A stretch of DNA of 35,039 nucleotides from positions 1-35,039 of the forward strand of contig DATHUY010000020.1 of NCBI GenBank assembly GCA_035461765.1, read 5' to 3'. Under the pieces are notes generated by a model. It worked only from the letters and a program-made list of their open reading frames with translations. It searched no databases and was not told the origin of the DNA. Every line of letters starts with the position of its first letter. Position 1 is the stretch's first letter. Source of the stretch: Longimicrobiales bacterium (GTDB taxonomy: Bacteria > Gemmatimonadota > Gemmatimonadetes > Longimicrobiales > RSA9). Of the stretch, positions 1-35,039 are shown piece by piece. Made by a program: the position numbers and the translations under genes.

Positions 1-11
1 CCGGCCGCTTC

Positions 12-530
12 TCATTCCGGTTCGTCGCCCACGAGGAGGTCCTGTGCGTTCACCTCCCACACCGCCTGTATGGCCTCCTGATTGAGGACCACACCGCCGA
101 GCTGGACGTTGACCTTCTTCGGCGGACGCCCGCTGCGCAGCAGCTGGGCACTCATCACGGGAATGAAGGGAGCGGCGATCTCGAGATAGTCGCTCAGTCT
201 CTGCTGGTCTCCGAGCATCAGAGCGCCACGCAGCATCAGACCGCCATCGAGCTGCATCTCGACCGCACGGCCATGGCTGGTCACGGAGGCGTTCGTGAGC
301 GGGATGTCGTCATCCAGAGATGCCGCCCACAGCACCTGATCGACCTTGAGGACGGCGTGCTTCACATCGTCACCCGTCCCGGTCCAGCGCGCTGCAACGA
401 GATTCACGTAGCTCTTGCGATGCGCGAAGTACGACGCCAGCGCCTGACCCTCGGCAAGACTGACGGTTGCTTCCAGCATGCGGAAATCACGCAGGAAGAT
501 GCGCAGCCGGCGCGTGGGCCTGTTTTCCAT
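12..530 (-). CDS. Hypothetical protein with two similar halves (DUF6812-like)
   Basis: A 172-residue soluble protein with no signal peptide or membrane segment. I do not recognise a function. The second half (about residues 78-160) has the pattern G-x-L-x-L-x4-R-L-S-D-Y-L, then a hydrophobic FIPVMSAQLL strand and a final LNQEAIQAVWEV strand. That resembles the small beta domain I know as DUF6812. The first half (SYVNLVAARW ... VLKVDQVLWA) looks like a shorter version of the same fold, suggesting an internal duplication. The frame is open upstream to 668, but that part is Arg/Pro-rich and non-conserved in style. I chose the ATG at 530 because the protein-like sequence starts at MENRPTRR, although its ribosome site is weak. 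It diverges from the lipoprotein gene at 758. Confidence is high for the gene and low for the family. Confidence 0.7.
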   Translation of the reverse strand: MENRPTRRLRIFLRDFRMLEATVSLAEGQALASYFAHRKSYVNLVAARWTGTGDDVKHAVLKVDQVLWAASLDDDIPLTNASVTSHGRAVEMQLDGGLMLRGALMLGDQQRLSDYLEIAAPFIPVMSAQLLRSGRPPKKVNVQLGGVVLNQEAIQAVWEVNAQDLLVGDEPE

Positions 531-630
531 TGGGGGCCTCGGACAGTAGGTGATGCGCAGCCGCATCCTTCCGGGCCGGCGCCTTCCCAAGATGTGCGGC
601 CCGCGCGCGAGCGGGCAAGGCTTTCCGTAT

Positions 631-649
631 CGCGTACGGCCTGTACGCG
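631..649. promoter_or_regulatory. Small inverted repeat in a divergent intergenic region
   Basis: The 227-base gap between the divergent genes (531-757) holds a perfect 7-bp inverted repeat, CGCGTAC (631-637) and GTACGCG (643-649), with a 5-base spacer. Outer bases TTCCG (623-627) and CGGAA (648-652) add partial symmetry. This is the size of a repressor operator, but no regulator gene lies next to it. I see no convincing -35/-10 pair in the gap. It could be chance in G+C-rich DNA. Confidence 0.25.
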
Positions 650-757
650 GAACTTCGGTGGCGTCCACATCGTAGCAGAATGAGAGGCGGTGCCGGACGG
701 GGCCGCCGTGACCTCAACACTCCTGGAGCGGCTGTGACGCCGCGCACGAGGTGCCCT

Positions 758-1558
758 ATGAGTACCCGTTATCTGGTTCTGCCCCTCATCGCGTTCGCGG
801 CATGTGCGCCGAAGCGCATCAATGAGCCGCCGATCCTCGAAACCGGCGACCGCGTGGAATCCACCGATGCGGTGATCGAATCCGCGCGCCAGGACGCGGC
901 ACGGACGCAGCGCGAGGCGATGGCGGAGCGCGACGCGGCAGCTGCGCGGGCGATGTCCGACTGCGCGCCGGAGATCTGCGCCGCGATCACGCGCGGCGAG
1001 GTAGCGATCGGCATGACCGAGACGCAGGTGCTGGCAGCGACGCGTACGAGCCATGGCGCGTGGACAACGCGAGATGCCGGCGAGGCATCGGTGATGGTGC
1101 CGGTCGCACGGTCGACGACGCGCGATGCAGCGGGCGAGTTGGGCATGGTCCAGCTGCGCAACGGCCGCGTCGCGTCGTACAGCTACAACGAGGCGCAGGG
1201 GGTGCGCGTCGTGTCGAGCCCCGCCGATGCGACGACCGCGGCACGCGCGAGCGCACTGTCCGAGATGCTGCTGCGTGAGGGTGACGACTACGTGGCGCGC
1301 GGCGAGTTCGGCATGGCCCTGAACCGCTACGATCGGGCGCAGGTGCTGCGGCCGGCCGATCCGGAGATCGATTACCGCATCGCGACCGTGCTCGACCAGC
1401 AGCTCCGGCCGATTGAGGCGCTGATGCGCTATCAGCTGTTCCTGCACCGCCTGGAGATCGAGAAGATCCAGGCCGTCGGCGAGGCCTATGGTCACCTGGC
1501 GCATGCGATCGCGCATGCGCGCGAGCGCGTGATCATTCTGGAGAAGCAGACCCGCTGA
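758..1558 (+). CDS. Putative lipoprotein with C-terminal TPR-like helices
   Basis: A 266-residue protein. The N-terminus (MSTRYLVLPLIAFAAC) is a short lipoprotein signal with Cys16 as the likely lipidated residue; the box FAAC is slightly off consensus. Residues about 35-75 are charged and helical. Residues about 80-160 form a small domain with an EICAAITRGEVAIGMTE segment, a pattern seen in SmpA/BamE-like lipoproteins (inferred only). The C-terminus from about 180 (LLREGDDYVARGEFGMALNRYDRA) reads like two to three TPR helices. The start is the ATG at 758, with GAGG at 748-751; the frame is open upstream to 680 but that part lacks the signal. Its stop is only 4 bases before the next lipoprotein ATG at 1563, so the two genes probably form one transcript and act together in the envelope. 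Confidence 0.75.
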   Translation: MSTRYLVLPLIAFAACAPKRINEPPILETGDRVESTDAVIESARQDAARTQREAMAERDAAAARAMSDCAPEICAAITRGEVAIGMTETQVLAATRTSHGAWTTRDAGEASVMVPVARSTTRDAAGELGMVQLRNGRVASYSYNEAQGVRVVSSPADATTAARASALSEMLLREGDDYVARGEFGMALNRYDRAQVLRPADPEIDYRIATVLDQQLRPIEALMRYQLFLHRLEIEKIQAVGEAYGHLAHAIAHARERVIILEKQTR

Positions 1559-1562
1559 CATC

Positions 1563-3383
1563 ATGGACAGGCGCGGCGCATCTCAGGCGCGGCCGTGCGC
1601 CCCACGGCGCCGGCCGCCAGCGCGGCAGCAGGCGTGGCTCCCTGCGCGGCTGATCGCGCGGCTGCCAGCCGGCTCGGCCGCGTGTCAGCTCGTGCGGCTG
1701 ACGCCGCGGCTCCTGCTCGCTGCCGCGCTGCTGCTCTCCAGCACGGGCTGCGCGCGCCTGTTCGGTACCTACGACTTCGCTCCCAACGGACTCGCCGCGC
1801 GTGAGGACCGGCTGCGCACCATGCTCGCTTCCGGTCAGGCCGGCGTCGCATTTGCCGGCTTCGGCAGCTCGTATCACGCGCCCGACGACGAGGTACTGCG
1901 CGCGATGTATCAGGGCATGATCGCGTTCCACGCCGGTGATTACGGGGAAAGCGCGAGGCTGCTCGACATCGCGGGACCACTGGCCGACGACCGTATCACG
2001 AAGAGCATCTCGAGATCCGCGCTCTCCGTCGTGTCCAACGACCTCATCCTGCCCTATGAGCCGGGCCGCACGGAACGGCTGATGATCCCGTACTATGCGG
2101 CGCTCGCACGGCTGCGCATGGGCGACATCGACGGCGCGGCCGTGGAAGCGCGCCGGCTCAGCATGCTGCTGCAGTATTACGGTGACGACGACGAACCGCT
2201 GGACGAGGCGCTCGAGGCGACGCTGCGCTACGTCGCAGGCGCGATTTTCGAGGTATATGGGGACCGTAGCGACAGCAACGTCGCGTACCGCAACGCCATC
2301 GCCCTCGATTCATCCTTCGCCACCCCGGGTCCGGCTCCGATCGACGGGTACGGCACGGTGATCGTAATCCTGGAGCAGGGCTTCGTCGCGCATCGCGTGG
2401 AGCAGGGCCTGTCCATGCTGCTGCTGCCCGAAGAGGTGGATCTCATTGCGAACGGCGAGAGCGACGAGCGCTCCACAGCCCTCGGTTTCGTCGCCGCACG
2501 CACGCTGGCGCAGGCGGCCAGCCAGCCGCTGTTCCTGAACGGTACCTATCGGCCGCCGACGCTGCATGTGCCGGCGCCCGAAGACCGATCGCACGTTCCC
2601 CGTCGGCGTCCACGCGTCGTGTGCAGAACCGTGACCGATTCAACGAGCACGTCGAGCGGAACGACGACGTCGCAGCGCGAAGTCTGCGCGGAGGAGGAGC
2701 CGGAGATCGATGAGCTGCCTTATCTGCTGAAAGTGGCCTGGCCGGTGTACCGGTCCGAATACCGTCCGCAGGCGGCGCGGCTGCACCTCGGTACCGTGAC
2801 AGTGGACGCCGGAGCCGTGACGCCGGACAGCCCAGCCATGGCGGGTGAGGCACCGGGCGCCCGCGAGTCGCCGGACGCTTCGCACCGTGTGCGTGACGCA
2901 GGACCGGCCGATCGCTCATACCGGACCGGCAAAGCGCACACGCCCGGCGCGGGAAACGCCCCCGGTGTTACGGCGACGGGCAGGATGGCCGGCGCGGCCA
3001 TCACGTTCGCGGGCAATGCCGACCTGTCGCGCGGTGTGGTGGCCGACTTCCAGGCGGAGCGCGCGCTGGTCATTGCCCGCACCGTGGCACGTGGTGCAGC
3101 GAAGCTCGCGCTCACGAAGGGCGCGGAGAAAAAGCTCGAAGAGAAGAATGAAGCCGCGGGCAAGCTCATCGGCCTGCTCGGCAACATCGGCAATGCGCTG
3201 CTCGAGCGGGCGGACACACGTTCGTGGCACCTGCTGCCCGCAGGCATAGCCGTCGCACGGGTTCAGCTGCCGCCCGGCGAGCACCGCCTGCAGGTCGAAA
3301 TCGGTGCGCGCACTGTGGAACTGGAGCCGGTCCCGATCACGGCCGGCGGCGTGACGATTCTTACGAAGCGTATCTGGCGCTAG
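1563..3383 (+). CDS. COG3014-like TPR lipoprotein
   Basis: A large exported lipoprotein. The stretch around residues 145-190 (ITKSISRSALSVVSNDLILPY then a Tyr-Tyr-Ala-Ala-Leu-Ala-Arg-Leu-Arg segment) matches the COG3014 pattern I remember, in which a conserved N-D-x-x-x-P-Y block precedes TPR helices. The middle has TPR-like helices (GDIDGAAVEARRLSMLLQYY). The C-terminal third is a beta domain (GIAVARVQLPPGEHRLQVEIG) ending in RIWR. A disordered Pro/Ala/Gly linker lies at about residues 405-475. The entry starts at the first ATG, but residues 1-43 are Arg/Ala/Pro-rich. A GTG at 1692 would give MRLTPRLLLAAALLLSSTGC, a canonical signal with Cys as residue 20, and is probably the true start. COG3014 proteins can sit beside LpoB-type cell-wall factors; that role is inference here. 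It follows the lipoprotein at 758 by 4 bases. Confidence 0.8.
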   Translation: MDRRGASQARPCAPRRRPPARQQAWLPARLIARLPAGSAACQLVRLTPRLLLAAALLLSSTGCARLFGTYDFAPNGLAAREDRLRTMLASGQAGVAFAGFGSSYHAPDDEVLRAMYQGMIAFHAGDYGESARLLDIAGPLADDRITKSISRSALSVVSNDLILPYEPGRTERLMIPYYAALARLRMGDIDGAAVEARRLSMLLQYYGDDDEPLDEALEATLRYVAGAIFEVYGDRSDSNVAYRNAIALDSSFATPGPAPIDGYGTVIVILEQGFVAHRVEQGLSMLLLPEEVDLIANGESDERSTALGFVAARTLAQAASQPLFLNGTYRPPTLHVPAPEDRSHVPRRRPRVVCRTVTDSTSTSSGTTTSQREVCAEEEPEIDELPYLLKVAWPVYRSEYRPQAARLHLGTVTVDAGAVTPDSPAMAGEAPGARESPDASHRVRDAGPADRSYRTGKAHTPGAGNAPGVTATGRMAGAAITFAGNADLSRGVVADFQAERALVIARTVARGAAKLALTKGAEKKLEEKNEAAGKLIGLLGNIGNALLERADTRSWHLLPAGIAVARVQLPPGEHRLQVEIGARTVELEPVPITAGGVTILTKRIWR

Positions 3384-3504
3384 CCGGATCGCGCGGCCGC
3401 ATCCGCAGGCCCGGCAGTACCTGCCTTCCCCGCCATTCACGTTCGCCCCGATCTTGCACGCATCTCCCGTGTCGGTCAGTGGAACCCGAACCCGGGAGGA
3501 TTGT

Positions 3505-3798
3505 ATGCCGGACGCATGGAGCAACAAGGACGAGCGGAAGTACGAGCACATCAAGGACAGCAGCAAAGAGCGCGGCATGAGCGAGGACCGCGCGGAGGAG
3601 ATTGCGGCTCGCACCGTGAACAAGGGCCGGCGCGAGGAGGGTCGTACGCCGAACCGGACGACTCAGGGCACAGGCAACCCGAACCAGGGCTACGAGAGCC
3701 GGACGCGCGATGAGCTGTACAATCTGGCGAAGGACCGCAACATCGAGGGTCGGAGCAAGATGTCGAAGGATGAGCTGATCCGCGCATTGCGCGACTGA
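3505..3798 (+). CDS. Small hydrophilic protein with Rho_N/SAP-like C-terminus
   Basis: A 97-residue, strongly charged protein. The N-terminal half (WSNKDERKYEHIKDSSKERG, then MSEDRAEEIAARTVNKGRR) is the pattern found in small bacterial proteins annotated as plasmid-stabilisation-like or KDPG-type stress proteins. The C-terminal 35 residues (SRTRDELYNLAKDRNIEGRS, then KMSKDELIRALRD) form the helix-extended loop-helix of the Rho N-terminal/SAP family, which binds nucleic acid. The start is the ATG at 3505, with an excellent GGGAGGA at 3494-3500. The function is not established; nucleic-acid binding is inferred from the C-terminal domain. It converges on ruvA across the hairpin region 3805-3935. 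Confidence 0.8.
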   Translation: MPDAWSNKDERKYEHIKDSSKERGMSEDRAEEIAARTVNKGRREEGRTPNRTTQGTGNPNQGYESRTRDELYNLAKDRNIEGRSKMSKDELIRALRD

Positions 3799-3804
3799 CA
3801 CCCC

Positions 3805-3935
3805 CGGACGCGGAACCCGTTCTGCAGATTGGCGCGCTCACGCATGTCTTTGCCACGAAAATGCCTCACCGCTATACGGCGGTGAGGCATTTTCATGCAG
3901 ATCGGGGTCGATCTGCAGAACGGGTTCCGCGTCCG
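3805..3935. repeat. Nested inverted repeat, perfect 25-bp outer arms
   Basis: Bases 3805-3829 and 3911-3935 are exact reverse complements over 25 bp. They begin CGGACGCGGAACCC and end GTTCTGCAGAT. Between them sits a second, independent 16-bp perfect hairpin (3857-3872 with 3879-3894). A third, smaller one lies at 3896-3903 with 3910-3917 (TGCAGATC/GATCTGCA), sharing its CTGCAGAT core with the outer arms. The element spans 131 bp and fills the gap between two convergent genes (3799-3940). It could be a compound terminator, a small mobile element or the source of a structured RNA. Confidence 0.85.
3857..3894. terminator. Bidirectional intrinsic terminator between convergent genes
   Basis: A perfect 16-bp stem (GAAAATGCCTCACCGC at 3857-3872, its complement at 3879-3894) encloses a 6-base loop, TATACG. 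The stem begins with an A-run and ends with a T-run. Read from either strand, a G+C-rich hairpin is therefore followed by a U-tract. It lies 58 bases after the small Rho_N-like gene and about 47 bases past the ruvA stop, and should end transcripts from both sides. Confidence 0.85.
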
Positions 3936-3940
3936 ATTGT

Positions 3941-4534
3941 CTACTTCTTGATCGCGGCCAGTGCCGCCTTGATCAGATCGATCGGCGCCAGCGCTCCCTG
4001 ATCGTCGATCACCTTGCGTACGGCGGACGCGGCATCGGCGTTCGAGTAGCCGAGTGCGACGAGCGCGTGCACGGCCTCCTCGAAACCGGGCGCTCCGCCG
4101 CGCCCGGTCCGGGCGGCCGTAATCGCGATGTCATCGAGTCGGTCGGCGAGCTCGAGCGCCAGCCGTTCAGCCTTCTTGGTGCCGAGGCCGGGGATCTGGC
4201 GAAGCGCCGCGATGTCGCGATCCACGATGGCGCGGACCACTCGTTCTGGCGACATGGTGGAGAGGATGCTCACGGCGAGACGCGGGCCGACGCCGGACGC
4301 GGTGAGGAGGCGGCTGAAGACGGCGCGCTCCGCGTCGTCGATGAACCCATAGAGCTCCACGGCGTCCTCGCGCACGACCTGGTACGTGCGGAGCTCCACG
4401 TCCGCGCCTTCCTTCGGCAGCCGCTCGAATACGGTCAGTGGTATCTGCAGCTCGTACGCGACCCCGCCCTGCGTCATGACCTCGGCAATACCGATCTGGC
4501 GTCGCAGCAGCACGCCGCGAATGCGGCTGATCAA
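3941..4534 (-). CDS. ruvA: Holliday junction branch migration protein RuvA
   Basis: RuvA forms the tetramer that holds the four-way junction and loads the RuvB helicase. The 197-residue length matches the family (about 200). The N-terminal OB domain starts LISRIRGVLL and includes GVAYELQIPLTVFERLP and ELYGFID. Two helix-hairpin-helix motifs follow (LLTASGVGPRLAVSILS and LRQIPGLGTKKAERLALEL). The C-terminal domain that contacts RuvB ends in LALIKKA-style residues (LIKAALAAIKK). The start is a TTG at 4534 with GAGGAG at 4541-4546; the nearby ATG (4548) runs into a stop. It begins 10 bases after the ruvC stop. RuvB is not in the window. Confidence 0.95.
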   Translation of the reverse strand: MISRIRGVLLRRQIGIAEVMTQGGVAYELQIPLTVFERLPKEGADVELRTYQVVREDAVELYGFIDDAERAVFSRLLTASGVGPRLAVSILSTMSPERVVRAIVDRDIAALRQIPGLGTKKAERLALELADRLDDIAITAARTGRGGAPGFEEAVHALVALGYSNADAASAVRKVIDDQGALAPIDLIKAALAAIKK

Positions 4535-4544
4535 GGACGTCTCC

Positions 4545-5048
4545 TCATGGAAGTACGGCCGTGATGCGGGCGGTGGTGACGCCGACACTGCAATGACAGA
4601 GCGCGACCGCCACGCCATCGGCAGCGTCCGCCGGTGAGGGCGGTGTACGCAGGCGGAGCGTGCGCTGCACCATGAATTGAACCTGCTCCTTCGTCGCGCG
4701 ACCGGAGCCGACGACGGCATTCTTCACTTCCGCCGGTGCGTACTCGAACACGGGAAGATTGCGCAGCGTGGCGACGAGGAGGATGGCGCCGCGCGCGTGT
4801 CCCAGGATGATGCTCGTGCGGGCGTTCTTCGCATAGAACACGCCTTCCACGGCCATCGCGTCTATGGGGTGGCGCGAGAGCACTTCACCGAGGCCATCGT
4901 AGATCTGGCGCAGACGGTCCGGCAACGGCGTGTTCGCATCGGTGCGGACGACACCGCACTCGATCAGAGAAACGGCGCCGCCGCCCGCACGGGCAACGAC
5001 GCCGTAACCCGTCGTGGCAGCGCCGGGATCGACGCCGAGAACGATCAC
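4545..5048 (-). CDS. ruvC: Holliday junction endonuclease RuvC
   Basis: RuvC is the dimeric resolvase that nicks Holliday junctions symmetrically. The 167 residues fit the family. The four acidic catalytic residues are visible: Asp7 (GVDPG), Glu68 (AVEGVF), Asp141 and Asp144 (PADAADGVAVALCH). The FYAKNARTS loop and the basic KNAVVGSGRATKEQV DNA-binding segment are intact. Translation starts at a GTG at 5048, which overlaps the yebC stop (GTGA). It is the middle gene of yebC-ruvC-ruvA, an order conserved across many phyla. Confidence 0.95.
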   Translation of the reverse strand: MIVLGVDPGAATTGYGVVARAGGGAVSLIECGVVRTDANTPLPDRLRQIYDGLGEVLSRHPIDAMAVEGVFYAKNARTSIILGHARGAILLVATLRNLPVFEYAPAEVKNAVVGSGRATKEQVQFMVQRTLRLRTPPSPADAADGVAVALCHCSVGVTTARITAVLP

Positions 5049-5794
5049 GCGTCGGCCTCTGCGTATGCCGCCTCGTCGATATCAGCGTTGGAGTGGACCT
5101 TCTGCACGTCGTCGAGGTCATCGAGGGCATCGAGCAGCTTGAGGAGCTTCTGCGCTTCCGCGCCGCTCACGCTGACCGTGTTCATCGCCACCATCGCGAG
5201 CTCGGCGTCCTCGAAGTCAATGCCGGCGTTGCGCAGACCGTCCTGTACGGCCGCGAAGGATGCGAGCTCGGTGCTGACCACGTACACATCATCATCGCGG
5301 CGCAGGTCCTCGGCGCCGGCCTCGAGCGCGGCGAGCATTGTCGAGTCCTCGTCGTAGCGATTCGCATCGACGTAGATCTGGCCCTTGCGCTCGAACTGCC
5401 ACGCGACCGAGCCGCTCGTTCCCATGCTGCCGTCATTGCGGCTGAGAACGTAGCGTATGTCGGAGACCGTACGGTTGGCATTGTCCGTCAGCGTCTCGAT
5501 GTAGATGGCGACGCCGCCGGGGCCATAGCCCTCGTACGACACCTCCTGGTAGTCCACACCCTCGAGCTCACCCGTGCCCTTCTTGATCGCTCGATCGATA
5601 TTGTCGGCCGGCATGTTGGCGGCCTTCGCCGTATCAACCGCCAGGCGCAGGCGCGGATTCATTGCCGGATCGCCGCCGCCGCCACGCGCGGCCACCGTGA
5701 TCTCACGGATGAGCTTCGTGAAATGCTGGCCGCGCTTGTTGTCGTTGACGGCCTTCTTGCGCTTGATCTGCGCCCACTTGCTGTGCCCCGCCAC
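5045..5794 (-). CDS. yebC: YebC/TACO1-family protein
   Basis: A 249-residue YebC-family protein with the signature N-terminus AGHSKWAQIKRKKAVNDNKRG. The family includes transcription regulators, and recent work links members to relief of ribosome stalling at proline-rich stretches, like mitochondrial TACO1. The three-domain layout is complete: a helical N-terminal part (1-75), then GYGPGGVAIYIETLTDNANRT, then the acidic C-terminal part ending in DLDDVQKVHSNADI. The start is a GTG at 5794 with AGGAG at 5801-5805. The frame stays open upstream to 5941 but that part is not YebC-like. The stop overlaps the ruvC GTG, so all three genes are translationally linked. Confidence 0.93.
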   Translation of the reverse strand: MAGHSKWAQIKRKKAVNDNKRGQHFTKLIREITVAARGGGGDPAMNPRLRLAVDTAKAANMPADNIDRAIKKGTGELEGVDYQEVSYEGYGPGGVAIYIETLTDNANRTVSDIRYVLSRNDGSMGTSGSVAWQFERKGQIYVDANRYDEDSTMLAALEAGAEDLRRDDDVYVVSTELASFAAVQDGLRNAGIDFEDAELAMVAMNTVSVSGAEAQKLLKLLDALDDLDDVQKVHSNADIDEAAYAEADA

Positions 5795-5860
5795 GGGCTG
5801 CTCCTGCGTTTTGGAAAGACATTGCGCCAGAATGCGTTGCAGTCCCGGCCGACACTCCGG

Positions 5861-5890
5861 AATATAAGCGCGCGCCGCTGCGCAGGGCAA
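5861..5890 (-). promoter_or_regulatory. Likely sigma-70 promoter of yebC-ruvC-ruvA
   Basis: Reading the minus strand, TTGCCC (5890-5885) is followed after 18 bases by TATATT (5866-5861). This is a reasonable -35/-10 pair about 65 bases upstream of the yebC GTG. It is the only A+T-rich hexamer in the divergent gap 5795-5976. The assignment is by eye. Confidence 0.45.
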
Positions 5891-5976
5891 TCGCGGACAC
5901 AGCGCATATGGCTTGAAGCTTGCACCCGCGGTCGAACACATACCACACGGCAGCGGTTACCCGCAGGAGGATCGCA

Positions 5977-6630
5977 ATGGCGCACCACAGGCACGACGGG
6001 GACGAGAACGTTCTGCATACGGACGACGACGGCGATCTCAATCCCGACCCGATCACCGGCGAACCGGGCTCGCACCCGCTCGGCACCGGAGCAGGCGCCT
6101 CGGGTGGGGCGGTGGCGGGCGCCGTTCTGGGCGGTGCCGTCGGAGGACCCGTCGGCGCAGCGATCGGCGGCGCGGTGGGCGCGGTGACGGGTGGTGTCGC
6201 CGGAAGCTCGGCCGCGGAACGGCTGAACCCGACGGAGGAGGACGCGTACTGGCGCGACAACTTCCGGAAGCGCCCATATGCCGACGAGACGCTCAGCTAT
6301 GATCATTACCGGCCGGCGTACCGCTACGGGTGGGAATCCCGCACTCGCCTGACGGGCCGCCGCTGGGACGAGGTGGAGCGCGACCTTGAACGGGGCTGGC
6401 GCGAGAACCGCGGCGAGTCGCGTCTCGGGTGGAGCGACGCAAAGCTCGCGGCGAAGGACGCATGGCAGCGCATCGAACATCGCATGGCGGATGAGCGCGA
6501 CCTGGCGAACGCACAGCAGGACGCCGCCTCGGAGCCGTCCGGGCGTTCGTCCGCGACAGCCGAGCGTTCGTCCGCGATGTCCGAGCGTTCGTCCGCGGCC
6601 TCCGCGCCGTCGTCTACGGGGCAGGACTGA
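5977..6630 (+). CDS. Glycine-zipper protein with repeat tail
   Basis: A 217-residue protein. Residues about 1-40 are hydrophilic. Residues about 43-80 are a glycine zipper (GGAVAGAVLGGAVGGPVGAA and onward), a motif that packs in membranes or forms oligomers. Residues about 85-175 are rich in Tyr, Trp and Arg (YADETLSYDHYRPAYRYGWE; W-x2-V-E-R-D-L-E-R-G-W), a pattern seen in bacterial stress-associated hypothetical proteins. The tail carries three copies of an E-R-S-S-A type repeat. The start is the ATG at 5977 with AGGAGG at 5965-5970. No signal peptide is visible. A role in the envelope or in stress is inferred. It converges on the ligase gene with a 10-base gap. Confidence 0.75.
   Translation: MAHHRHDGDENVLHTDDDGDLNPDPITGEPGSHPLGTGAGASGGAVAGAVLGGAVGGPVGAAIGGAVGAVTGGVAGSSAAERLNPTEEDAYWRDNFRKRPYADETLSYDHYRPAYRYGWESRTRLTGRRWDEVERDLERGWRENRGESRLGWSDAKLAAKDAWQRIEHRMADERDLANAQQDAASEPSGRSSATAERSSAMSERSSAASAPSSTGQD
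6543..6600 (+). repeat. 21-bp tandem repeat inside coding sequence
   Basis: Nearly three copies of a 21-base unit starting GCGTTCGTCCGCG encode the Ser/Ala/Glu/Arg repeats at the C-terminus of the glycine-zipper protein. The period is a multiple of three, so copy-number change keeps the frame. Confidence 0.75.
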
Positions 6631-6640
6631 TTGCCGGGGG

Positions 6641-7684
6641 TCACTCCGATCGCAGGAGTGCCAGCGTGGAGCGGCCCTCGCGTGCGATCTGATCGAACGT
6701 GCACTGCGCCGGCGCCTTGTCCGGACGCCACCGCTCGAAACGCGTCCCGTGCCGGAAGCGACCCTCACTGAAATGATCGTAGCGCACCTCGGCGACGAGT
6801 CGGGGCTGCAGCGGTACCCATTCGTCGGAACGCCGCGTGCTCCAGCGGCTGGGTCCGCCGGGTGCGCGGCCGGTGAACCCGGCACCGCCGGCGTTCCGCT
6901 CGAGCTCCGGTGTCAGGGCAGCGCGCTCGTCGGCGCGGAAGCTCGACGTGTAACCGACGTGGTGCAGCAGACCATCGTCGTCATGGAGGCCCAGCAGCAG
7001 TGAGCCGACCACCTTCCCCGCCGACGCATAACGGAACCCGCCGACCACGCAGTCCGCAGTACGCAGGCGCTTGATCTTGACCATGCCCGCACGCTCGCCG
7101 CTGCGGTACGGTTCATCGAGTCGTTTCGCCATCACGCCGTCGAGCCCGTCAGCGCCACCGCGCAACCAGGCGCGCGCCTGCTCGATGTCGAGCGACTGTG
7201 GCGACAGCCGCACGTCATCCGTGAAGTAGCGACCCGCGAACGTTTCCAGCCGCTCACGCCGCTCGGCGAACGTGCGCTCGACGAGCGACCCGCCGCGGTT
7301 GGAAAGAAGCAGGTCGAAGCCCACGAACACGGCAGGCGTGGCGTGCGCGAGCTTCTGCACGCGGCTCGCGGCAGGATGAATACGCATGAGCAGCTGCTCG
7401 AAGGACAATCGGTCCTCGAACGGTATCACGATCTCGCCGTCGAGAACGAACCGGGTGGCGTTGAGGCCGGCCAGCGCCGCGACGATATCCGGGAAGTAGC
7501 GGGTGAGCGGCTTGCCGGCCTTGGAGCGCAGCTCGATCGCGTCACCATCGCGGAACGCCAGGCAGCGGAAGCCGTCCCACTTCGGCTCATAGGCCCAGCC
7601 GGCGCCGGCCGGCAGGTCATCGACCGTTTCCGCTTCCATGGGCGCGAACTCCAGGGGGATCGGCAGGTCGATCACTGTGCTCAT
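6641..7684 (-). CDS. ATP-dependent DNA ligase, LigD ligase-domain type
   Basis: The 347-residue protein covers the nucleotidyltransferase and OB domains of bacterial NHEJ ligases. Motif I is YEPKWDGFR, with Lys35 as the AMP-accepting residue. Further motifs are FVLDGEIVIPF (motif III region), a phenylalanine-rich VGFDLL (IIIa), DGVMAKRLDEPYRSG (IV) and MVKIKRLRTADCVVGG (V). The OB part contains GKVVGSLLLGLHD and ends with LVAEVRYDHFSEGRFRHGTRF. It has no nuclease or polymerase domain; the polymerase is the separate gene just upstream, 52 bases away. It seals double-strand breaks in Ku-dependent end joining in known systems. No Ku gene is in the window. The start is the ATG at 7684; the frame is open to 7801 but that part is unlike the family. 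Confidence 0.92.
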   Translation of the reverse strand: MSTVIDLPIPLEFAPMEAETVDDLPAGAGWAYEPKWDGFRCLAFRDGDAIELRSKAGKPLTRYFPDIVAALAGLNATRFVLDGEIVIPFEDRLSFEQLLMRIHPAASRVQKLAHATPAVFVGFDLLLSNRGGSLVERTFAERRERLETFAGRYFTDDVRLSPQSLDIEQARAWLRGGADGLDGVMAKRLDEPYRSGERAGMVKIKRLRTADCVVGGFRYASAGKVVGSLLLGLHDDDGLLHHVGYTSSFRADERAALTPELERNAGGAGFTGRAPGGPSRWSTRRSDEWVPLQPRLVAEVRYDHFSEGRFRHGTRFERWRPDKAPAQCTFDQIAREGRSTLALLRSE

Positions 7685-7736
7685 GGCGACACGTCCGGGA
7701 GGGCGGGGTGAGAAGTACTCAGCGACATGGGGCAGC

Positions 7737-8678
7737 TCACAGGTAGCGCGCGAGGTCGAACCGCTCGTTCGCATCGAGCAGCCCCGCCCACAGGTCACCA
7801 TGCTCGGCGACGCGGCCCGGCACGTTGAACAGATCGAAGTCCTCGATGCGTGCGCCTGCCTCGAGCTCCGCGAACGTCACGGGCGCCGACACCGTAGCAC
7901 CGGCGCGCGGTCGTACGGAGTATACGGATGCGAGCGTGCGGCCCCACGCATTCTGATTGTAGTCCACCAGCACGCGGTCGGGCGGCCTGTTCGCGATCCG
8001 GTACTCCGCGGTGATGAGCTGCGGCGCGTGCGACTCGAGCGTGCGCGCGAGCTGCTTCGCGAACGTCCAGACCTGCTTCTGCTTCGGGCCGCGTACGATG
8101 GGGACGTAGATGTGGATGCCCCGGGAGCCCGTGGTCTTCGCATACACGGGCATGTGCAGCGCGGTGAGTGCCTCGCGCACGAGCAGCGCGGTCTCCACCA
8201 CGCGCTCCCATGACGCATCAGGCACAGGGTCCAGGTCGAAATGCAGGAAGTCCGGGCGGTCGACGTCGTCACAGCGTGCGTACCACGGATTCAGGTCGAT
8301 GCAGCCGAGATTGATCACCCACAACAGCGCCGCGACGTCCTGGATCATGGGAAAATCGATGACGCTGCCGGAGCCGTGCTCGATCGCACACGTCTCGATC
8401 CACTCCGGCCGCGGATCGGGCGCGCGCTTCATGAAGAAGAACTTGCCGCTGATGCCGTGCGGATAGCGCTTCATGACCATTGCGCGGTCGACCAGATGCG
8501 GCAGCAGTGCGGGCGCCATCTCGAGGTAGTACTGGATGAGGTCGCCCTTCGTGATTCCGCCATCGGGCCAGAACACCTTCTCGAGGTTCGTGAGCCGCAC
8601 CTCGCGCCCGTTGACGTCGAGCGTGATGTCACCCTTCTGCTTCCCCGGAATCGTCGCCATGGTGGCGTCCCCGCTCAT
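7737..8678 (-). CDS. LigD-type primase-polymerase domain protein
   Basis: The 313 residues match the polymerase domain of LigD, an archaeo-eukaryotic primase-like enzyme that fills gaps at broken ends, often with ribonucleotides. Seen motifs are LTNLEKVFWPDGGITKGDLI, MKRYPHGISGKFFFMKRAP, the metal-binding FDLDP (Asp148, Asp150), the TTGSRGIHIYVP block and ITAEYRIANRPPDRVLVDYN. The start at ATG 8678 overlaps the preceding stop as ATGA, which supports it over the internal ATG at 8660. It lies between the unknown protein gene and the ligase gene on one strand. A free-standing polymerase rather than a LigD fusion is known in other bacteria. Confidence 0.92.
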   Translation of the reverse strand: MSGDATMATIPGKQKGDITLDVNGREVRLTNLEKVFWPDGGITKGDLIQYYLEMAPALLPHLVDRAMVMKRYPHGISGKFFFMKRAPDPRPEWIETCAIEHGSGSVIDFPMIQDVAALLWVINLGCIDLNPWYARCDDVDRPDFLHFDLDPVPDASWERVVETALLVREALTALHMPVYAKTTGSRGIHIYVPIVRGPKQKQVWTFAKQLARTLESHAPQLITAEYRIANRPPDRVLVDYNQNAWGRTLASVYSVRPRAGATVSAPVTFAELEAGARIEDFDLFNVPGRVAEHGDLWAGLLDANERFDLARYL

Positions 8679-9286
8679 CTTCTCGGTTCCAGTCTGGGCG
8701 GTCGTGAGCCGCGCCGTGGCGTCCCTGCCAGCGGGACGTAATCCAGCTCCGTGCCGGCATCGACGCAGCGCAGCAGCAGGCCGCCCCGACTCATGTCGCC
8801 GCGGCCGACGAACTCGGCGGGGAAACGGAGCCGGTCGCCGAGTACGTCGCTCAGGACATCGACGTACTTGCCGGACGCAATGCTGCCGAGCAGGACCACG
8901 CTGGCATCCGCCGGCAGGGCCCCGGCGATCGCCTGCGTGTCGCGAACCAGCGGATCGCGGTACCGCGCGTCGGCGAGGTCGATCGGGACTGTGCCGAACG
9001 CGCGCAGATCATCTGCCGTCAGCGGCTCGTCCGCGCTCAGCAGTCCGCGATTCGTCGTAATGACGTACGACCCGGCCAGGTCCGCCGGCGGCACTGCGAA
9101 TGCGGTCGCGTAGGCGTGCTTGCCGCGAAAATAGAGTCCGCTCAGAAAGGAGAACACCTCCCACAGCGGAACGGCCGCACCGCTGCGGAGCTGCTCCGCG
9201 AGGGGAAACGCGCCCCGGCCCAGCAGCAGCTGGGCACGCCGCCCGGCCACACTGGCGGGAGAAAGCAGGAAGATCTTCGTACTCAC
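8675..9286 (-). CDS. Conserved-looking protein of the LigD operon, function unknown
   Basis: A 203-residue soluble protein that I cannot place in a named family. Visible blocks are KIFLLSPASVAGRRAQLLL at the N-terminus, a helical PLWEVFSFLSGLYFRGKHAYATAFA segment, GSYVITTNRGLL, and a Rossmann-like VVLLGSIASGKYVDVLSDVLG motif near residue 140. The end (RGDMSRGGLLLRCVDAGTELDYVPL) is a beta segment. The pattern suggests a complete, folded enzyme. The start is a GTG at 9286 with GGAG upstream; the frame is open to 9679 but that part looks non-coding. Its stop overlaps the polymerase start by four bases, so it is translationally coupled to the repair polymerase and ligase and may take part in the same process. 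Confidence 0.8.
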   Translation of the reverse strand: MSTKIFLLSPASVAGRRAQLLLGRGAFPLAEQLRSGAAVPLWEVFSFLSGLYFRGKHAYATAFAVPPADLAGSYVITTNRGLLSADEPLTADDLRAFGTVPIDLADARYRDPLVRDTQAIAGALPADASVVLLGSIASGKYVDVLSDVLGDRLRFPAEFVGRGDMSRGGLLLRCVDAGTELDYVPLAGTPRRGSRPPRLEPRR

Positions 9287-9408
9287 GATGGTTCGTCTCC
9301 GCGCGCAATTCCCTCGCCAGCCGCACGGCGCCAGCTTGCATCGGGAGTGCCAGCGCCGTAATAACAGGGTTGCCGCCGGCATTCGTGCACGGCGTGGGCC
9401 GCGGCGGC

Positions 9409-9437
9409 TTGACTGCCGGGGCTGAACGGACTCGATC
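9409..9437 (+). promoter_or_regulatory. Possible promoter of yajQ
   Basis: TTGACT at 9409-9414 is a good -35 box. The hexamer 17 bases on (TCGATC, 9432-9437) is a poor -10 box. It lies 64 bases upstream of the yajQ ATG in the divergent gap 9287-9500, which holds nothing else I can support. Confidence 0.3.
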
Positions 9438-9500
9438 AGGCCATGCTGCCCGCGTCCCGCTGTGGGAGGCAGGGCAAATCGACGGACAAGAGGTGAACGG

Positions 9501-10001
9501 ATGGCACAGCAGAACTCGTTCGACGTGACGACCGGTGCTGACCTGCAGGAAGTCGACAATGCGCTGAACCAGGCGCGCAAGGAGATCGCCACGCGATACG
9601 ACTTCAAGGGAACGGACTGCACGATAGAGTTCGACACGAAGACGGGCAAATTCACCCTGGAAGCGGACGACGAGTACAAGCTGACGGCGCTCTACGATGT
9701 GCTGCAGACGAAGCTGATCCGTCGGCAGGTGCCGGTGAAGAATCTGAAGCCGGGGGCCGTGCAGGACGCGACGCGCGGCCGTGCGCGGCAGGAGATCGAG
9801 CTGGCGCAGGGAATCCCGACCGAAACCGCTAAGCAGATCGTCAAGGATGTGAAGGCGCAGGGCTTCAAGAAAGTGCAGGTCGCGATCCAGGGCGATGAGC
9901 TGCGCGTGACGAGCCCCTCACGCGATGAGCTGCAGAACGTCATGGCGTTTCTCCGCGAACAGGACTACGGCCTCGAGCTGACGTTCGGCAACTACCGCTG
10001 A
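9501..10001 (+). CDS. yajQ: YajQ-family nucleotide-binding protein
   Basis: The 166 residues match the whole YajQ family (about 163). The N-terminal block NSFDVTTGADLQEVDNALNQ and the YDFKGTDCTIEF motif are characteristic, as are LQTKLIRRQV, GRARQEIELAQGIPTETAKQ and the final YGLELTFGNYR. The protein has two ferredoxin-like domains. Some members bind cyclic di-GMP; others bind RNA or GTP, so the exact ligand here is open. The start is the ATG at 9501 with AGAGGTGA just before it. Only two bases separate its stop from the dehydrogenase start, suggesting co-transcription. Confidence 0.95.
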   Translation: MAQQNSFDVTTGADLQEVDNALNQARKEIATRYDFKGTDCTIEFDTKTGKFTLEADDEYKLTALYDVLQTKLIRRQVPVKNLKPGAVQDATRGRARQEIELAQGIPTETAKQIVKDVKAQGFKKVQVAIQGDELRVTSPSRDELQNVMAFLREQDYGLELTFGNYR

Positions 10002-10003
10002 GC

Positions 10004-11053
10004 ATGCGTCGCGCCGTGTTCAACATGCGCGACGAGCGCCCGGCGTGGGCGCCGCCCGCCGATCTCACACGGCGGCTGCGCGAGACCCTTCCGGTTGACT
10101 GGGAGCTGGTCGAGGTCGCCGCACCCGTGAGCGGCCGGGGTGATGGCGGCGGATCGAGCCCCGAGGCCATGGACGCCATCCGCGGCGCCGAGATCTACTT
10201 CGGTCTCGGTCTCCCGCACGACATCCTTGCCGTGGGCCTCGAGGCGCCTCGCCGGCTCCGCTGGATCCACACCGGGGCCGCGGGCGTCGCCTCCCTGCTC
10301 CACCCCGAGCTCATCGAGAGCGGGATCGTGCTCACGAACTCCGCCGGAATCCATGCGGCACCGATTGCAGAGACCGCCATCGGGATGATGCTGCACTTCG
10401 CGCGCGGACTCGACCATGCCGTCCATGCGCAGCAGGAGTCGGCGTGGCGACCGGACATCTGGGAACGCAGCGACAGCGGCGTGCGGGAGCTGGCCGGTGC
10501 GACGCTCGGCATCGTCGGATTTGGCGGCATCGGCCGTGCGGTGGCGCAGCGGGCGCGGGCGCTCGGGATGCGCGTGGCTGCGCTCAGGCGCACGCGGCCG
10601 CCGGCCCATGAACAGTCGGACGGCGTCGATGTGGAGCTGATTACCGGCCAGGACGCGCTCGGCCGTCTGCTCGAGATGAGCGACTTCCTCGTGCTCGCTG
10701 TGCCGGCAACCCCGAAAACGAGTGGCATGCTCGGCGCCCGCGAGATCGCGCGGCTGCGTGCGGGCGCGGTGCTGATCAATGTCGCGCGCGGCAGCGTAAT
10801 CGATGAGACCGCACTGATCGATGCGTTGCGTGCCGGCCGGCTGCGGGGGGCCGGGCTGGACGTGTTCGTGACGGAGCCGCTTCCGGCCGGCTCACCCCTG
10901 TGGGCAATGCCCAACGTGCTGATCACACCGCACGTGAGTGCGACCTCGACACGCTTCTGGGAGCGCGAGGGCGAGCTCATCCTGGACAATCTGCGTCGCT
11001 ATCTTACCGGCCGCGACCTCATCAATATCGTGGACACCGAGGCCGGCTACTGA
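10004..11053 (+). CDS. D-2-hydroxyacid dehydrogenase (NAD-dependent)
   Basis: A 349-residue enzyme of the D-isomer-specific 2-hydroxyacid dehydrogenase family, which interconverts 2-hydroxy and 2-keto acids with NAD(P)H. The Rossmann motif is GFGGIG (172-177) within TLGIVGFGGIGRAVAQRARAL. The catalytic set is Arg262 (NVARGSVID), Glu291 (DVFVTEPLP) and His310 (ITPHVS). The substrate domain includes WIHTGAAGVASLLHPEL and the HAAPIAETAIGMML helix typical of glyoxylate/hydroxypyruvate-type members. The substrate cannot be told from sequence. The start may be 10004 or the ATG at 10025; the first gives tight linkage to yajQ. It converges on the sensor kinase gene. Confidence 0.9.
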   Translation: MRRAVFNMRDERPAWAPPADLTRRLRETLPVDWELVEVAAPVSGRGDGGGSSPEAMDAIRGAEIYFGLGLPHDILAVGLEAPRRLRWIHTGAAGVASLLHPELIESGIVLTNSAGIHAAPIAETAIGMMLHFARGLDHAVHAQQESAWRPDIWERSDSGVRELAGATLGIVGFGGIGRAVAQRARALGMRVAALRRTRPPAHEQSDGVDVELITGQDALGRLLEMSDFLVLAVPATPKTSGMLGAREIARLRAGAVLINVARGSVIDETALIDALRAGRLRGAGLDVFVTEPLPAGSPLWAMPNVLITPHVSATSTRFWEREGELILDNLRRYLTGRDLINIVDTEAGY

Positions 11054-11077
11054 CGGGCGCTACGCGACGGTGCGAAG

Positions 11078-13456
11078 TCAGTCCCGGCCGTCGAGCACGC
11101 GCCGCACCTTTTCCGCCAGGTCGCTCGGCGTATAGGGCTTCTGCAGAAACGCCACGTCGGCGCGCTGAACTCCATGCCGTATTACGGCATCGTCGGTGTA
11201 ACCGCTGACGTAGAGAACGCGCGCTTCAGGGCGCAGGGGCCGGAGCGCCTCGACGAGCTGGCGCCCGCCCATCACGGGCATGACCACATCGGTCACGACG
11301 AGATCGATGGTGCCGTTGTATGTGCCCAGCATGCGGAGCGCTTCGGCGCCGTTACCCGCCTCGATGACCCGGTATCCGTGCTCGCGCAGAGCGAGCACGG
11401 CCAGACGCCGGACGGATTCCTCGTCCTCCACAACCAGCAGCGTCTCGTCGCCCGTCAGCGGCTCATCCGTGTCCGGCGGCGGCGGCGCTGGCACGTGCGC
11501 GTGCTCCGCGGCAGGCAGAATGACCCGGAACTCCGAGCCAGCGCCCGTCTCGCTGCGAACCTCGACATGCCCACCGCTCTGCTTCACGATACCGTAGACC
11601 ATGGCCAGGCCGAGACCCGTCCCCGCGCCCGTCTGCTTGGTGGTGAAGAACGGCTCGAACACGCGATTCATCACGTCCGGCGGCATGCCCGCGCCGTTGT
11701 CGCGCACCGTCAGCATCACGCTGCGGCCGGGGCGCGCACCAGCATGTATCCCGGACCCCTGCCGTACGTCGCAGTTCGAAGTCTCGATCTCGATAAGACC
11801 ACTGCTCGTGATCGCATCGCGCGCATTGACAACGAGGTTGATCAGCACCTGGCCGATCTGGCTCTGGTCGACACTGACCGGGTGCAGTCGCGGCGCCAGG
11901 CGCGTCACCATCTCGACATCTTCGGGAACGATGCGACGCAGCATGCGCTGCGTATCATGCACGACTGTATTGAGATCGAGCACTTTCGGTTCGAGAACAG
12001 CGCGCCGGCTGAATGCGAGCAGCTGGCGGGTCAGCCCGGCCGCGCGCATGCCGGCATCGCGTATGTCGTTGAGCGCGTGATTCAGATCGCCGGGCTCGGG
12101 GTACCTGCCTAGCAGCAACTCCGTGTGACCGGCAATGATCGTGAGGAGGTTGTTGAAGTCGTGCGCGACGCCGCCGGCGAGCTGGCCGATCGCCTGCATC
12201 TTCTGAGCCTGGTGCAGCTGCTCCTCGAGCGCGTGCTGGCGCGTGAGATCCCGCACCACACCGGTGAAGTAGCGCTGCCCGGCGAGAGTGAATTCGCTGA
12301 CGGCCAGCTCGAGCGGGAACGTCGTGCCATCGGCGCGCAGTCCGAGGAGTTGCCGGCCGCGACCCAGGATGCGCGCGTGACCGGTCCGCGCGTGACGCGC
12401 GAGGTATTCGATGCCGTTGGTGCGATACGGCTCGGGCATGAGCGCGGAGAAGGGCGAGCCGATGACGTCCGTCGCGGCATAGCCGAACAGATGCTCGGCA
12501 GCCGCGTTGAACGAGCGAATGGTGCCGTGTTCATCGACGCCGATGATGCCGTCGATCGCGCTGTCGAGAACGGATTCGAGCAGCACGTCGGCACGATGCC
12601 GCCGCGTGAGGTCGCGTACGACCTTCGCATACCCGAGCAGTTCGTCGTCCTGCCGCACCGGCGACACGACGACATTCGCCCAGAACTGCGTGCCGTCCTT
12701 GCGCACGCGCCAGCCGTCATCTTCATGACGGCCGTGGCGCAACGCCGCCTTCAGAACGCTCGCCGGCTTGCCCGACTGCTGGTCGACGGCGGGATAGAAC
12801 ACGGAGAAGTGGCGGCCGATGATCTCGTCGCCCGCATACCCCTTGATGCGCTCCGCACCCGCGTTCCAGCTCATCACTCGGCCGTGCGGGTCGAGCATGA
12901 AGATGGCGTAGTCGGATACACTCTCGACCAGCAGGCGGAAACGCGACTCGCTCTGGCGCAGCGCCCGGTCCGACGCCAGCTGCGACTGCGCGTTCAGACG
13001 ACGCTCATCGAGCAGCCGACTGTGCGCACGCTCCGCCTCGGCTGCATGGACTTCGGCGGCTCTGCGTGCACTCCGTAATGAACTGACCAGCGCCGTGGTA
13101 ATCAGACCGGCAGCCAGGAAGATGACCATCGACGCCAGCCGGCCGCCAGCGCCCGTGCCGTCGATCAGCAGAACGGACACGATCACGGCCGACAGCACCG
13201 ACGCCGCAATACCCGCAGGCCGGCCCTCCGCCCAGGCCGCCACCAGCACCGCGAGACCGAACGGCAGGAATACCGCCTCCGGGCCGATCGACGCGTCCAG
13301 CAGCCAGCGCACGACCACCGCACCGAATACGGCGCCCGTCGCCGTGAGCAGCGGGCGGACGACTCCGCCCAGTCGTGCGGGAAAGGATGCCCATGCACGC
13401 GTACGGACACGGGTCGGCGTCGGCGCCGGCGTCATGGTCGGGTCGGGCAGCGTCAT
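11078..13456 (-). CDS. Hybrid sensor histidine kinase with PAS domains and receiver
   Basis: A 792-residue membrane sensor. About four hydrophobic segments lie at residues 36-124, like the DUF4118/MASE-type N-terminal modules. A coiled linker follows (125-170), then two PAS domains (about 172-288, with [17 protein letters not shown], and 292-408, with [21 protein letters not shown]). The HisKA domain has the phosphorylatable His432 in [11 protein letters not shown]. The HATPase domain has the N box [16 protein letters not shown] and [13 protein letters not shown]. The C-terminal receiver has Asp723 (VVTDVVMP) and Lys773 (LQKPY). No partner regulator is adjacent, so output is probably by phosphotransfer to a protein elsewhere. 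The signal is unknown. The start is the ATG at 13456, without a clear ribosome site. Confidence 0.93.
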
Positions 13457-13514
13457 TGTGTCTTATCGACAGAAGAACCCGCGCCGCAAGGGCCCGGGTC
13501 TCGAAGGGTTCAGG

Positions 13515-13545
13515 TTAATACTGCAGGCGGCGGTTGCGGTGTCAA
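13515..13545 (-). promoter_or_regulatory. Possible promoter of the hybrid kinase gene
   Basis: On the minus strand, TTGACA (13545-13540) is followed by TATTAA (13520-13515) with a 19-base spacer, longer than the ideal 17. Both hexamers are good, and the A+T content stands out in the 85-base gap. The -35 box overlaps the stop of the nucleotidyltransferase gene. Confidence 0.35.
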
Positions 13546-14291
13546 GCGCGATGGCGGGCCGTCCCTTCCCTGTACAGTCGCCGTGCCACGTCCAGCTTCT
13601 CGTGCGTTCCTATGTCGATCCAATGGGCCGTAAGGGCATCATGGCGCGCGATACGGGCACCGTCCCCGCTCAGCTTCATGTAGTGCATGATGATGGAGGG
13701 CGCGGTGTCGTCATCGAGCGTTCCCAGCAGTGCGGGGTCGCATACATGGATGCCGCTGAAATCACGATGGACCCGCGCGCCGACAGCCGGGCGGACGTGG
13801 ACGGGCTCACCGCCGCCACGGGGTGAAAAGCCGCACAGTCCGGCATCGTCGAAGATGAGGTAGCGCTCGGCGGAGGGCGGCAGGACGGCCAGGGAGGCGA
13901 TGCGACCGTCGCGCGCGGCCGTATGCGCCTCGTAGAGGGCGCGCAGATCGATGTCGGAATAGACGTCGCAGTTGTGCAGGAAGAACGGCGCGTCGGCACG
14001 GAAGAGATCGCGGGCCTGGCGGAGCCCGCCCGCGGTATCCAGCGGAGCATCCGGCTCGTGAGAGAAACGCACCTCGACGCCGAAGCCGTCACGGTCGCGG
14101 ACAAACGCGCGGATCTGATCCGGGTGGGGGTGTGTGTTGATGATCAGGCGATCGGCGCCCGCGTCGACGAGGCGTCGTGCCACGTGTTCGAGGATCGGCA
14201 CGCCGCCGATGTCGACGAGCGCCTTGGGTATGTCGCGGGTGAGGGGCCGCAGGCGCGTGCCCAGGCCGGCCGCAAAGATCATGGCATCCAT
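13542..14291 (-). CDS. Sugar-phosphate nucleotidyltransferase (MurU/ManC-like)
   Basis: A 249-residue single-domain nucleotidyltransferase that would join a sugar 1-phosphate and an NTP to make an NDP-sugar. The N-terminal signature AGLGTRLRPLTRDIPKALVDIGG (given in two parts: AGLGTRLRPL and IPKALVDIGG, with Lys23) is complete. Also visible are INTHPHPDQI, the substrate-site LDTAGGLRQA and the metal-binding HNCDVYSDID. The absence of a left-handed beta-helix domain and the short length resemble MurU (MurNAc-1-phosphate uridylyltransferase) and short GDP-mannose pyrophosphorylases; I cannot choose between them. I chose ATG 14291; a GTG at 14297 and an ATG at 14287 are close alternatives. It diverges from cydA. 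Confidence 0.87.
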   Translation of the reverse strand: MDAMIFAAGLGTRLRPLTRDIPKALVDIGGVPILEHVARRLVDAGADRLIINTHPHPDQIRAFVRDRDGFGVEVRFSHEPDAPLDTAGGLRQARDLFRADAPFFLHNCDVYSDIDLRALYEAHTAARDGRIASLAVLPPSAERYLIFDDAGLCGFSPRGGGEPVHVRPAVGARVHRDFSGIHVCDPALLGTLDDDTAPSIIMHYMKLSGDGARIARHDALTAHWIDIGTHEKLDVARRLYREGTARHRA

Positions 14292-14400
14292 CCGCACAAC
14301 CTAGCGGCCGGTCGGCTCGCTGACGATGGTACACTGGCCGCGTGCGGCACGCGCACCTACACTGAGCCGTGGACCACGCCCCTGCGGGAACGGACACGTC

Positions 14401-15714
14401 ATGGACACCCTGATGGCGGCGCGCCTCCAGATGGAGGTGTCGCTCGGCTTTCACATGATCTTCGCCGCGCTCGGTATCGGCATGCCCTTGCTGATGCTGA
14501 TTGCCGAAGCACGCTGGCTGCACACCGGTCAGACGCATTATCGCGAGCTCGCCCGGACCTGGGGCAAGGCGACCGCGCTGACGTTCGCCGTGGGCGCCGT
14601 CTCCGGCACTGCGCTGTCATTCGAGCTGGGTCTGCTCTGGCCGCGGTTCATGGCCCTCGCCGGCGGTGTGATCGGTCCCGCATTCGCCCTCGAGGGCTAC
14701 GCGTTCTTCATCGAGGCCATCTTCCTCGGTCTCTATCTCTACGGTTGGGACCGTCTCTCACCGCGGGCCCACTGGTGGAGCGGCGTACCCGTCGCGCTGA
14801 GCGGACTGATGTCCGGCATCCTGGTGGTTGCGGCCAACGCGTGGATGCAGGCCCCGGTCGAATTCACTCTCGCGGCCGACGGTACACTGGCGTCCAGTCA
14901 TCCTCTGGCGGCGTTCCGGAGCCCCGCGTGGCTGCACATGGCGCTGCATTCATCGCTATCGTGCTACATAGCGACGGGCTTCGCAGTAGCGGGCGTGTAT
15001 GCCATGGGGATGCTGCGTGGCCGGCGCGACGCGTATCATCGCTCGGCGCTGGGCATCGCGCTCGCCGTAGGCACCATTACCGCCGTGGTGCAGCCACTCA
15101 GTGGCGACTGGTCGGCACGCAGCATGGCAGAATACCAGCCGGCGAAGATCGCTGCGGCCGAGGCGCATTTCGAGACGTCATCGCACGTGCCGCTGCTCAT
15201 CGGCGGCATCCCGACGGCAGACGAAGAGGTGCGCTACGCCCTTCGCATCCCGAGCGGCCTGAGCCTGCTGCTCGGGCACTCCCCGGACCATGTGGTGCCC
15301 GGGCTCGATCAGGTTCCGGCCGACGAGCGACCGCCGGTCCTCCTGACGCACATCGCTTTCCAGATCATGGTGGCGTGCGGCTTCGCGCTGATCGGTGCAG
15401 GACTGCTGTTCTGGCTCATGCGGCGGCGCAAGCGGGGAGACGCGGCGTGGCTGCTGCGCGTTCTGCTGGTGGTCGCACCGCTCGGTTTCCTGGCCCTGGA
15501 AGCGGGGTGGATCGTGACCGAGGTCGGACGGCAGCCATGGGTGATCCACGGCGTCATGCGGACGGCGGACGGTGTGACGCCCCGCGGCGATGTACCGGTC
15601 ACGCTGTTCGGCTTCAGCGTGCTCTATCTGCTGCTCGGCGTAGCGCTCGTTGCGCTGCTGCGCGGGCTGGCCGTCAGCCGCCGATCCACTCCGGAGAACC
15701 TGCATGTCGCCTGA
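14401..15714 (+). CDS. cydA: Cytochrome bd-type quinol oxidase subunit I
   Basis: The 437-residue membrane subunit carries the quinol site and all three hemes. Expected ligands are present: His18 (GFHMIFAALG, heme b595), His179/His183 in LHMALHSSLSCY (b558) and Met323 in QIMVACGF (b558). Glu98 and Glu105 lie in EGYAFFIEAIFLG, the proton path. The signature GRQPWVIHGVMRT is intact. The Q-loop between SGDWSARSMAEYQPAK and the following helix is short, as in the cyanide-insensitive (CIO) subgroup. The start is the ATG at 14401. The gene overlaps cydB by 11 bases. No CydX-like small subunit follows and cydCD assembly genes are not in the window. Confidence 0.95.
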   Translation: MDTLMAARLQMEVSLGFHMIFAALGIGMPLLMLIAEARWLHTGQTHYRELARTWGKATALTFAVGAVSGTALSFELGLLWPRFMALAGGVIGPAFALEGYAFFIEAIFLGLYLYGWDRLSPRAHWWSGVPVALSGLMSGILVVAANAWMQAPVEFTLAADGTLASSHPLAAFRSPAWLHMALHSSLSCYIATGFAVAGVYAMGMLRGRRDAYHRSALGIALAVGTITAVVQPLSGDWSARSMAEYQPAKIAAAEAHFETSSHVPLLIGGIPTADEEVRYALRIPSGLSLLLGHSPDHVVPGLDQVPADERPPVLLTHIAFQIMVACGFALIGAGLLFWLMRRRKRGDAAWLLRVLLVVAPLGFLALEAGWIVTEVGRQPWVIHGVMRTADGVTPRGDVPVTLFGFSVLYLLLGVALVALLRGLAVSRRSTPENLHVA

Positions 15715-16753
15715 GATGCTCGTCGCAGCCCTCGGCGTCGTCGCGCTCATCGCCTATGCCGTTCTCGGCGGCGCGGACTTCGGCGGCGGTATCTGGGACC
15801 TGTTCGCGACAGGGCCGCGCCGCGCTGCCCAGCGCGAGGCCATCGCGCATGCCATGGGTCCCGTATGGGAAGCGAATCACGTCTGGTTGATCTTCGTGAT
15901 CGTCATCATCTTTTCCGCATTTCCACGGGCTTACGAGCAGCTGAGCATCGCGCTCTTCGTACCGTTCCACCTGGTCCTCCTCGGCATTATCCTGCGCGGT
16001 GCCGCGTTCGTTTTTCGCGCGTATTCACCGCAGAGCGTGCGCGATACCCAGGCCGGTGATGCGGTCGGTGGGGTGCAGGCAGGTGCGCGCCGCTGGGGTG
16101 CGGTGTTCGGCATTGCCAGTGTGATCACCCCGCTCCTGCTCGGCATGTGCCTCGGCGGTGTGTCCGCCGGCGCCGGTGCGCCCGCGGATTCCACTGCGGC
16201 CGGCGCGCCCGCATGGCTTGCGCCCGTGTCACTCCTCATTGGCGCACTCGCGCTCGCGCTCTGCGCATACCTCGCGGCCGTGTTCCTCGCAAACGAAACG
16301 AGCGGGCCATTGCGCGACGATTTCCGCTCGCGCGCACTGCTCGCCGGCACCGTCGTGGTCGTGCTGTCGGCGGGGGCGCTTCCTCTCGTACGCTCGCAGG
16401 CGCCGCATCTGTGGCAGGGGTTGATCGGCGGGCCCGCGACACCCGTCGTCGTGCTCGGGGTCATCGCGGCCCTGCTGTCCGGCTGGTGGCTGCGCGAGCG
16501 GCGCTACCGCCTGGCGCGCATCAGCTCCGTGGTACAGATCGCGTGCCTGCTCGCCGGTTGGGCGATCGCACAGAGCCCCTACATCATCTATCCGGGCCTG
16601 ACGCTCGCGGACGCGGCGGCGCCGCGCTCGACGCTGCTGTTCATCCTGTGGTCGACGCCGGCGGGCATGGCGCTTCTGCTCCCCTCACTGTGGCTGCTGT
16701 TCCGCGTATTCAAGGGAGAGCACATGTCACTCGATGCCGACCGCGAAGCCTGA
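15704..16753 (+). CDS. cydB: Cytochrome bd-type quinol oxidase subunit II
   Basis: The 349-residue partner of CydA has about nine hydrophobic segments. The N-terminal signature YAVLGGADFGGGIWDLFA and the GPVWEANHVWLIF block define the family. FPRAYEQLSIALFVPFHLVLLGIILRG-type sequence (in parts) and the C-terminal SPYIIYPGLTLADAAAP also match. The start is the ATG at 15704, inside the cydA end, with GGAG at 15693-15696. With cydA it makes a high-affinity terminal oxidase used at low oxygen. The gene ends 17 bases before the convergent radical SAM gene. Confidence 0.95.
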   Translation: MSPEMLVAALGVVALIAYAVLGGADFGGGIWDLFATGPRRAAQREAIAHAMGPVWEANHVWLIFVIVIIFSAFPRAYEQLSIALFVPFHLVLLGIILRGAAFVFRAYSPQSVRDTQAGDAVGGVQAGARRWGAVFGIASVITPLLLGMCLGGVSAGAGAPADSTAAGAPAWLAPVSLLIGALALALCAYLAAVFLANETSGPLRDDFRSRALLAGTVVVVLSAGALPLVRSQAPHLWQGLIGGPATPVVVLGVIAALLSGWWLRERRYRLARISSVVQIACLLAGWAIAQSPYIIYPGLTLADAAAPRSTLLFILWSTPAGMALLLPSLWLLFRVFKGEHMSLDADREA

Positions 16754-16770
16754 CGATCGCAATCCCGCCG

Positions 16771-17859
16771 TCATTCGAACAGCCCCAGCTGGCCGTGCCG
16801 ATGCGGCCGCCGAAACGCCGCCGTGGAAAGCGCGTAGCGATCCGCCGTCTCGTCGTAGCCGGCCTTCTTCCGCGCGGCCCTGAACAGAGCGCCGATCTGG
16901 TCGGCCATCTCGCCCGTGCCCCGTCCCCGTTCGCCCCACGTCGAATCGTACAGTCTGCCGCCGCGCATGGCGCGCACCCGGTTCAGGACCTTCTCCTTCC
17001 GGTCGGGAAAGTGATGGGTCAGCCAGTCCTCGAACAGAGGCGCGACCGCGTGGGGCAGACGCAGCACCACGTAGCCAGCCCACTTCGCGCCCGCGTCGCG
17101 CGCGGCCTTCAGAATGTCGCCCATCTCCTCATCCGTGATCGCCGGAATGATCGGCGCGACCATGATCCCGACGGGGATTCCCGCCGCAGCCAGCTTCTCG
17201 ACTGCCATCAGCCGCCGCTTCGGAATCGACGTGCGCGGCTCCATGACCCGCTGCAGCTTCTCATCAAGCGTCGTGATCGACAGATTCACCGACACGGCAT
17301 TGTGAGCAGCCAGCTCGGAGAGCACATCGATGTCACGTGTTACGAGATGATTCTTCGTGATGATGCCGACAGGATTGCGGAACTCGGCGAGAACTTCCAG
17401 ACAGCCGCGCGTAATGCGCAGCTTCCGCTCGATCGGCTGATAACAGTCCGTCACACCACTGATGACGATGGTCTCCGGTGTATACGACTTCTTCATCAGC
17501 TCGCTGCGCAACAGCTGCGGCGCATCCGGCTTCACCAGGATCTTCGTCTCGAAGTCGACGCCCGCACTGAAGCCGATGTACTCGTGGAACGGTCGGGCGA
17601 AGCAGTAGATGCAGCCGTGCTCGCAGCCGCGGTACGGATTGATGCTCTTCGAGAACCCGACGTCCGGACTGTCATTGCTCGCCAGGATGGTCCGCGTGGT
17701 GTCGCGCAGGAAGCGGGTGCGCGGCAGGGGCAGCTCGTCCTCCGCGAGGTCGGCGTCGAGTGTATCGCCGTCCGGGATCACCTCCATCGGCTCGAAGCGG
17801 TTGGGCGGATTGAATGTCGCGCCGCGACCGCGAATACTGTAAAGGCCTGTCAATTGCAC
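16771..17859 (-). CDS. Radical SAM protein, PA0069/SPL-like family
   Basis: A 362-residue radical SAM enzyme. The iron-sulfur cluster motif is C-x3-C-x2-C at Cys79, Cys83 and Cys86 (GCEHGCIYCFARP), following KSINPYRGC. Other blocks typical of this family, related to spore photoproduct lyase, are FETKILVKPDAPQLLRSEL, ISGVTDCYQPIE, GIITKNHLVTRDID and SITTLDEKLQRVMEPRT. It probably catalyses a 5'-deoxyadenosyl radical reaction; the substrate is unknown. The start is a GTG at 17859 with a purine-rich AGAAAGAAG directly before it, which is a close fit; a TTG lies two codons later. It diverges from the small gene at 17919 over 59 bases. Confidence 0.9.
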   Translation of the reverse strand: MQLTGLYSIRGRGATFNPPNRFEPMEVIPDGDTLDADLAEDELPLPRTRFLRDTTRTILASNDSPDVGFSKSINPYRGCEHGCIYCFARPFHEYIGFSAGVDFETKILVKPDAPQLLRSELMKKSYTPETIVISGVTDCYQPIERKLRITRGCLEVLAEFRNPVGIITKNHLVTRDIDVLSELAAHNAVSVNLSITTLDEKLQRVMEPRTSIPKRRLMAVEKLAAAGIPVGIMVAPIIPAITDEEMGDILKAARDAGAKWAGYVVLRLPHAVAPLFEDWLTHHFPDRKEKVLNRVRAMRGGRLYDSTWGERGRGTGEMADQIGALFRAARKKAGYDETADRYALSTAAFRRPHRHGQLGLFE

Positions 17860-17918
17860 CTTCTTTCTGTCAGCGCCCGGCAGGGCCCGACCGTTTGTAC
17901 GTCAGCAGGGGGCGGATC

Positions 17919-18182
17919 ATGGCGGATCGAAAGAAAATGAAGGATGTCGACAGCGACGCCCCCGGCGGGGTGACGAAGGAGCAGGGTGCTGCGGGCACGA
18001 GCAGCGGCGGGCAGGGCGCTGGCGCCGGGCAGCGCGCTCCGAAGCAGTCTCCGCAGACATCGAACCGCCCGGGCAAGGTCCACGAGCACGAGCCGACCGT
18101 CCGCAAGGGTTACGAGGACGCGCAGAACCCTGAGCCGCAGGGGGACGGCGATCCGGGCCCGGATCCGGTCAGCGACGCCTGA
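17919..18182 (+). CDS. Small disordered hydrophilic protein
   Basis: An 87-residue protein made of Gly, Gln, Pro, Asp and Lys with no hydrophobic core, so probably unfolded. It ends PEPQGDGDPGPDPVSDA. I do not recognise a family. The start is the ATG at 17919 with AGGGGG at 17906-17911, a good ribosome site that supports a real gene. The last 14 bases overlap the 3' end of the convergent glycosylase gene. Confidence 0.55.
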   Translation: MADRKKMKDVDSDAPGGVTKEQGAAGTSSGGQGAGAGQRAPKQSPQTSNRPGKVHEHEPTVRKGYEDAQNPEPQGDGDPGPDPVSDA

Positions 18183-19398
18183 CGAACTCCGCGAGGCCCC
18201 GCCGCACGTCACGCGGCGTCGTGCGACGGATGATGACGTGCGGCGTATCATGCCAGGCGGCCGCATCCACAATTGCGCCGGCGATGTCGCGCAGCAGAGC
18301 GTCACTGGCGCGGACGCCCTCCTCGAGATGCAGAGATTTCACTTCGAACGTGCCGTCACGCCGGTGCGCCTTCGCATCGAGCCTGCCGACCAGCTCGCCG
18401 CGACGCAGTATGGGCAGCACGAAATAGCCGTACTGGCGTTTCGCCGCCGGCGTGTAACATTCAATGCGATAGTCGAAACCGAACATCGTCCGCGCACGTG
18501 CGCGATCCCAGACGACGGGATCAAACGGCGACAGCAGGGTGGTGAGCGTCGGGCGTAGCGCGTTGTCGGCGGCCGCGCGGGCGGTCTCTACGTCATCGCG
18601 ATGGATGTATGCGGGCTCGCTCCAGCCGTCTACGCGCACCTCGACCAGATCACCGGCTGCCGCGAGCGCCAGCGTCTGCGCGGGCGCCTCCCGCTTCGGC
18701 ATGCGGTAGTAGTCGGCGATCCAGCGGGCCGTGGCAATGCCCATGGCGCGGACTGAACGCAGCACGAGCTGCCGGTCCACTTCCTCGCGTGGCGGCAGAG
18801 TGTCATCCGACCAGTCCGCGTGGACGCGCTCCCGCAGGTCGTAAACGCGTTGAAAAGAATGCCGCCGCGCGACCATGAGGTGGCCGGACGTGAACAATGC
18901 CTCGAGCGCCCGCTTCTCCGGCTTCCACTCCCACCAGCCGGACGCCGCGCCCGCACGCCGCTCGAAGTCAACGGAGCGCGCTGGACCGTGTTCGCGGATG
19001 TGCGCCAGCACCCGCTCGAGCTCGTGACGATGCTCTTTCACCCATTCGGCGCGGTATTTCCAGCCCATCCGCTCCGGCTCGAGCATGCGGTGCCGGACGA
19101 GCGGGTAATCCTCGATCGGCAGGAAGCTCGCTTCGTGCGCCCAGTACTCGAACAGCGCACCCTCCGCGAGGTGCTCGTCCAGCCATGCACGGTCGTACGC
19201 GCCGAGCCGGCTGAAGAGCACCAGGTACGGGCTGCGCGCGACCACGCTGATGGTGTCGATCTGGAGCACACCCATCCGGCGGATCGCGTCGAGGACATCG
19301 GCCTTGCGGGCGCGACGGCGGGTGCGGCGGTCGAGACCCTGCGCGTGCAGGTGGAGTCTTCGCGCCGCCGCGGCCGGCATATGCAGGACGTCAGTCAT
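18169..19398 (-). CDS. YcaQ/AlkX-type DNA glycosylase (winged-helix, HTH_42)
   Basis: The 409 residues match the HTH_42 family of winged-helix DNA glycosylases, including E. coli YcaQ and Streptomyces AlkZ, which unhook interstrand crosslinks and remove bulky alkylated bases. The catalytic Q-hydrophobic-Q/D motif is present as Gln46-Ile47-Asp48 in VLQIDTISVVARSPYLVLFS; the D form is that of the YcaQ/AlkX branch. Other family blocks are EYWAHEASFLP, TTLLSPFDPVVWDR and FDYRIECYTPAAKRQYGYFVLP. The start is the ATG at 19398, immediately after the stop of the DUF885 gene (no gap), so they are probably co-transcribed. Confidence 0.88.
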   Translation of the reverse strand: MTDVLHMPAAAARRLHLHAQGLDRRTRRRARKADVLDAIRRMGVLQIDTISVVARSPYLVLFSRLGAYDRAWLDEHLAEGALFEYWAHEASFLPIEDYPLVRHRMLEPERMGWKYRAEWVKEHRHELERVLAHIREHGPARSVDFERRAGAASGWWEWKPEKRALEALFTSGHLMVARRHSFQRVYDLRERVHADWSDDTLPPREEVDRQLVLRSVRAMGIATARWIADYYRMPKREAPAQTLALAAAGDLVEVRVDGWSEPAYIHRDDVETARAAADNALRPTLTTLLSPFDPVVWDRARARTMFGFDYRIECYTPAAKRQYGYFVLPILRRGELVGRLDAKAHRRDGTFEVKSLHLEEGVRASDALLRDIAGAIVDAAAWHDTPHVIIRRTTPRDVRRGLAEFVRRR

Positions 19399-20751
19399 TC
19401 ACCGCAGGTCCGAGGGCAGGCGCGGTGTGGACAGCAGCTCCTTGAAAACGTCCCAGCGGCGCGCCGGGTCATCGACCGTGCCGCCGCGGCTCTGGACGTA
19501 CGAGGCTACGAGGTCACGGCCGTAGTTGTAGTTGATCACATAGCTGCGATACGTGTCGAAGAATCGCACGCGCTGCTGTGCCCGGGCCGGCTCCATGAGC
19601 GCGTACGTATTGAGCCAGGCGGCCGCCGAGTCCGCGCTGATCGTGCCGTTCAGGTACGCACGCGCCGCCTCGTTGCCCGCGTAGCTGAGCCGGTCGACCA
19701 GGGACCGCACGCGGGCGTACTCCTCCGCGCGTGACGAGTCGAGACCGGCGAGCGGAAAGAGCACGTCACGTTCGAATGCCACTCGCTCCGCGCCGGGGAA
19801 CGCGACGTCGATACCGTAGTTCGCACTGCCTTCGGCGATGAGCGACTGCGGACTGAACAGCGGATAAACACTGTACTCCGGCCAGCCGCGCTGCCGCACC
19901 AGGTTCTCCTCGAGCAGCACGTTGTACACGTGATGGCCGGGGTATCCTTCATGCGCGCCGAGATCGATCGCACGGTCGATGAAGATGGGAAGGTCCGTGT
20001 TGATCTGGATCAGGCTGCTGTTGCCGCCCTGATACCAGTTGTAGCCGCTCCAGGACTTGTCGGTCACGTACTCCAGCGTGAAGCTCTCGTCGGCCGGCAG
20101 CTGCACGTTCGCAGCCGTGCGGCGGCGCGCCTCGTCGATCGCCGTCCTGAACACGGTGTCCAGACGCTCCGTCGGAATTACGAAATCCCGCTTGTACGCC
20201 TCCAGCCGCGCCGGTATGGGACCGGTGCCCGGCAGAACGCTCTCCAGGCTGTCGAGCAGCGAACGGAAATGCGCCTCATCATGCGTGGGCGCCGTCGCGT
20301 CATAGAGTGCCTGGGACTCCTCGTCGAACGAGAGGCGCTCGCCCTGCAGCATTTTCACGTATGCGCCGAGCGCCTCGAGCTGACGTGCGAGGTAGCGCTG
20401 ACGGAGCTGTACGAGCTCTGATGCATCACCCAGCTCCACGGCACGAACGTCCCCGATCAGTCGTTGCGCACGGCGCGCGATCGAATCGAGCGGCATCTGC
20501 TCCGCAGCCACCTGTTCGCGCCAGGCGGCGGGGCCATAGTACGCATCAACATAGCCGTCATCATGCTCGCCCACCGCGAGTACGAGCTTCACGTACTGTT
20601 CGGCAAGCGGTGTCATCGACGAGTCCGCGCGGGTATCCGCAGCTGCCACGTCGCCGTCAGCGGGCGGGTCGTCACCGCCGCAGCCCGCGAGTCCAAGGGC
20701 GACGGCCGCGGCAACGGAAAGGAGGGGGCTGGTGAGCGTCCTGGTACGCAC
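19399..20751 (-). CDS. DUF885-family lipoprotein, putative metallopeptidase-like
   Basis: A 450-residue exported protein. The signal VRTRTLTSPLLSVAAAVALG ends in the lipobox LAGC with Cys24. The mature part matches DUF885. Its hallmark is the HE-x4-GHH-like block AHEGYPGHHVYN (His267, Glu268, His273, His274), a likely zinc site. SLIAEGSANYG and QRVRFFDTYRSYVINYNYG-type helices (in parts) follow. The family is thought to be peptidase-like; no substrate is known. The start is the GTG at 20751 with AGGAG eight bases before; the open frame upstream lacks a signal. It directly precedes the glycosylase gene. Confidence 0.85.
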   Translation of the reverse strand: MRTRTLTSPLLSVAAAVALGLAGCGGDDPPADGDVAAADTRADSSMTPLAEQYVKLVLAVGEHDDGYVDAYYGPAAWREQVAAEQMPLDSIARRAQRLIGDVRAVELGDASELVQLRQRYLARQLEALGAYVKMLQGERLSFDEESQALYDATAPTHDEAHFRSLLDSLESVLPGTGPIPARLEAYKRDFVIPTERLDTVFRTAIDEARRRTAANVQLPADESFTLEYVTDKSWSGYNWYQGGNSSLIQINTDLPIFIDRAIDLGAHEGYPGHHVYNVLLEENLVRQRGWPEYSVYPLFSPQSLIAEGSANYGIDVAFPGAERVAFERDVLFPLAGLDSSRAEEYARVRSLVDRLSYAGNEAARAYLNGTISADSAAAWLNTYALMEPARAQQRVRFFDTYRSYVINYNYGRDLVASYVQSRGGTVDDPARRWDVFKELLSTPRLPSDLR

Positions 20752-20867
20752 GTGATTCTCCTGAGTGGGGGTCACGGTCGAATCTGAGACCATTGCGCCA
20801 CGCCCGCCATGGCTCCTCCTGGATCGAAGTGCCAGCGCCGCCGTCAGGCCGGCCGCTTCCACTCCGC

Positions 20868-23800
20868 TCAATGGAAGTCACGGGACCGGAAATTCAACTT
20901 CTCGCGCCGCCCTGCCTCCCGCGCGGTCCGTCCCACCTTCAGCTCGCGGAACCTCCGGCCGACGATGTTCATCACCATGTCCTCACGCTCGAATCGTCCC
21001 TCGACGGCGAGGAACGGCGCGTGCCTGACCACCTCGCGATTCTCCTGGTACAGCGGCCGCGGCACGATCACGTTCATGTAGCCGAACTCATCCTCGAGCA
21101 GAATGAAAACCGTACCTTTCGCCGTCGCCGGATGCTGGCGCGCGACCACGAGACCCGAGACCACGATGCGGCTGCCCGGCGGATGCCGCTGGAGATCCGC
21201 GCTCGAGGTGACACCCAGCTCGTTCAGGCGCGCACGCATGTGCTCCATCGGGTGACCATCGACACAGATCCCCGTGGCCAGATAGTCCAGGAAGATCCGC
21301 TCCTCACCATCCAGCTCGCGCGGCTCGAACACGAGCGTGCGCGCCGGCGCGAGCGGCAGCACATCACCAGCGACCCGGAGCGCCTCCCATGCAGCCCGTC
21401 GCCGACCCGGCTCGAACGCTTCGAATGCACCGGCACGCGCCAGATGAATCGCATCGGCGCGGGACAGCTGCGCCCGTCTCACCACATCCGCAATGCTGGT
21501 GAACGGCCCCTGCACGTGAGCGGCCTGGAGAGCCTCGCGCGCGCCGTTGCCGAGGCCGCGAATGTGGCGCCAGCCTATGCGGAGGGCGGGAGAGGGAGAG
21601 GGATCAGGGGGAACAACAACTTCATTCACCACAGAGCACTCAGAGCACTCAGAGGACGGATTTTTCACCACAGAGCACACTGAGCACACTGAGGACGGAT
21701 CATTTTTTTCAACTTCAACAGATTCCCGGCCGGCTTGCTCCCGATGCGGCTCCGGCTGTTGCTGTTGCTGTTGCTGTTCAAAAAATGAATCCGTTGTCTG
21801 TGCTCTGTGTGCTCTGTGTGCTCTGTGGTTAAATTTTCGTTGTTCCCCTTCCCCTGCCCCTGCCCCTGCTCCGTGTGCTCCTGAAATCTCGATCGTACAA
21901 TCCCACTCCCCATCCCTCAGACACGGCCCGAGCACTCTGACGCCGTGGCGCCGCGCATCGTGGACGAGCGTGGCGGGCGGGTAGAAGCCCATGGGCCAGG
22001 CGTTGAGCATGCCGAGGAAGAACTCGGCGGGATAGTTCGCCTTCAGGTAGGCGGTTGCGTACGCGATGAGTGCGAAGCTCCACGCGTGGCTCTCGGGGAA
22101 GCCGTAGTTCGCGAACGAATAGAGATCCTGGACGACCTCTTCGGCCACCTCGGGAGCGACACCGCGGGCGACGCAGGCATCGTGAAGGCGCCTGAGTGCA
22201 GCGTGCAGCTTCGGCAGCTTTCTCCTGTGCCCCATCGCGCGACGCAGCTCATCGGCCTCGCCTGCAGTGAAGCCGCCGAGCGCCATGCTGATGGCCATGG
22301 CCTGCTCCTGGAAGATCGGGACGCCGTAGGTGCGGCGCAGGATCGGCTCGAGGACGGGATCGGGATAGTGAACGGTCTCGCGGCCGCGCCGCCGCTCGGT
22401 GTAGGGATGGACGAAGCGCGCCTGGATGGGCCCCGGCCGGATCAGCGCGACCTGCACGACAATGTCGTAGAGCCGTTCGGGCTTCGTCTGCAGGATCGAC
22501 TGGATCTGGGCGCGGCTCTCGATCTGGAACGTACCGACCGTGTCGCCGCGCGCGATCATGTCGTACGTCTTCGCGTCATCGACCGGCAGCCGGTACATCT
22601 CCATCTTCTCACCTGTCCGCTTCTCGATCGCATCGAACGACAGATGGATGGCGGACAGGCCGCCGAGTCCGAGGAAATCGAACTTCGGGACGCCAGCCTC
22701 GTCGAGGTCATCCTTGTCGAACTGCAGGATGGTGCGCCCCATGGTGGTGTGCTCGATGGGCATGTAATCGCCGAGCAGCGCGGACGAGAGCACGAAGCCA
22801 CCGGGATGCGTCGAGCGCAGGCGCGGCACATCGTCCAGGACCGGGAGGGCAGACAACAGTGCGCGACCCTTCGCGTCACCCAGATCCAGGCCGTGCGCCT
22901 CCGCAAGGCCGCCCTTCAGCTCTTCGACGGCGGCGGACGGCTCCATATGATGCATGCGCTTCGACAGTGCAAACGCCTGCTCCGCCGGATAGCCGAGCGC
23001 GCGCATCATGTCCTGCAGCGCGGTGGGCGCATGGTATGCCTGCGTCACGCACGTGATCGCGGAGTGCGCCCGGCCGTAGCTGTCGTACATGTAGTCGAGC
23101 ACCTCCTCGCGCCGGTGCATCTCGAAGTCGACATCGATGTCCGGCGCCTCCGTGCGCCCGTCCGTGCGTACCTCCGAGAGAAAGCGCTCGAACAGCAGCC
23201 CGTGACGGATCGGATCGACGGCCGTGATGCCGAGACAGTACGCGACCGCACTGTTCGCCGCGCTGCCGCGTCCCTGACACAGGATGTCGCGGCTGCGGGC
23301 GAATCGTATTGCATCCCACATGACAATGAAGAAGCCGGCGAAGTCGAGGCGTCCGATGACGCCCAGCTCGTGCTCGATCTGCGCACGCTGCCGCTCGTCC
23401 AGCTCACCCCATCGCTCGCGTGCTCCCTCGTACACCAGGTGACGCAGCCACGTGATGTCCGTCTCACCTGGCGGCACACGGAAGTGCGGCATCGGCGGGC
23501 GCAGCCAGCGCAGATCGAACGGTGCACAGTCCAGCGCGATGTCGCGCGTCGCCTCGATCCCCACCTCCCTGCCCTGCCACAGCTGCGCCATCTCCTGCGG
23601 CGACTTGAGCCGCCACTCGCCGTTCGGCAGCAGCAGTCCCCACGACGCCGCAGTGTGCACGCACACGTCCGCACGGTTCGCCGTCAGCAGGTCGTGCACC
23701 AGACGGCCGGCACTGTCGACATACCGCGGATCGTTCGACACGCACCACTTCGTGCGGCTCTTCTCCGCCAGCTCGATCAGTGCTCCTGCAAGTGCGGCTT

Positions 23801-24455
23801 CGTGGCCGCCCACATGATGCAGCTGCACTTCCAGCGCGAGCCGCTCCCCGAACACGTCGCGCCACCGCTCCAGCTGGAACAGCGCCTCACTGCGACGCTC
23901 CGTCCGCACCAGTGTCGCAAGCTCGCCCGTCGACGGACCCGTCAGACACCAGACGCCGCCCGCGTGATCAATCAGATCATCGAACGTCAGCGACGCGCGG
24001 CCGCGCTCCGGCAGCGGCACCGCATACTTCCGCTCCAGGTTGACACCCCTGTCGTTCTCGCGCCGGCGTCGGACTTCGGGGACGAAACCGGGAGCGGGAG
24101 CTGGAGCGTGTTCGTGTGGGGGAGCGGGTCTGACGGCGGCAGAGTCCTGCCAGCGGGCGACATCGCCCAGCCGTGACTTCGTCACGAGTGCGGCGATGTT
24201 GCGGTAGCCCTCCGCGTCGCGCGCGAGCAGCGCCATCGGGTGGCCGTCGACCTTCAGCTCCACTCCCGCGATCGGCCGGATGCCCGCCTTCTCCGCCGCC
24301 AGCGTGAAGCGGATCACACCGCCGACATCGGCCGTGTCGGTGAGGCCCAGCGCAGCGTACCCGAGTTGCGCGGCGCGTTCGACCAGCGACTCCGGCGTCA
24401 CCGTGCCGTCACCGAAGGAGAACGCCGAGTGCGTGCGTAGTTCTGCGTAATTCAA
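20868..24455 (-). CDS. dnaE2: Error-prone DNA polymerase DnaE2 (ImuC) with in-frame insertion
   Basis: A C-family polymerase of 1195 residues, longer than usual (about 1020-1080). It acts in damage-induced mutagenesis, usually with ImuA/ImuB, which are not in the window. The PHP-like domain (1-100) begins YAELRTHSAFSFGDG; metal residues are partly lost (Arg7, Thr41), as is common in DnaE2. The catalytic aspartates are Asp439 and Asp441 (PDIDVDFE) and Asp593 (KFDFLGLGGL). Other blocks are GRGSAANSAVAY, GVPIFQEQAM and NYGFPESHAWSFALIAYA. The C-terminal OB region ends SRDFH, typical of DnaE2. Two additions stand out: a Pro/Arg-rich linker at about 103-151, and residues about 862-956, a repeat-built insertion between WDCTIE and ALRIGWRHIRGLG. 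The frame stays open throughout. The start is a TTG at 24455. Confidence 0.92.
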   Translation of the reverse strand: MNYAELRTHSAFSFGDGTVTPESLVERAAQLGYAALGLTDTADVGGVIRFTLAAEKAGIRPIAGVELKVDGHPMALLARDAEGYRNIAALVTKSRLGDVARWQDSAAVRPAPPHEHAPAPAPGFVPEVRRRRENDRGVNLERKYAVPLPERGRASLTFDDLIDHAGGVWCLTGPSTGELATLVRTERRSEALFQLERWRDVFGERLALEVQLHHVGGHEAALAGALIELAEKSRTKWCVSNDPRYVDSAGRLVHDLLTANRADVCVHTAASWGLLLPNGEWRLKSPQEMAQLWQGREVGIEATRDIALDCAPFDLRWLRPPMPHFRVPPGETDITWLRHLVYEGARERWGELDERQRAQIEHELGVIGRLDFAGFFIVMWDAIRFARSRDILCQGRGSAANSAVAYCLGITAVDPIRHGLLFERFLSEVRTDGRTEAPDIDVDFEMHRREEVLDYMYDSYGRAHSAITCVTQAYHAPTALQDMMRALGYPAEQAFALSKRMHHMEPSAAVEELKGGLAEAHGLDLGDAKGRALLSALPVLDDVPRLRSTHPGGFVLSSALLGDYMPIEHTTMGRTILQFDKDDLDEAGVPKFDFLGLGGLSAIHLSFDAIEKRTGEKMEMYRLPVDDAKTYDMIARGDTVGTFQIESRAQIQSILQTKPERLYDIVVQVALIRPGPIQARFVHPYTERRRGRETVHYPDPVLEPILRRTYGVPIFQEQAMAISMALGGFTAGEADELRRAMGHRRKLPKLHAALRRLHDACVARGVAPEVAEEVVQDLYSFANYGFPESHAWSFALIAYATAYLKANYPAEFFLGMLNAWPMGFYPPATLVHDARRHGVRVLGPCLRDGEWDCTIEISGAHGAGAGAGEGEQRKFNHRAHRAHRAQTTDSFFEQQQQQQQPEPHREQAGRESVEVEKNDPSSVCSVCSVVKNPSSECSECSVVNEVVVPPDPSPSPALRIGWRHIRGLGNGAREALQAAHVQGPFTSIADVVRRAQLSRADAIHLARAGAFEAFEPGRRRAAWEALRVAGDVLPLAPARTLVFEPRELDGEERIFLDYLATGICVDGHPMEHMRARLNELGVTSSADLQRHPPGSRIVVSGLVVARQHPATAKGTVFILLEDEFGYMNVIVPRPLYQENREVVRHAPFLAVEGRFEREDMVMNIVGRRFRELKVGRTAREAGRREKLNFRSRDFH
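21625..21702 (+). repeat. Two tandem 39-bp repeats (CCACAGAGCAC family)
   Basis: Copy A (21625-21663) and copy B (21664-21702) both start TTCACCACAGAGCAC and contain GAGGACGGAT. They agree at 33 of 39 positions by my alignment. On the dnaE2 strand they encode two related 13-residue units containing Cys-Ser-x-Cys-Ser-Val-Val. The period is a multiple of three. Confidence 0.85.
21755..21778 (+). repeat. Hexanucleotide microsatellite (GCTGTT)4
   Basis: Four exact GCTGTT copies encode a run of seven glutamines in DnaE2 (residues about 894-900). A second hexamer run, CCCCTG x3 at 21851-21868, encodes the Gly/Ala run near residue 865. Both periods preserve the frame, but slippage could change length. 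Confidence 0.85.
21796..21837 (-). repeat. Third CCACAGAGCAC repeat, inverted orientation
   Basis: On the minus strand this copy reads AAAATTTAACCACAGAGCAC and continues as ACAGAGCAC units with a 9-base period. It is inverted relative to copies A and B and forms the other arm of the insertion. It encodes the His-Arg-Ala-His-Arg-Ala run of DnaE2 (about 877-885). Confidence 0.8.
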
Positions 24456-24497
24456 AGATCCCGGACGAGAGGTTGAGGTAGGTCGAGGACAACGGAC

Positions 24498-24534
24498 TTT
24501 TTACCACAGAGCACACGGAGCACACGGCGGACGG
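24498..24534 (+). repeat. Fourth CCACAGAGCAC repeat, upstream of dnaE2
   Basis: TTTTACCACAGAGCACACGG continues as AGCACACGGCGGACGG, matching copies A and B inside dnaE2 closely and in the same orientation. It lies 43 bases upstream of the dnaE2 start codon, in the 298-base gap 24456-24753, and so probably within the dnaE2 leader or promoter. Apart from this copy and the aquaporin terminator hairpin I see nothing else in that gap. Confidence 0.75.
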
Positions 24535-24700
24535 CCTGCCACTCTCAGGCGGGCGATGCACTTCGTGCCTCTCAGTTACATGCTGAGGATCCGGGCCGAA
24601 GATTTACCGAAAGATGATACCGAACAAAAGCCGAAGCAAGGCGGCGAAGGGCCAGGGGCCTGGTCGCGGGACGGGTGGCGGTGGGAGAGTAGGAGGAACG

Positions 24701-24733
24701 GCTGCACGGCGGTCGAAAGACCGGCCGTGCAGC
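24701..24733 (-). terminator. Hairpin after the aquaporin gene
   Basis: GCTGCACGGCGGTC (24701-24714) pairs with GACCGGCCGTGCAGC (24719-24733), with one bulged base and a 4-base loop (GAAA on plus, TTTC on minus). It begins 20 bases past the aquaporin stop and is followed on the minus strand by a pyrimidine-rich GTTCCTCCTACTCTCC. It is a strong hairpin; the U-tract is weak. Confidence 0.55.
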
Positions 24734-24753
24734 GTACCCGGGAGCGGGCGGTG

Positions 24754-25440
24754 TCAGGTTTCGGCGGCGGTCCTGAGCCGCGCCTGTTCCTCGGGGGTGG
24801 CGGTCAGCGCCTTGTCATCGCCCATGTCGAGGGCGTTGAACAGGAATCCGGCGGCGGCGCCGCCGAGGAGGTTGGCGACGATGAAGACCCAGAGAAAGGA
24901 CGGTGCGCTGAGTCCGAGGACGGTGATGCCGACGGCGACGGCGGGATTGAAGGCGCCACCGGAGATGGCGCCGACGGAATAGGCGCCGACGAGCACGGTG
25001 AAGCCGATGGCGAGGCCGAAATAGGAGTTGCCGGTGGTGCCGCGGGCAGTGGCGACATTGAGGACGACGTAGACGAGGGCGAACGTGAACAGGAACTCGG
25101 CGACGAAGGCCTGACCGGTTGCCGGGTCGGCGGCGGTGACGACGGCATCGGGCTTGAGATACCCGGTGACGAGGGCGGCGCAGACCCCGCCGATCACCTG
25201 GGCGACCCAGTAGCCGCCGAGCTCGGCAGCGGTAGCGCGGTGGCGGAGGAAGACGCCGAGTGTGACGGCGGGATTGTAGTGGCCACCGGAGATGTGGCCG
25301 CCGGCGTAGATCATCACCATGAGGACGGAGCCGATGGCGAGGGGCGCGAGCGCGCCGGCGCCGGGCTCGAGCACGACCAGACCGATGGTCAGGACGAGGA
25401 AGAACGTTCCGATCGCTTCTACGATCAGCTTGCGTGCCAT
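24754..25440 (-). CDS. Aquaporin/MIP-family channel, atypical filter
   Basis: A 228-residue membrane protein with six hydrophobic segments and two half-helices. Both NPA motifs are present: Asn56-Pro-Ala in GGHYNPAVTLGVFL and Asn165-Pro-Ala in GGAFNPAVAVGITV. The duplication of the two halves (ISGGHYNPAV, ISGGAFNPAV) is clear. The residue after the second NPA is Val, where most aquaporins have the selectivity-filter Arg (NPAR), so the pore may be wider or pass a different solute. The start is the ATG at 25440 with GGAG five bases upstream. It diverges from the EEP lipoprotein gene over 197 bases (25441-25637), where I see no convincing promoter. Confidence 0.9.
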   Translation of the reverse strand: MARKLIVEAIGTFFLVLTIGLVVLEPGAGALAPLAIGSVLMVMIYAGGHISGGHYNPAVTLGVFLRHRATAAELGGYWVAQVIGGVCAALVTGYLKPDAVVTAADPATGQAFVAEFLFTFALVYVVLNVATARGTTGNSYFGLAIGFTVLVGAYSVGAISGGAFNPAVAVGITVLGLSAPSFLWVFIVANLLGGAAAGFLFNALDMGDDKALTATPEEQARLRTAAET

Positions 25441-25637
25441 GGTGCGCTCCGGTGCGGGAGTGGTTCGGGCGGGTGACGGAGACCAGCATACGTAAGTGTG
25501 ACCGGTATGGCTACGTCATCATCCGGATTTATCAACGCCCGACGCTGGTGTAGCGTGCGTGAGCCCGGCACGTCGCTCCGGCGGAGCCGGTCCAGCCGCG
25601 GGATCGCGCGGCACCCCACGACGACACGGAGGCCCCC

Positions 25638-26780
25638 ATGTCTCGACCCCTGCTCCTGCTCACAAGCGTACTGCTCGCGTCTTCGGCCTGCGCCGACGGT
25701 TATGAGGACCCGACCGCGCCAGCGCACGACGCTCTGGCCATTCAGGGTGCGCTCGGCCCGACGGTCATGACGCGCAACGTATTTCTCGGGGCGGACCTGA
25801 CCCCGATCATCCAGGCCGCGTCACCGCAGCTGATACCGGTTATCGCGGCCGAGGTCTGGGCGCGGATTCAGGCGTCGAACTTCCCCGCGCGGGCAGGCGC
25901 CCTGGCTGACGAGATCGCGCGTACGTCACCGCACCTCGTCGGGCTGCAGGAGGCGGTGCTGTATCACATTCAGTCGCCGGGAGACGCGGCTGTGGGCGGC
26001 CAGACGCCGGCCACGACGGTGGCGTACGATTTCGTGCAGCTCCTGCTCGACTCACTGGACGCGCGCGGCCTATCCTACGATGTCGTCGCAGAAGTCACTG
26101 GCACCGTGGTCGAGCTGCCGGTCTACACCGGGCTGGCTCCATTCCCGTTCGATGACGTGCGCTTCACGGACCGCGAGGTGATCCTGGCGCGTTCCGACGT
26201 GCCGGTTTCCAATCCGCAGGGCGCCGTGTTCGCCGCGCGGGTGGACCTGCCGATCGGGGGGCCGGGCGGACCGCTGCTCAGTCAGCAGCGGGGCTGGGCC
26301 TCGATCGACGCGACGGTATACGATCACACATTCCGCTTCATCTCCACGCATCTGGAGGTGCAGGCCGTCGCTCCGATCCAGGTGTTGCAGGGAGCGGAGC
26401 TGGTGGCGATCGCTACGGCATCGCCGCTGCCGGTAGTGATGGTGGGGGACTTCAACTCGGCGGCGGACGGCACGCAGACACCGACGTACAACAACATCGT
26501 CGCAGCCGGATTCGAGGATGTATGGCATCGTGTCGGCGAGCCGGGCTACACGTGCTGTCACGCAGAGGACCTGCTCAACACGATGCCGTTGCTGGATCAG
26601 CGCCTGGATGTCGTGTTCGTGCGCGGGTTCAGGACAGCGCCACAGGGCTCGATCGGCGCGCGCGTGGAGCTCGTCGGTGACAAATCCGTGGACCGTCTGC
26701 CGTCCGGTCTGTGGCCGGCCGATCACGCGGGCGTGGTTGCGTCGCTGCGTCTGCCGCCGGCTGCGGTCGCACAGCGTTAG
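25638..26780 (+). CDS. Exported endonuclease/exonuclease/phosphatase-family lipoprotein
   Basis: A 380-residue protein with a lipoprotein signal (MSRPLLLLTSVLLASSAC, Cys18) and an EEP domain. Conserved active-site blocks are present: VMTRNVFLG (Asn), HLVGLQEA (metal-binding Glu), FISTHLE (His), VVMVGDFNSA (Asp, Asn) and the final WPADHAGVVASL (catalytic Asp-His). The family cleaves phosphodiester or phosphomonoester bonds in DNA, sphingomyelin or inositol lipids. Location outside the cytoplasm favours extracellular nucleic acid or lipid as substrate, but this cannot be settled from sequence. GGAGG at 25627-25631 fixes the start. Confidence 0.88.
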   Translation: MSRPLLLLTSVLLASSACADGYEDPTAPAHDALAIQGALGPTVMTRNVFLGADLTPIIQAASPQLIPVIAAEVWARIQASNFPARAGALADEIARTSPHLVGLQEAVLYHIQSPGDAAVGGQTPATTVAYDFVQLLLDSLDARGLSYDVVAEVTGTVVELPVYTGLAPFPFDDVRFTDREVILARSDVPVSNPQGAVFAARVDLPIGGPGGPLLSQQRGWASIDATVYDHTFRFISTHLEVQAVAPIQVLQGAELVAIATASPLPVVMVGDFNSAADGTQTPTYNNIVAAGFEDVWHRVGEPGYTCCHAEDLLNTMPLLDQRLDVVFVRGFRTAPQGSIGARVELVGDKSVDRLPSGLWPADHAGVVASLRLPPAAVAQR

Positions 26781-26814
26781 GTCGAGCCGCCTTTCGCTGT
26801 GGATCAGCAAGTCG

Positions 26815-26850
26815 TCGGGTGGAGCGGTCAGCAGCACCCGCTCCACCCGA
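26815..26850 (+). terminator. 12-bp hairpin after the EEP lipoprotein gene
   Basis: TCGGGTGGAGCG (26815-26826) pairs perfectly with CGCTCCACCCGA (26839-26850) around a 12-base loop. It starts 35 bases past the stop codon. There is no T-run, so it could stabilise the 3' end or help Rho-independent ending only weakly. Confidence 0.4.
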
Positions 26851-26934
26851 TCCACCATGCGCTCCGATATCATTGCGCGGCACGCGCATGCGCCTGCAAT
26901 GGCAGCGGCGCGCGAATGCTGCTAATCTGTGCGT

Positions 26935-27381
26935 ATGGACAGCTACCGCCCCAGTCTCCGCTCGTGGCTCATCATCGCAGGTATCGTGGTGGTGGTCGTG
27001 CTGGCGTTCCGCGGTGTGCGCGCCATGCGTCACAGTCCGCAGGAAATCCTGCGCGACACGCTGGCGACGCTGCGGAACCGCGCGGACTCGTGCCGCTCCG
27101 AAGTGGATCAGCGCGCGGCAGACCTGAGGGAATACGGGCGCCGGCTCGATTCCATGCGGGCGCGCGTCCGCGAGCTGGAGGCGCTCGATCAGCGCGGCGT
27201 GCCCGTGGACAGCTTCAGGCTCTATATGTCCGTGTTCAACGCGTACAACGACTCGGTGGCTGCATGGCCGCCGCTCGAGGACTCCGTGCGCGCCCTCGAT
27301 GCGCGTTGCCGGGTCGTCGCCGAACAGCACAACGTCTTCGCCGATTCGCTGCGCGAGCTGGTCTTTCCCACCACGCAGTGA
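26935..27381 (+). CDS. Single-pass membrane protein with coiled-coil domain
   Basis: A 148-residue protein. Residues about 10-27 (WLIIAGIVVVVVLAFRGV) are one membrane helix after a short N-terminal tail. Residues about 40-90 are a charged, heptad-like coiled coil (RADSCRSEVDQRAADLREYG, then RRLDSMRARVRELEAL). The rest is helical and ends SLRELVFPTTQ. I recognise no family. The start is the ATG at 26935; a GTG six bases earlier is possible, and neither has a good ribosome site. The 3' end faces the DinB-family gene across 48 bases. Confidence 0.6.
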   Translation: MDSYRPSLRSWLIIAGIVVVVVLAFRGVRAMRHSPQEILRDTLATLRNRADSCRSEVDQRAADLREYGRRLDSMRARVRELEALDQRGVPVDSFRLYMSVFNAYNDSVAAWPPLEDSVRALDARCRVVAEQHNVFADSLRELVFPTTQ

Positions 27382-27429
27382 GTGCGCCGTGCCGTTCTCG
27401 TTCAGACAGTATCGTCCGCTGCTGTCGCG

Positions 27430-27930
27430 TTACGCGCGCGGCGCACGTGGGATGCTCAGCGTCTGCCAGTCCGCCCCCTTCCACTGCCGGGCGAGCAGGA
27501 TGATCTGACCAACGTGCTGCGACGTGTGGGCCAGACTCCGCACCAGCGCCTTCGTCGCCGTACCCGGCTCGCCCCGGATGGTCACGGTTCGCTGCAGATC
27601 CGATGGTGTCATGGCGACGAGGGTGGCGTCCAGGACGCTCCACCCACGGTCCCAGACACCGCGCACGGACGACGCGTCGTCGGACTCGATGATGAACTCG
27701 GAATCGCGATCGCGATCCGGCTTCTCGCCATCCGTCGTGAACGGCTCGGTCCAGCGTGAGCGCAGATTGCCGCCGATGTGCTTCATCAGCACGGCGATGC
27801 TGTTGGCGTCGTCACCCGCCGTGCGGAACAGATCCGTCGCGTCGAGCTGTGCGATGGCGCGCTCGGCCAGCGAGCGCTGCAGCGAGAAGGCGTCGCGGAT
27901 ATCCGCGAGAACGGCAGTGGCTGTATCCAT
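27430..27930 (-). CDS. DinB-family protein (DUF1572-like)
   Basis: A 166-residue four-helix-bundle protein of the DinB/YfiT-like superfamily, whose members often bind a metal and include thiol transferases. DUF1572 hallmarks are NSIAVLMKHIGGNLRSRWTE, the FTTDGEKPDRDRDSEF block and the C-terminal LAHTSQHVGQIILLARQWKG. Candidate metal ligands are the His in MKHIGG and the two in HTSQHVG. The reaction is unknown. The start is the ATG at 27930 with GGAG nine bases upstream. It is the last gene of the carH operon and overlaps the DUF1722 reading frame by 119 bases on the same strand. Confidence 0.88.
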   Translation of the reverse strand: MDTATAVLADIRDAFSLQRSLAERAIAQLDATDLFRTAGDDANSIAVLMKHIGGNLRSRWTEPFTTDGEKPDRDRDSEFIIESDDASSVRGVWDRGWSVLDATLVAMTPSDLQRTVTIRGEPGTATKALVRSLAHTSQHVGQIILLARQWKGADWQTLSIPRAPRA

Positions 27931-28480
27931 GGTGCAGGCTCCGCCGGGCGTGAGTGTCGAAATATGCCTGTGCTGCAAGATAGGGCACATCGAACTGCAG
28001 CACCCATGTGCGCAGCACAGCCAGCGCAGCGGCCGGCGTGCTGCGAGCGTTCCGGAGATCGGTCAGGTGCCCGAGAAAATGCGACCGCTCCGCATCGGTC
28101 AACCGGTCGGAGAGATGGCCGAACGCGTGCATGAGTGCGTTCACATGTCCGCGCAGCGTCGCGGGTTTCTCCAGTGCGCGCATGATGCCGTCGCGGTAGA
28201 GGCGGATCGAATCGCTCCAGGGGCGGCTCGCGACAGTGGCCACGATACCGCCCAGCTCGCGCATCCCGCGCTCGTCGTAGGCGAGCAGCATGTACTTGCA
28301 GTCTGCGTGCAGCCGAACGAGGCCCGCACGCCGGCGCCCGAGCTCGACCTCACGCAGGCGGCGCAGTGCGGCTAGGAGGGTCAGGAACCGCTCCCGGTCC
28401 GCTTCCCTGCGCTCCGCTGCGGACGGACGAGGGGCGTACGCGCCATCGTGCTGCATGAGCGATGGCGCGGCGGGTATCAT
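27812..28480 (-). CDS. DUF1722 (YbgA-like) protein
   Basis: A 222-residue protein whose core (about 52-176) follows DUF1722: [18 protein letters not shown], a [20 protein letters not shown] block, then [20 protein letters not shown]. The domain is found alone or fused to DUF523; in E. coli ybgA sits next to the photolyase gene phr. The biochemical role is unknown. The start at ATG 28480 overlaps the crtO-like stop as ATGA. The domain ends near residue 176, yet the frame continues 46 more residues, and residues from about 184 are read from the DinB gene in another frame. That tail ([12 protein letters not shown] and on) is unlike the family and may be a read-through after loss of an earlier stop. 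Confidence 0.82.
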
Positions 28481-30027
28481 GGCAGGCCGCGGCCGAACCA
28501 GCGACGCTCCAGTGAGCGGAGCACCACGCGAGCTGCATTGCGGCCGGACGCACCCATGATGCCGCCGCCGGGATGCGTGCTGGCTCCGCTCAGGTACAGT
28601 CCCTTCAGGTGAGTGCGGTAGCCGCTCATGCCGGCGAACGGTCGCAGGGCGAACATCTGCGCCACGTTCATCTCCAGATGCATGACGTTGCCATGGTGCA
28701 GGCCGAGCTCGCGCTCCAGCCAGAGCGGGTGCTGGAAGAGGCTGCCGACCACCTTCGCGCGCGTGCCGGGTGCATAGCGCTCGAATGCAGCGATAATGCC
28801 GTCGGCAACTTCATCGCCGATGTCATCCCAGGTCCCGCTGGCGAGCCGATACGGGTAGTACTGGGCCCAGAGCCAGAGGACTTCGCCACCGGGCGGCGCC
28901 AGTGAGTCGTCGATCGCGGAGAACGTCATTGCCACGATGGGTGGATCCGCAGCCGGCCGGCCGCACAGGTAGTCCGCGTATGCCGCATCGATCTGGTTGC
29001 GGCTGCGACAGAGCAGCTGAAGGCCGATGCGCGCCTCGTCGCCGGGATGGGCGGAGTAGCGGACCGGCGAGTCGAGCGCGAGCCGGAGCACAGCGCCGAA
29101 GCCGTTGCCCGTCCGCATGCCCGCCGCGGCTGCCGGTCTGTGCTCGGGCGGAAGCAGCCGCCCGAACGTGTCCTGCGCATGGCATGCCGCGATCACTGCG
29201 CGGGCCGTGATCGACTCGCCGCCCGCCCGCACTCCTGTCGCACGGCCGCCGCGCACCTCGATGCCGTCCACCCGTGTATCCGTCCGGACCACGCCGCCGT
29301 GCGCCTCGATATGGCGCCGCAGCGCTACGGTCAGCATGCCGGATCCGCCGCGCGGGCGCGCGATACCTCCCTCGTGGTACAGCGGCTGCCAGAGAAGGAA
29401 GGGAGCGCCCATCGGCTCGAACGGCGGCGGACCGGACTGCGCCGCCATCCACACCAGCGGAGCCAGGAGCTTCTCCTCGGTGAAGTACTGCGCGGCGAGA
29501 TCGCCATACGGCTGCATGATCTCGCCGAGCGCTCGCTGCCAGTCGCTGCGCATGGCGCGGTTCAGGCCGAACCGGCGGCCCAGCTGGAGCGGGCCGGGCG
29601 AGTCGAGGAACGAATCGCGGACCATGCGCGCGAACGGCGTCCAGCGGCGGCAGAACTCGAGGTATGCCGTCCCCTGCGAGGGGAACTGCTCCTCGATTTC
29701 ATGAGCCGTGCGCTCCAGATCGCGATGGATGAACAGCGCATCGCCGTCCTCGGAGGGAGCGAAGAAAAGCGGATCCATCTCGATGTAGTCGAGACCGTAC
29801 TCCGACAGGCCGAGCTCCTCCGCGATCGGCGTCAGCCGGATCAGGATGTGGGCGCTGCCCCCGAGGTCGAAGCGGTAGCCCGGCACAACCTCCTCCGTGG
29901 CTACCGCACCGCCGACCCGCTTCTGCTTCTCCAGCACACACACCCGCTGCCCCGCCTGCGCCAGGTAGGCCGCGCAAACGAGGCCGTTGTGGCCGGCGCC
30001 GATGACGATCGCGTCGTAGTCACTCAT
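28477..30027 (-). CDS. CrtO-like FAD-dependent carotenoid ketolase/oxidoreductase
   Basis: A 516-residue flavoprotein of the phytoene-desaturase superfamily. The N-terminal FAD motif is [19 protein letters not shown], followed by EKQKRVGGA. The C-terminal block [20 protein letters not shown] is the family's second nucleotide motif. Overall pattern ([26 protein letters not shown]) resembles CrtO-type beta-carotene ketolases and CruO more than CrtI. It would add a keto group to the ring made by CrtYcd; a desaturase role is the alternative. The start is ATG 30027, overlapping the crtYcd stop (ATGA). The open frame continues to 30705 only as a shadow of crtYcd. Confidence 0.82.
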
Positions 30028-30806
30028 GCGTGCTGCAGCGCCGCAGTACGGCGCGCGAGCGACGGCTGCAGGAACAGCTGCACGCCCTGCACCACGAGCA
30101 GATTCGTCACCAGGAAGAACGCCGCCTCTTCGAGCGGCAGTCCTGCGATGTGGATGCCCGTGGTGAACCGCGGTGATATGCTCCAGATGCCGGCGCCGAT
30201 CGCAATGCGATCTGCAATCCACAGGTAGAGCGTGGGCACGCCGACGGCGGCCGCGAAACGGCCCGGCGCCGCCGCAACACCGCGCGCGATGAACGGCCAC
30301 TGCGCGGCGAGAACGGGGGCAGCCCAGGCGAGGATGAGCCCGAGGTAGAGCCCGCGTTCGACGGTCAGTGCGAAGAGGCCGATGCCGGCGAGCAGCAGAT
30401 AGATGGAAGCGCCCAGCATGCGGACGCTGCCGAGCCCCGCCAGCAGGTCCGGGGCGGGCGGGACGAAGTCCGAGGCGGACCGCAACTGTGAAGCGGCAGG
30501 CGGACGCCGCATCAGCACGAGGTACGTCCACGCGCCCGTCAGCAGCGGCTGCAGCAGGAAGAACAGATATTCCTCCACCGGCACCCAGCCGATCGTGCCG
30601 AGCACCCGATCGGCGCCGTACCACCACACGCCACGATACACCAGGTAGTTGTCCCACGGCGTCGTATACAGGAGCGCGACCATGGCCATGACGGGGAGCA
30701 CCCATCGTGCTCGCGGCCCGAGCACCGTGCCGGCATTACGCACTGCAAGCAGCAGAGCCACGAGCGGCGGCACGATGAAGACCAGGTGGAACTGCAGGTA
30801 CGTCAC
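30024..30806 (-). CDS. crtYcd: Fused heterodimer-type lycopene cyclase (CrtYc-CrtYd)
   Basis: A 260-residue membrane protein with about seven hydrophobic segments and two homologous halves. The first has [17 protein letters not shown] and [14 protein letters not shown]; the second has [27 protein letters not shown] (in parts). The P-x-E-E-x3-FF motif appears in both. It closes a beta-ionone ring on lycopene or a related end group. Actinobacteria carry the halves as separate genes; fused forms occur in several phyla. The start is a GTG at 30806, two bases after the crtI stop; its own stop overlaps the crtO-like start. Confidence 0.92.
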
Positions 30807-30808
30807 AC

Positions 30809-32329
30809 TCAGGCGGCGCCGCGTGACGGCTTGCGCAGAGGAACCGGGCTGCGGACCGCCGGATCGGGCACGACCCGGTCGAGCACGCGCGCAGACTGGA
30901 GCACGCCGGGTACGCCGCCGCCCGGATGGGTGCCCGCGCCCACGAAATACAGGCCGTTCACGTCGTCCGACACGTTGTGGTAGCGGAAGTATGCGGACTG
31001 CGTGAGTACCGGCTCCGGTCCGAACGCGGACCCATCCACCGATCGAAGGTCGCGCTCGAAGTCGTGCGGCGTCAGCACCCGTCGTGTCACGACACTCGAG
31101 GTCAGACCTGGCAGGAGGCGCTGTTCGAGCGCGCGCATGATGCGCTCCTCGTACTCCTCCGCGCGCACGGACCAGTCGATGCCGCTGCGGTTGTTCGGCA
31201 CCGGCGACAGCACGTAGAAAGCCTCATTACCGTCCGGAGCCAGCGATGCATCGGAGCGGGTAGGCGCGTGCAGGTAGAGCGAGAAATCGTCGGCGAGCAC
31301 GCGGCGCTGGAAAATGTCGCGCAACAGCCCGCGATAGCGCGGCCCGAGCACGATGGTGTGATGCTTCAGGTCCGGATACTGCCGCGACGTGCCGAAGTAC
31401 GACACGAAAAGCCCCATGGACTGACGGACGCGCCGAAGCCGCCGCTCGCTGTGCCGGCGCCGTTCACCAGCGGCAAGCATGTTCCGGTAGACCCACGACG
31501 GATCGGCATTGCTCACCACGACGTCAGCGTCGATCTGCCCGCCGGACTCCAGCTCGACTCCCGTCGCCCTGCCGCCCTGCACCCGGATGCGGGCTACCGG
31601 TGAGCTCATTCGCACATCGACGCCGATGTCGCCGAGCAGACGCACCAGTCCGTGCACGATCGACGTCGTACCGCCGCGTGCGAAGTGCACGCCCCACTTC
31701 CTCTCGAGCCAGTGGATCAGCAGGTAGATCGATGTAGTGCGGAACGGATCCCCGCCTACCAGCAGGGGCTCGAAGCTGAATGCCTGACGCAGGCGCTCGT
31801 CACGGATGTGCGACGATACTACCGCATGCACACTGCGATGACTGCCCAGGCGGAGCATCGCGGGCAGGACCCGTAGCATGTCGGTCGCGTGCGTGAACGG
31901 GCGATCCGCAAGCTGTTCGTAACCGACCTCGAAGATGCGCCGCGCGTGCCGGACCAGCCGGCGATAGCCATCCACGTCCCGTGCATCGAACTTCTCGATC
32001 TCGGCATACAGCCGCTCGTCATCGCCGAAGTAGTCGAACGAACTGCCATCGTGGAACATGATCCGGTAGAAAGGGTCGACAGGCATCAGCTCGAAATAGT
32101 CGCGGGCGTCGCGACCGGCACTCGCGAACAATTCCTCCAGCAGGTACGGCGCCGTGATCACGGTCGGGCCCGCGTCGAACGTGAACCCGTCCTGCCGGAA
32201 CACACGCGCCCGTCCACCCGGCTGGTCCAGTGCCTCCAGCAGCGTGACATCGTAACCGCGCACGCGCAGTCGCACGGCCGCCGCCAGACCGCCAAACCCG
32301 CTGCCGATCACCACGGCCCGGGAACTCAT
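30809..32329 (-). CDS. crtI: Phytoene desaturase CrtI
   Basis: The 506 residues match bacterial phytoene desaturases, which convert phytoene to lycopene stepwise. The FAD motif is VIGSGFGGLAAAVRLRVRG; then LEALDQPGGRARVF and FDAGPTVITAPYLLEELF. Mid-protein blocks are FSFEPLLVGGDPF, HWLERKWGVHFARGGTTSIV and VVSNADPSWVYRNML. The C-terminal signature is YFVGAGTHPGGGVPGVLQSA. The start is ATG 32329, overlapping the carH stop (ATGA). The substrate phytoene requires CrtB, which is not in the window. Confidence 0.95.
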   Translation of the reverse strand: MSSRAVVIGSGFGGLAAAVRLRVRGYDVTLLEALDQPGGRARVFRQDGFTFDAGPTVITAPYLLEELFASAGRDARDYFELMPVDPFYRIMFHDGSSFDYFGDDERLYAEIEKFDARDVDGYRRLVRHARRIFEVGYEQLADRPFTHATDMLRVLPAMLRLGSHRSVHAVVSSHIRDERLRQAFSFEPLLVGGDPFRTTSIYLLIHWLERKWGVHFARGGTTSIVHGLVRLLGDIGVDVRMSSPVARIRVQGGRATGVELESGGQIDADVVVSNADPSWVYRNMLAAGERRRHSERRLRRVRQSMGLFVSYFGTSRQYPDLKHHTIVLGPRYRGLLRDIFQRRVLADDFSLYLHAPTRSDASLAPDGNEAFYVLSPVPNNRSGIDWSVRAEEYEERIMRALEQRLLPGLTSSVVTRRVLTPHDFERDLRSVDGSAFGPEPVLTQSAYFRYHNVSDDVNGLYFVGAGTHPGGGVPGVLQSARVLDRVVPDPAVRSPVPLRKPSRGAA

Positions 32330-33303
32330 GCGCTGACCCCCGCGATGCGGCCCCCCGCACTCAGCATGCTGCGCAGCTCGTCCAGATCGGTGATGACCCG
32401 CGCACCCGCCAACTCCAGCGGCGCTCGACCGGCCTCTGCCCCGCGGCCCCCCACCAGCATAGTTACCCCCTCCGGCAGTGCCTCGCCCAGCTCCAACATC
32501 TCACGCGCGGCCGATTCGACCACGCCGTCGTTCACCACGCTCAGTGCGACTGCGGCAGCATTCAAACGACGCGCCGCGCGCGCGATCTCCGCTGCCGGCA
32601 ACGACGGCCCCAGGTACGCGACGCGCCAACCCGCGTCCAGCGCCACCGCGCTCACCGCCATCGCACCCAGCTCGTGCTGCTCACCCGATGGCGTCGTGGC
32701 CACAATCAGAGGACCGGATACCGGCTGTGCGTATGCTTCGAGCATCCACGACAACACCCGCCGCGCGGCCTCCGTCACAGTGTGCTCCTGCGCAGGACCG
32801 ACCTGCCCGGCATGCCACATCTCACCCACCTCGTGCAGCAGCGGAATCAACACCTCTCCCAGGAACTCCTGCGGCCGCAGCGATACGACCGCCCCCGTCA
32901 GCGCGGCGTGTACCGCCTCCCCGTCCATGCGCTCGCCCGCCGCCAGGCACGATTCCCGGATCTGCGTCACGGCCCCCGTCGTGACGACAGACTGAACCGC
33001 CCCCACATGCCGCTCCGCCCCCGTGCCCACATCGCCCGCCGCCAGATCCCTCAGCTCCTCCACCTTCAGCCCGGCGATCTGCGATATGCTGCGACCCGCG
33101 TCCGTCAGCTCACGCAGCAGACGCAGGCGCTCCACGTCCGCATCGCTGTACAGGCGCTGTCCTCCCGCGGTTCGCACCGGCACGACCACGCCGTACCGCC
33201 GCTCCCAGGCGCGCAGCACATGCAGCGTCAGACCCGTCCTGCGGGCGACGACCCCGATCGGGTGCAGCACACCCGCTTCCAGCTGGCGATCCCATTCGTT
33301 CAT
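32326..33303 (-). CDS. carH: CarH-type MerR repressor with cobalamin light sensor
   Basis: A 325-residue light-responsive repressor. The MerR helix-turn-helix is residues 13-82 (PIGVVARRTGLTLHVLRAWE, then RRYGVVVPVRTAGGQRLYSD). A B12-binding helix bundle (about 115-190) contains the CarH signature W-x9-EH: Trp163 and Glu173-His174, with His164 next to Trp as in Thermus CarH His132. The Rossmann part has E-x-H-x2-G (Glu208, His210, Gly213), His210 being the likely lower ligand. In known CarH the AdoCbl-bound tetramer represses in the dark and falls apart in light. The start is the ATG at 33303; upstream there is no ribosome site, and the predicted transcript start is almost at the ATG. It is first in the operon, so it probably regulates itself. 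Confidence 0.93.
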   Translation of the reverse strand: MNEWDRQLEAGVLHPIGVVARRTGLTLHVLRAWERRYGVVVPVRTAGGQRLYSDADVERLRLLRELTDAGRSISQIAGLKVEELRDLAAGDVGTGAERHVGAVQSVVTTGAVTQIRESCLAAGERMDGEAVHAALTGAVVSLRPQEFLGEVLIPLLHEVGEMWHAGQVGPAQEHTVTEAARRVLSWMLEAYAQPVSGPLIVATTPSGEQHELGAMAVSAVALDAGWRVAYLGPSLPAAEIARAARRLNAAAVALSVVNDGVVESAAREMLELGEALPEGVTMLVGGRGAEAGRAPLELAGARVITDLDELRSMLSAGGRIAGVSA

Positions 33304-33310
33304 GGGGTGA

Positions 33311-33339
33311 ACAGTATCCCGCCGCGGGCGCTGTGTCAA
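33311..33339 (-). promoter_or_regulatory. Promoter of the carH-crt operon
   Basis: On the minus strand TTGACA (33339-33334) is followed after exactly 17 bases by TACTGT (33316-33311). The -35 is perfect, the -10 poor (three matches to TATAAT), which suits a regulated promoter. The expected start lies at about 33304, adjoining the carH ATG at 33303, so the message may be leaderless. Confidence 0.65.
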
Positions 33340-33366
33340 GGTTGTGTCTAGCTTACAACCTTGACA
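33334..33366. promoter_or_regulatory. Inverted-repeat operator, probable CarH site
   Basis: A perfect 12-bp inverted repeat, TGTCAAGGTTGT (33334-33345) and ACAACCTTGACA (33355-33366), with a 9-base spacer. Each arm contains the -35 box of one of the two divergent promoters. ACA triplets recur on the plus strand at 33355, 33364, 33375 and 33385, near-11-base spacing that recalls the direct repeats bound by CarH subunits. Assignment to CarH is inferred from position and motif arrangement. Confidence 0.75.
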
Positions 33367-33389
33367 TTGGCTATACATACGGGTACAAT
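33361..33389 (+). promoter_or_regulatory. Promoter of cruF and the polyprenyl synthase gene
   Basis: TTGACA (33361-33366), a 17-base spacer and TACAAT (33384-33389) give a near-consensus sigma-70 promoter on the plus strand. Its -35 box is part of the right arm of the inverted repeat, so a bound repressor would cover it. Start of transcription is expected around 33396. Confidence 0.8.
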
Positions 33390-33418
33390 GGCTGGACACG
33401 GGTTCGACGGAGGTGGGT

Positions 33419-34288
33419 TTGCGAGCGGCTTCATTGCACGACGGGGAGCACCGGCCAGCGAGCCGGTGGGCGGGACGGATCGAGAGACTGGGACTGGCCG
33501 GGCTGTTCGGCTTCACGGCCATGGCGGTTGCCGGGTACGCGATATACGGCATCGATCCATCGCGGCTCGCCGGTCTGCCGGAGTGGGCGCTCCGTTTCTA
33601 TGGGGCGTCGTTCGGGTTCTTTGCGCTGGGGCACGTGTGGCTGGCGACAGCGGTGCTGGTGCTGGTGCTGACACTGCGGACGGGGGCGCGGTGGGTGGCT
33701 CCGTTCGCGGCGGTCTACGCGCTCAGTCTGGGGAGTGAGCTGGCGGGGACGACGTGGGGGGTGCCGTTCGGTGCGTATTCCTACAGTGAGCTGCTCGCGC
33801 CGATGTGGCTGGGGCGCGTGCCGGTGGTGATCCCTCTGAGCTGGTTCTTCATGGCACTGCCGTCGTACGCGCTGGCTGCGGTGGTTGTGGAACGTCCGCA
33901 CGTGCGGATAGCACTGGCGTCGCTGATCCTGCTGGCGTGGGATCTGGCGCTGGATCCGGCGATGAGTCACGCGACGCGCTACTGGGTATGGAGCGATACC
34001 GGTCCATTCTACGGGATGCCGTGGCTGAACCTGTTCGGCTGGTACGTGACGGGAATCGTGCTGATGGGTGTGTTCACGGCCTTCCGTGTCGAGCGCTGGA
34101 CGGATCGGGTATCGCGGCGCTGGTGGCTCGGCTTCTACGCGGCGAACCTGGTCCTGCCGGTCGGGATGTGTGTGGCGGCGGGGCTGTGGGGCGCGGTCAT
34201 CGCCACAGGCGGCGTGCTCGCCGGGCTCGCCGGTCTCGCAGCGGTCCGTTTGCAGGCGGAGCGCGCGCCGGCCGTGAGGCTCGCATGA
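33419..34288 (+). CDS. cruF: CruF-type carotenoid 1,2-hydratase (DUF422)
   Basis: A 289-residue membrane protein with about eight hydrophobic segments. The conserved core is SELAGTTWGVPFGAYSYSEL, then a PMWLGRVPVVIPLSWFFMALP segment and an LDPAMSHATRYWVW-type loop. These match DUF422/CruF, which adds water to the acyclic end of carotenoids to give a 1'-hydroxy group. I chose the TTG at 33419, five bases after GGAGG (33409-33413); a GTG at 33413 in the same frame overlaps that site. It is the first gene of the divergent carotenoid transcript and its stop overlaps the next start (ATGA). Confidence 0.88.
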   Translation: MRAASLHDGEHRPASRWAGRIERLGLAGLFGFTAMAVAGYAIYGIDPSRLAGLPEWALRFYGASFGFFALGHVWLATAVLVLVLTLRTGARWVAPFAAVYALSLGSELAGTTWGVPFGAYSYSELLAPMWLGRVPVVIPLSWFFMALPSYALAAVVVERPHVRIALASLILLAWDLALDPAMSHATRYWVWSDTGPFYGMPWLNLFGWYVTGIVLMGVFTAFRVERWTDRVSRRWWLGFYAANLVLPVGMCVAAGLWGAVIATGGVLAGLAGLAAVRLQAERAPAVRLA

Positions 34289-35039
34289 GGGCGCGGGGGC
34301 TGTTGGAGGCCAGGCGGGACGAAGCGGCCAGGGCGCTGGGGCTGCTGTACGGACATCTGCGGGAGCGCGGTTTCGGCGCTCCGGCAGGGGCGGAAGGGCA
34401 GCTGATCCGGCCGCTGCTGAGCATGGCCGGCGCGGAGGCGCTCAGCCGGAAGCGGGACGGCGTGTTCTGGGCAGCGACCGCGGCGGTGCAGCTGGCGCAT
34501 GAGGCATCGCTGCTGCACGACGACGTGATCGATGAGTCCGCGATGCGACGCGGAGAGCCCACGCTGGCCGCGCGCGGAGTGGCGCACGCGCTCGTGGAAG
34601 GCGATCACCTGCTCACGACTTCATACCGCCTGGCGGCGACCACGGATTCGGCACCGTTCGTCTCTGCATTCGCGCACGCAGTGGAACGCACGGTAGCGGG
34701 AGAGAAGCAGCAGGGCAGGATGTGCGGCCTGACGCTCGACGAGCGGACGTACCGTGGCATTATCGCGGGGAAGTCCGGTGAGCTGCTCGGCTGCGCCCTC
34801 GCGGCCGCCGCGTACGTTGATGGCGCGACTGCGGCATCGTCACTGTATCTACTGGGACGCCGGACCGGCGAGCTGTATCAGATGCTGGACGACCTGCTCG
34901 ATTACTGCCCTGACGTGGACACCGGGAAGCCGGCGCTCGGCGACTATGGACAGCGGCGCTGGACGTGGCCGCTCCTGGAGCTGACTGTCGACGGGTTCGA
35001 CGAGGCTGCTGATCTGATCGCGGATCGTTTCGCACACGC
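34285..35039 (+). CDS. Polyprenyl diphosphate synthase, C-terminus cut by window
   Basis: An open frame from ATG 34285 through the last base (251 codons, no stop). It is a trans-isoprenyl diphosphate synthase. Both aspartate-rich motifs are present: Asp79-Asp80-x2-Asp83 in LLHDDVIDES and Asp202-Asp203-x2-Asp206 in QMLDDLLDY. Other blocks are RRGEPTLAARG, LVEGDHLL, IAGKSGELLG and TGKPALGD. It builds linear prenyl diphosphates; the place beside cruF suggests GGPP for carotenoids (CrtE role), although a quinone side-chain role is possible. The start overlaps the cruF stop, so the two are translationally coupled. The 3' end lies outside the window. Confidence 0.87.
   Translation, partial: MRARGLLEARRDEAARALGLLYGHLRERGFGAPAGAEGQLIRPLLSMAGAEALSRKRDGVFWAATAAVQLAHEASLLHDDVIDESAMRRGEPTLAARGVAHALVEGDHLLTTSYRLAATTDSAPFVSAFAHAVERTVAGEKQQGRMCGLTLDERTYRGIIAGKSGELLGCALAAAAYVDGATAASSLYLLGRRTGELYQMLDDLLDYCPDVDTGKPALGDYGQRRWTWPLLELTVDGFDEAADLIADRFAH

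Follow-up and report, generated by a model that had tools for sequence, protein, structure and literature searches.

An in-frame palindromic repeat in dnaE2 of a Longimicrobiales bacterium, at a hairpin turn that carries unrelated palindromic repeats in other phyla

The error-prone polymerase gene dnaE2 of a Longimicrobiales bacterium carries an in-frame block of inverted repeats whose arms recur as a family of short palindromic elements dispersed through the same genome. The gene lies in a 35,039-nucleotide stretch of one contig, referred to here as the window. We estimate at roughly three in four the probability that a copy of this family integrated at the turn preceding the HhH domain of DnaE2 and was tolerated there, and that the same turn has been entered repeatedly by unrelated repeats in other bacteria. 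The recurrence of unrelated repeats at one turn is more important than the window's insert itself. Coordinates of the features are given in Table 1.

The dnaE2 product scores 1004 bits against the NCBIfam model for error-prone DNA polymerase (NF004225, cut-off 939) and contains the Pfam domains PHP, DNA_pol3_alpha, finger, and HHH_6. A second PolIII alpha copy, 35% identical, is the separate replicative DnaE of the same genome (G000:C51, where G000 is our label for the window's own genome). The nearest DnaE2 from a named genome, that of a Gemmatimonadaceae MAG, is 67% identical over half of the protein. The limits of the insert were set by alignment with 30 relatives. The interval between WDCTIE and ALRIGW comprises 100 residues in the window's DnaE2 (857–956) and about 8 in relatives that have no interruption there (for example G031, G025, and G037), a net gain of about 92 residues; the block is bounded by WDCTIE on one side and by ALRIGWRHIRGLG on the other. 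A preliminary description of this DNA had reported an in-frame inverted-repeat block here and called for an alignment of DnaE2 proteins, which confirms both the block and the gap in relatives. Its position was correct, and its extent of about 95 codons (residues 862–956) was slightly short.

Table 1. Features of dnaE2 and its repeat insert, in window coordinates.
Feature	Position	Strand	Evidence
dnaE2 (error-prone DNA polymerase III alpha paralogue, 1195 aa)	20868..24455	-	ORF; NCBIfam NF004225; Pfam
In-frame insert/linker, residues 857-956, between strands WDCTIE and ALRIG	21588..21887	-	Alignment, AlphaFold2, RNA hairpin
Outer inverted arm GGGGAACAAC, G-rich tract outside	21608..21617	+	100% complementary to 21839-21848 (repeat search)
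Left element arm: two 39-bp units TTCACCACAGAGCAC-N2-GAGCAC-N2-GAGGACGGAT, 9-bp period	21625..21700	+	Repeat search, TRF period 39, consensus of 24 copies
Spacer containing an inverted repeat (TCATTTTTT/AAAAAATGA) and a (GCTGTT)4 microsatellite whose reading gives poly-Gln	21701..21796	+	Repeat search, TRF
Right element arm TCTGTGCTCTGTGTGCTCTGTGTGCTCTGTGGTTAA	21797..21832	+	Inverted relative to left arm, 82-95% complementary
Outer inverted arm GTTGTTCCCC, then CCCCTG repeats to 21869	21839..21848	+	Repeat search, TRF
Lone half-element (single arm, same family), 36 bp upstream of dnaE2 start	24492..24534	+	88% identity to left arm; exact motif 24504-24523

The insert is built from nested repeats. 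Tracts of GGGAGA (2.7 units, 21588–21603) and CCCCTG (4.2 units, 21845–21869) accompany the outer arms, and the inner arms are 9-bp-period arrays built on CCACAGAGCAC (CAGAGCACT at 21632–21654 and TGTGCTCTG at 21799–21827), the left one doubled as a 39-bp direct repeat (89%). The (GCTGTT)4 run in the spacer occupies 21755–21778. The longest inverted arms reach 44 nt at 82% complementarity. All of the repeats named in the preliminary description are present (6-, 9-, and 39-base repeats, perfect 10-bp arms, G-rich outer tracts, and inverted repeats), and ORF and repeat analysis agree with it that the periods of 6, 9, and 39 are all multiples of three and that the frame contains no stop. The inverted-repeat score of 66 compares with a codon-shuffle mean of 21 and was reached by none of 300 shuffles. 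The mRNA strand is predicted to form one long hairpin of -136.2 kcal/mol (z -7.6), and none of 200 shuffles was as stable. The arm motif occurs five times in the window against an expectation of 0.01. A search of Rfam with the repeat returned no family at gathering score and only a sub-threshold miRNA match.

Searching the window's own genome with the insert, as the preliminary description had proposed, revealed a dispersed inverted-repeat family: 87 arm matches resolve into some 25 elements, most of them paired, across about 20 contigs. The insert arms match about 24 other loci at 80–100% over 30–60 nt. In the consensus of 24 copies, the arm reads TTCACCACAGAGCAC-N2-GAGCAC-N2-GAG and returns in inverted orientation after a spacer. 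The arms start TTCACCACAGAG, are arrays with a 9-bp period, and are not palindromic in themselves; the copies have no conserved GTAG/CGTC end. The inverted arms measure 30–45 nt in nearly all copies, total copy length including the arms is 103–439 bp, and the copies have no coding capacity of their own. All but one of the 25 copies are intergenic, the dnaE2 copy being the sole exception; copy counts derive from BLAST matches and gene calls from a simple codon model rather than a trained gene finder, so both are approximate. At least one of the six frames is open in 18 of 24 complete copies, and the length is divisible by three in 8 of 24. In-frame landing is therefore not rare, and incompatible landings would be removed by purifying selection. 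A terminator role for the family was considered and rejected, as copies sit between convergent, tandem, and divergent genes alike in the same codon-model calls.

Several individual copies have features of their own. Four of them (L034, L028, L031, and L021) carry an extra outer inverted stretch, about GGGCTGCCGAACGG / CCGTTCGGCAGCCC, and given this stretch the full element may extend past the arms used here. The closest sister of the dnaE2 element is L036 (G000:C83 74938-75163), a few bases before a gene that reads like trehalose synthase. The single arm upstream of dnaE2 has no inverted partner, whereas most other family copies are paired.

We compared the window's genome with G001, a genome of the same genus whose DnaE2 is 91% identical to that of the window. 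No member of the repeat family was found in the G001 genome, which is also empty at three intergenic positions, orthologous and aligned on both flanks. Either the family spread after the two species split or it was lost from G001, and spread is the simpler reading. No target-site duplication could be defined at the three empty sites, where the flanks are too diverged. At the dnaE2 site itself, G001 has a linker of about 22 residues, so that linker length differs between species, and this linker ends with a matching GTTGTTGTTCCC-CTCTCCC-type stretch. Given this matching end, some of the insert's structure may be older than the split. Possibly the CACAGAG element is nested in an outer G/C-rich palindrome of greater age; alternatively, the core may have been lost from G001.

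The location of the insert in the protein was examined with an AlphaFold2 model built from 36 DnaE2 sequences. The model has a mean pLDDT of 81. The polymerase outside the insert is well folded, and the insert is predicted to be a disordered loop with pLDDT of about 30, all model residues from 859 to 951 falling below 50. The flanking strands 853–855 and 956–958 are kept; model numbering is ORF numbering minus one. The insertion site is a β-hairpin turn directly before the HhH domain, and in alignment it falls on the turn within E. coli HFHVNDDGEIVYG and on the corresponding turn of Taq Pol III alpha. On this model, an insertion here would be of the least disruptive kind, because a hairpin-turn insertion keeps the two strand ends together. 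The earlier interpretation holds in part. Its idea of a repeat element turned protein linker is supported: the insert belongs to a dispersed family absent from G001 and from orthologous intergenic sites, and it is predicted to be a disordered loop. The word "domesticated" goes further than needed, since tolerance suffices to explain the data.

We then surveyed 109 DnaE2 genes, with 80 DnaE2 loci from named genomes; most of the genomes compared are drafts. Inserts of at least 20 residues occur at the pre-HhH turn in 21 of the 109 genes. The runner-up among internal positions, which follows the PHP domain, has them in 8 genes, all of one family. At that second site the DnaE2 of the window's bacterial family has a length-variable loop, predicted to be disordered (window about 24000–24140, residues 106–152); the window's loop contains a CGGGAG run, and that of G004 (L047) a significantly palindromic insert. 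At the pre-HhH turn, the longest class of linkers (100 nt or more, with a large excess) has 16 members, of which 13, the window's included, are more palindromic than codon shuffles, and these 13 genes come from the same order, Planctomycetes, Acidobacteria, Thiobacillus, and Thiodictyon. The long linkers of G008 (L043), G011 (L050), and L128 are not palindromic against shuffles. That of G010 (L049) is borderline (4 of 300 shuffles); it was left out of the palindromic count and lies outside the own-genome search. Among the matches listed, the replicative DnaE encoded by the same genomes shows no interruption at the homologous position.

The repeats at the turn differ from lineage to lineage. 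Relatives of the same order carry arrays of CGCGGAGAGCGC (G005), CACAGAGGCACGGAG (G006), CCGAATCCGAAT (G004), AGTGCGAAAGTGCG (G013, G017, and G033), and AGTGCCC (G029). Thiobacillus and Planctomycetia have CTCTCCCC palindromes, Pirellulales GGGGAGA-type arrays, Thiodictyon GCCAAGACGCCAAG, and Acidobacteria a 31-nt perfect palindrome. BLAST between linkers sorts them into roughly nine unrelated types. Linkers searched in their own genomes match many other places there, with match counts (which take in the self-match and both arms) of 39 in G005, 20 in G006, 82 in G033, 30 in G004, 82 in G029, 17 in Thiobacillus, 79 in Thiodictyon, 85 in the Planctomycetia MAG, and 56 in the Pirellulales MAG; the Acidobacteria linker has just 4, a weak result. 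None of 40 sampled repeat copies (20 from G033 and 20 from G044) lies inside another gene; five G033 copies at first placed inside genes proved to be in shadow frames. Taken across these genomes, one surface loop of DnaE2 appears to be a recurrent landing pad for selfish DNA in several phyla.

Two further patterns emerged from the survey. The CTCTCCCC-type palindrome is alike in L114 (Thiobacillus) and L089 (Planctomycetia), two genes from different phyla, at 85–89% over 44–46 nt, a hint of either sharing or convergence of this repeat type. The Acidobacteria DnaE2 genes L101 and L108 have apparent extra inserts near reference positions 81 and 862, some of them palindromic; colonization would seem to have reached more than one loop of the same protein.

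The reading we favor can be set out as a sequence of steps. A short, non-autonomous, palindromic dispersed repeat would integrate, presumably by transposition, into dnaE2 at the β-hairpin turn before the HhH domain. The copy would read through without a stop, probably be translated, and add only a disordered loop where the strand ends adjoin, and for these reasons the polymerase would still fold and the insertion, probably neutral for the enzyme, would escape purifying selection. Its length would change later as units of 6, 9, and 39 bp, all multiples of three, were gained or lost. In other lineages the same turn would be entered repeatedly by whichever palindromic repeat is active there, and entries elsewhere in genes would be lost. 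DnaE2 is an SOS polymerase and dispensable for growth, which would lower the cost of insertion further.

A different history would have a single old palindromic insertion in the ancestor of the bacterial family, later overwritten by gene conversion with each genome's active intergenic repeats, and hence few separate insertions within the order. Such a history fits the longer-than-basic linker in all family-f1 genomes with DnaE2, the block end common to G001 and G000, and a stretch of 31 nt at 87% common to the linkers of G005 and G000. However, the f1 linkers are mostly unrelated in sequence and vary in length between about 50 and 500 nt, an insert is present in some and missing from other f3 genomes of a single genus, and the Planctomycetes, Acidobacteria, and two Proteobacteria would remain unexplained. 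We regard this account as rather unlikely overall; single entry per clade with overwriting may hold within the order, not between phyla.

Selection could instead have kept the insert, if the loop or the strong mRNA hairpin affected how DnaE2 works, is expressed, or binds partners, one conceivable outcome being a mutator state. The very stable hairpin is compatible with this, as is the recurrence of one site in one repair polymerase when none of the copies sampled from two other genomes lies in another gene. Against it, the inserts have no common sequence, length, or composition, most DnaE2 genes have none, and the site is a disordered turn, as neutral tolerance predicts, so that we consider a selected function improbable. 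An assembly or binning artefact, with a repeat collapsed into dnaE2, is highly improbable: the genome is a 171-contig draft and repeats are a common cause of misassembly, but the block is in frame, free of stops, and mid-contig, and in-frame repeats occupy the same site in more than ten separate assemblies. Equally remote is local slippage, in which duplication and hairpin-templated copying would have enlarged a short linker with no element entering; the several microsatellites with periods of 6, 9, and 39 might suggest it, but slippage confined to dnaE2 cannot produce the matching arms at some two dozen other loci.

The window's element resembles several known systems, each in part. Like bacterial MITEs such as ERIC, Correia/NEMIS, and Nezha, it is short, non-coding, dispersed, mostly intergenic, and has inverted ends (PMC10969869), with many copies under about 600 bp and terminal inverted repeats, and in-frame fusion of MITEs to genes occurs at times (PMC2759123). 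The label "MITE-like" given earlier is only an analogy. The ends are not simple terminal repeats, since each arm is a tandem array; neither a target-site duplication, looked for at the three empty sites, nor a partner transposase with matching ends was found. The search for an autonomous partner covered Y1 transposases, and none examined carries the arms. G000 has two weak Y1 matches, neither with arms nearby; Y1/RAYT matches are weak or absent in G005 and G006, and G033 has a Y1/RAYT gene without a flanking repeat. A RAYT/Y1 transposase was therefore rejected as the mover. REPs of the GTAG/CGTC type are self-palindromes of 20–40 bp that end in GTAG or CGTC and are often accompanied by a RAYT (PMC3733652), whereas the window's element consists of paired inverted 9-bp-period arrays about 100–260 bp apart, with no such end and no RAYT.

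Among coding palindromes, the classic case is the Rickettsia palindromic elements (RPE; Ogata et al. 2000), repeats of about 100–150 bp that lie in frame within protein genes and are translated as extra residues with function apparently kept (PMC10969869). RPEs occur in dozens of unrelated genes of one genus and encode conserved peptides, whereas the window's family is almost wholly intergenic, with one turn of one gene as the exception, and unrelated repeats behave likewise in other phyla. Coding palindromes of nematomorph mitochondria are also long inverted repeats kept within reading frames, but they are mitochondrial, perfect, and apparently maintained, and do not belong to a dispersed intergenic family (PMC6649704). 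In-frame repeats in dnaE2 are not new, because Di Nocera et al. (2013) listed REPs inside DnaE2 and other repair genes, sometimes the sole genes hit in a species, offered flexible linkers as one explanation, and speculated on mutator effects of REP-tagged repair genes (PMC3733652). In that study, inserts in genes of the same category lay at different sites, except for recB in two Xanthomonas species (PMC3733652). As far as we found in the literature consulted, mostly openly accessible papers, what is new is the exact common site, its location at a hairpin turn, the unrelated repeat types in several phyla, and the tandem-array inverted repeat family.

A stronger reading is that the pre-HhH turn is a favored or selected landing site across bacteria, with selfish repeats and the SOS mutagenic polymerase interacting. 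We judge this improbable; if true, the loop might, for example, tune DnaE2, or DnaE2-dependent repair might help the repeats to spread. With this recurrence, the earlier remark that repeats favor repair genes becomes a claim that can be tested at a single site, and gene sequences at the turn can be used to follow the activity of elements. Repeat insertions in genes are nearly always lost, and a turn that in several phyla has accepted palindromic repeats of unrelated types thus records naturally where a polymerase tolerates extra sequence.
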